A DNA stretch of 40,014 bases from Lewinella cohaerens DSM 23179. GTDB taxonomy: Bacteria > Bacteroidota > Bacteroidia > Chitinophagales > Saprospiraceae. Both the position numbers and the translations under genes were made by a program. Under the pieces are notes generated by a model. That model was not told the origin of the DNA. It saw only the letters and a list, made by a program, of their open reading frames with translations, and searched no databases. The DNA lies in assembly GCF_000379805.1 (NCBI RefSeq), contig NZ_KB903554.1, positions 151,551 to 191,564 on the forward strand, given 5' to 3'. Positions 1 to 40,014 of this stretch are shown piece by piece. How positions within the stretch are numbered: position 1 is the first letter of the stretch; each line of letters begins with the position of its first letter.

Positions 1-1820
1 AAGAAAAAGAAAAGAAAAGCTTGAGCAAGGAAAGTCTCGCACAGGGGCTACAGATTTTCCGATATGTTCTGCCTTACAAATGGCCTTTCATACTGGGGAT
101 GCTCGCATTGGTGGTAGGAAGCCTGATTTTCCTGGTCATTATGCTCGTCCCTGGCGAAATGCTTAATATTCTGAATGGAGCTTCAGCTGAAGGGTTTAGC
201 AGTATCTCTGACCGTTTACCTGGGAATTCCGGATTAGGGATGAACATCAATCAACTCTTCCTAATTGCCTTAATTCTCCTTGGCCTTCAGGGGTTTTTAT
301 CGTTCTGGCGCGTCAATCTCTTTGCTATTGTTAGCGAAAAAGGCATGGCCAACCTTAGATCTGATATTTACGGTAAGCTGATTGGACTAAGTATTCCTTT
401 TTTTGAACAACGTAGAGTCGGAGAACTAACCTCACGCATTACGACGGATGTCACGCAGGTTCAAAATGTTATCAGCACAACCCTGGCGGAGTTTATCCGG
501 CAAATCATCATTCTCTTTGGCGGTATTGCTATCATTGTTTTTACGATGCCTCGCCTTGCACTTACCATGCTCCTCACCTTTCCGGTGGTCGTTATAGGGG
601 CTATGTTTTTCGGTCGGTATATCCGTAAGCTGATGAAAGCTCGCCAAGATCAACTTGCAGAAACCAATGTCGTTGTCGAAGAAACCATGCAAACGATACA
701 GACCGTTAAAGCTTATACCAATGAGTGGTTTGAAGTAGGTCGTTATTCTCAAAAACTTAAAGGTGCAGTAGACATTGCCTTGAAAGCTGCCAAGATGCGA
801 GGATTGTTTGCCTCCTTTATTATTGTTGTCATGTTTGGTGCTTTGTTTTTCATTATGTGGCGTGCCGCACTCATGGTGCAAGCAGGCACCCTTGATCCTG
901 GCGATCTGGTTCACTTTGTTGTTTTCACAGGTACCATTGGAGCTGCTATAGCTAGCCTGGGGAGTTTTTATACTGAAATTGTTTCTGCCATTGGTGCTAC
1001 AGAGCGTATTTTTGAAATACTCGAGGAAACTTCAGAAATAGAACCGAATGCAGACAAAACAGACAACATCCAGTTAGATGGCCCTATCCGTTACGAACAA
1101 GTCCACTTCACCTACCCTACCCGCCCCGATATTGATGTTCTTAAAGGCATTGACTTAGAGATTCAACCTGGTAAAAAAATTGCATTGGTCGGTGCCAGCG
1201 GAAGTGGAAAATCTACCATTGTTGCACTCTTGCAACGTTTTTACCCTTTAGCAGACGGACAAATCACTATCGGAGGGAAAAACATCAACGATTTACCACT
1301 CAGTGCTTATCGAAGAAATATAGGCATTGTACCTCAGGAGGTTTTGCTTTTTGGAGGCACCATCAGAGAAAATATTCTTTACGGTAAGCCAGGGGCAGAA
1401 GAAAGTGAAATCATTGCTGCCGCAAAGAAGGCCAACGCCTGGGAGTTTATCAGTGGCTTCCCGGAAGAACTGGATACCATTGTAGGAGAGCGTGGCGTGA
1501 AATTATCCGGAGGCCAGCGCCAAAGGGTAGCTATTGCCAGAGCTATCTTAAAGGACCCTGCCATTCTTTTACTTGATGAAGCAACCTCCAGCCTTGATGC
1601 TGAAAGTGAACGACTGGTGCAAGCTGCACTCGACGGCTTGATGGAGGGGCGTACCAGTATTATCATCGCCCACCGGTTGAGCACTATCCGGGAAGTAGAT
1701 CAGATCTACGTTATTGACGATGGCAAAATAGTCGAACAAGGAACTCATCAGGAATTGTCCATGCGAGAGGATGGCGTGTATAACAACCTCGCAAAATTGC
1801 AATTCGAATTAATTGAATAA
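1..1820 (+). CDS. ABC exporter, fused membrane and ATPase domains (MsbA-like), open at left edge
   Basis: A homodimeric-type ABC exporter half-transporter. Numbering from the TTG at 21, residues 1-320 hold about six membrane helices, followed by a nucleotide-binding domain. That domain has Walker A GASGSGKST near 391-399, signature LSGGQ near 495, Walker B ILLLDEAT near 520 and the switch histidine in IIAHRLST. Such proteins move lipids, lipid A precursors, peptides or drugs across the inner membrane; the substrate cannot be read from sequence. The frame is open through the left edge with a Lys/Glu-rich stretch before the TTG, so the true start is probably outside the window and the TTG may not be used. 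A 64-bp gap follows before the next gene; it holds a bulged inverted repeat (1825-1857) without a T tract. Confidence 0.9.
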   Translation, partial: EKEKKSLSKESLAQGLQIFRYVLPYKWPFILGMLALVVGSLIFLVIMLVPGEMLNILNGASAEGFSSISDRLPGNSGLGMNINQLFLIALILLGLQGFLSFWRVNLFAIVSEKGMANLRSDIYGKLIGLSIPFFEQRRVGELTSRITTDVTQVQNVISTTLAEFIRQIIILFGGIAIIVFTMPRLALTMLLTFPVVVIGAMFFGRYIRKLMKARQDQLAETNVVVEETMQTIQTVKAYTNEWFEVGRYSQKLKGAVDIALKAAKMRGLFASFIIVVMFGALFFIMWRAALMVQAGTLDPGDLVHFVVFTGTIGAAIASLGSFYTEIVSAIGATERIFEILEETSEIEPNADKTDNIQLDGPIRYEQVHFTYPTRPDIDVLKGIDLEIQPGKKIALVGASGSGKSTIVALLQRFYPLADGQITIGGKNINDLPLSAYRRNIGIVPQEVLLFGGTIRENILYGKPGAEESEIIAAAKKANAWEFISGFPEELDTIVGERGVKLSGGQRQRVAIARAILKDPAILLLDEATSSLDAESERLVQAALDGLMEGRTSIIIAHRLSTIREVDQIYVIDDGKIVEQGTHQELSMREDGVYNNLAKLQFELIE

Positions 1821-1884
1821 GAGACCTTAGTTCTGCTAGTACAGAACAAGTCTAAGGAACAGTACAAAAATCAGTGCTTATCCT

Positions 1885-2418
1885 ATGAGTAAATTTCGGT
1901 GGATCGCAGTAGGGTTAATCATATTAGGAATCGTAGCGGCCTACACCCAGGAGCTACCCGTCATGATGAACTACCTTCAGGTGGGCCTGTTTTGGCGAAC
2001 AGGCTTACTGATCGGTTTATTTACAGGGATTGCCGTTTTACTATTTTTCTTTTTCAAATCAAATTCTGTCCCAGAAGACGTTGTTGCAAAGATGCGTTTG
2101 GGTAGCAGTATCCTGTTTACCTGTCTAATGCTCTGTCCACTCTTTCTAAGCTGGACAAATAGGTTAGGCATCCCCAAGGATAGTGCCCAAGAAACATTCG
2201 TAATATTTGAATCGGAACAGGCCCGTTACTCCAGTCGTTTTGGAAACCCCGCAGGAACAAAACAGCAGGCTAATCAATTTATCCTCTTTTTCTTTAAAGA
2301 TGGTCAACTACTAAGAGTAAACGGGCAACATCCTTTTTTCCCTGGTGCTCAGCGTGGAGATACCCTCCCTCTCAAGATCAATACTGGTCGCTGGGGTTAC
2401 CAATGGGTAGAACTTTAG
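1885..2418 (+). CDS. Small membrane protein of unknown function
   Basis: I do not recognise this 177-residue protein. It has three likely membrane helices (about residues 6-22, 33-56 and 72-92). A soluble C-terminal half of about 80 residues follows, rich in aromatics and Gln and ending in a Trp-Gly-Tyr-Gln-Trp stretch. The ATG start gives an intact first helix beginning Met-Ser-Lys. It lies 64 bp after the ABC exporter on the same strand and may be co-transcribed with it. Its stop is only 17 bp from the stop of the convergent M1 peptidase gene, with no clear terminator between them. Confidence 0.6.
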   Translation: MSKFRWIAVGLIILGIVAAYTQELPVMMNYLQVGLFWRTGLLIGLFTGIAVLLFFFFKSNSVPEDVVAKMRLGSSILFTCLMLCPLFLSWTNRLGIPKDSAQETFVIFESEQARYSSRFGNPAGTKQQANQFILFFFKDGQLLRVNGQHPFFPGAQRGDTLPLKINTGRWGYQWVEL

Positions 2419-2435
2419 AGCTTTAGCCGTCATTC

Positions 2436-4991
2436 TTACCTCTGGCTCCGGAAAAGCAGATCTGCGGCCATCAAAATTTTATTCCGTAAACGAGGAGGAT
2501 AATCCGGCCGTTCTTCCAAGAATTGGTTGACTATTTCTGCGGCAGCTACCGATTGATGACCGCCAAGCGTAGCTGTAATAAATTGTCGCGGGAAGAAGAT
2601 GTCTCCTGTTGCCTGAATCTCTTCCATCATGACCAGACTCTGATGCAGATAATTGATCGAGGAACTAGTACGCAAAGGATGATGAAGGTAACCTACTGCA
2701 GTAACTACCCAAGGTTCCGTCCCACGGTTTTCAAGTAAGGATAGGCTTGCAAAGAAACTGTCTCGTATTTCTTTCTCCGAAGATAATGCGGGTTGAATAA
2801 ACCGAAGCTCCTCCTTTCTATCTTGGTTCTTAGTACGAGCCAATTGAGTTTCGATTAATACTTGAGCTTCATTCGGTAGCCGTAACGCTAATTCTGCGGT
2901 CAAATCAATCGCTTCTGTTTCCGATAAAGCCAGAATAGAGGTAATCTGTTGATTTTCCCAAATCTGTCTCAGCTCAGTACTCGCCTCTTTTGATAGACCA
3001 ATTCGATAATAGGTTCTAAAATAAGCTAACTGGGCGGATGCATCTATTGCCCCTGTATAGGCTTTCTTAAGGGTTGCCTCCAGTGCTAAACCGTATTGTG
3101 CTCGTTCTGTAGGTGTAAAAAACTGCCAAAAAATGGTCTCCGTCAAGCCTAGTAGGTAATTACGATTCAAAGCATCTTCCTCCTTGAGAATTCCTTCTAA
3201 CAATGCCAAATACAAGTCTCCTACCGACAAGCGGTGCCTGAGCATATCTTCATACAAACAAATCCATGCGGCGCCACGCAGGAACGGGTTTGTTAGCTTT
3301 GAAACGTTTTGTAAAAGGTATTTCTGGCTTTGCGCCGTCAAGGGAAAGTAACCGTAAGCCATAGTAGAAGCATGCGGTAAGATCGCCAATGGCTGTTCCG
3401 GCAAGGAACCAAACGTGGCCTGTGGTTCAGCAGACAACCGAACAGGCAACAACGATACAGAATCCTCATAAAACAATGCAATCGCTGTGGATTCCGACCA
3501 ATAACGACCTTCCTTTCCCTCCTGTGCTATACTTAGTGTGTGCTGCCCATCCTTTTCTATGGCTTCGATCGTAAATACAGGCATTCCAGCAGATTTCACC
3601 CATATTTCACTCCAACTTTTTAAATCCTCTTCGGTGCGCTCATCCAGGATATTGATCAAATCATCCCAACTGGCATTACCGTAAGCAAACCGGCGTAAAT
3701 AAACACGCAACCCATCTCGTAGCCCTACCACTCCCATTTGGTCTTCCAGTTGGCGCATAACAACAGGGGCTTTCTGGTAGATAATTCTTCCGTAAAGCGT
3801 GCCCGCCTCCCTTAGGTTATCCAAAGGCTGCTGGATAGGATGACTCCCTCTTGATCGGTCCTCTCCATAAGCAGAAGGCTGATGCCGTAACAAGAAATTA
3901 AGGTCGTGATTAACCGTTGGAAAGCCGGGATTGACAATCTTGGCTGCCATGAAATTAGCAAAAACTTCTTTCAACCATACATCTGAAAACCACTCCATCG
4001 TCACCAGGTCGCCAAACCACATGTGGGCCGTTTCATGGGCGATCAGGGAAGCTCTTCCAATCTGCTGGTTTTGTGTAGCATTTTCGTCTAGCATCAAGCT
4101 TGATTCCCGGTAGAATATTGCTCCTACGTGTTCCATTCCACCGTACTGAAATCCAGGAATTAAAGCAAAGTCAAACTTCTCAAAAGGCAGAGGAATAGCC
4201 GTATATCGTTCCATCCATTCCAGTGCATGTTGGTGCAGGCTAAATATTTCCGGAAGATTGCGCTGTACCTTCTCTTGGTCACTCTCCCGGTATAGCATTC
4301 GCATGGACCTTCCGCCAATGGTAGTCTCTTCTACCTGGAACCGTCCTGCTGTAAAAGCAAACAAATAAGTACTGATCGGGGCTGTTTCTTTAAAGGAAAC
4401 TAATTTACGATCATTCTCCAATTCGGTTTCCAGGATAGCACCATTACTCAATGCTTCCCATTCTGCGGCCACATCAAGGGAGAGTGTAAACTTAGCCTTC
4501 AGGTCTGGTTGGTCAAAACACGGAAATAAGGTTGAGGCACGATCTGGAACTAATAAGGTGTACAAAAAATCTCCTTTCCTATTTAGACTGAGGTCGCCAG
4601 CAATAAAATCAATTTCTACCCTGTTTTCCCCTGCTACCAAAGATGTTCTTGGTAATATTAAGTGCCCTTCCTGAAACTTGCTCTGAGTAACTTCGCCATT
4701 GACCTGTACCTCTTCTATCTGATCAATTAGTGCTTTAAAATCCAATTGAAGATCCCTATCAATAGATTGTAGTTCAAAGCTCGCAACCACCTTTGCCGGG
4801 ATACTATCTGTTTTATTTTCAGGGATTTGAAAATGGAGATCGTAAGTAAGCTCCGAAATGTTTTTCTTGCGTTGTTTGGCCAAAGCTAAACTTACTCCTT
4901 CTTCGATTACGATTTCTGCCGGAGGCTGGTTACAACCTGTAATCATAGCAATGGTAATTAAAAGCCCGCACTTGATGATAAAATTGGTCAT
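2436..4991 (-). CDS. M1 family metallo-aminopeptidase, lipoprotein
   Basis: Zinc aminopeptidase of the M1 (PepN/gluzincin) family, predicted to remove N-terminal residues from peptides in the periplasm or at the outer membrane. Visible motifs are the exopeptidase motif GGMEH at about 284-288 (GAMEN in E. coli PepN) and the zinc motif HETAH at 319-323. The third zinc ligand is Glu342, exactly 19 residues after His323. The usual NEGFA context is KEVFA here. Residues 1-20 form a lipoprotein signal ending in Ile-Thr-Gly-Cys, with Cys20 the likely lipidated residue. The 851-residue length is normal for the family. An ERAP/HEAT-like C-terminal region follows the catalytic domain. The gene stands alone on the minus strand, behind the terminator of the TPR gene. 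Confidence 0.92.
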   Translation of the reverse strand: MTNFIIKCGLLITIAMITGCNQPPAEIVIEEGVSLALAKQRKKNISELTYDLHFQIPENKTDSIPAKVVASFELQSIDRDLQLDFKALIDQIEEVQVNGEVTQSKFQEGHLILPRTSLVAGENRVEIDFIAGDLSLNRKGDFLYTLLVPDRASTLFPCFDQPDLKAKFTLSLDVAAEWEALSNGAILETELENDRKLVSFKETAPISTYLFAFTAGRFQVEETTIGGRSMRMLYRESDQEKVQRNLPEIFSLHQHALEWMERYTAIPLPFEKFDFALIPGFQYGGMEHVGAIFYRESSLMLDENATQNQQIGRASLIAHETAHMWFGDLVTMEWFSDVWLKEVFANFMAAKIVNPGFPTVNHDLNFLLRHQPSAYGEDRSRGSHPIQQPLDNLREAGTLYGRIIYQKAPVVMRQLEDQMGVVGLRDGLRVYLRRFAYGNASWDDLINILDERTEEDLKSWSEIWVKSAGMPVFTIEAIEKDGQHTLSIAQEGKEGRYWSESTAIALFYEDSVSLLPVRLSAEPQATFGSLPEQPLAILPHASTMAYGYFPLTAQSQKYLLQNVSKLTNPFLRGAAWICLYEDMLRHRLSVGDLYLALLEGILKEEDALNRNYLLGLTETIFWQFFTPTERAQYGLALEATLKKAYTGAIDASAQLAYFRTYYRIGLSKEASTELRQIWENQQITSILALSETEAIDLTAELALRLPNEAQVLIETQLARTKNQDRKEELRFIQPALSSEKEIRDSFFASLSLLENRGTEPWVVTAVGYLHHPLRTSSSINYLHQSLVMMEEIQATGDIFFPRQFITATLGGHQSVAAAEIVNQFLEERPDYPPRLRNKILMAADLLFRSQR

Positions 4992-5028
4992 AATCTATTT
5001 AATCAAAGAAATTTAGGGTAAAAATAGT

Positions 5029-5062
5029 AAAAGCCACCCTGAAGTCAATCAGGATGGCTTTT
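5029..5062 (-). terminator. Rho-independent terminator of the TPR protein gene
   Basis: Two 14-nt arms (5029-5042 and 5049-5062) pair with one mismatch around a 6-nt loop. The outer four pairs are A:T, giving a U run on either strand. It starts about 23 bp beyond the stop of the minus-strand TPR gene and lies upstream of the M1 peptidase gene. Confidence 0.75.
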
Positions 5063-5085
5063 ACAAGAAAGCGTATTAGGCTTTA

Positions 5086-6468
5086 TTAGTTATTCAGGAA
5101 GTAAGACTCAACGGTCTCCCCAGCTTGAACTGTTTCCAGACGAGCCTTAAACTCATTTGACATTGTGAAATCACTCTTACGAGCATAGATTTCTTTTAAT
5201 GCAATTAGGGTATTAATATCGTTTGGCTTCTGCTTTTCAACAGTGACAAAGAAAGGCAAAGCAGTTTCAAAAACTTCTGCTACTTCAGCTTGTAGTTCGT
5301 CATATTTGCGCTGTCCTTCTTTAGAGAAGTCATCCGCAAGTGTAGACAATTCCTGTGTCATGTTTGCTGCCTGGTTGAAGTAAAGGGCACCGATGCTGTA
5401 AGTTGCATCTGTAAAGGTTGAATCTCTTTCCAATGCCATACCGTAGTACTTCAAAGACTCAGAGAAATACCCCGTTGCTGATTCTTCGTTACCGGCTTTA
5501 GCTTCACGCTGATAAAGATTATCGTAAACATTACCCATCGTTGTATAGAGGGAGATATTGTCTGGTTCTTTTTCCAGTGCTGCCTCCAACTTAGTAATTA
5601 ACACATCAAGTTGGTTAATACGAAGGAAGTGATTGATTTCAGCGAAAAGGATAGAAACATCATCAGGAAAACGCTTACGGCCATCCTGTAGGTTCACATA
5701 AGCCTTTTCCATTACAGCAGTCTTCTCTTCTTCTGTAAGCTTGGAATCAGGGGCCAATGCATCAGCTGCTTCAATTTTATAAAGCGCTTCGTAAATGGCT
5801 GCTTTTTCTGCACCATTTTCCTTAAGCTTCGAGAATAATGGAGCTGCAGCAGCGATTTCATTAGCGTTCAATGCTGCCAGGCCAGTAATGTAAACCTGAT
5901 CGTTAACGGCCTCTTCTGTCTCCAACATGCTTTCCTCATCATTTTCGGTCAACAGTTCGTGAGCAGTTAGTACACCATTAAAGTTGTTATATGCATTAGG
6001 GAATTCGCCTTTTTCATAGGCATAAATACCCATGTTATTTAGATTGGTCTGTACCGCCCGAATGCCCTTCAGCGCATCTTTGGTTTGATACTTTTTTTCA
6101 GCCATAGACAAGGCCTTCTGATAGGCACTAAAGGCTACCAATGCAGGCGTTTCTACCTGAGGTAACGCATCAAGAGTACCAACATTCAATTGCTGAACGC
6201 TAACAATCTGGTTAGCAATAGTGTTGTAGATATCTCCCTGAGATAGCCAGGTAGACGCATTGCCATTGGTTTCACTGGCAGCTACTGCGATAGCAATCAT
6301 ATCTACTGCTTCGTGCAGTTTATCCAAATTAGCCGTTTGGTCTAACTCGAAAGATTTCAAGGCATTTCCGGCTTTCTTCAAAGCCTTGGCAGGATCTTCC
6401 TGTGCTTGTACCGTAAAGGTCAGTGCTAGAAAAGTTAGACAGCCAAAAATTAGCTTTTTCATAGTCAT
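5086..6468 (-). CDS. Exported tetratricopeptide-repeat protein
   Basis: A 460-residue protein with an N-terminal Sec signal (hydrophobic core about residues 6-18, cleavage after Ala-Gln-Ala near residue 22). The rest is almost wholly helical and shows TPR-like helix pairs, clearest around 300-370 (for example 'AALEKEPDNISLYTTMGNVY'). The C-terminus around 400-440 has another TPR. Such proteins scaffold protein complexes in the periplasm; no partner is evident. A second in-frame ATG two codons downstream (6462), followed by two lysines, is an equally good start. It shares the minus strand with gyrA, but a 96-bp gap and its own terminator suggest a separate unit or readthrough from gyrA. Confidence 0.75.
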   Translation of the reverse strand: MTMKKLIFGCLTFLALTFTVQAQEDPAKALKKAGNALKSFELDQTANLDKLHEAVDMIAIAVAASETNGNASTWLSQGDIYNTIANQIVSVQQLNVGTLDALPQVETPALVAFSAYQKALSMAEKKYQTKDALKGIRAVQTNLNNMGIYAYEKGEFPNAYNNFNGVLTAHELLTENDEESMLETEEAVNDQVYITGLAALNANEIAAAAPLFSKLKENGAEKAAIYEALYKIEAADALAPDSKLTEEEKTAVMEKAYVNLQDGRKRFPDDVSILFAEINHFLRINQLDVLITKLEAALEKEPDNISLYTTMGNVYDNLYQREAKAGNEESATGYFSESLKYYGMALERDSTFTDATYSIGALYFNQAANMTQELSTLADDFSKEGQRKYDELQAEVAEVFETALPFFVTVEKQKPNDINTLIALKEIYARKSDFTMSNEFKARLETVQAGETVESYFLNN

Positions 6469-6564
6469 TTTAAATTATTTGGTGATTTAAACCACCCTTA
6501 TGACGGAGTAGTCAAGTTAAAGGCTCTTAATGAAATCTTAAAACTTTAGAGCCCAAAATTAATT

Positions 6565-9120
6565 TTATTCTTCTTCCTCGCTTTCCTCTTCACGAGCCAC
6601 TACTGTAACGTCAGCAATTTCGTCTTTAGCATCCAGACGAATCACTTTTACGCCTTGAGTAGCACGCCCCATTACGCGAATATCATCAGCACGCATTCGG
6701 ATAACAACACCAGATTTGCTGGTAATCATAAGGTCATTATCATCCTTTACGGCTTTGATCGTGACAACGGCACCGGTTTTCTTCGTCACACTCATGGTGC
6801 GAACCCCCTTGCCACCTCTGTTGGTTAGACGATATTCGTTGAAGTCAGTGCGTTTACCCATTCCTTTCTCGGAAATAACCATAACAGAAATGTCCTCGTC
6901 AGTAGCATCGATACAGATCATACCCACAACTTTATCGGACTCATCTGCTAAAGAAACACCCCGTACTCCGGCTGCGGTACGCCCCATTGGTCGAACTTTT
7001 GATTCTTCGAAGTGAATAGCATTTCCTGAACGTGTCGCAAGGAATACGTGACTATCACCTGTTGTTAGGCGAGCTTCCAAGAGTTGGTCACCATCATTGA
7101 TGGTGATGGCATTGATACCTCCTACACGAGGTCGAGAATATGCTTCTACGAGGGTCTTCTTCACCACACCATTCCTGGTACAGAACATAATGTAGTGGTT
7201 CTTCAGGAATTCTTCATCAGTCAGGTCTTTCACAATGATGTAAGCCTTGACACTATCCTCTTTAGGTATTGCCAGAATATTCTGGATCACTCTACCACCA
7301 GAATTTTTCGAAGCTTCCGGGATTTCGAATATACGTATCCAATGACAACGCCCTTGCTCTGTAAATAGCATCAGGTAATTGTGATTGGTAGCGCCAAACA
7401 TGTGTTCGACAAAGTCAGTATCTCGGGTTCTGCTTCCTTGGCTACCTCGCCCACCGCGGCTCTGTATCTTGTACTCCGACATCGGCGTACGTTTGATATA
7501 CCCCAGGTGGCTAATTGTTACAACTACTTCTTCATCCTTGATAAGGTCTTCGATAGAAATATCGCCAGCTTCCAGGCTAATTTCTGAGCGACGCTCATCT
7601 CCATAACGTTCTTTAATATCACGGAGTTCTTCCTTGATGATATCACGCTGCATCTCTTCACTTGCCAATATCGCCCGCAAGTGGTCAATCAATGCCTTGA
7701 TTTCATTGTATTCGTCCTTGATCTTATCCCGTTCAAGTCCAGTCAACTTCTGAAGTCGCATTTCCAAAATTGCTTTGGCTTGCTGCTCAGAAAGGACATT
7801 GCCTTCGAGTACAATAAGATCACCCGTTTGTACCTCTTGCACCAGGTCTCCGAACTTCTTCCAGAAAGCATCCTTGTCATCGATGAAATCTCCATTGATT
7901 AAGCCCTGCTTGGCTTCATCAGGCGTCGTAGACCTACGGATCAAGGCAATAACTTCATCAAGATAATCAAGGGCAATCAGTAAGCCTACAAGAATATGAG
8001 CTCGGCTTAATGCCTTGTTTAGGTCATATATTGTACGGCGAACGATAACCTCGATTCGGAACTTGATAAACTCAACGATAATATCCTTGAGGTTCAAGAC
8101 GACCGGGCGGCCATCTACCAATGCGATATTGTTGACACCATAGCTGGTTTGTAGTGGGGTATACTTGTAAAGTTTACTCAACACCACAGAAGCCATTGCA
8201 TCTCGCTTTATTTCGATTACAATGCGTAAGCCATCACGATCTGATTCATCGCGTACATCACTGATACCATCCACTCTATCGCCAACAAGTTCGGCAATTT
8301 TGGTAACCAAGGTCGCTTTATTAACCTGGTAAGGGATTTCAGAAATGATGATGGTTTCACGATCTCTATTGTCCGTGATGATTTCTGCTTTACCACGTAC
8401 AACAACCCGACCTCTACCGGTATGGAAGGCATCTTTGATACCTTGGTAATCAAAAATGATCCCGCCAGTAGGAAAATCAGGTGCTTTGATGAAATTCATC
8501 AATTCATCAATCGTGATTTCCGGGTTTTCAATGGTTGCAACAACCCCGTCAATGACCTCAGTGAGGTTATGAGGCAACATGTTGGTAGCCATACCTACCG
8601 CAATACCTGATGCTCCATTAATAAGCAGGTTAGGGATTCTTGCGGGTAAGACAGTTGGCTCTTTCAACGTATCATCGAAGTTGAAAGCAAAATCGACGGT
8701 ATCTTTGCCAATGTCTGCTAACAGTTCATCGCTGATTCGGCGTAGGCGGGCCTCCGTATAACGCATTGCGGCCGGGCTATCGCCGTCCATGCTACCGAAG
8801 TTACCTTGTCCATCTACTAATGGATACCGCAAGGACCAGTCCTGAGCCATCCTCACCATCGTGTCATAGACAGAAGAGTCTCCGTGAGGGTGATATTTAC
8901 CCAGAACCTCCCCGACAATACGGGCGGATTTCTTGTGAGATTTATTATAAGCCAGTCCCAAGTCTGACATACCGTATAAAACACGGCGATGAACAGGTTT
9001 GAGGCCATCCCTTACATCGGGTAGGGCACGAGAAACAATCACCGACATAGAATAATCTATGTAGGCAGATTTCATCTGTTCCTCAATATTAACGGGGATA
9101 ATTCGCTGATTAGAAGACAT
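6565..9120 (-). CDS. gyrA: DNA gyrase subunit A
   Basis: The breakage-reunion subunit of DNA gyrase, which introduces negative supercoils with GyrB. The catalytic tyrosine is Tyr121 in '[10 protein letters not shown]'. The quinolone-resistance region reads '[17 protein letters not shown]', with Ser82 and Asp86 at the positions of E. coli Ser83 and Asp87, the susceptible residues. A GyrA-box-like sequence QSRGGRG (QRRGGKG in E. coli) near residue 550 and the following beta-pinwheel repeats favour GyrA over ParC. The 851-residue length is typical, and the C-terminus is a Glu-rich acidic tail. It is transcribed divergently from ubiE; a TATCTTTG element lies about 95 bp upstream of the start. Confidence 0.96.
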
Positions 9121-9214
9121 CTAGCGGGATAAAGATTTTTAATGAATACTTGCTGTACGTTTGCTCAAGACACTAAGCCAAATTAAAGGTAAATGGCTTA
9201 GTTATAATAAGCGG

Positions 9215-9246
9215 ACAAAGATAACAAATTATTGGCGATGAACGAA
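9215..9246 (-). promoter_or_regulatory. Predicted gyrA promoter (Bacteroidota type)
   Basis: Read on the minus strand there is a perfect -7 element TATCTTTG (9222-9215). TTCG lies 20 nt upstream as a weak -33 element. Transcription would begin near 9208, leaving an 88-nt leader before the gyrA ATG at 9120. The rest of the 287-bp gyrA-ubiE gap shows no other gene. Confidence 0.6.
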
Positions 9247-9381
9247 GCCCCGGACAAAGTGTTTATAGCAATGATAAAGCGATTTGATCTTTACCATTTT
9301 TGGTTTTTAGAATTCGCTTTAGGTTCCATTATTAGTATAACTTTATTAGAAAAGTTAGTGCTCGTTTGAACAATGAGCGCT

Positions 9382-9389
9382 TATCTTTG
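9382..9389 (+). promoter_or_regulatory. Predicted ubiE -7 promoter element
   Basis: TATCTTTG matches the Bacteroidota -7 consensus TAnnTTTG, 18 bp before the ubiE ATG. No good TTG/TTTG lies exactly 20 nt upstream; TTTG at 9365 is too close and TTAG at 9355 is 23 nt away. The mRNA leader would be very short. Confidence 0.5.
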
Positions 9390-9407
9390 CGCACATAAAA
9401 TGCGGAA

Positions 9408-10139
9408 ATGAAAGAACAAGTGACTCCCTACGGAGATGGGGATGCGAAAAAAAGTCAGGTGTCCAAGATGTTTAACCGGATAGCAGCCAGTTACGACTTG
9501 CTTAACCGGATGACTTCAATGGGTATCGACGTTATTTGGCGCAAGCGAGCCATTGCTCAACTCAACCCACAGGAGCATCAAAAGATTTTGGATGTTGCGA
9601 CCGGCACCGCCGATGTAGCCCTCGAAATTCGCAGACAGATGCCTCAGGTAACACACATTACGGGCCTGGATATCAGCTCAGAAATGCTGGCTTTTGGTAG
9701 AGAAAAAGTAAGAAAAAAAGGCTGGGACGATCAAATTACATTGGTGGAAGGAGATTCTGAAGATTTACCCTTTGCAGACAATACATTTGACGCAGTGACC
9801 GTTGCCTTTGGTGTTCGAAATTTTGAGCATCTGGAGGTAGGTCTAAAAGAAATCTACCGCGTAATTCGCCCTGGAGGTAAGCTGGTGGTGCTGGAATTTA
9901 GTCATCCACAAGCTTTTCCTATCAAACAGCTCTTTAATTTATACTTCAAGTATATACTTCCGAGCATTGGGCGCGTTATCTCCAAAGACAAAAAAGCTTA
10001 CCAGTATCTTTATGAATCGGTACAGGCGTTTCTTAATCAGGAGGCTTTTTTAGAACAATTATCTCAAATAGGCTTTAAATCAAACCAATGCAGGTCGCTA
10101 ACCTTCGGAATATCATCACTTTACACGGGTATAAAATAA
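9408..10139 (+). CDS. ubiE: Demethylmenaquinone methyltransferase
   Basis: SAM-dependent C-methyltransferase of the UbiE/MenG family, which methylates demethylmenaquinone in the last step of menaquinone synthesis. The family is also called bifunctional with ubiquinone precursors, but Bacteroidota use menaquinone. Visible are the N-terminal 'MFNRIAASYDLLNRMTSMGI' signature (21-40), SAM motif I LDVATGTAD (61-69), the acidic loop after strand 2 (LDISSEML) and the conserved 'FGVRNF' and 'GGKLVVLEFSHP' segments. The 243-residue length is typical. Its last 52 bp overlap the start of porT, so the two genes are probably co-transcribed and translationally linked. Confidence 0.95.
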   Translation: MKEQVTPYGDGDAKKSQVSKMFNRIAASYDLLNRMTSMGIDVIWRKRAIAQLNPQEHQKILDVATGTADVALEIRRQMPQVTHITGLDISSEMLAFGREKVRKKGWDDQITLVEGDSEDLPFADNTFDAVTVAFGVRNFEHLEVGLKEIYRVIRPGGKLVVLEFSHPQAFPIKQLFNLYFKYILPSIGRVISKDKKAYQYLYESVQAFLNQEAFLEQLSQIGFKSNQCRSLTFGISSLYTGIK

Positions 10140-10831
10140 CCCTCATTTGTTTGCTCTTGGTGAGTAGTCTTTCTACTCAAGCACAAATTGGAGGCAAAGG
10201 GAACTACAACTTTTTTGAGTTTCAGCAGAAGCCTTACTATTTTGGGATCACTTTGGCAATGAACAACAGTAGTTTTACGCCATTTCGCTCAGAAGAATTT
10301 CTGTATTCAGATAGTATCCAGTCGGTACAGGCGTTACGAGGCCCTGGGTTTAATCTAGGTATTGTTACGAACTTGAAAATTGGAGATTACTTCGACTTCC
10401 GCTTCCTCCCTACCCTATCCTTTGGAGAACGTAAACTGGTATACGACCAGACGCGCCGGGATGCGCCAGCAAATCAGCGATCGGTAGAATCTGTGTTTGT
10501 AGAGATGCCATTTCATTTCCGCTATAAATCTGCTCCTTATAAAGATAAAAGGCTCTTTGTTTTGGCAGGTGTAAAATACAGTTTTGATGTAGCTAGCGAC
10601 TCGCGCGCACGCCAAGCAGAAAGCCTGGTAAAAATATCTCCGCATGATTTTGCCTTGGAGTATGGTGCTGGCGTTCAGTTCTTTTTTCCCTACTTTATTT
10701 TCTCTCCGGAGTTGAAGTTTAGCCACGGAATAGGCAATACGCTGATCTTCAACCCTACACTAGAAGAATCTACTGTTCTGGAAAAGGTGCTTAGCCGCAC
10801 ATTTACGCTTAGTTTTCACTTTGAGGGATAG
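10088..10831 (+). CDS. porT: Type IX secretion system outer-membrane protein PorT
   Basis: An outer-membrane beta-barrel protein resembling PorT of the type IX secretion (Por) system, which exports proteins with a conserved C-terminal sorting domain and supports gliding in many Bacteroidota. The 247-residue chain has a signal peptide (hydrophobic core about 17-29, cleavage after Thr-Gln-Ala near 32). Alternating amphipathic strands follow, with family-like segments 'FRFLPTLSFGER', 'VEMPFHFRYKS' and 'FSPELKFSHGI', and a C-terminal aromatic strand ending SFHFEG. The start lies 52 bp inside ubiE; no other ATG precedes the signal peptide. The ubiE-porT order is known from many Bacteroidota genomes and supports this call over a generic porin-family protein. 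Confidence 0.82.
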   Translation: MQVANLRNIITLHGYKITLICLLLVSSLSTQAQIGGKGNYNFFEFQQKPYYFGITLAMNNSSFTPFRSEEFLYSDSIQSVQALRGPGFNLGIVTNLKIGDYFDFRFLPTLSFGERKLVYDQTRRDAPANQRSVESVFVEMPFHFRYKSAPYKDKRLFVLAGVKYSFDVASDSRARQAESLVKISPHDFALEYGAGVQFFFPYFIFSPELKFSHGIGNTLIFNPTLEESTVLEKVLSRTFTLSFHFEG

Positions 10832-10928
10832 TTTTTGGTGCGGAGTGCGGGGCAATACTTTATGGTCTTTCCCTAAACAAGAGCCGTAAAGAAATATAAG
10901 TCGCTTTTTAAAAAAAAGAGCGAGGATA

Positions 10929-10959
10929 TTGTGCGGTTTCAAAAAAAGCTATACATTTG
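10929..10959 (+). promoter_or_regulatory. Promoter of tRNA-Leu(CAA)
   Basis: TTG (10929-10931), a 20-nt spacer and TACATTTG (10952-10959) match the Bacteroidota -33/-7 pattern. The predicted start near 10966 leaves about 65 nt of precursor before the tRNA. Confidence 0.7.
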
Positions 10960-11030
10960 CCCCGCACTGATCCAAAGGGGTCAGTTGGAGCTTGGTAAAA
11001 AGTATTAATTTTACTTTTTCAGACTCTTTT

Positions 11031-11112
11031 GCCGATGTGGCGGAACTGGTAGACGCGCTGGATTCAAAATCCAGTTTCTTCGGAAGTGTGGGTTCGATTC
11101 CCACCGTCGGTA
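11031..11112 (+). tRNA. tRNA-Leu, anticodon CAA
   Basis: An 82-nt class II tRNA with a long variable arm. The acceptor arms are 11031-11037 and 11105-11111 (G:U at the first pair), with discriminator A at 11112. The anticodon loop TTCAAAA gives CAA, reading UUG. The T loop is TTCGATT with a GTGGG/CCCAC stem. CCA is not encoded. Confidence 0.95.
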
Positions 11113-11119
11113 CTTAACT

Positions 11120-11156
11120 AAAAGCCTTGCAAATCAATGATTTGTGAGGCTTTTTT
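11120..11156 (+). terminator. Terminator of tRNA-Leu(CAA)
   Basis: A 16-bp stem with two G:U pairs (arms 11120-11135 and 11139-11154) closes an AAT loop and runs into TTTTTT, 8 nt after the tRNA end. Confidence 0.9.
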
Positions 11157-11217
11157 ATTGTTACTCAAAAAGGGTAAAATACTCTCTTTTGCTACTCCTC
11201 ATTTCTTTCAAAAATAA

Positions 11218-11249
11218 TTTGGAGAACAATTAGGTATTTACCATCTTTG
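11218..11249 (+). promoter_or_regulatory. Promoter of tRNA-Leu(CAG)
   Basis: TTTG (11218-11221), a 20-nt spacer and CATCTTTG (11242-11249, one mismatch to TAnnTTTG). It lies between the first tRNA terminator and the second tRNA, so the second tRNA is an independent unit. Confidence 0.65.
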
Positions 11250-11273
11250 CGCACCTCGAAAGAATCTGATCTT

Positions 11274-11355
11274 GCCGAAGTGGTGAAATTGGTAGACACG
11301 CACGTTTCAGAGGCGTGTGCAGCAATGCGTGCGGGTTCAAGTCCCGCCTTCGGCA
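11274..11355 (+). tRNA. tRNA-Leu, anticodon CAG
   Basis: An 82-nt class II tRNA. Acceptor GCCGAAG (11274-11280) pairs perfectly with CTTCGGC (11348-11354), and A at 11355 is the discriminator. The anticodon loop TTCAGAG gives CAG, reading CUG. It has a long variable arm and a T arm GCGGG/CCCGC. CCA is not encoded. Confidence 0.95.
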
Positions 11356-11369
11356 CTACCTAAAAGAAC

Positions 11370-11409
11370 AAGGGTTTATGAGCTTCTCAGAAGTTTGTAA
11401 ACCCTTTTT
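11370..11409 (+). terminator. Terminator of tRNA-Leu(CAG)
   Basis: AAGGGTTTA (11370-11378) pairs with TAAACCCTT (11398-11406). A partly paired interior is followed by a T run, 14 nt after the tRNA. The remaining 150 bp to the ppc stop show nothing recognisable. Confidence 0.8.
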
Positions 11410-11557
11410 CTTTTCTCCTCTATCCAAAGGACCAAATAGACGAAAGTAATTATACACGCTAAGGAAGTCTCTTATGATTGATCAGTCAACCATGAGGCCT
11501 GAAATACCTTGGAATAGCCGCTAGTAGTTCTTTATGTGTTTCGTCATAAAAAGGATA

Positions 11558-14266
11558 TCAACCAGTGCTTTTCAAGCCACCGGCAATTCCATTGGTCAGT
11601 AATAATAATTTTTTCAATAAAGGACCTGCCATTTCCGGTGCTGTTTCTTTTGCAGCACGCCATGCCTTCAAGTATTCTAGTTGCAAGTGATGCAAATTAT
11701 CCAACACTTTGCCTCGACGAGCAGTATTTTGCAGTTGGCTCATTCGTCGATCAGCGACTGGGCTGCCAAATAATTCGGTGATCTGCCGGAGTCCTGACGC
11801 CCGGTCTTCAAATAGCAAGGCCATTAATTCGTCTCGGATATCCGTTTCACTTACTAACTCGGCAAACGCTGCCATAATAACAGGATCTGAATTGAGCAGG
11901 CTGGTCTCTACCTCAATCAGTGTATAATACAATAAGGGCCAATCAGCTGCAGCAGCCTGAAGGGTTCCCCAAGGTTCTGGTGTTTGCTCTTGCAGTTCAC
12001 TCAGTGCAGTACCTACCCCATACCAACCGGTCAAATTAAATCGGGCTTGATTCCAACTAAACACCCAAGGAATAGCGCGTAGATCAGCAAGACTACGAGT
12101 GCCAGTCCGTCGAGCCGGGCGGGAACCGATTTTGCTTTGCTCTAACACATCAATCGGGGTAGCTTGCGTATAAAATGGGATAAAGCCAGAGTGGTCAATG
12201 AGAGAAGGATAAGTTTGCTGAGCCCTTTGAGTAAGTTGTTCCATGGCCTCGAAGAGAGGAGCAGGAAGTTCTGGTGCATCCTGAAGTCGCATCACTTGCC
12301 GGGCTGTACCGGCCAATAACATCTCCAGATTATAAGTCGCATTCTTTAAATTGGCGAACTGTTGGGCAATCGTCTCTCCCTGTACCGTGATTTTGATCGC
12401 TCCACTCACTGATCCAGCAGGCATACTATCCAGAAACCGGTGGTACTTCCCACCGCCGCGGCTGATAGTGCCACCTCTTCCATGGAAAAAGCACAAGGCC
12501 ATATTATGTCGTGCTGCCGCTTTACTCAATTTCTCTTCCGCTTTGAATATATTCCAGCGACTGGCTAAAATCCCACCGTCTTTATTACTATCACTATACC
12601 CCAGCATTACCTCCTGAAGGTTACTATGGCGCCGGCTGACGGTCACCGGATGACTTAGAAAAGCCCCCAATATCTTATCACCGGCTTGGAGATCATCGAT
12701 GGTCTCCAATAGTGGTACCACAGGAATGGGCTGATCCAGTAATCCCACTTCTCTGAGGAATAGATAGACGACTAACAAATCAGTCAGATCCCTTGTCATG
12801 CTGACAATAACAGAACCGATGCCGTCAATACCATAGCGCTGAACGTGGCGGCGCAATACACGATAGTAAGCCAATACTTTGTCGGCTTCCGGGCCGCAAC
12901 TATCCCCCATTACCAGGAACGGCCGCTTACTTTTCAGTTCCTCGTTAAGGAACTTGAGTCGTTTGCTCATGTCCCAATTGACAAAATCAAAATCTTTAAA
13001 GCCAGCGGCTTGCAAAATTTGGCGGATTGCCTTTTCGTGATAAGCACTATTTTGGCGGATGTCTAACTTCACCAGGTGAAAACCAAAACAGCGGACCTGC
13101 CGTTCCACATCAAAGAGTAGGTCTTGGGCGATTCGTTGTGCGCCAATATCTTGAATCGACTGGCGCAGCAATGTTAGATCTGCCTGGAGATCCCCTGCAG
13201 TAGGGTAATAACACCCCGGTTCGGTAGTTGCATTAGTTTGGGTATTATTTAGTCGCGCCAGCATCAGGTTGACAAATTGCCGGTAAGGACTCCGTGGATT
13301 CCTGGCTAATGCCGCCGCTCCTGTATCCCCAAGTGCCGCCGCCATCGCCTGAATAGCTTCCTTTAAAGCAGGAGGCATTGCCTGATGTACATCGGACATA
13401 CTTAAACTAGCTGCAAGTTTAAGTAGCTCTTGATGTAGTAATTGAAGCGCAGCATCCCGGTGTTTTCCCAAGGTACTTTCCGTAAATTCAGCGGTTACAT
13501 AAGGGTGACCATCCCGGTCTCCGCCTACCCAACTACCGAATTCCAGGATCGGGAATTGTTCGGGTTCACTAAGATAATCGGGAGCAAAGCCCATGGCTTT
13601 CCAGCTCCCACGCAATCTACGGTCACTTTCCCGGAGTGCCTGAGGGAAAACATGGGTAAAGTAGTGGAGGACGTGGTTACGTTCGTCGTACAGGTCAGGT
13701 TTTTCCAGATACACTTCCCCGGTGCGCCAAAGTCGTTCCAGTAAAGCTTTGATTGATTCTCGGATTTGATCTCGTTCCGTATCAGACCAGGTCGTATTCT
13801 CGTTCTTAACCAAGAGCAGGTAAAGTTCCCGGTGCAGCTCAAGGACAGTGACTCGCTTGGCTTCCGTCGGATGCGCCGTGAGGACAGGTTGTATCCGAAG
13901 TTTTGGAAAAACGGCCGCCATCTCTTCTTCTGTACGGCCTTGCTTTTTCCATTGATCAAAGGTTTCTCCCCATGATCCACGAATAGCTGATATTCCCTTA
14001 TCATTTTCTACTTGTCGCTTATACTGTACGGCTACGTTTTCCTCTACCATATTCAATAGCTGAAAAGAAATACTCAGAGCTTGGATAAGCTTGGTTTCCT
14101 GATCATCGACTAAACCATTAATAGCAGAAGACTCATTGATCCAAGGAAGTTGATGTGCTAGCTTCTCCTCACCCAAGGATAGCAATACTTCCTGAAAACA
14201 GGTCATAACGAAATGTAGATCCTTGACGGTCTTATCGATTTCTTGATTCTGATGGGTATCTTTCAT
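11558..14266 (-). CDS. ppc: Phosphoenolpyruvate carboxylase
   Basis: Carboxylates phosphoenolpyruvate with bicarbonate to oxaloacetate, refilling the TCA cycle. Family signatures are present: LTAHPTEAKR with the catalytic histidine, the glycine-rich FHGRGGTISRGG loop, 'GYSDSNKDGG' and a C-terminus ending in NGIAGGLKSTG, like the canonical ...NTG end. The open frame begins at 14353, but homology-like sequence begins at the internal ATG at 14266 (Met-Lys-Asp-Thr-His). The preceding 29 codons are Phe/Cys/Asn-rich and look like untranslated leader. From 14266 the protein is 902 residues, normal for the family. The gene is monocistronic and divergent from the Rrf2 operon. Confidence 0.95.
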   Translation of the reverse strand: MKDTHQNQEIDKTVKDLHFVMTCFQEVLLSLGEEKLAHQLPWINESSAINGLVDDQETKLIQALSISFQLLNMVEENVAVQYKRQVENDKGISAIRGSWGETFDQWKKQGRTEEEMAAVFPKLRIQPVLTAHPTEAKRVTVLELHRELYLLLVKNENTTWSDTERDQIRESIKALLERLWRTGEVYLEKPDLYDERNHVLHYFTHVFPQALRESDRRLRGSWKAMGFAPDYLSEPEQFPILEFGSWVGGDRDGHPYVTAEFTESTLGKHRDAALQLLHQELLKLAASLSMSDVHQAMPPALKEAIQAMAAALGDTGAAALARNPRSPYRQFVNLMLARLNNTQTNATTEPGCYYPTAGDLQADLTLLRQSIQDIGAQRIAQDLLFDVERQVRCFGFHLVKLDIRQNSAYHEKAIRQILQAAGFKDFDFVNWDMSKRLKFLNEELKSKRPFLVMGDSCGPEADKVLAYYRVLRRHVQRYGIDGIGSVIVSMTRDLTDLLVVYLFLREVGLLDQPIPVVPLLETIDDLQAGDKILGAFLSHPVTVSRRHSNLQEVMLGYSDSNKDGGILASRWNIFKAEEKLSKAAARHNMALCFFHGRGGTISRGGGKYHRFLDSMPAGSVSGAIKITVQGETIAQQFANLKNATYNLEMLLAGTARQVMRLQDAPELPAPLFEAMEQLTQRAQQTYPSLIDHSGFIPFYTQATPIDVLEQSKIGSRPARRTGTRSLADLRAIPWVFSWNQARFNLTGWYGVGTALSELQEQTPEPWGTLQAAAADWPLLYYTLIEVETSLLNSDPVIMAAFAELVSETDIRDELMALLFEDRASGLRQITELFGSPVADRRMSQLQNTARRGKVLDNLHHLQLEYLKAWRAAKETAPEMAGPLLKKLLLLTNGIAGGLKSTG

Positions 14267-14499
14267 AGTGGGGTAATGAGGGTTTGTATTATTGCAAAAA
14301 CACACTTTCCTAAAGAGATTAAATATAGAAAAGCCTATCTGGTTCAGACTCACTCTACCTCTGTTTTCTTGTTCTCAAACAAATTCTGTGCATTGTAAAA
14401 GAAGAAAGTTTTTACACGATAAAAAGTACCCCCAGCATAATACGCAATAATATCCATAGACTTCATTCCCAGAATTTTCACCCCCCCCATCTTTAAAAA

Positions 14500-14531
14500 T
14501 TCGCCTTAACCAGATTACTGTTCTATCTTTG
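14500..14531 (+). promoter_or_regulatory. Predicted promoter of the Rrf2 operon
   Basis: TATCTTTG (14524-14531) is a perfect -7 element, 34 bp before the Rrf2 ATG, with TTCG (14500-14503) 20 nt upstream as in the gyrA promoter. A run of eight C (14481-14488) lies 11 bp upstream. The 299-bp ppc-Rrf2 gap holds no other gene. Confidence 0.6.
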
Positions 14532-14565
14532 CTTTAGCTCTCAACCGTTGTAAAAACAACAAAAT

Positions 14566-14997
14566 ATGTTTAGCAAGTCTTGTAAATATGCGATTCGCGC
14601 AGTTCTTTTTCTAGCTATCAACACTGATGATGATACTAAATTGGGGGTAGAAGAATTAGCCAGTGAGTTAGAGGTTCCAAAACACTTTTTGGGGAAAATT
14701 CTACAGCAGCTCGCTAAGAATAAGATGGTATCATCGACAAAAGGAAGAAACGGTGGCTTTTTCTTGAATAAGCAAAACAAGGCAGCCAATCTGCTGGCCA
14801 TTATTGAATCTATTGACGGGAAAGATATTTTCCAAGAGTGTATATTGGGTTTAGAACAATGCTCAGATACAAATCCATGTCCATATCATGATTCAATTCA
14901 GAAGGTTCGCCGAGAGTTTCTCCTTCAATTAAAAGACGAAACCATTGAAGCTTCTGCTGCCAGAATTAATGAGCATAGCTTAAAACTGAAGGATTAG
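14566..14997 (+). CDS. Rrf2-family transcriptional regulator, probably iron-sulfur
   Basis: A 143-residue winged-helix repressor of the Rrf2 family (IscR, NsrR, CymR). The N-terminal 'SCKYAIRAVLFLA' helix, the helix-turn-helix around 28-50 and the wing 'KGRNGGFFL' are typical. Three cysteines in 'CILGLEQCSDTNPC' (spacing CX6CX5C) sit where IscR and NsrR bind a cluster (CX5CX5C and CX7CX5C). It may therefore sense Fe-S status, nitric oxide or redox state. It is the first gene of an apparent five-gene operon, 23 bp ahead of a membrane protein gene, and may regulate its own promoter at 14500-14531. Confidence 0.88.
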   Translation: MFSKSCKYAIRAVLFLAINTDDDTKLGVEELASELEVPKHFLGKILQQLAKNKMVSSTKGRNGGFFLNKQNKAANLLAIIESIDGKDIFQECILGLEQCSDTNPCPYHDSIQKVRREFLLQLKDETIEASAARINEHSLKLKD

Positions 14998-15020
14998 ATC
15001 AAATCTAAAAGCTTCTTATT

Positions 15021-15533
15021 TTGCCTTTAAAAACCACTGGTATTAGAAATTACTTATCTCTAATATTACTTTTTGTTCCCGCAATCCTCTTTGGTGTGTT
15101 AATGATTGTCTATCAAGAAAATCTAGCACTTAAGTATGGTTTTGACTTCCCTCGTCTTCCTCTACAATTTTTCATTTTAGTGGTGGCTGGCTTCGTGGCT
15201 ACACTGGGCGGTGTTCTGGACTGGCGCTATCACCGTGATCCACTAAAACTCAAGCTTTCAAAAAAAGAAAGAGATGCGGAGGCTGCGGCTTTAGGCCTCG
15301 GTGGTTTGCCTATGTTCGTTTTAATGTGGGCGGCCATGATGAGTAACCAGCCTACTGTTTTCCTGGTCCCCATTATCATCGTCTTGATTTATACCGTAGT
15401 AGCGATTTGCTACGACGAGTTTGTTTTTCATATCCATCGCTGTGAAAAAATAGAAAACAGATATCATCGGATGCTGGTTTTTGGGAATGGTATTGCTTGG
15501 CTAGCTTGGTTTCATTTTATCTATTGCCAATGA
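15021..15533 (+). CDS. Four-helix membrane protein of unknown function
   Basis: I do not recognise this 170-residue protein. It has four likely membrane helices (about 11-30, 48-66, 92-108 and 113-132) and a fifth weak one near the C-terminus. A charged loop rich in Lys/Arg/Glu lies at 70-88, and a His/Cys-containing segment 'FHIHRCEKIENRYHRM' at about 137-152. The start is TTG, chosen because it keeps the first helix whole; the first ATG in frame (about 15102) would cut it. The stop overlaps the next ATG in an ATGA, indicating translational coupling. Confidence 0.6.
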   Translation: MPLKTTGIRNYLSLILLFVPAILFGVLMIVYQENLALKYGFDFPRLPLQFFILVVAGFVATLGGVLDWRYHRDPLKLKLSKKERDAEAAALGLGGLPMFVLMWAAMMSNQPTVFLVPIIIVLIYTVVAICYDEFVFHIHRCEKIENRYHRMLVFGNGIAWLAWFHFIYCQ

Positions 15534-16048
15534 ACTACCAAGATCTACTCCTCCGCAGTAAGGTCCATTTAAGCCAGTTTCCATTAGAACAAGAGATAGA
15601 TTTCATGCCTTTAGTGTTCACCAAAGGGGCAAAATGGATGACACAACGGTTAAATGAAATAGATAAAAAACAACGCAATTTCAACTCAAATGTAGCATAC
15701 GAATACTATGGTTACTTAAAGTATTCTTTTTGTTTTTTCTGTTTTATAATGAGCGGGTTGTTCTTTTGGACCAAGGCCAGTTATCTTAGTCCGCTATCCA
15801 TCCTGGTCTTTTATTTCTTTGAAGTTCATTTCCTTTTCCTTTTTCCTCTACTAATTGATGGTGTTGAAAAACCGTTGGCCAGAAGCATCCATATGACTTA
15901 CAAAATGGGTATCTTTTATACTATGAGAACCGTCATTCCTATTGGTTTTTTCATGGTAACTGGATTATTTAATTGGCGTAATCCCCTTCAAAACTGGCAT
16001 ATTGGATGCTTGGCCGTATTAATCTGGTACACTGATGAGAAGGGATAA
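15530..16048 (+). CDS. Membrane protein of unknown function
   Basis: A 172-residue unknown protein with a cytosolic-looking N-terminal 60 residues followed by about four membrane helices. These include a very Phe-rich stretch around 92-112 containing 'FFEVHFLFLFPLLIDG'. A frame open from 15497 offers an earlier ATG. I chose 15530 because it forms an ATGA overlap with the upstream stop, the usual arrangement in tight operons. Its 3' end overlaps the next gene by 14 bp. It always sits between a membrane protein and a phosphoesterase here, so a joint membrane function is plausible but unproven. Confidence 0.6.
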   Translation: MNYQDLLLRSKVHLSQFPLEQEIDFMPLVFTKGAKWMTQRLNEIDKKQRNFNSNVAYEYYGYLKYSFCFFCFIMSGLFFWTKASYLSPLSILVFYFFEVHFLFLFPLLIDGVEKPLARSIHMTYKMGIFYTMRTVIPIGFFMVTGLFNWRNPLQNWHIGCLAVLIWYTDEKG

Positions 16049-16730
16049 TTTCGAGCTCAGGGAAGAACAGATAAGTGCAAAGGTAAAGCACCCCTTCAGT
16101 GTACTCTATTTATCCGACTTTCACTTTAATGCCCATAGCCTAACCGCTGCGCACTGGATGCTGGAGCAAATAGATACCTTAAAGCCTGACATTATCCTGT
16201 TGGGTGGTGACTATGTAGATACAAGACGCGGTTTAAACATTTTTGAGTTCTTTTTAAGCAACATCCCCCATCCTGATAATTGCTTCGCCGTAGCAGGAAA
16301 TCACGACTACTTTTTTGGCATCAACACCTTAAAAAAACTGCTCACTAATTATGGTGTCACCTGGATTGAAAAAAGTTTCGCCTTCTTAAACCTAAAAACA
16401 ATACGGATTCGTATTGACGGCAACCTAAGCCAATCGGCTATTGATAATGATTTCTCCATTTTATGTGCCCACAAGCCTCAAGTACTTAATGGAGAGCTAA
16501 GTAACTACCAACTCGCTTTAGCTGGGCATCTACACGGAAGCCAAGTCGTACTCTGGCAAAATGAAAAAGGGTTGTTTCCAGGAAGGTTTTTCTATAAATG
16601 GAATATTCTAACCAAAAAAATAAGTGGTTGTACTTGCTATATTAGCAAAGGGCTAGGCGATACATTACCCGTACGGTTCAATTGCAAAAAGGATGCTATT
16701 TTTGTTAAAGTGCGCCCCACTCCAATATAG
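16035..16730 (+). CDS. Calcineurin-like metallophosphoesterase (YkuE/YaeI-like)
   Basis: A binuclear-metal phosphoesterase. The ligand motifs appear in order: Asp28-x-His30 (DFH), Gly-Asp at 58-59 (GGDYVD), Asn-His in GNHD (88-91), His146 in AHKP, and GHLHG (164-168, GHTHG in most relatives). The YkuE/YaeI subfamily acts on membrane-linked phosphodiesters, including UDP-2,3-diacylglucosamine-type substrates, but the substrate cannot be read here. Unlike many relatives it has no N-terminal membrane anchor; the two upstream membrane proteins could recruit it. The 231-residue length is short but all metal motifs are present. It overlaps the upstream gene by 14 bp and precedes the SRPBCC gene by 24 bp. 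Confidence 0.85.
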   Translation: MRRDNFELREEQISAKVKHPFSVLYLSDFHFNAHSLTAAHWMLEQIDTLKPDIILLGGDYVDTRRGLNIFEFFLSNIPHPDNCFAVAGNHDYFFGINTLKKLLTNYGVTWIEKSFAFLNLKTIRIRIDGNLSQSAIDNDFSILCAHKPQVLNGELSNYQLALAGHLHGSQVVLWQNEKGLFPGRFFYKWNILTKKISGCTCYISKGLGDTLPVRFNCKKDAIFVKVRPTPI

Positions 16731-16754
16731 ATTTCCGTATCGTAAACTCAATCC

Positions 16755-17738
16755 ATGAAGTCATTTTTTGCCTTAACTATTGCATCCTCTTACGGATTAT
16801 TGATCCGAGGGATTTTCGGGTTTATTTCGCCCAATTTCGAGATCATGAGTTTAACGTTCCTTTGCTTAGTCCCCTTTATTATCGGTTTTTTAACCGTTAG
16901 GTTCTGGCCTGAAGGGAAAATTAAGAGCAACTGGTCGGCCTTTGCTAAACCTTGGCTGACTTGCCTAATCCTCTTGATCGTCTCCATGTTGCTAAAAATC
17001 GAAGGTGCGATCTGCTGGATCATGATTTATCCGTTCTTTAGCTTCGCCGCTGGTTTGGGAGGAATTTTGACTTTCAAAATAATGAATAAAAGATCCTCCT
17101 CCAGCAATAACCCTGACATTCTTGACGAAAACGATTGGGACAATTCCTCAACCCTCAAAATGTCCTTAGTACTTTTGTTACCTGTTTTCATGGGTTTTAT
17201 TGAAGGCGACCACAGCTCCTCAAGACAATACATCACCTTGGAGGAATCTGTAACAATCAACGCTTCTACGGACGAAATATGGCAAACGATTACGCACATC
17301 GACCAAGTTGATCAAGGCGAAAAAGGCACCTATCTTACGAATGCACTGGGCTTCCCCAAGCACCTCTACACTACGCTCGACACCTGTCTATTAGGTAACA
17401 AACGAATGTGCTATTACGAAAAGGGATTGGTTTTTGAAGAAACCATCACAGAAGTTGTCCCTCACAAAAAACTAGTATTGGATATTTACGTCGATCCTAC
17501 AAAAATCCCGGCAACGGTCTTGGATGAACACATCGTCATTGGTGGAAAACATGTTGATGTACTAAAAGATACTTACCTATTAGAGCCCCAGACGGATGGC
17601 GCAACTCACCTGTCTCTTACCTCTCAGTATTCCATCAACACGCCTTTCAACTGGTACGCTGGTATTTGGGCCAAGTACCTTATGTCAGATTTATTGAAAG
17701 GAGAATTGAACTTAATCAAGCAGCGTTCAGAGCTTTAA
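16755..17738 (+). CDS. Membrane-anchored SRPBCC-fold protein
   Basis: A 327-residue protein with two parts. The N-terminal 150 residues hold about four or five membrane helices (near 3-24, 32-52, 67-85, 88-108 and 137-153). The C-terminal part from about 163 ('LEESVTINASTDEIWQTITH') has the strand-helix opening and long C-terminal helix of the START/polyketide-cyclase (SRPBCC) fold, which binds hydrophobic ligands. It is the last gene of the Rrf2 operon and is followed by a terminator within an inverted-repeat element. Pairing with a phosphoesterase suggests lipid handling, but that is inference. Confidence 0.6.
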   Translation: MKSFFALTIASSYGLLIRGIFGFISPNFEIMSLTFLCLVPFIIGFLTVRFWPEGKIKSNWSAFAKPWLTCLILLIVSMLLKIEGAICWIMIYPFFSFAAGLGGILTFKIMNKRSSSSNNPDILDENDWDNSSTLKMSLVLLLPVFMGFIEGDHSSSRQYITLEESVTINASTDEIWQTITHIDQVDQGEKGTYLTNALGFPKHLYTTLDTCLLGNKRMCYYEKGLVFEETITEVVPHKKLVLDIYVDPTKIPATVLDEHIVIGGKHVDVLKDTYLLEPQTDGATHLSLTSQYSINTPFNWYAGIWAKYLMSDLLKGELNLIKQRSEL

Positions 17739-17751
17739 GTAACAGTAAAAA

Positions 17752-17969
17752 AACATGAGTCATCCCGAATTTTGATTGTCATCAAAATCCGTGCTGACCA
17801 ACTGCAAAACCTATTATTAAAGACGAAACCCCATGATTTCACTAGTAGGAATCATGGGGTTTTCTACAAAAAGTCGGATAAATCTTTCTTTTTAGCTAAT
17901 TACAGACTCTTTCTAAGTTAAAATCAGGCTGGATTTTGGCCTTAGCCAAAATTCGGGATGACTCATGTT
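17752..17969. repeat. 218-bp inverted-repeat element (MITE- or REP-like)
   Basis: A perfect 23-bp inverted repeat forms the ends (17752-17774 and 17947-17969). Just inside each end is an 8-bp hairpin with a 4-nt loop: ATTTTGAT/ATCAAAAT on the left (17769-17788) and ATTTTGGC/GCCAAAAT on the right. A 13-bp hairpin lies near the middle. No reading frame of size is inside and I see no clear target-site duplication. This looks like a non-autonomous mobile or extragenic repeat element; copies elsewhere in the genome would be expected. Confidence 0.6.
17826..17865 (+). terminator. Terminator of the Rrf2 operon
   Basis: A perfect 13-bp stem (17826-17838 and 17850-17862) with an 11-nt loop ends in a short T run. 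It is nearly symmetrical and could also stop the minus-strand RNA ligase transcript. It lies inside the inverted-repeat element. Confidence 0.75.
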
Positions 17970-18011
17970 CTAATTTTAACTTCATCTATTCGCCCATCCG
18001 TTTGAGCTAAC

Positions 18012-19031
18012 TCAAGCATCCTCATACTTCAGTAAAAACTTAGGGTTGATTACTTTAAAAGAAACCCGGCCAATTTGATCAGTTTTCTCTTTCAGTGGGC
18101 GGATAACAATACCTTCCCGGCGTGTTTCCTTTCTCAACAAAGAGCCCCCGACAGATAATTCAACCAGTGTATTGATATCTGACACCAAAGGGAAACGCTC
18201 TTCTAAAACAGGCACCATTGGCAGCTCCAGGTTTTCCACAAGCGCTCTAAAATCTGAATAGTTCAGATACTCATAATTACTGATGTCAAAAGCATTAAAA
18301 AACCGGACGGTCTGGCCTTTCAGCTTGTACTTATTACGTTGAATACCTTCACCAATCAATTCCCCTTGAATGGCAATATTCTTTCCAAGGCTATTAAGTT
18401 TTGCCTCAATGCCCAGGTTGACTGCCACTTTCCAAAAAGAATTGTCTTCCGATTTTTCCAACTCCATATTACGGCTACACACACCAAATTCACCTTCATT
18501 CAAGTAGTAGGTAACACTTGATCCATCCAGTTTTTCAGTAACAAAACAATGCTCGCCTTCGTACTTCTGTAGCAAATCAACTAAAATTTGAACGCGAGTT
18601 TCATCCGTTTTAGGAATAAATGAAGGAAATCCCCCTTTCATAACACCCGATAACTGAGCAGGAATTGGTGGCTCGTATTTTTCGATTCCCAATACTGTCG
18701 TTACATCAAGACCTTCTTCCACCTCAAGTGTGTCAGGCAAGATTGATAGAGGAAAACAAACTCCCTGGGAGATTTGCCCCCGCAACCGGACAGTGCGAAT
18801 TCGGTTACTTCTTGCTCTGAGAAATTCAAATTCAGGACGCTCAGGCAGGATACTATCAATTTCTACATAAACACATAAATCTCCAACGGAGAACTCCCCT
18901 TTCTTTACCACTAGCTGCCAGCCTAGAACAGTAGCTTTCAAAATGCTATCGGCATTTGGAATGGGTTCAAGGGTAGTAATTCTTTGAAGAGAGGCTAATT
19001 TTCTCATTGATCTTTTAATAGGTTCATCCAC
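18012..19031 (-). CDS. ATP-dependent RNA ligase, Rnl5 (DRB0094) family
   Basis: Resembles the Deinococcus RNA ligase family, which seals 3'-OH/5'-phosphate nicks in RNA, typically in duplexes, through ligase-AMP and RNA-adenylate intermediates. The N-terminal domain (about 10-110) has the OB-like 'GWQLVVKKGEFSVGDLCVYV' region that marks this family. The nucleotidyltransferase domain follows: motif I EKLDGSS with Lys167 as the adenylated lysine, SRNMEL (187-192), motif III IQGELIGEG (221-229), IIIa FFNAFDI (244-250), IV REGIVIRP (305-312) and V SFKVINPKFLLK (324-335). All motifs are intact over 339 residues. A start at Met9 (19007) is also plausible. It lies 55 bp upstream of, and separate in role from, the galactan genes. 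Confidence 0.9.
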   Translation of the reverse strand: MDEPIKRSMRKLASLQRITTLEPIPNADSILKATVLGWQLVVKKGEFSVGDLCVYVEIDSILPERPEFEFLRARSNRIRTVRLRGQISQGVCFPLSILPDTLEVEEGLDVTTVLGIEKYEPPIPAQLSGVMKGGFPSFIPKTDETRVQILVDLLQKYEGEHCFVTEKLDGSSVTYYLNEGEFGVCSRNMELEKSEDNSFWKVAVNLGIEAKLNSLGKNIAIQGELIGEGIQRNKYKLKGQTVRFFNAFDISNYEYLNYSDFRALVENLELPMVPVLEERFPLVSDINTLVELSVGGSLLRKETRREGIVIRPLKEKTDQIGRVSFKVINPKFLLKYEDA

Positions 19032-19086
19032 TAAACTTATTAGTCAAGAAATTAGTTCCGTGTCAGATAAACCAAAACTACAAACC

Positions 19087-21522
19087 CTACTCTGTTCCAA
19101 TCACGGCCGTAGCAGCTTCCAACTTATCCGCGCTCGCTTTCAGCGTCATTTTTCCTGGTTCTTGGCCAGACTTCAGGATTATCATTGCCTTACCGTAAAA
19201 CAACTCCACCTCGTGGGACTGGAAAGGGGCAAAAGACTGTGGATTACCATTACCAACACCGGCAATACTACCTGTTCCCATAAGAGAAAGGTTGATTTCA
19301 TCCATAGCAAGAGGCGCTAAATTTCCTTCCGCATCCAGGGCTTCGATCAATACGTAGGAGAGGTCCTGGCCATTGGCATGTATTCTGGTGCGGTCGGGCG
19401 TAAGCCGAAGCTTGGTCGCCTTTCCGGCAGTTTTCAGTGTCTGCTCTCCTATTTTTCGGCCTGCTTTATAGGCAACTACTTTTAACTCACCGGAGTCGTA
19501 GACGACGTCATTCCACATCAAGCGGAATCGGTCTACTGAATTCTCTGACTTCGGTTGCTTGCTGCGGCGTCCTTGTGATTTTCCGTTGAGGAATAACTCT
19601 GCCTCATCACCATTGGTGTACACAAAAACGGGGACGTTCTCCCCTACCCGCTCAGGCCAGTTCCAATGCGGCAGGATATGGATCATATTCTCTTCCGGCA
19701 GCCAGTAACTTTTGTATAGATAGTAGCGATCCTTGGGAATCCCCACCAAATCCACAATCCCGAAATAAGAACTACGGGCAGCAGCTTCATCCGTAAAGCC
19801 CATTTCTTTCACAGTAGTGTTATCATAAGGCGTAGGTTCGCCGAGGTAATCAAAGCCTGTCCAAACGAATTCTCCAGCGATGTAAGGCTCCTCTTGCTGC
19901 CACATAAAGTCATCGTCGGCGATCTCCGCCCACCAGGGCGCATTCAAATCGTAAGAACTTACCTGCAAAGATTTCGTGAATGCCGTTTTGTCTTCCGGCA
20001 AGGGAAACTCGTAGAAACCACGCGTACTCAAAGTAGAAGCAGATTCGCTAATGATTACAGACTTATTCGGCTCCATTTGTCGAGCCAAACGATAGCGGCG
20101 GCCATAGTTCCAGCTATGCACATCATAATAATCAAAATGCCGACGGGCAGCATTGCCCAATTGGTCATTTGCCAGCGTCACCGGGCGAGTAGGATCGTAC
20201 TTACGAACGTAATTCACCATCGTATGTAATCGCTGAAAGCCATTGTTATCATTGTTCTGAACGTCAGGGATTTCATTCCCTACCGACCATAAGAATACAG
20301 AAGGGTGGTTGCGGTCACGAACGACAAAATTATGAACGTTCCGCTGAGCGAAAGTTTCAAAATCAGTATCCTCTAATATTGCAGCTTTAGCATCGTATTT
20401 GTCAAAGGCTTCATTGAAGAACAGTAGACCCATGCGGTCGCACATCTCCAGCAGCTCGGGTGCAGCAGTATTATGGCTGTTGCGGATAGCGTTAACGCCC
20501 ATAGATTTCATGATCTCCAACTGTCGCTCCATTGCTCGTGGATAGAAAGCAGCGCCCAATGGGCCGTGATCATGATGGAGATTAACGCCTCTGAGTTGTA
20601 CCCGACGGTCGTTGAGATAAAACCCGTGATCTGGATCGAAACGAATGGTTCGTACTCCAAAATTGGTGATATATTCATCTACAATTTCTCCATCTTGTTG
20701 CACCCTGGTTACCAGGCGATACAGGTAGGGGTGGTCAACATCCCAACGAACAGGATCTGTCACCGTCAGGGTACTTTCCAGCGTCGACTGCTGCCCTGCA
20801 TTAATCCACTTTCCAAAGCTTCCTTTTGCTACAACTTGTCCTCCATCACTTAAGATTTCGTGCATAACGGTAACATTTGCACGTTCAGCAGCGAAGTTGT
20901 TAACCTTGGTACTTACCCGAACATCAACATAATGAGGTTTGACAATGGGTGTCGTCACGTAAGTGCCCCAAATATCCACGTGTACAGGTGCCACTGTCAA
21001 TAATTCTACCTTTCGGTAAATGCCTGCACCGGGGTACCAGCGGCTATCAAAGTTTCGGGTATCAGCATGAACCGCTAAAACATTTTTGCCGCCAGGCGTA
21101 ACGAAGTCGGTAATATCTACAGAAAACGAGTTGTAGCCATAGTCCCACTCCCCTGCCAGCTTGCCATTAACGTATACTTTTGGGAAAGCCATTACGCCAT
21201 CAAAAACCAGGTACATCCGCTGGCCAACAGCCGTAGCCGGAATAGCTAATTCCCGACGATACCACGCCTGATCTTGCCAAGGCAATTTCCCGGTGCTACC
21301 ATTACCATCCAGGATAAACGGGCCCGAAATGGCCCAGTCGTGGGGTACACTTACCGTTTGCCAACCATCATCCTTAATGCCTACGGTATGAGCATCTTTG
21401 GTTTCTCCCTTCTTGAATTTCCACCCATCGGAGAGGGTAACTGTGGTTCGATGTTGTGCTCCAAGGGTTAAGGTAAAAGCCCATAACAGGAGTAAGAATA
21501 AGGAAGACTTTCTTTGAATCAT
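19087..21522 (-). CDS. Glycoside hydrolase family 2, probable beta-galactosidase
   Basis: An exported retaining glycosidase of GH2. From the chosen ATG at 21522 there is a signal peptide (core about 7-20, cleavage after Gly-Ala-Gln near 23). It is followed by the sugar-binding jelly-roll (25-185), an Ig-like domain (185-295) and the TIM barrel (295-590). The acid/base is Glu417 in 'WSVGNEIPD' and the nucleophile Glu493 in 'ISESAST'. 'GEFVWTGFDYLGEPTPY' follows, as in many Bacteroidota beta-galactosidases. The C-terminus has DUF4982-like ('LFLNGKSQGRR') and Ig-like domains. The frame runs 32 codons further upstream, but that part overlaps the leader and breaks the signal peptide. It lies 31 bp after the GH53 gene, so it probably finishes galactan breakdown to galactose. 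Confidence 0.88.
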   Translation of the reverse strand: MIQRKSSLFLLLLWAFTLTLGAQHRTTVTLSDGWKFKKGETKDAHTVGIKDDGWQTVSVPHDWAISGPFILDGNGSTGKLPWQDQAWYRRELAIPATAVGQRMYLVFDGVMAFPKVYVNGKLAGEWDYGYNSFSVDITDFVTPGGKNVLAVHADTRNFDSRWYPGAGIYRKVELLTVAPVHVDIWGTYVTTPIVKPHYVDVRVSTKVNNFAAERANVTVMHEILSDGGQVVAKGSFGKWINAGQQSTLESTLTVTDPVRWDVDHPYLYRLVTRVQQDGEIVDEYITNFGVRTIRFDPDHGFYLNDRRVQLRGVNLHHDHGPLGAAFYPRAMERQLEIMKSMGVNAIRNSHNTAAPELLEMCDRMGLLFFNEAFDKYDAKAAILEDTDFETFAQRNVHNFVVRDRNHPSVFLWSVGNEIPDVQNNDNNGFQRLHTMVNYVRKYDPTRPVTLANDQLGNAARRHFDYYDVHSWNYGRRYRLARQMEPNKSVIISESASTLSTRGFYEFPLPEDKTAFTKSLQVSSYDLNAPWWAEIADDDFMWQQEEPYIAGEFVWTGFDYLGEPTPYDNTTVKEMGFTDEAAARSSYFGIVDLVGIPKDRYYLYKSYWLPEENMIHILPHWNWPERVGENVPVFVYTNGDEAELFLNGKSQGRRSKQPKSENSVDRFRLMWNDVVYDSGELKVVAYKAGRKIGEQTLKTAGKATKLRLTPDRTRIHANGQDLSYVLIEALDAEGNLAPLAMDEINLSLMGTGSIAGVGNGNPQSFAPFQSHEVELFYGKAMIILKSGQEPGKMTLKASADKLEAATAVIGTE

Positions 21523-21553
21523 AACAGAAATGGATTGTAACAGACCTAAAAAA

Positions 21554-22693
21554 CTACTCACCTGAGTAATACTCCATGCCTTTAAGTGCTTGTTTATTTT
21601 CATCAAACAAGGTAGCATTATCCCAGTGAGAGCCCTGCCCCCAGCGGGTAGAGCAGGAAGTAGATACCCAGGCTGGTTCCCAATAGATCAGCCCGGTTCC
21701 TCCACCGGCTTCAATTTTTTCTTCCAAGGCCTTGAGATACTCATATTGCCCTTGCTCAGTGATAGCGTAACCTGCTACCCCTGCGTCTTCCCCAAGAATA
21801 TTATTGGCACCATCCAGGTTATCCAAGGTGTATGGGTAGGCCGTTTCTACAACCATAAGGTTTTTGTTATAAGTACTGGTGAGTGTCTGAACGGCCGTTG
21901 ATAAATCATTGAGGACAATATTCGACCATAGTGGGTAGTAAGAAATGCCTATCCAGTCGAAATTCGTCAAGCCATTCTCTTTAGCTTCAGCAAACCACCA
22001 CAATGCATTTTCAGGTTGGGCCACATGCAGCATCGTCGCAATCTCTTTATCCGCTTCCGTACTCACAGCCCGCACGGCAGATAAGCCTTTATTCAATAAA
22101 AAAGCATTTCTATTCCAGTTGATGCTATTATAGCTACCATTAGGATCTTGTAAAATTTCAGCGTTGGTTTCATTACCCACCTGTACATATTCTGGCAACA
22201 AATTCAAGTCATTTAATTGGCTTAACACCTGATGGGTGTAGTTGTATACAGAATCTCCCAAGGCCATCATATCATTGACAACGGGCAACCAGGCTGCCGG
22301 GACCTTTTGCTTACCAGGGTCCGCCCAGTCATCAGAATAATGAAAATCGAGCAATACTTTCATACCCGCAGCTTTAGCACGTTCAATAGACTTTTTCACG
22401 TCTTCATAGTTCGAGTAGTCCGTCCAGTCTGGTTGATGCCATAGGCGCAACCTTACAATATCAGTGCCCGCATTTTTAAAAATGGTATAAGGATCTTCGG
22501 TTGAGCCTTCTGCATTTAGATAAATAGCACCGCAATCTTCCATTTCATTCACATAAGATAAATCTGCCCCGCGCATGAAATCCTCTTCAGGTGTTGTGAC
22601 AATTGGAGGAAAATCAGTAGGTGTCTCCACACCCTGGTCACAAGCAACTCCCAGCAGTGCTGAAAAAATAATTAATCCGAATATCCTTTTCAT
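21554..22693 (-). CDS. Arabinogalactan endo-beta-1,4-galactanase (GH53), lipoprotein
   Basis: Endo-acting galactanase of GH53 that cuts beta-1,4-galactan side chains of pectin. The open frame starts at 22738, but the ATG at 22693 begins a clean lipoprotein signal with lipobox Leu-Gly-Val-Ala-Cys (Cys18), pointing to surface or periplasmic anchoring. Family motifs are RGADLSYV (41-48), RLRLWHQP (81-88), DFHYSDDWADPGKQ, the acid/base Glu175 in 'VGNETNAEI' and the nucleophile Glu283 in 'VVETAYPY'. The 379-residue length is normal. The gene is first in a two-gene unit with the GH2 enzyme. No SusC/SusD pair or sugar sensor is in view. Confidence 0.93.
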   Translation of the reverse strand: MKRIFGLIIFSALLGVACDQGVETPTDFPPIVTTPEEDFMRGADLSYVNEMEDCGAIYLNAEGSTEDPYTIFKNAGTDIVRLRLWHQPDWTDYSNYEDVKKSIERAKAAGMKVLLDFHYSDDWADPGKQKVPAAWLPVVNDMMALGDSVYNYTHQVLSQLNDLNLLPEYVQVGNETNAEILQDPNGSYNSINWNRNAFLLNKGLSAVRAVSTEADKEIATMLHVAQPENALWWFAEAKENGLTNFDWIGISYYPLWSNIVLNDLSTAVQTLTSTYNKNLMVVETAYPYTLDNLDGANNILGEDAGVAGYAITEQGQYEYLKALEEKIEAGGGTGLIYWEPAWVSTSCSTRWGQGSHWDNATLFDENKQALKGMEYYSGE

Positions 22694-22784
22694 AATCTCC
22701 TTTTTTCTCAAAACTGACGCAAGGTAGAATAGGTACACCCAAACTACTTTGCGCCTAGTGCAAACGTCCTAATAGTTAAGCCAA

Positions 22785-22792
22785 CCAAATAT
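22785..22792 (-). promoter_or_regulatory. Predicted -7 element for the GH53-GH2 unit
   Basis: On the minus strand TATATTTG matches TAnnTTTG and would give an 85-nt leader. The -33 region is weak. It is the only full match I found upstream of the unit. Confidence 0.4.
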
Positions 22793-22882
22793 AAGTGTAT
22801 TTTGTACATTTATCTAAAAAAACCGAATACCAATTTTTCACAACTACAACTGGTACTTCTTTTATTATCCTCAATGCTTACG

Positions 22883-22890
22883 TACCTTTG
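22883..22890 (+). promoter_or_regulatory. Predicted -7 element for the RluA-type gene
   Basis: TACCTTTG matches TAnnTTTG and places the transcript start near 22897, just after the in-frame stop at 22896-22898. It limits how far upstream the next gene can start. Confidence 0.45.
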
Positions 22891-23054
22891 CAGACTGAAT
22901 AAAAACTGTTACCATTCCCACCTCTCCATCTTCCACCTCATCATTTACCCCGTCTAGATCTAGCAATTTCACGCTTTTTAAAGCGGAGGTCAAAGCAATA
23001 CCCCTCCCTGAGAAATTTACTTTCCCATTCTATTACGAACCTCATCCGCTGGCA

Positions 23055-24632
23055 TTGCTAGCAGCTCAAGAGCTTCAGCAACATTTATTAACTCAGACAG
23101 ACTGGGAACATAATTTCGGCAGTGACGATTATAAACAGGAAGCTGCAATTGGTAAAATGTTTGGCGTACTGGTAGTCAAAGATAGCGCTGGACAATTGGG
23201 TTATCTCTCTGCTTTTTCGGGTAAAGTAGCAGACAGCAACCACCATCCTGGTTTTGTTCCCCCACTTTTTGATATGCTTTCCGAAGGGAGCTTTTTTCTC
23301 GAAGGCATGGAAGTACTCAATCAGATCAACGAACAGATTAAACAATTATCAGTCTCCCCAGCTCTATTGGAGTCCCGGCAAGTTTTAGCAGATACTCAGG
23401 CAGAAGCAACAGAACAAGTCGAAGGTTTTCGTACCAAAATGAAAGCTGCCAAAAAAGCGCGCAAGGTCAAAAGAGAAGCCGCCCGAATTACATTCGAGAC
23501 GGCTGATTTCCTGGTACTTCAGGAAGAATTGAGACAAGAAAGTCTTCAACACCAGTTTTATTTCAAAGACCTTGTAAAGCGTTGGACAGAAAGGACAACC
23601 CAAGCGCAGGAGCAATACGATCATTATCAATCTGAGATTGATGTTTTAAAAGAGCGCCGTAAAAACCGTTCCAATGCACTTCAGCAGCAGCTCTTTGCTC
23701 AATATCAGTTTCTAAATCAGGCTGGAGAAACGCGTAGCTTGGAGGATATCTTCAAACACACTGCTGTAAAAAAGCCACCCGCTGGCGCAGGTGAGTGCGC
23801 TGCCCCCAAGCTCCTGCAATATGCGTTTGCCAACAACTTTCAGCCGGTAGCTATGGCCGAATTCTGGTGGGGGCAATCTCCAAAGTCGGAAGTAAGAAAA
23901 CATGGCAATTTCTATCCTGCTTGTCGAGGAAAATGTGAGCCTATTTTAGGTCACATGCTAGCAGGGATGACGCTGGACGACAACCCTATGCTCAGCAACC
24001 GCAACCAGGTAACAGACATTCCTGTTGTTTATGAAGATGAGCACCTGCTACTCATCAACAAGCCACCGGAGTTTCTTTCTGTTCCTGGCCGTCATGTGAA
24101 GGATTCTATCCAGTTGCGGATGAAACAAAAGTATCCGGAAGCCACCGGCCCAATGGTCGCGCATAGGTTGGATATGTCTACCTCTGGCCTTATGATTATA
24201 GCTAAATCCATGGAGGTTTATAAGTTTCTCCAACGCCATTTTATGAAGCGAACGGTGAGTAAACGCTACGAAGCTTTGCTTGATGGTATTGTTGCTGAAG
24301 ATGAAGGTACGATTGACCTCCCGCTGCGCCTGGATATCGATGATCGCCCACGACAGATGGTTTGCTACGAACACGGTAAAGCTGCGCGTACCCACTGGAA
24401 GGTGATCGACCGCCAAGATGGTAAAACCCGCATACATTTCTTTCCTATTACTGGTAGAACCCACCAATTGCGCGTCCATGCGGCTCACACGCTGGGCCTC
24501 AACACCCCGATTATTGGAGATGATCTATACGGCAAAATAGGTACTCGCCTTCACCTGCACGCCGCGGCCATTACGTTTAAGCATCCGGTAACCAAGGAAA
24601 TGGTGAGTTTTGAGGTAGCCGCGGATTTCTAG
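23055..24632 (+). CDS. RluA-family pseudouridine synthase with long N-terminal extension
   Basis: RNA pseudouridine synthase of the RluA family. The C-terminal 200 residues hold 'INKPPEFLSVPG', the catalytic HRLDMSTSG (Asp373) and 'ITGRTHQLRVH'. The N-terminal 300 residues are unusual: a coiled-coil region (about 85-215) and a 'PPAGAGECAAPKLLQYAF' segment found in a long RluA-like subfamily. The coordinates use the first standard start, a TTG. The frame stays open back to 22899 and reads 'FKAEVKAIPLPEKFTFPFYY', which looks coding, but there is no ATG, GTG or other TTG there. Translation may start at the ATT at 22914 or another rare codon, giving about 572 residues. The exact target (23S rRNA or tRNA) is not evident. 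Confidence 0.85.
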   Translation: MLAAQELQQHLLTQTDWEHNFGSDDYKQEAAIGKMFGVLVVKDSAGQLGYLSAFSGKVADSNHHPGFVPPLFDMLSEGSFFLEGMEVLNQINEQIKQLSVSPALLESRQVLADTQAEATEQVEGFRTKMKAAKKARKVKREAARITFETADFLVLQEELRQESLQHQFYFKDLVKRWTERTTQAQEQYDHYQSEIDVLKERRKNRSNALQQQLFAQYQFLNQAGETRSLEDIFKHTAVKKPPAGAGECAAPKLLQYAFANNFQPVAMAEFWWGQSPKSEVRKHGNFYPACRGKCEPILGHMLAGMTLDDNPMLSNRNQVTDIPVVYEDEHLLLINKPPEFLSVPGRHVKDSIQLRMKQKYPEATGPMVAHRLDMSTSGLMIIAKSMEVYKFLQRHFMKRTVSKRYEALLDGIVAEDEGTIDLPLRLDIDDRPRQMVCYEHGKAARTHWKVIDRQDGKTRIHFFPITGRTHQLRVHAAHTLGLNTPIIGDDLYGKIGTRLHLHAAAITFKHPVTKEMVSFEVAADF

Positions 24633-24753
24633 GTGCTTTTAGTTGCCTTGACAGCAAGATATTTAGGTCTTAATTTTGGTAATTCTTCAAATTATCATTT
24701 CCTTTATTTGATCATTTTTATTCATGTCTATCACCTCCTAAACCTTCAAATTG

Positions 24754-27700
24754 ATGTCTTTCTCTAAAAACGCTCTGACTCTTCTGTTTTTCTGTTTTTT
24801 TACTTTTTCTATCGCTGCTCAGGATGCACTCACTGTCGGTTGGCAACATTTTGCCAATAATGATTTTGATGCTGCTCGGTCGGTATTCGAGACAGCCCTC
24901 AATGGGCCCGATAAAGCGCGAGCTCACTTGGCATTGCATTTGGTTGGCGCAGCAGAAAGTGCTGAATCTGCAGCTACTTTCCAACATTTTAAAAAATTCT
25001 ACGAAACCAGCGACAATCCTACTCCTTATATTATGGGGTTGTGGTCTACTAATTACGGCCAACGAACGGACGCTGAAATAGACTTCCTGGAAGAGTTGAT
25101 AGAAAAAGAACAAGGAACTCTCAAAGCCCTGGCTTTGCAAGCACTTGGGAACCACCATTATGCTAGCAATGATTCACGAAAAGCTGTTCGGTATTATGAA
25201 CAAACCGGAAGCATTGAACCCTGGTCTGTCTTGGGCGAGTTTGAGAACATTTCTGAAAGTGGTTTTGATAAAAACTTCCAAGCACTTGCTCATCCTGATA
25301 ATGGCTTTAACTTTAGAAATAAATGGGGAGTGCCTGTAAGTTGGTTCGACATCAAAGCGCCCAGGTGGGACAACTGGGTAGACATGGACTATTTCTTCTA
25401 CGCTCAGAATTCCATTATCTACGCTCAGAATTTTTGCACCAGCCCTATCGAACAAGACATACAATTCCGCATTGGCGTATCGGGTTCTGTAAAAGTATGG
25501 GTCAATGATCAATTACTATTCAGCGAATCGCAGGAGCGTAACAACAACGTAGACGCCTATATTTTTCCGGTAAGGTTATCCGCCGGAAGCAACCGTATCC
25601 TCATCCAGCTTGGTGAAAGTGAAACGGACAACTGCAACTTCTTTTTACGAATTACAGATGAAAAAGGTGAAAATATCGAGGGGCTTACTTTCACCACGAA
25701 AGTGCAGCAATACGACAAGGAGTACAATTACGAGGCTACCGTATTAACCGATGAAGTCGAGACCTTTTTTCGTGAAAAAATAGCAGCTTCCCCTAATAAT
25801 CTAGAAAACTACCTGGTACTCGGACAGTACTTTATCATTACTGATAAAATTTTCAAAGCCAAAAGTGTTATTAGCGAAGCTCGCGAGCTATTCCCGCATT
25901 GCACCTATCTCTTGTTTCAGCAATTGAATGCCTATGCAAAGGATGACAATCGCACCGAAACAGCAACCCTCATCGAAGAAGTCAAACAGAAAGATCCTGA
26001 TGGAGCCCTCGCCCTCGGCTACTTGCTTGATGATGCAAAAAACAGAGATGACCTGGAAGCACAAGAAGAAATTATCCAAAAGATGGAGGACCGTGAAGGC
26101 CTTTCTGAAAACGTCTATCAGCGAAGAATATCACTCGCCGGCGATAAAGACGAAAGAGAAGTAATGTTTGCCTTGATCGACAAAGCCTATGATACCTATC
26201 CCGATAATTTCATTTTTGTTTATTTCAAATACCTGGTTCAAAAAGATGTTGAAGGGAATGCTCGTAATGCTGTCCGCGTCTTGAAAAAATACCTGGCCAA
26301 CCATTATTCTGAAGAAGCAACCGCTGAATTGGCTAGTGCCTACTTTAATATTGGCACTGTTGACCAAGGTGTTGATACTTACCAGAAGTTAATTGAAAAC
26401 AACCCCATCGCCACGGGATATTACAGTAGGCTAGCTAGCTTATACTACAATCTTGGCAACTACAAAAAAGCAGAATCCTACGTACAGGAATGTATCTCCA
26501 TCGCACCTTACATAGACTCTTACCACCAAACGCTAGCAAATACTTATTCGGAATTAGGGCTTCAGGAAGCAGCTGAAACATCTTACCGCAAAGCCATTTT
26601 TTACAACCCCTACAATTACGATGCCCGCCGTCAGCTTAGAATTCTCAATGAGCAACCTGATATCTTTTCCTCTTTTACGGAACCTGACGTTTACCAAATT
26701 TACGCAGATGCACCTGAAGGGACAGACTACCCTAATGACCATAGCCTCCTCTTGGCCGATGAAACCCAAAAGGTCATTTACGCTGATGGAGGCTCGGAAG
26801 AAAAGCACATTCTGGTGGTCAAGGTTTTCAATACCAATGGAGTAGACACGTGGAAAGATTACCAAATTCCGGTTTACAATAATCAGGATGGCTCTATTGA
26901 TAAGGCTGAAGTGCTGAAGAAAAACGGTGCGCGTATCGCTGCCGAAACCAATGGTGGCTATATTGTCTTTTCCAACCTCGAAGAAGGCGACGCTATCCAT
27001 ATTACCTACCGCTTGCAAAATTACTTCAGCGGCAAGCTGGCTAATCACTTCTGGGGTTCTCATTTTTTCGAGCTCTTCCTCCCGGTAGCACATACCAGCT
27101 TATCTCTCTTGGTCGAAGAAGGCACCAATTTTTCCTACAAGGTAGAAAATGGCGAGCTTGAACCAAAAATCGAGCAGTTTGACAATTATGAACGGTATAC
27201 CTGGGAAGCGTCCAATGTTCCTGCCATTGAATACGAAGCCTTGATGCCTAATCTTACCGATGTTGGCAAAACGCTCCACTACTCTTCTTTCCCTGATTGG
27301 AACTACATTGCCAACTGGTATGCTGACCTGGCGCAAGCCAAAGCTAAAGTAGATTTTGAGGTAGAAAACGTAGCTGCCGAACTTTTCGAAACCAATAATA
27401 CCCTTACACCACGGGAGAAGGTGGAAACAATTTACGACTACATTGTCAATAACATCCGCTACCGTTCCGTATCCTTCCTTCAGAGTGGGCTCATTCCGCA
27501 GAAAGCTTCCACAACAATTGCTGCTAAACAAGGCGATTGCAAAGATGTATCGACCCTCTTTGTTGCACTCTGCGAAACCCAGGGTATTGATGCCAACTTG
27601 GTGCTTGTCAATACCCGACAAAATGGACAAAAAGAAATGATGCTTCCCAGCATAGATTTTAACCACTGTATTGTTCACCTCCCGCTAGAAGAGAAAGATT

Positions 27701-28491
27701 ATTACCTGGAACTCACCGCAGAGAACCTTCCTTTTGCCGTCAAGGCCAGTAGCACCTCCGGGGCTTTTGCACTCAAAATCCCCCGACAATTAGAGGAAAA
27801 AGTAACAGCTCAGGTCCTCGCTCCGACAGACCAAGTGCCCGCTACGGCTGTCCGTACAGCAACCGTCAGTTTTGAAGGTGACAAGATGGTAATAAGCAAA
27901 GAGAGCACAAAAACAGGATACGCAGCATCAAGCATGCGCGATTCCTACGAAAAGATAGGAGAAGATATCCAGCGAAAAAAGATGCAAGAAGCTATCAATG
28001 GCGAAGCACCTGGCGTATCGCTAAAAGAACTCACATTTCAGACCGGATTAGATGATAATTCGGCCCAATTAATGTACAGTTTCACCTACGAAATACCCAG
28101 TGTATTTACGGATATCGGAGGCCTCAGAATTTTCAGCATCCCCTTTTCTGATGACCTTAGCAATCCCAACTTCATGTCTCTCACCGAGCGCATCTACCCG
28201 CTAGAGCTATGGCAGTACTTCAACTGGGAATTGGAAGACGAGACCCTGAATATCAGCATCCCCGAAGGTTACGAACTTGCTGAAATACCAGCTGATTTGA
28301 AAATTGAAAATGATAACCTGTTCTACGAGTTGACCTTTCAAGTGACTGGCCAAGCATTAACAATCAAACGATTATTCAAGTTGGTCAACGATAGTGTTGC
28401 CCAGGAAAATTACCAAACCCTCCGAACGGCTATCGAAAAAATTGTCAAGGCAGATGCTCAAAAAATTGCTTTCAAAAAGACAGAAAATTAA
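24754..28491 (+). CDS. Exported TPR, DUF3857 and transglutaminase-like protein
   Basis: A 1,245-residue exported protein. A signal peptide (core about 8-18, cleavage after Ile-Ala-Ala near 22) is followed by TPR helices (30-150), a beta-rich domain (190-300) and a further TPR array (about 340-640). A DUF3857 domain (about 650-830) and a transglutaminase/protease-like domain come next. The last has its catalytic Cys929 in 'GDCKDVS' and His971 in 'DFNHCIV'. The fold joins or cuts amide bonds; DUF3857-transglutaminase proteins are common and uncharacterised in Bacteroidota. A TTG one codon earlier is open, but the ATG is the natural start. It is monocistronic, ending at a bidirectional terminator. 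Confidence 0.85.
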   Translation: MSFSKNALTLLFFCFFTFSIAAQDALTVGWQHFANNDFDAARSVFETALNGPDKARAHLALHLVGAAESAESAATFQHFKKFYETSDNPTPYIMGLWSTNYGQRTDAEIDFLEELIEKEQGTLKALALQALGNHHYASNDSRKAVRYYEQTGSIEPWSVLGEFENISESGFDKNFQALAHPDNGFNFRNKWGVPVSWFDIKAPRWDNWVDMDYFFYAQNSIIYAQNFCTSPIEQDIQFRIGVSGSVKVWVNDQLLFSESQERNNNVDAYIFPVRLSAGSNRILIQLGESETDNCNFFLRITDEKGENIEGLTFTTKVQQYDKEYNYEATVLTDEVETFFREKIAASPNNLENYLVLGQYFIITDKIFKAKSVISEARELFPHCTYLLFQQLNAYAKDDNRTETATLIEEVKQKDPDGALALGYLLDDAKNRDDLEAQEEIIQKMEDREGLSENVYQRRISLAGDKDEREVMFALIDKAYDTYPDNFIFVYFKYLVQKDVEGNARNAVRVLKKYLANHYSEEATAELASAYFNIGTVDQGVDTYQKLIENNPIATGYYSRLASLYYNLGNYKKAESYVQECISIAPYIDSYHQTLANTYSELGLQEAAETSYRKAIFYNPYNYDARRQLRILNEQPDIFSSFTEPDVYQIYADAPEGTDYPNDHSLLLADETQKVIYADGGSEEKHILVVKVFNTNGVDTWKDYQIPVYNNQDGSIDKAEVLKKNGARIAAETNGGYIVFSNLEEGDAIHITYRLQNYFSGKLANHFWGSHFFELFLPVAHTSLSLLVEEGTNFSYKVENGELEPKIEQFDNYERYTWEASNVPAIEYEALMPNLTDVGKTLHYSSFPDWNYIANWYADLAQAKAKVDFEVENVAAELFETNNTLTPREKVETIYDYIVNNIRYRSVSFLQSGLIPQKASTTIAAKQGDCKDVSTLFVALCETQGIDANLVLVNTRQNGQKEMMLPSIDFNHCIVHLPLEEKDYYLELTAENLPFAVKASSTSGAFALKIPRQLEEKVTAQVLAPTDQVPATAVRTATVSFEGDKMVISKESTKTGYAASSMRDSYEKIGEDIQRKKMQEAINGEAPGVSLKELTFQTGLDDNSAQLMYSFTYEIPSVFTDIGGLRIFSIPFSDDLSNPNFMSLTERIYPLELWQYFNWELEDETLNISIPEGYELAEIPADLKIENDNLFYELTFQVTGQALTIKRLFKLVNDSVAQENYQTLRTAIEKIVKADAQKIAFKKTEN

Positions 28492-28560
28492 TCGCTGATG
28501 GTTTGTGAATCGCTCTACTCACGTTTCTCTACGGCGATGGCAAAGTCCAACTAAAACAGA

Positions 28561-28594
28561 AACTCCTCTGCCCAAATTAACGGACAGAGGAGTT
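28561..28594. terminator. Bidirectional terminator between convergent genes
   Basis: A perfect 10-bp stem (28561-28570 and 28585-28594) with a 14-nt loop, flanked by AAAA on the left and TATACTTTT on the right. It sits between the convergent transglutaminase-like gene and yegP-like gene. Confidence 0.75.
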
Positions 28595-28626
28595 ATACTT
28601 TTCAGTTTGCTATTGAATAGCTCGTC

Positions 28627-28959
28627 TTAAACGGTCAAATCCTTAACAGCTGCATCAGCAGAAGCATTTTTCTTAACAGACTCGATACCATTCTCCATGG
28701 TAGCTACTGCTTTGTACATCTGGCTCTTACCAATGATCTGGCCATTAGAAGCCTTCAGTGTAAAGAATGGAGAACCATCTTTTGCCTCTTTGCGCTCAAA
28801 GTTAGCGTCATCTTTTGCATGGTTGATCACCGACTGTACGCCGTTCATTGCGCCCGGCTTACCAGCATAACCCTGGCTGGAAAGGATCACCTGACCGTTG
28901 GTTGCTTTGAGGTTGAAATAGAATTTTCCGGAATCATTTTTGAATACTTCGAAAGCCAT
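28627..28959 (-). CDS. YegP/DUF1508 family protein
   Basis: A small (110-residue) protein of two tandem DUF1508 repeats, about residues 2-50 ('FEVFKNDSGKFYFNLKATNG') and 52-100 ('FERKEAKDGSPFFTLKASNG'). Each is followed by 'GQ(V/I)I..SQ.Y' and a helix with an Asn-Gly-(V/I)-(Q/E)-Ser-Val pattern. The family (E. coli YegP) is widespread and of unknown role. It is monocistronic, and a strong hairpin lies about 125 bp upstream. Confidence 0.88.
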   Translation of the reverse strand: MAFEVFKNDSGKFYFNLKATNGQVILSSQGYAGKPGAMNGVQSVINHAKDDANFERKEAKDGSPFFTLKASNGQIIGKSQMYKAVATMENGIESVKKNASADAAVKDLTV

Positions 28960-29083
28960 AATTAATACTTTATCTGTGAATTAAAAGTGTTTCTTGGAGG
29001 GTGTCCAACAAAAGATACATCCTACAGACGGAAGAATCTTTCTTAGGTAACAGGTTTTCAAAGTTTTTCTTTCCAAACCACCT

Positions 29084-29125
29084 AAATTAAGACATTTCCA
29101 TTCCGCAGGAAATATCTTAATTTTT
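29084..29125. terminator. Strong hairpin upstream of the YegP-like gene
   Basis: Arms of 16 nt (29084-29099 and 29108-29123) pair with a single mismatch around an 8-nt loop, followed by T5 on the plus strand. It may end minus-strand transcription from the NTPase gene 270 bp away, or be an operator or mobile-element trace. Confidence 0.4.
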
Positions 29126-29160
29126 AAGCAAACTACAGAAGAAATGAGCTTTCTTTTTTA

Positions 29161-29290
29161 TGCAGGCCCGCCTTTCAGGCGGCCGCGCTATCCGCTATAA
29201 TATCCTCGCTGCGCTGCGGGTATTCCGCTACTATCGCTGCCTGGTTTAGGCAAGGTATCCACAAGTAGTCACGCCGGACGCTACTTTGGA
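29161..29290. other. GC-rich structured intergenic block
   Basis: The 435-bp gap 28960-29394 has no credible reading frame. This block is clearly richer in G+C than its surroundings. It contains small hairpins (CGCCT/AGGCG near 29170; GCCT/AGGC near 29240) and the repeated unit TCCGCTA (29191 and 29225), the second copy followed by CTATCGCTGCC. It could be an extragenic repeat, a decayed gene fragment or a structured RNA. I cannot assign it. Confidence 0.35.
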
Positions 29291-29316
29291 GCTTACCAAC
29301 CTTTACGCCCTCTTAA

Positions 29317-29349
29317 AAGTGGGAAATCAGAGGTGGGAGGTCGGAAGTA
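29317..29349. repeat. Degenerate purine-rich octamer repeat
   Basis: About four imperfect 8-nt units of the type AAGTGGGA / GTGGGAGG / TCGGAAGT in a row. Low-complexity tract, no coding sense seen. Confidence 0.4.
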
Positions 29350-29359
29350 GTTGAACCAC

Positions 29360-29381
29360 AAACCATCCAACGATCAAACCA
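29360..29381. repeat. Left copy of a 22-bp inverted repeat flanking the CHAT-NTPase pair
   Basis: This segment is the inverted copy of 32356-32377 with 21 of 22 matches. It lies 13 bp beyond the stop of the NTPase gene; the partner lies 25 bp before the CHAT start. Both are built of A(A)ACCA-type units that may be a common low-complexity motif of the genome. Confidence 0.5.
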
Positions 29382-29394
29382 ACCCTTACACCAT

Positions 29395-30462
29395 TCAAAC
29401 CTCTTCTGCAAACCGCCTTAACAACTTGATCCGCTCAAACTCCGAAAGGCAAAACTCAAGATCGGCTGCACTCAGTTTACGGTTGGCAGGCATGTCTTCC
29501 TGAATGGATACAGGGTCTTTACTTCGTTTCGTGCCGTCTTCCGTGACGAGGGTAAACAGCACCTCTAAGGGCAGGCCTTCCGGATTTTTGACACCGCGCT
29601 TTTTCAAACCAGCTTCGATGTCCTGCATTTGTTCGTCCAGAAATTCAGAAAGCACATTTTTCATTGGCCCCACAGCATCTACCAATTCCTCATCAAAGGT
29701 CACCTGCTCTGGTTGTTGATTGCCTTGGCGATCAAGATCGCGCCGCCAGAGACGATCGAGGTACACCTGAAGGTTGGTCAGGTCAATGCCTTCGCGTGGA
29801 CTTCTGAGGTTATTCAGAATCATGCCCGTGGTTTCTCTGGGCTCCTTTACTTCGATCTTACCGTAGCGGCAAGTGCCCAAGACGACTTTGCTAAGATTGT
29901 GATCATTCATCTTCTCAATCCGCAAACGGTTATCAAAGAGTGGAGGGACCACTTTCTCAAATTCCGACAGGTATGCAATGTATTCTTCTCGGATGATCAG
30001 CAGGATTTTACATTGCAAACCCGCCTGCAGGAGGTTACTGATGGATTGGTGAAACTGCTGCTGCTCGGCCTCCGTTCCCATGATATAGAGTTCTTCAAAC
30101 TGGTCGAAGATCAGGTATACCGGGCGGTAAGTTTCCAAATAGAGGTCTTTTACGCGGTGCCGTAACGGCGTATCGTCCTCCCACTGGGTGCTGGTATGCT
30201 TCCCAATTTCTCGCAAGAGCGATCGGTTGAGGTCACTGCCCCTGCGAATGAAAATTGGCAGCCAATCCGTCTTCTGAAAGCGGTTCGCCAAGCCACAATT
30301 GACCAGACTGGTCTTCCCCGTTCCCGAAGCACCGTACAACAACACCAAACCCGATGCGTGTACCGCATTAAAAAGCTGGGCTGTTTCTTTATTGCGACCG
30401 AAAAAGCGGTCTTTGTCCTCCTTGTCGTAGGAGTCGAGGAATTTGAATGGATTCGTCATCAT
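29395..30462 (-). CDS. nSTAND1-type P-loop NTPase, stand-alone
   Basis: A STAND-class NTPase module of 355 residues, expected to switch an effector on through nucleotide-dependent oligomerisation. It opens with the family-like 'NPFKFLDSYDKEDKDRFFGR' (4-23). Walker A GASGTGKTS is at 44-52 and Walker B VYLIFDQFEE at 115-124, followed by LLIIREEY (154-161) and a helical C-terminal winged-helix-like region. It stops at 'IKLLRRFAEEV', exactly where relatives continue into a 'YELSHDTLA' linker, TM helix and sensor repeats. Those parts are encoded by the upstream WD40 genes instead. The start codon overlaps the CHAT stop by one base (TAATG), indicating coupled translation. No TM helix or sensor domain is present. 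Confidence 0.85.
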   Translation of the reverse strand: MMTNPFKFLDSYDKEDKDRFFGRNKETAQLFNAVHASGLVLLYGASGTGKTSLVNCGLANRFQKTDWLPIFIRRGSDLNRSLLREIGKHTSTQWEDDTPLRHRVKDLYLETYRPVYLIFDQFEELYIMGTEAEQQQFHQSISNLLQAGLQCKILLIIREEYIAYLSEFEKVVPPLFDNRLRIEKMNDHNLSKVVLGTCRYGKIEVKEPRETTGMILNNLRSPREGIDLTNLQVYLDRLWRRDLDRQGNQQPEQVTFDEELVDAVGPMKNVLSEFLDEQMQDIEAGLKKRGVKNPEGLPLEVLFTLVTEDGTKRSKDPVSIQEDMPANRKLSAADLEFCLSEFERIKLLRRFAEEV

Positions 30463-32330
30463 TACGCCAGGTCGTTTTTGCAGAGGAGGTACTGATCGTA
30501 CAATATTTGAAATACTTTCGGGCTGTCATCGCTGCCGGTATCGGCATCAAGGCCAAAGTCGAGGCCAAAGTCATCACCAAAGTCGTCGTCTTTGAGGTTG
30601 CGGCCTTCCGTAAAATCCTCCTGCGTCATATTGGTATGAATTTGGTCATCTTCATTGTTCAGCGCATGGAAAAAGCTGTGATCAACGGCCAGGTAGGTCA
30701 ATTGATTGTCGGCCTCCCAGCCCATCAGGAAAATGTGCGCGAGACGATCCTGCTCCGTGGTTTCGCTTTTCTTGACTTTCACAAAAGTGTTCTTGTCGAT
30801 GAGGAAAGGGGAAAGATTCAGCGACTTATCCAGGTGTTTTTCGTTGGATACCAGAATGACCGAAGAACTATCGGAATAGTTTTCCTTACGGCGGTATTCC
30901 TGATCCTGGTACAGGTTTAAGCCCGTGCCCTGGGTGGCATTCAGTGGCCCCATATCCAGCTCGTACGCCAGGGGCTCAAATCGCGGCCGATTGATGGACA
31001 CATTGCGTACCGTGAGTAGACGATAACGAGCCAGGAAGGCCGCGGCGCGCAGGACGATGGAAGTCGCCTGTTCTGTTTTCACACACAACTTATCCAGATC
31101 AGCAGTAGGTGGGCTGGTCTGCAACTCTCTCCGTAATTTTTCTAAAAAGCTATGAGCTTTAGCCAAGGGACTTTCTGCATTTTCCAGATCAGTCGCCAGC
31201 ATTTCCAACTCGCCGATAAAGGGCATTCCTATTCCGACGATTTTATCGTACAAGGCAGGAATTTGTCCTAGAAAATCGAAGTTGGCAAAAGCAGATTTCT
31301 GTTGCTCTAGCTGCGGCCATTTGGCTTCGTGAATTGTTCTGCGTGATTGCTCCCACAGATCAGACACCAAAATGTAGTACAACATCTGACTGGTGATCAG
31401 GTAAGTACTCACCAAATGTTCCAGTCGCTCTACGTTTGGTTTATCATAAAAGCGCAGCAAGCGAATTTGCGAACCAATTGGCCATGGAAAATTCTCAATT
31501 ACCAGCCAAGGGAAGTGCTTCGAGTCTTTTTTGATGACCTCCTCCCCTCTTTTCTCCACCATCTGGTCGTAAATATCGGGGTTGTATTTACACATCTCGT
31601 CCAGCACCAACACGATGTAGCGGTTAGCTGTGAAGCTGCTCCCAATGTACTGGATCATATCTTGCGGCAAGCCTACTGGTCGAAAAAATGGCAGCTTCCA
31701 ACTCAGAATTTCGGTCTTCCGAGCTTCCTGCACGTACAGGCCCCAGGGCATGTCCATACTGTTCTCTTGTTCAGCTGCGCCTACCCATGAGGCATCGCGC
31801 ATCACCACTTCCACGCTCTTACTGAATTTGGTTTCCAGATAAGCCTGCGCCATTTTGAATGCCTGCTCTATGGTCCGGCGATTGGCCAGCGCTTCGTAAA
31901 ATTGCTGGCTAAACTCCATAGCTTTGCGGTCTTCGATGGGTACGGCTGTAGCGATCACCGCTGGCACGCCCGCTGCCAACAGCGTCTGCACCTGCCCTTT
32001 GGTGGAACAGCCGTTGAGAAAGACCAGCTGTAGTCCTTCCTGCTGCCCTAGCAACTGAGCCAAGCCTTCCGCGTCCCCACTTCCACCTTCCAAATTTAAC
32101 TGGGTGCCTGCGGCGTGGCCGGCGTAGTGAAAGATGGCTATCCGGTCCTTGTTCTTCGTAAAAGAAGCGAAGATATCCTTGACCTGGGCACTCTCCTCCC
32201 GGAGGAGTTTGAGGTATTCCTTGCGGTCCAGTTCTTCGAGTGCGCCGTACAAGCGCCGGCTCTCCTCCTTGAGGAGGTCCAGGTGCGCGTCTGGGTCGTT
32301 GGCGAAGGTGAGGAAGATGATGGGGGTCAT
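30462..32330 (-). CDS. CHAT-domain caspase-like protease
   Basis: A 622-residue protein with an N-terminal CHAT (caspase/separase-like) cysteine protease domain, residues 1-170. The catalytic His72 lies in 'FHYAGHA' and Cys108 in 'VFLNGCST', each after a hydrophobic strand as in active members. CHAT enzymes act as effectors in bacterial defence and cell-death pathways. Residues 200-520 are a mixed helical domain I do not recognise, and 540-570 hold 'AHIFLMGWEADNQLTYLAVDHSFFH'. The C-terminal tail is strongly acidic with DDFGDDFGLDFGLD repeats (about 583-600). No signal or TM helix is seen, so it is cytoplasmic. Its stop overlaps the NTPase start, and a 113-bp gap with repeats separates it from the WD40 gene upstream. 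Confidence 0.87.
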   Translation of the reverse strand: MTPIIFLTFANDPDAHLDLLKEESRRLYGALEELDRKEYLKLLREESAQVKDIFASFTKNKDRIAIFHYAGHAAGTQLNLEGGSGDAEGLAQLLGQQEGLQLVFLNGCSTKGQVQTLLAAGVPAVIATAVPIEDRKAMEFSQQFYEALANRRTIEQAFKMAQAYLETKFSKSVEVVMRDASWVGAAEQENSMDMPWGLYVQEARKTEILSWKLPFFRPVGLPQDMIQYIGSSFTANRYIVLVLDEMCKYNPDIYDQMVEKRGEEVIKKDSKHFPWLVIENFPWPIGSQIRLLRFYDKPNVERLEHLVSTYLITSQMLYYILVSDLWEQSRRTIHEAKWPQLEQQKSAFANFDFLGQIPALYDKIVGIGMPFIGELEMLATDLENAESPLAKAHSFLEKLRRELQTSPPTADLDKLCVKTEQATSIVLRAAAFLARYRLLTVRNVSINRPRFEPLAYELDMGPLNATQGTGLNLYQDQEYRRKENYSDSSSVILVSNEKHLDKSLNLSPFLIDKNTFVKVKKSETTEQDRLAHIFLMGWEADNQLTYLAVDHSFFHALNNEDDQIHTNMTQEDFTEGRNLKDDDFGDDFGLDFGLDADTGSDDSPKVFQILYDQYLLCKNDLA

Positions 32331-32355
32331 GGATTTACTGGTTTGTTGGTTTTAC

Positions 32356-32426
32356 TGGTTTGTTCGTTGGATGGTTTGCTGGTCCGTATTGTTTTCGTTG
32401 CCGTTGAGATGCATTGCAATGCGTCT
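32356..32426. repeat. Repeats between the WD40 and CHAT genes
   Basis: Positions 32356-32377 are the right copy of the 22-bp inverted repeat. Positions 32407-32426 form a 20-bp palindrome around GCATTGCAATGC with one G:T pair. The 14-mer at 32387-32400 recurs at 32457-32470 in the end of the WD40 gene. This leader could also control CHAT expression. Confidence 0.5.
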
Positions 32427-32443
32427 GTACAGCTATGGAGATA

Positions 32444-34993
32444 TCAATCAATGCCATATTGTTTTCGTTGTTCGGGGGTGAGTTCAGGGATGGCAGCTTC
32501 GGTTTTGAGGTAGTTGTAGATGCGTTGGGGAGTGGGCCAGATCTTGGCGGTATCATCATTAGAGGCCGTTACGATGTAATCGCCGTTTGGCGAAAACCGA
32601 GCAGTGGATACCTTCTCTTCATGGCCTCTTAAGGTCGCTAATTTTGTACCGCTCTTATTCCAAATTTTTGCGGTGCCATCCCCGGAGGCCGTTACAACAT
32701 ATCGGCCATCAGGTGAAAATTGAGCATTGTAAACTTTCTCTTCATGGCCTCTTAGGGTCGCTAATTCCATGCCGTTCTTATTCCATATTTTTGCCGTACC
32801 ATCGATAGATGCCGTCACGATGTACTCACCGTCAGGTGAAAAACAGGCAGAACGAACATAATCCTGATGACCTGATAAGGTTAATAATTCTACGCCACTT
32901 GCATCTTGCACAGTAACCAGTTTAGGTGAAGAGTTTTTTACCAAATATTGCCGGTCATACGGTAAATGATTCGAAGTACCGGTAACGGTAATATCTTGAT
33001 CGCTGGCGAAAGTGGCTAAAAGCCTACCCGCTTTATCCCACAGTTTTGTGCCGGAATGCGCGCTCGTTAAAATCTGTTCTCCGTCAATCGAAAATTGGGC
33101 AGAGCGAAGATTGAATTGATCTTCTAAGACTGTTGTCAACTCTGCACCGTTCGTGCTCCATAGTTTAGCGTGACCATCATAGGCCCCGGTTAGTATGTAA
33201 GTACCGTCAGGCGAAAAATCAGCGGACCCAATAGCACCGGTATGGCCTATCAAAGTCATCAATTCAATACCGTCTATACTCCATACTTTCACCTCACCAT
33301 TGTTCATACCCGTTATTACATGCTTTGCGTCGGGGGAAAACCCCGCTGATAGAATCCCTAAATTAGGGACTGAAAAGGTTACAAGCTCGGTGCCTTCTTT
33401 ACTCCATAACTTCGCAATATCGAATTCAGACACTGTCAATATGTAGTTACCATCAGGTGAAAACTGGGCAGACAGGAGCTTATCCCCACTAGATAGATTC
33501 CAGGACTCCGAGCCATCTTTTCTCCATAAGTTTGCACTACCACTGTAAGATTCTAAGAGGATATACTCACCGTCAGATGAAAATCGCGCCGAAGAAAGTG
33601 GAGTCGTATACCCTTTCAGGGTATTTAATTCTGCACCACTTTGATCCCACAGTTTGGCACTGCCATCCGTAGAGGCTGTAACAATATATTCACCATCGGG
33701 AGAAAAGTGTACAAAAGTAAGCGAAGCATTATGTCCCGCCAGGGTATTTAATTCTACGCCATTTTTATTCCACAATTTGGCAGTACCGTCATCAAATGCC
33801 GTCACGATGTACTCACCGTCGGGGGAAAAATCTGCATTGGCAACAGTAGTGTTACTCGCCGCCAGGGTACTCAGTTCTGCACCATTCTGATTCCATATTT
33901 TGGCGGTGCCATCCCTAGATAAGGTCAAGATATACTCACCCTGCGGTGAATAGAGGGCTGACCAAATTGGAGCGGAATGAGATAGCGTTGCGAGAGCGGT
34001 GCCGTTCTTGCGCCAGACTTTCGCGCTACCAGCATCTGATATTGTCAACAAATAGGTGCCGTTAGGCGAAAACTGTACAGCGCCCAAACGAGTATGCCCA
34101 GGCAAGACTGCTAGAAGAGTACCGTCCTGGTTTCGTATTTTCGCAGTACCACCATCCGATTTCGTTACTATATAATCCCCTTCAGGGGAGAATTGTGCAG
34201 ACATAGCAGTCCCCGTCTCTTCCGAAAAATCGGCAATTGGTAAGGGTTGTACGGGAGACCCAAATTGAGAATAAAAGATACTGGAAATAGTTTCCTGCAC
34301 ATCTGGTAGTGGCGTCGGTGTTCTTTCCCAAGCAGCCTGGGCTATCCGTAAAGCAATTGCTTTTTGCTCACGAGGCAAAGAACGCGCACGAGCGGCCAAT
34401 GACAAAGCCTCTGCTTGTAGGGTCTGCCGTTCGGCGGCCAAGCGCTGTAGGTTCGCGTCATTCAGTGCGAGCCCCAATTCAATGGCTTTCAGGCTATCGG
34501 CAGCTTTGGCAGCATCTGCTACTTTTAAGGCAATGCTCAGGTTGATAGCCCTTAAACTATCCTGTTGCTTGGCAGTCAAGGCTTCGGCAGCGTGTGCTTG
34601 AGCAGCCGCCGCATTTTCCTGTGCTTCCAGGGCATTAGCTTGGGCACGTTCTTCACTGGCTATCGCCTGCTGGCCATTGATCACCGCCCAGGCTGTTAAG
34701 CCTAATAGCACTGCAATAATAGCGAAGACCAACAGGCGAATATTCCGCCGTTTGGTGGCCAGTTGCTTTTTAGCGTAAAAAATAAAATCTGCCTCCTCCT
34801 GCGAAATATTAATCTGCCCCCAATAAGGCATCACATAATCCACATCATCCTGCGTCAGACGCGCGCCACGCTGCTGATAGGCTTCGTAACGCTCGCGTAC
34901 AAAACGCTCCACCTTCCGCCGCGTACGTGCTTCGGTACTGGCCTTTTCAAAGACCTGGCGGGCGATGGTATCGTGGGAAAGTTCGTAAGGCAT
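32444..34993 (-). CDS. TM-anchored WD40 protein with 14 blades and nSTAND1 linker
   Basis: An 849-residue protein that begins directly with the linker normally C-terminal to an nSTAND1 NTPase: 'YELSHDTIARQVFEKAS' (3-19), 'RRKVERFVRERYEAYQ' and 'LTQDDVDYVMPYW' (47-58). A Lys-Arg-Arg then precedes one TM helix (about 85-106). An Ala/Glu-rich coiled coil (108-200) follows, then about 14 WD40 repeats (235-820) of some 41 residues each, typically 'FSPDGEYIVTAS.DGTAK(I/L)W'. Fourteen suggests two seven-blade propellers. The last three repeats are nearly identical in DNA; one repeat (11th) is degenerate. The C-terminal tail is 'LTPEQRKQYGID'. The positive-inside rule puts the propellers in the periplasm. 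It lies in the train between the exported protein gene and the CHAT gene. Confidence 0.88.
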   Translation of the reverse strand: MPYELSHDTIARQVFEKASTEARTRRKVERFVRERYEAYQQRGARLTQDDVDYVMPYWGQINISQEEADFIFYAKKQLATKRRNIRLLVFAIIAVLLGLTAWAVINGQQAIASEERAQANALEAQENAAAAQAHAAEALTAKQQDSLRAINLSIALKVADAAKAADSLKAIELGLALNDANLQRLAAERQTLQAEALSLAARARSLPREQKAIALRIAQAAWERTPTPLPDVQETISSIFYSQFGSPVQPLPIADFSEETGTAMSAQFSPEGDYIVTKSDGGTAKIRNQDGTLLAVLPGHTRLGAVQFSPNGTYLLTISDAGSAKVWRKNGTALATLSHSAPIWSALYSPQGEYILTLSRDGTAKIWNQNGAELSTLAASNTTVANADFSPDGEYIVTAFDDGTAKLWNKNGVELNTLAGHNASLTFVHFSPDGEYIVTASTDGSAKLWDQSGAELNTLKGYTTPLSSARFSSDGEYILLESYSGSANLWRKDGSESWNLSSGDKLLSAQFSPDGNYILTVSEFDIAKLWSKEGTELVTFSVPNLGILSAGFSPDAKHVITGMNNGEVKVWSIDGIELMTLIGHTGAIGSADFSPDGTYILTGAYDGHAKLWSTNGAELTTVLEDQFNLRSAQFSIDGEQILTSAHSGTKLWDKAGRLLATFASDQDITVTGTSNHLPYDRQYLVKNSSPKLVTVQDASGVELLTLSGHQDYVRSACFSPDGEYIVTASIDGTAKIWNKNGMELATLRGHEEKVYNAQFSPDGRYVVTASGDGTAKIWNKSGTKLATLRGHEEKVSTARFSPNGDYIVTASNDDTAKIWPTPQRIYNYLKTEAAIPELTPEQRKQYGID

Positions 34994-35080
34994 GGATCAA
35001 CAATGGGTTTAAGGGTTACATGCTTGGTAAAGTTACAATTGCTGAACCACTTCACTACAACAGCAATTATGTGTTTTCAC

Positions 35081-36385
35081 TTATTCATTTAACTTACTCC
35101 TGAAATCTCGCTCAACAGCCATTACAGCATCATAATACGGAGCTTTGACGCGATCTAAGGCGTATGGCAACTTCGGATTTTCCGTCAGGTTACTGAGAAG
35201 AACGGTACTTACGCGCAAGTATTCGGAAACGACCATCAACTGGCTATACTTTGCCGTATTTCCTGAAGCACTCAGGATGGTACCGAGTCCATCTACCGCC
35301 GCTGTTTGCCAAGTCACTAGTTGCGTTTTTTGGTCAATCACCCAAGCAAACAAACTAGCTTCTTCCGGACTCAAAAAGGCACGACATGCGTCTCTCTGTG
35401 TCACCAATACGGAGAGTGAACTCTTTATTTCGGGCAAATTGGTATTAATTTGCTGACGCCGAGCGCCCAATATTCGCTTATAAGTAAAGGGTATTGAGGC
35501 ATTATTCATCATCGGCATCACTTCTTGAATCTGACGGGCATTTAGTTTAGTGGCCTTCGCCGAAGGGTGCTGCCGATTATAGACCATCCTCATTTCTGTT
35601 TCCACCATCGCTGAGATATCCAGATAGACATCCGTAACCACCTTCTTGACATCTATCGTTTGATCAGGATGAATGATTGCGCTAGAGGGCGCACCATAGG
35701 AATACACCTCTTCACTGGTGCCATTATAAAAGGCCAAACGGTACAGCCTATTAAGCGACTGGCTATTTTTAAAAGTAGTACTGTAACGGGTGTCAGGAGC
35801 TGTACGGGTACGTCGGGGAAACCTTAAGTAACGAGGATTCTCGCGGATATTAAACTCCCCTAAAACATCGTGGCGGACAATGGGGTACCAAGGCGGCACC
35901 GAAACACTGCCTGTGCCGGCCCTGGGGTTAGCCATAACACGATCACTGCCCGGTGCTGCAGGACGGCCACGCCCTCCAAGAGGAGACTGACGAACAGGTG
36001 GTTCTGATGCTGATTGAGCATTTATGGCCGTATAAGTTTTCCATAAAAGGTTGTTTTGCAAGGCTTCTAAGTCTTCTAGAAAGAAGAATATGTTTAAGTC
36101 TTGATAAGGCACCCACGTACCGGGATCTCTGGTGTAATTCCGCATACTCATGGCCAGTGATCTTGAAAAGGTAATTTCAGGCATCATCCGAATGGAATCG
36201 GCTTTCAAAAAATTGAGCCACCAATTTCGGTTAGAAATAGTTTGATTCAATCCTCGACTGGCATCCATCGTGGTAGCGACATCTTCACCTCCCAGGTCGA
36301 GGGTATCCTTAACCGTTGTCTGAGCACTTAGTTGGGGGGCTAAAAAGCAGCATGTGAGGGCGAATAAAAGGAATAGGTGTTTCAT
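35081..36385 (-). CDS. Exported protein of unknown function in the STAND locus
   Basis: A 434-residue protein that I do not recognise. It has a clear Sec signal (core about 4-16, cleavage after Leu-Ser-Ala near 21). A Pro/Gly/Arg-rich low-complexity segment follows near 130-160, and the second half is mostly helical, including 'LSPEEASLFAWVIDQKTQL' and a C-terminal 'YYDAVMAVERDFRSKL'. The helical end resembles, in pattern though weakly in identity, the lipoprotein encoded at 38074-39327, which also sits directly before a TM-WD40 gene. It is 33 bp after the short WD40 gene and 87 bp before the long one. It could be a periplasmic partner of the propellers. Confidence 0.7.
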   Translation of the reverse strand: MKHLFLLFALTCCFLAPQLSAQTTVKDTLDLGGEDVATTMDASRGLNQTISNRNWWLNFLKADSIRMMPEITFSRSLAMSMRNYTRDPGTWVPYQDLNIFFFLEDLEALQNNLLWKTYTAINAQSASEPPVRQSPLGGRGRPAAPGSDRVMANPRAGTGSVSVPPWYPIVRHDVLGEFNIRENPRYLRFPRRTRTAPDTRYSTTFKNSQSLNRLYRLAFYNGTSEEVYSYGAPSSAIIHPDQTIDVKKVVTDVYLDISAMVETEMRMVYNRQHPSAKATKLNARQIQEVMPMMNNASIPFTYKRILGARRQQINTNLPEIKSSLSVLVTQRDACRAFLSPEEASLFAWVIDQKTQLVTWQTAAVDGLGTILSASGNTAKYSQLMVVSEYLRVSTVLLSNLTENPKLPYALDRVKAPYYDAVMAVERDFRSKLNE

Positions 36386-36418
36386 GAAAATGGTTTTAGA
36401 GAAATCTAAAAAACAAAA

Positions 36419-38047
36419 CTATTTCAACTGGTAATATGCTTGTTCTTCTGGTGAAAACGGATGTAACCTCGTCTGATAATACTGAATTAGCTGCTGCTCA
36501 CTCAATGCTTTTTTATCCGCTACATAATCAAAATCAAATTTCCAAAGTAACGCCTGGTTATTGCCTCCAGCCGATAGAAAGTGGACGTTATTAGGAGCAT
36601 ATACGCCCCACAAGATCCGATTGTTAAAGCGAAAAAGCTCTTGATTTTGTTCCATCAAGCTATCGACGACCTGCTGGACAAGAGTTTCGTTGTTATCACT
36701 AGCTCCCACCAAGTACCTCCCGTTATCGCTCATAATGGCAAACTGTGCTTTCCCTTTTGGCAGCCATTGCAAGTCGAGATCGGATTGGGTTGATCCCGTA
36801 TTCCAAACGTAGACGATATTCCTATCCCTGCTAATAGAAACAATTTTCTCTGGCATCCTACTTGGTACAAACTTTGACTGAATAGGCTGGTAAGCACGGA
36901 ACAAAAGGGATGTTCTGGTGCGAAGCGTATCACCGTTGTTCGCTAGCATAAAATCACCGGTAGTCGTACGAAAGACCATCTTGTCGTTGTTCGGGCTGAT
37001 ACTGATCCCAGTGACGGGCCGACCCAACACATTGCGGTAAGCCATTACTTCCTCCCCTACAGCGTTCCAGCGCTTTATTTCGGTCGCTTTACTAGCTGTT
37101 ACAAGGTCCCATCCGGTGTCCACTTGTAAAAAATCGATAGCGGTAACCGGGGCTTGCATACTCACCACAATGGGTTGTTCCGTTGGCTGGCGCAAATCCC
37201 AAACGTACACTTGCTCCTTGGCTATTGCTCCTAACCGGGAGCCATCAGGGCTTACCCGGGCCTTCATGAATTCAATCTGTCCGGTCAGAGGTTGTACTTT
37301 GTTATTGGTTACATTCCATAGCTGTAATTCGCCCCTCCTGCTAAGGCTGACGACACGTTCGTTATCAGGTAAAAGTTCGGCCCAACTAAGCCCCTCCTTG
37401 TACGCTATCTTTTTCAGTATTTCTCTTTTCAAATTAGAGATTCTTACCTCTCCATCCTGTGATGCACTCATAAAGAAGGAGCCATCTCGAGAAAATTGCA
37501 ACGCTACTATCGTATCCTCATGGTGGATACTGCTCACCAGTGGGTTGGCTTGTATTTCCAGCAAGACCTCACGAGCAATTGTTTTGGCATTCTCATCATT
37601 GTCCCACAAGAGGGTTTGCTCAGCCAGCCGAAAGGCTTCTCGGGGACTTCCTTCGTAAAGGGCATAACGAGCGGCCAGGCTTACCCGCATGGATTTGCTT
37701 TCTTGCTCCCGCTGTTCTGCGGCATTGCGCTGACTATTTGCGACAAGTGCCAGTACTCCAAATGCAATACTAATAGTGGTAAGTAAAAACAAGCGCAGGC
37801 GACGACGGCGTTGCAAACGTTGCTTACCCCTCTGCAAAAATACAAGTTCCTCCCCAGAGCTATTGACTTGATCCAGATATGGCCAGACGAAGTCAATATC
37901 ATCCTGGGTAAGGTATACCTGGCGATCATGATACGCCTGATGGCGTTCGCTAATATAGCGCTCCACTTTCCGGCGCGTACGAGCCTCCGTACTGGCCTTT
38001 TCGTACACCTGCTGAGCAATGGTATCATGAGTAAGTTCGTAATGCAT
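36419..38047 (-). CDS. TM-anchored WD40-like protein, paralogue with nSTAND1 linker
   Basis: A 542-residue paralogue of the long WD40 protein. Residues 1-80 match it closely ('YELTHDTIAQQVYEKASTEA', 'RRKVERYISERHQAYH', 'LTQDDIDFVWPY'). An Arg-rich stretch and one TM helix (about 85-104) follow, then a short coiled coil and a helical segment ending near 160. After that come seven or eight diverged WD40-like blades (about 170-500). The tail 'HPFSPEEQAYYQLK' mirrors 'LTPEQRKQYGID'. As in its paralogue, the NTPase that should precede this linker is absent. The cytoplasmic linker may dock the separate NTPase while the propeller senses on the other side of the membrane. It lies 26 bp after the lipoprotein gene. 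Confidence 0.82.
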   Translation of the reverse strand: MHYELTHDTIAQQVYEKASTEARTRRKVERYISERHQAYHDRQVYLTQDDIDFVWPYLDQVNSSGEELVFLQRGKQRLQRRRRLRLFLLTTISIAFGVLALVANSQRNAAEQREQESKSMRVSLAARYALYEGSPREAFRLAEQTLLWDNDENAKTIAREVLLEIQANPLVSSIHHEDTIVALQFSRDGSFFMSASQDGEVRISNLKREILKKIAYKEGLSWAELLPDNERVVSLSRRGELQLWNVTNNKVQPLTGQIEFMKARVSPDGSRLGAIAKEQVYVWDLRQPTEQPIVVSMQAPVTAIDFLQVDTGWDLVTASKATEIKRWNAVGEEVMAYRNVLGRPVTGISISPNNDKMVFRTTTGDFMLANNGDTLRTRTSLLFRAYQPIQSKFVPSRMPEKIVSISRDRNIVYVWNTGSTQSDLDLQWLPKGKAQFAIMSDNGRYLVGASDNNETLVQQVVDSLMEQNQELFRFNNRILWGVYAPNNVHFLSAGGNNQALLWKFDFDYVADKKALSEQQLIQYYQTRLHPFSPEEQAYYQLK

Positions 38048-38073
38048 AATTTAGTTATGGCTTTTGGTAAATA

Positions 38074-39327
38074 TCAGTTTCTTTTCTTCATTACTTGGGT
38101 ATAATAGTAATCTCTACGCTCGTTGAGAATGGCAGAGGCCATCTTTTTGTATTCCCAGTAATTCTCTTTACTCAGAAGCTGTACCGCAAAATAGGCCTCC
38201 ATCAAACTATTATATGTGTAAGGCTTCTCTATCGCATTAATTGTGCTTACGTACTTTTCCATTGCTTGCTCCACTTGGCGAGCCCCCACCATAAAGCTAT
38301 CGATCATCTCCCTTTCCTTCGGATCCAATCCCGCTTTATTGGTAGTATAAATCGTATTAAAAGCAGCTACTTTTTGGGAGAAACTTGATTGTGTGGCCGA
38401 AAACAGGGGGCTGATGTTTTGAAGGTATTGATCGCTCAGGTCTTCCGGCAAGGGTAAATCCTGTATTTCGGCGATAATTTTATTATACTCCTCTGGTTCC
38501 AAATTTAATTTATACTCGTCTGCACGGCGGGTTGTTCCACTAATAGCATTAAGCTCTGAATAATAAACATTGGTACGTTCTTCCAAAACATTATTGATCC
38601 TCCTTAATAAACCATCCCTCATTTCTTCCTTATAGGGATACAGTTTATTGTAAACGGGGTCAAGAAAATAGGGTTGAAAACGATCATTATTCAACAGCGC
38701 CTCATATACTTTTTTACGTTGAAGTAATGGACGATTTTCAACAACACTTGCTTGGTCAGGTAAACCTGCTATCGGTTTGAAGTAAATAATATTTGGAGCC
38801 CTGTCACTCGGTCCCTCGGCCGTAGAATAAAATTCTCTTACGATGGGGTACCCTAGCTCTTCAAAAGAGTACTCATCTCCATATTTTTTCACCTGAGGAA
38901 ATGTTGGAATGTGCTTATCTGGATACTTGAAAAATAAATTCAATTTAATGAAGTCTTCCAAAAAATCAATCAGGCCCAACTCCTTGTAAAGAACCCTTAC
39001 CGGAGGGGGCTCTTGTCCATAAGGATATATCTGCTGTTCTTTTACTACATTAGACGATTCGTTGCGCTGCTCTACCTTGCCATATTCACTAATCAGTTGA
39101 TTCCAAGCTTCCTCATTTTTTATTTTCACCGGCGGCGGGGCAAGAACAGTACCAGCAACAGATGGCTCCTCTCCACCGCTAAAATTCAAGGCCCCTGAAG
39201 CATCCGGATTTTCAACGGTTTCATCCTGTCCTCCGAGAGTTTCCTTCCCTCCACAGCTTGTCCCAATAAAGGTCAAAGCAAAGGCTAGGCTAATAATTAT
39301 GCCCATTTTGTTAATTAGTGTATTCAT
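38074..39327 (-). CDS. Lipoprotein of unknown function in the STAND locus
   Basis: A 417-residue unknown protein. A frame open from 39366 gives an earlier start, but the ATG at 39327 begins a proper lipoprotein signal ending Phe-Ile-Gly-Thr-Ser-Cys (Cys25). It also forms an ATGA overlap with the stop of the upstream gene, so I chose it. After a linker rich in Gly/Glu/Pro, the mature part is largely helical and charged, with 'VKIKNEEAWNQLISEYGK' early and 'YWEYKKMASAILNERRDYYY' at the end. This C-terminal region is similar in layout to that of the exported protein at 35081-36385. A role as an envelope partner of the adjoining TM-WD40 protein is inferred from position. Confidence 0.72.
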   Translation of the reverse strand: MNTLINKMGIIISLAFALTFIGTSCGGKETLGGQDETVENPDASGALNFSGGEEPSVAGTVLAPPPVKIKNEEAWNQLISEYGKVEQRNESSNVVKEQQIYPYGQEPPPVRVLYKELGLIDFLEDFIKLNLFFKYPDKHIPTFPQVKKYGDEYSFEELGYPIVREFYSTAEGPSDRAPNIIYFKPIAGLPDQASVVENRPLLQRKKVYEALLNNDRFQPYFLDPVYNKLYPYKEEMRDGLLRRINNVLEERTNVYYSELNAISGTTRRADEYKLNLEPEEYNKIIAEIQDLPLPEDLSDQYLQNISPLFSATQSSFSQKVAAFNTIYTTNKAGLDPKEREMIDSFMVGARQVEQAMEKYVSTINAIEKPYTYNSLMEAYFAVQLLSKENYWEYKKMASAILNERRDYYYTQVMKKRN

Positions 39328-40014
39328 GGTTTTAGTGTTTTTACGGTGACCATCGTCGTATACCAATCCGGCACTTTACGACGAACTCGGGAAAGGTTAC
39401 TCCCCCAATTTACGCCACGGTGTTGGATATTACTCAATAAACTATCAAAAGCATTGCTTATTTCCAGCGCAGCACCCGTTCGGGGAACCTTAGCCCGCTG
39501 GAGGCTATTCTGCCACAAATGCATCGGATCAAAAGGGACGGTGCTAACAATCAGCTTGAAGTGATCCTCTACTTCCTTTACTGGCACACCACCTTTGTTG
39601 GGTGGCAAACTAAACGCCAAAAACAAACCTTCCGGATTGGCGCCCCCAGGAAGTTGGATATGGGACCCTGCGTAAATTTCCTTTTGTTCTCGCTTAATTA
39701 TTCGGCCTCCATCCATAAACTCCACGGTTCCCAAATGGGCATCGCTGGCCAGTAGACCGGGATTGATGCCAAAATCTGGCCGCAAATGCAACAAGGCACA
39801 ATACAAAGCTCCTGGATAAGCTTTACGCAATCGAACCCTGAACTTCAACTGGGGATCTGGTTCGCCTTCAGGTGTAGCTTTCAGGACAATATCTTTTTCT
39901 TCGGCATTGACGACCTCTCCCGCAGGGTTAAGAACATCAATGGTCACTAGTCCCTGAGGAATGGAAGCCGGATGATCGTTCCGTAGGGAAAGGGTGCGCT
40001 GCCATTTCCCAAGA
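39324..40014 (-). CDS. C-terminal part of a protein in the STAND locus, cut by the window edge
   Basis: The minus-strand frame is open through the right edge; the first possible start inside is GTG at 39947, but the sequence upstream ('WQRTLSLRNDHPASIPQGLV') reads as coding. The visible 230 residues look beta-rich, with 'KFRVRLRKAYPGALYCALLH', 'IYAGSHIQLPGG' and 'FKLIVSTVPFDPMHLWQ'. I recall similar C-terminal segments in Saprospiria caspase-family proteins, but this is memory and not a search result. If right, the missing N-terminal part would be a second caspase-like protease at the head of the train. The stop forms an ATGA overlap with the lipoprotein gene, so translation is coupled. Confidence 0.55.
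   Translation of the reverse strand, partial: LGKWQRTLSLRNDHPASIPQGLVTIDVLNPAGEVVNAEEKDIVLKATPEGEPDPQLKFRVRLRKAYPGALYCALLHLRPDFGINPGLLASDAHLGTVEFMDGGRIIKREQKEIYAGSHIQLPGGANPEGLFLAFSLPPNKGGVPVKEVEDHFKLIVSTVPFDPMHLWQNSLQRAKVPRTGAALEISNAFDSLLSNIQHRGVNWGSNLSRVRRKVPDWYTTMVTVKTLKP

Follow-up and report, generated by a model that had tools for sequence, protein, structure and literature searches.

When the modules of a CHAT–nSTAND1–TM–WD40 protein lie on separate genes, as they do in Lewinella cohaerens DSM 23179, where has the NTPase been divided, and can one NTPase and one CHAT protease serve several transmembrane sensors? The window, by which we mean the whole stretch of DNA analysed, comprises 40,014 nt (GCF_000379805.1, contig NZ_KB903554.1, positions 151,551-191,564 of the forward strand). 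On its minus strand runs a set of genes that contains a CHAT/nSTAND1 pair and two TM-WD40 genes, together with caspase, lipoprotein and secreted-protein genes; coordinates below are positions in the window, and all features are on the minus strand.

The NTPase (29395..30462, 355 aa) matches the nSTAND1 profile PF20703 (E=2.1e-33), and the match stops at profile position 241 of 379. It carries a P-loop, GASGTGKTS, at residue 44 and a Walker B motif, LIFDQFEE, at residue 117, and its chain ends in LLRRFAEEV. Its assignment as a split nSTAND1 NTPase rests on the Pfam profile, the motifs and alignment, with the fold taken from the model of a fused homologue. Foldseek matches of the NTPase model include archaeal AAA+/Walker-type ATPases, Cdc6/ORC chains and a wheat resistosome (rank 22, E=4.9e-7); an hmmsearch of the fused profile against the PDB gave 2fna as the single significant match, in the P-loop region only, the rest being weak. 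The CHAT gene (30462..32330, 622 aa) overlaps the NTPase gene by one base at the junction TAATG. Its product matches PF12770 (E=2.1e-11) and consists of a CHAT domain (residues ~1-215) with His72 and Cys108, both invariant across 19 aligned sequences, and a C-terminal region of ~400 aa that is partly common to non-CHAT proteins of related loci. The closest solved CHAT fold to its model (pLDDT 80) is that of SAVED-CHAT (8tl0, Foldseek E=2.5e-7).

Sensor B (32444..34993, 849 aa) starts MPYELSHDTIA and is built of a wing strand, an ExxHD motif and a linker (residues 1-82, 34748..34993), one TM segment (residues 87-105, 34679..34735) and WD40 propellers, which PF00400 matches strongly in 9 stretches (E=1.6e-97). 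Sensor A (36419..38047, 542 aa) starts MHYELTHDTIA and has the same strand, ExxHD and linker, a TM segment at residues 84-102 (37742..37798) and a weak propeller matched in one stretch (E=1.2e-7). Genes for secreted and lipoprotein-like products adjoin the sensor genes: one (35081..36385) encodes a 434-aa protein with a signal-peptide-like N-terminus, and another (38074..39366) a putative 430-aa lipoprotein with a lipobox-like GTSC, read by eye. Neither product has a Pfam match; the 434-aa protein has a homologue at the same place in the congener G173 and three partial homologues in G206. The run is headed by the gene of a 757-aa caspase (Peptidase_C14, E=3e-18; L014:12875-15148), of which the 3' part (39324..40013) lies in the window and the start outside it. 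An earlier note, made from the sequence alone, had described the NTPase terminus, the one-base overlap, the CHAT His72 and Cys108, and the YELSHD/YELTHD start and TM helix of both WD40 proteins, all of which held. Its claim of propellers in both held in part, being strong for sensor B and weak for sensor A, and it had missed the secreted protein, the lipoprotein-like protein and the caspase.

The division falls within the winged-helix domain (WHD) of the NTPase. Fused relatives read RILR, a turn and then YELAHD; in the split form the NTPase ends with LLRR and a few residues, and the sensor restarts with M-x-YELSHD. In a fused homologue modelled from 23 sequences (pLDDT 91.0) the wing strands lie at 347-350 and 353-356 and a helix runs from 359, which places the break in the wing turn at 351-352, and H358-D359 mark where the last WHD helix begins. 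The window NTPase lacks a complete winged helix: its chain ends after wing strand 1, and the second wing strand and the conserved His-Asp begin the sensor genes instead of ending the NTPase. The sensor thus brings a piece of the switch along with the linker; the missing strand and His-Asp are shown by the alignment, and the fold is inferred from the fused homologue. A second, independent break point likewise puts the last part of the WHD on the sensor. The earlier claim that an HD-containing linker directly follows the NTPase in fused forms held, with the break now refined to the wing.

H358 is the sole invariant histidine in the fused-homologue alignment, and six aligned split NTPases have no invariant histidine. 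The rows of the former alignment, like those of a 19-linker alignment, had been picked with a pattern containing HD, so a recount was made without the motif, duplicate loci (11 ids) being removed here and in the neighbourhood counts of caspases and signal peptides. At the two columns H was present in 91/93 and D in 91/93 long NTPase ORFs; the exceptions were the divergent L077 and L084, which belongs to a split type. Among linkers recovered with a profile from which the motif had been left out, ExxHD was present in 56/57 stand-alone and 60/60 fused ones. The conserved WHD His-Asp is absent from split NTPases and present at the sensor starts. In none of the 50 distinct stand-alone linkers does the open frame extend more than 91 codons upstream; it extends at least 364 in five fused ones and 110 in one split of another type. 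In 44 of the 50 a start codon (34 ATG, 7 GTG, 3 TTG) precedes the strand by exactly two codons.

One reading of these data takes the ExxHD start for a relic or docking tag that does not complete the ATPase, and CHAT for the only partner that the truncated NTPase needs. The NTPase gene is indeed intact, and in one genome it stands without a cis sensor. Against this are the near-universal ExxHD of stand-alone linkers found blind to the motif, the regular placement of their start codons, the complementary strand that ends the NTPase, and the second break point with the same outcome for the WHD; we consider this reading unlikely.

In STAND proteins the off state follows a rule in which the beta-phosphate of ADP is held by a WHD histidine (PMC10427625, PMC6713354). 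By its position in the model, the sensor His-Asp fits an MHD-like motif; this is an inference without support from sequence and without data on ADP contact. Scanning MalT with the ExxHD wing profile gave nothing above shuffles: of 300 shuffles, 60% scored at least as high as the best match, and the WHD histidine of MalT was not among the top matches. The same scan of a bacterial NB-ARC protein, made without a shuffle control, also gave nothing, and hhalign did not sensibly align the MalT winged helix. Because these comparisons gave nothing, the case for the HD as an MHD is one of fold position, not of sequence. When 148 genomes of the phylum were searched for NB-ARC, with no more than 16 candidates scored per genome, a single one turned up.

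In a group of Bacteroidota the split recurs and is of long standing; it is not a frameshift. Recent gene breakage or assembly error could be argued from G182, in which NTPase and linker are in frame and one stop codon plus one codon apart. However, across 14 adjacent pairs the next ORF begins -4 to 178 nt from the NTPase stop, and the distance from stop to motif falls in all three frames. Moreover, some sensor genes precede CHAT or sit on different contigs, the split is seen in genomes of one to three contigs, dN/dS is 0.03, and the split sequences form deep, clustered branches in the tree. Breakage is thereby refuted for the family and all but excluded here. Compared with G173, the NTPase and CHAT are 93.5% and 94.1% identical (dN/dS 0.033 each), the caspase 79.2%, sensor A 65.5% and sensor B 35.8%; within sensor B the linker is 75.0% identical and the part beyond residue 110 is 31.3%. 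The window's own genome also holds a fused form, a single 1376-aa ORF that reads CHAT - nSTAND1 - LAHD - TM - WD-like repeats and does not keep the E of ExxHD (TLAHD).

The same split was found in 22 genomes, these being the genomes reached by the searches (23 handles, with G303 and G511 counted once and their coordinates in agreement). Linkers were taken at E <= 1e-4 or E <= 1e-6, depending on the search set, and sorted as stand-alone or fused by open frame and gene maps. NTPases were counted at E <= 1e-30 with all first-look candidates scored; a separate NTPase scan, limited to at most 5 candidates per genome, gives a lower bound. An NTPase of G299 cut by a contig end was counted as a second one. 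Left out of the count were an NTPase of G301 cut in the same way, a G302 pair divided elsewhere, and the linkers in G182, G210 and G299 that belong to the other split type. On this basis there are 29 split NTPases and 58 stand-alone linker-sensor genes, which rules out one NTPase per sensor. Sensors outnumber split NTPases in 14/22 genomes, equal them in 8/22 and are fewer in 0/22. One NTPase is accompanied by five sensors in G303 (=G511), G447 and G527; in two genomes, of two and three contigs, four of the five lie 91-95 kb off. In G298 a lone split NTPase has no cis linker and there are three unlinked sensors.

The earlier note had proposed a trans-acting, multi-subunit arrangement in which one NTPase and one CHAT protease serve several TM sensors, and held that it would be refuted if each sensor had its own NTPase elsewhere. 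The proposal is supported by the genomes in which sensors outnumber, or are unlinked from, the NTPase, and the refuting case was not met, split NTPases exceeding linkers in none of the 22. The claim that the modules are fused in many Bacteroidota held in part: there is the fused ORF in the same genome, and a separate CHAT gene lies just upstream of the NTPase in 41/78 loci, and so is frequent next to fused NTPase-sensors too. This rules out that the relatives usually consist of one polypeptide. That the two sensors are alternatives, as also claimed, has not been shown. It remains possible that the same complex and trans-complementation operate with the sensors as co-subunits of one hetero-oligomer or as a fixed pair. 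In support, sensors A and B share one gene run and the same order in the window and G173, and in G210 the NTPase is followed by two closely placed sensors. Against it, sensor number varies from 1 to 5 by genome, some sensors are on other contigs, and B is far less conserved than A.

Among relatives the sensors carry WD40, LRR, FGE or other modules. A TM segment scored above threshold in 32/33 sensors, and K/R were more frequent on its linker side in 30/33; we infer that the sensor domain lies outside the cell and senses the envelope. By a crude rule, a signal-peptide-like gene follows only 13/31 sensor genes. Caspases co-locate with 6/20 split and 14/82 fused loci, and are thus only mildly commoner beside the split form. 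No EAD was matched in the proteins of the window locus, the whole caspase included, and among the relatives tested EAD11 occurs only in L081 and L097; effector domains swapped in among relatives include EAD11, a cyclase and a sub-threshold TIR match. A PADLOC 2023 scan found no system that fits, with just weak partial matches and a generic caspase model.

Such a locus might instead be a housekeeping switch for envelope stress or surface sensing (for example in gliding, predation or cell-cell contact) and not one for immunity or cell death. Speaking for this are the putatively external position of the TM sensors' domains, the secreted proteins and lipoproteins encoded beside some of these sensors, and the lack of a complete PADLOC system. 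The pairing of CHAT with a caspase, the replaceable effector domains of relatives and the fast divergence of the sensors speak against it; these features are typical of conflict systems. We lean away from the housekeeping reading; the anti-phage role, which the earlier note had called plausible along with self-killing, is not shown.

The nearest known systems differ at the switch. The nSTAND1 NTPases of EAD-type conflict systems share PF20703 and the coupling to effector modules (Kaur et al. 2021, PMC8195603), and EAD11 occurs in two of the relatives tested; FGE/lectin-type modules are also paired with nSTAND1 elsewhere (Dore et al. 2024, PMC10907252). Here, in contrast, the NTPase is broken within the WHD, and separate genes, in many cases more than one for each NTPase, encode the wing strand, ExxHD, TM and sensor. 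Apaf-1, NLR resistosomes and inflammasomes share the NOD switch, WD40 or LRR sensors, caspase-like effectors and the wing-His-Asp layout. Apaf-1 and NLRs carry their MHD histidine and sensor in cis, whereas this locus supplies motif and sensor in trans and a TM segment is part of the sensor. MalT of E. coli, a STAND protein whose WHD histidine holds ADP in the off state and which is inhibited by separate proteins (PMC10427625), is a single chain with its sensor in cis, unlike the split locus, and the equivalence of its histidine has no sequence support. SAVED-CHAT acts through a cascade of proteolytic activity (PMC11229360) and is activated by a cyclic nucleotide via SAVED, in place of the STAND ATPase found here. 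SAVED-CHAT acts on a caspase. The CARD-NLR-like LypABC is a tripartite bacterial protease-ATPase lysis system (PMC13236601) with trypsin-type effectors, unlike the CHAT here, and the relevant sections of that paper do not mention a WHD split.

On balance, and by a modest margin, we favour a transmembrane, multi-subunit NLR-like (STAND) conflict system in which sensors complete the ATPase switch in trans. Complex formation, the MHD-like role, envelope sensing and defence are inferred; there are no interaction, ATPase or phage data. The alignment shows an nSTAND1 ATPase without the second wing strand and the following His-Asp, the fold again being inferred from the fused homologue, and each sensor starts with the wing strand and ExxHD, followed by linker, one TM and a further domain. 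In the favoured model the sensor N-terminus would complete the winged helix in trans, with its histidine at ADP like the MHD of NLRs, and would hold the ATPase off at the membrane. A ligand or envelope damage outside, perhaps via the secreted and lipoprotein partners, would alter this contact and lead to ADP/ATP exchange and oligomerisation. CHAT, coupled to the ATPase perhaps via its C-terminal region, would then be activated and cleave targets, possibly the operon's caspase, and the predicted outcome is a protease cascade together with dormancy or death. The engine is conserved and the sensors evolve faster; thus, in this mechanism, one engine would read several sensors.

A bolder reading, which we are slightly readier to doubt than to accept, is that of a bacterial NLR network: an ATPase-protease engine without its own WHD His-Asp and up to five interchangeable TM sensors (WD40, LRR, FGE/lectin-like), each donating in trans a beta-strand and an MHD-like His-Asp. 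Docking would both build and lock the switch, and signals would cross the envelope to a CHAT-caspase cascade. In the open-licence literature searched (titles and the starts of abstracts), no split nSTAND1 or trans-supplied MHD was described. Here the evolutionary cut between engine and sensor runs through the switch itself, which makes their coupling testable with purified parts, something that is hard to do in a single-chain STAND or NLR protein. If the proposal is correct, these loci would be a membrane-spanning form of NLR-like system, and a bacterial counterpart of the sensor-helper networks of plants, with one conserved helper and diversifying sensors.

The window covers G000:C24:151551-191564 of a 7.3 Mb genome. 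The genes of the locus lie on its minus strand and encode, in transcription order, a caspase (757 aa, its start outside the window), a lipoprotein-like protein (430 aa), sensor A (542 aa), a secreted protein (434 aa), sensor B (849 aa), a CHAT protein (622 aa) and an nSTAND1 NTPase (355 aa). The CHAT and NTPase genes overlap by one base. An earlier note had described the CHAT, NTPase and two sensor genes as a CHAT-nSTAND1-TM-WD40 conflict protein split into separate genes, and its statements about the window sequence held when checked. Elsewhere in the window, two minus-strand ORFs (2436-4991 and 6565-9120), both of 851 aa, are found on either side of a 460-aa ORF and are possibly duplicated genes. 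Another contig of the same genome (G000:C22, locus L019) carries a tandem of three large nSTAND1 genes. Genes resembling a histidine kinase and a response regulator of the LytTR type were recognised by eye at L014:15152-16627, directly upstream of the caspase gene.

The split is genuine, ancient and recurrent, and in many cases one NTPase is matched by several sensors. Fused proteins run from RILR through a turn into [YF]E[LI]xHD and a helix; split NTPases break off a few residues beyond LLRR, and the sequence is taken up again by the sensors with M-x-[YFIVL]E[LIF]xHD. In a structure predicted for L111, a fused homologue, from 23 sequences (pLDDT 91.0, pTM 0.77), the wing strands span residues 347-350 and 353-356, and a helix starts at 359; this predicts that the break is located in the wing turn of the winged helix and that H358-D359 stand at the start of its last helix. 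H358 is the sole invariant histidine in the alignment of fused homologues, and no invariant histidine was present among six aligned split NTPases. Because the rows of the fused alignment, and those of the sensor-linker alignment, had been picked with a pattern containing HD, the motif was recounted without this selection. Across 93 long NTPase ORFs the four motif columns hold E in 92, H in 91, D in 91 and A in 92, the exceptions being the divergent protein L077 and L084, which has its linker on the following gene. The best NTPase ORF exceeds 450 aa in 63 loci, and in 62 of them the motif pattern lies between residues 290 and 430 (342-423 in one scan); in the remaining locus, L116, the HD is still visible by alignment. 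A profile omitting the motif recovered ExxHD in 56/57 stand-alone and 60/60 fused linkers. The start codon is placed exactly two codons before the strand in 44 of 50 distinct stand-alone linkers, and the open frame upstream extends for at most 91 codons in these 50 versus at least 364 in five fused linkers.

The one stand-alone linker without ExxHD, L086, belongs to a second split type. At L073, L074, L075, L086, L120 and L124 the NTPase gene encodes a complete NTPase and a second NTPase cut after LTxLQxYxxxL, while the next gene starts with the winged helix followed by a TM stretch, with HD changed to NN or NS. Genome G302 (L234, L236) carries a 249-aa NTPase, and a gene starting with the winged helix, HD kept, sits on another contig. 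Breaks at two different places thus both put the end of the winged helix on the sensor.

The fused form is also present in the window's genome, as one 1376-aa ORF with CHAT motifs (FHFAGH at 73, NGC at 117), a P-loop at 291, LAHD within TLAHDTLA at 608, and a TM stretch and WD-like repeats read by eye. Among 78 loci retrieved by searching with the split NTPases, the gene just upstream matches the window CHAT protein or its C-terminal region in 61 (the CHAT domain itself in 41 of these); 12 have no such match and in five no same-strand gene was picked. Where CHAT is missing, the upstream gene may carry EAD11, a guanylate cyclase or a sub-threshold TIR-like domain, or have nothing but the C-terminal region. 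At L129, L131, L081, L097 and L153 the N-terminal part is swapped for EAD11, a guanylate cyclase or a TIR-like part that stays under the threshold, or is absent, and a C-terminal region resembling that of the window CHAT protein is retained. At L069/L106 (genome G210) a CHAT gene together with a fused-type NTPase gene sits immediately upstream of a split system.

The mean hydropathy of the TM segment exceeds 1.6 in 32 of 33 trans-linker proteins and is 1.48 in the other, and by the rule used none of the 33 has a second such segment further on. K/R are commoner on the linker side of the segment in 30, equal in two and fewer in one; the single TM segment and this bias therefore predict that the sensor domain is outside. 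WD40 repeats occur in the window sensors and in 8/10 sensor proteins of one Pfam set, which also gave Fib_succ_major in L238 and LRR in a trans linker-TM protein adjoining a split NTPase (L241:8796-10403). Other Pfam matches were FGE-sulfatase in L114 and, below threshold, a carboxypeptidase-regulatory-like domain in L072 and L110; the other seven proteins of the set containing these last three gave little or no C-terminal match. Leucine-rich repeats are the classic NLR sensor type. By a crude rule, the next same-strand gene has a signal-peptide-like start for 13/31 sensor genes.

Profile counts gave 58 stand-alone linkers against 29 split NTPases in 22 distinct genomes, some of which also hold fused NTPases. 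Sensors outnumber split NTPases in 14, with NTPase:sensor ratios of 1:2 (G000, G173, G210, G302, G459, G505), 1:3 (G256, G298, G471, G481), 1:4 (G533) and 1:5 (G447, G527 and G303, the last being the same as G511); numbers are equal in the other eight (G182, G206, G299, G300, G301, G304, G305, G515). In G298 no linker was found in the 20-kb stretches around the CHAT-NTPase pair, and its three linkers are on three other contigs with no NTPases nearby. Four of the five sensors are 95 kb from the NTPase in G447 (two contigs) and 91 kb in G527 (three contigs), and in G303 a caspase gene comes after the cluster of four sensors.

NTPase matches at E ≤ 1e-60 were obtained in at least 35 of 396 genomes of the order, and at least 16 matches are of split size (347-387 aa), in 15 genomes that all belong to the window's family; these are lower bounds because at most five candidates were scored per genome. 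In a tree of 113 NTPases, made by a quick method and with many open forks, 16 of the 19 split sequences form one group, which also holds two fused and one other-type sequence, and three lie near the midpoint root; the starred branches require the split label to have changed two or more times. In the 14 cases where NTPase and linker genes adjoin, the ORFs are spaced by -4 to 178 nt, with stop-to-motif distances spread over all frames. At L071 (G182) the two genes are in frame, separated by one stop codon and one codon before the start.

Comparison with the congener G173 gave 93.5% identity for the NTPase and 94.1% for CHAT (dN/dS 0.033 each), 79.2% for the caspase (dN/dS 0.069), 62.5% for the secreted protein and 65.5% for sensor A. 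Sensor B is 35.8% identical overall; its linker reaches 75.0% and the part after residue 110 has 31.3%. With dS close to saturation or beyond it, and not computable for sensor A, the dN/dS ratios are rough. This pairing of a conserved engine and diverging sensors is the pattern expected of a recognition system.

A structure search placed SAVED-CHAT, which works via a cascade of proteolytic activity (PMC11229360), closest to the window CHAT model. A step from CHAT to caspase would be plausible because the caspase sits in the same gene run; caspase co-location (6/20 split vs 14/82 fused loci) is not much higher in split loci. A role in defence or cell death is plausible, although inferred rather than shown. 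The name nSTAND1 comes from Kaur et al. 2021 (PMC8195603), and modular conflict systems have been described (Kaur 2020, PMC7159879; Dore 2024, PMC10907252). In a literature search restricted to open-access papers, the relevant sections of these papers made no mention of a STAND protein broken in the winged helix.

The most economical explanation, inferred without experimental data, is that the sensor would complete the NTPase switch in trans. In resting STAND proteins ADP is held by a winged-helix histidine (MalT, PMC10427625); in NRC1 it is H480 that contacts the beta-phosphate of ADP (PMC6713354). The position of the ExxHD histidine makes it the candidate for this residue in the split system, but sequence tests of its equivalence against MalT and one NB-ARC protein failed. 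If it does have this role, the off-switch would be carried in by every sensor.
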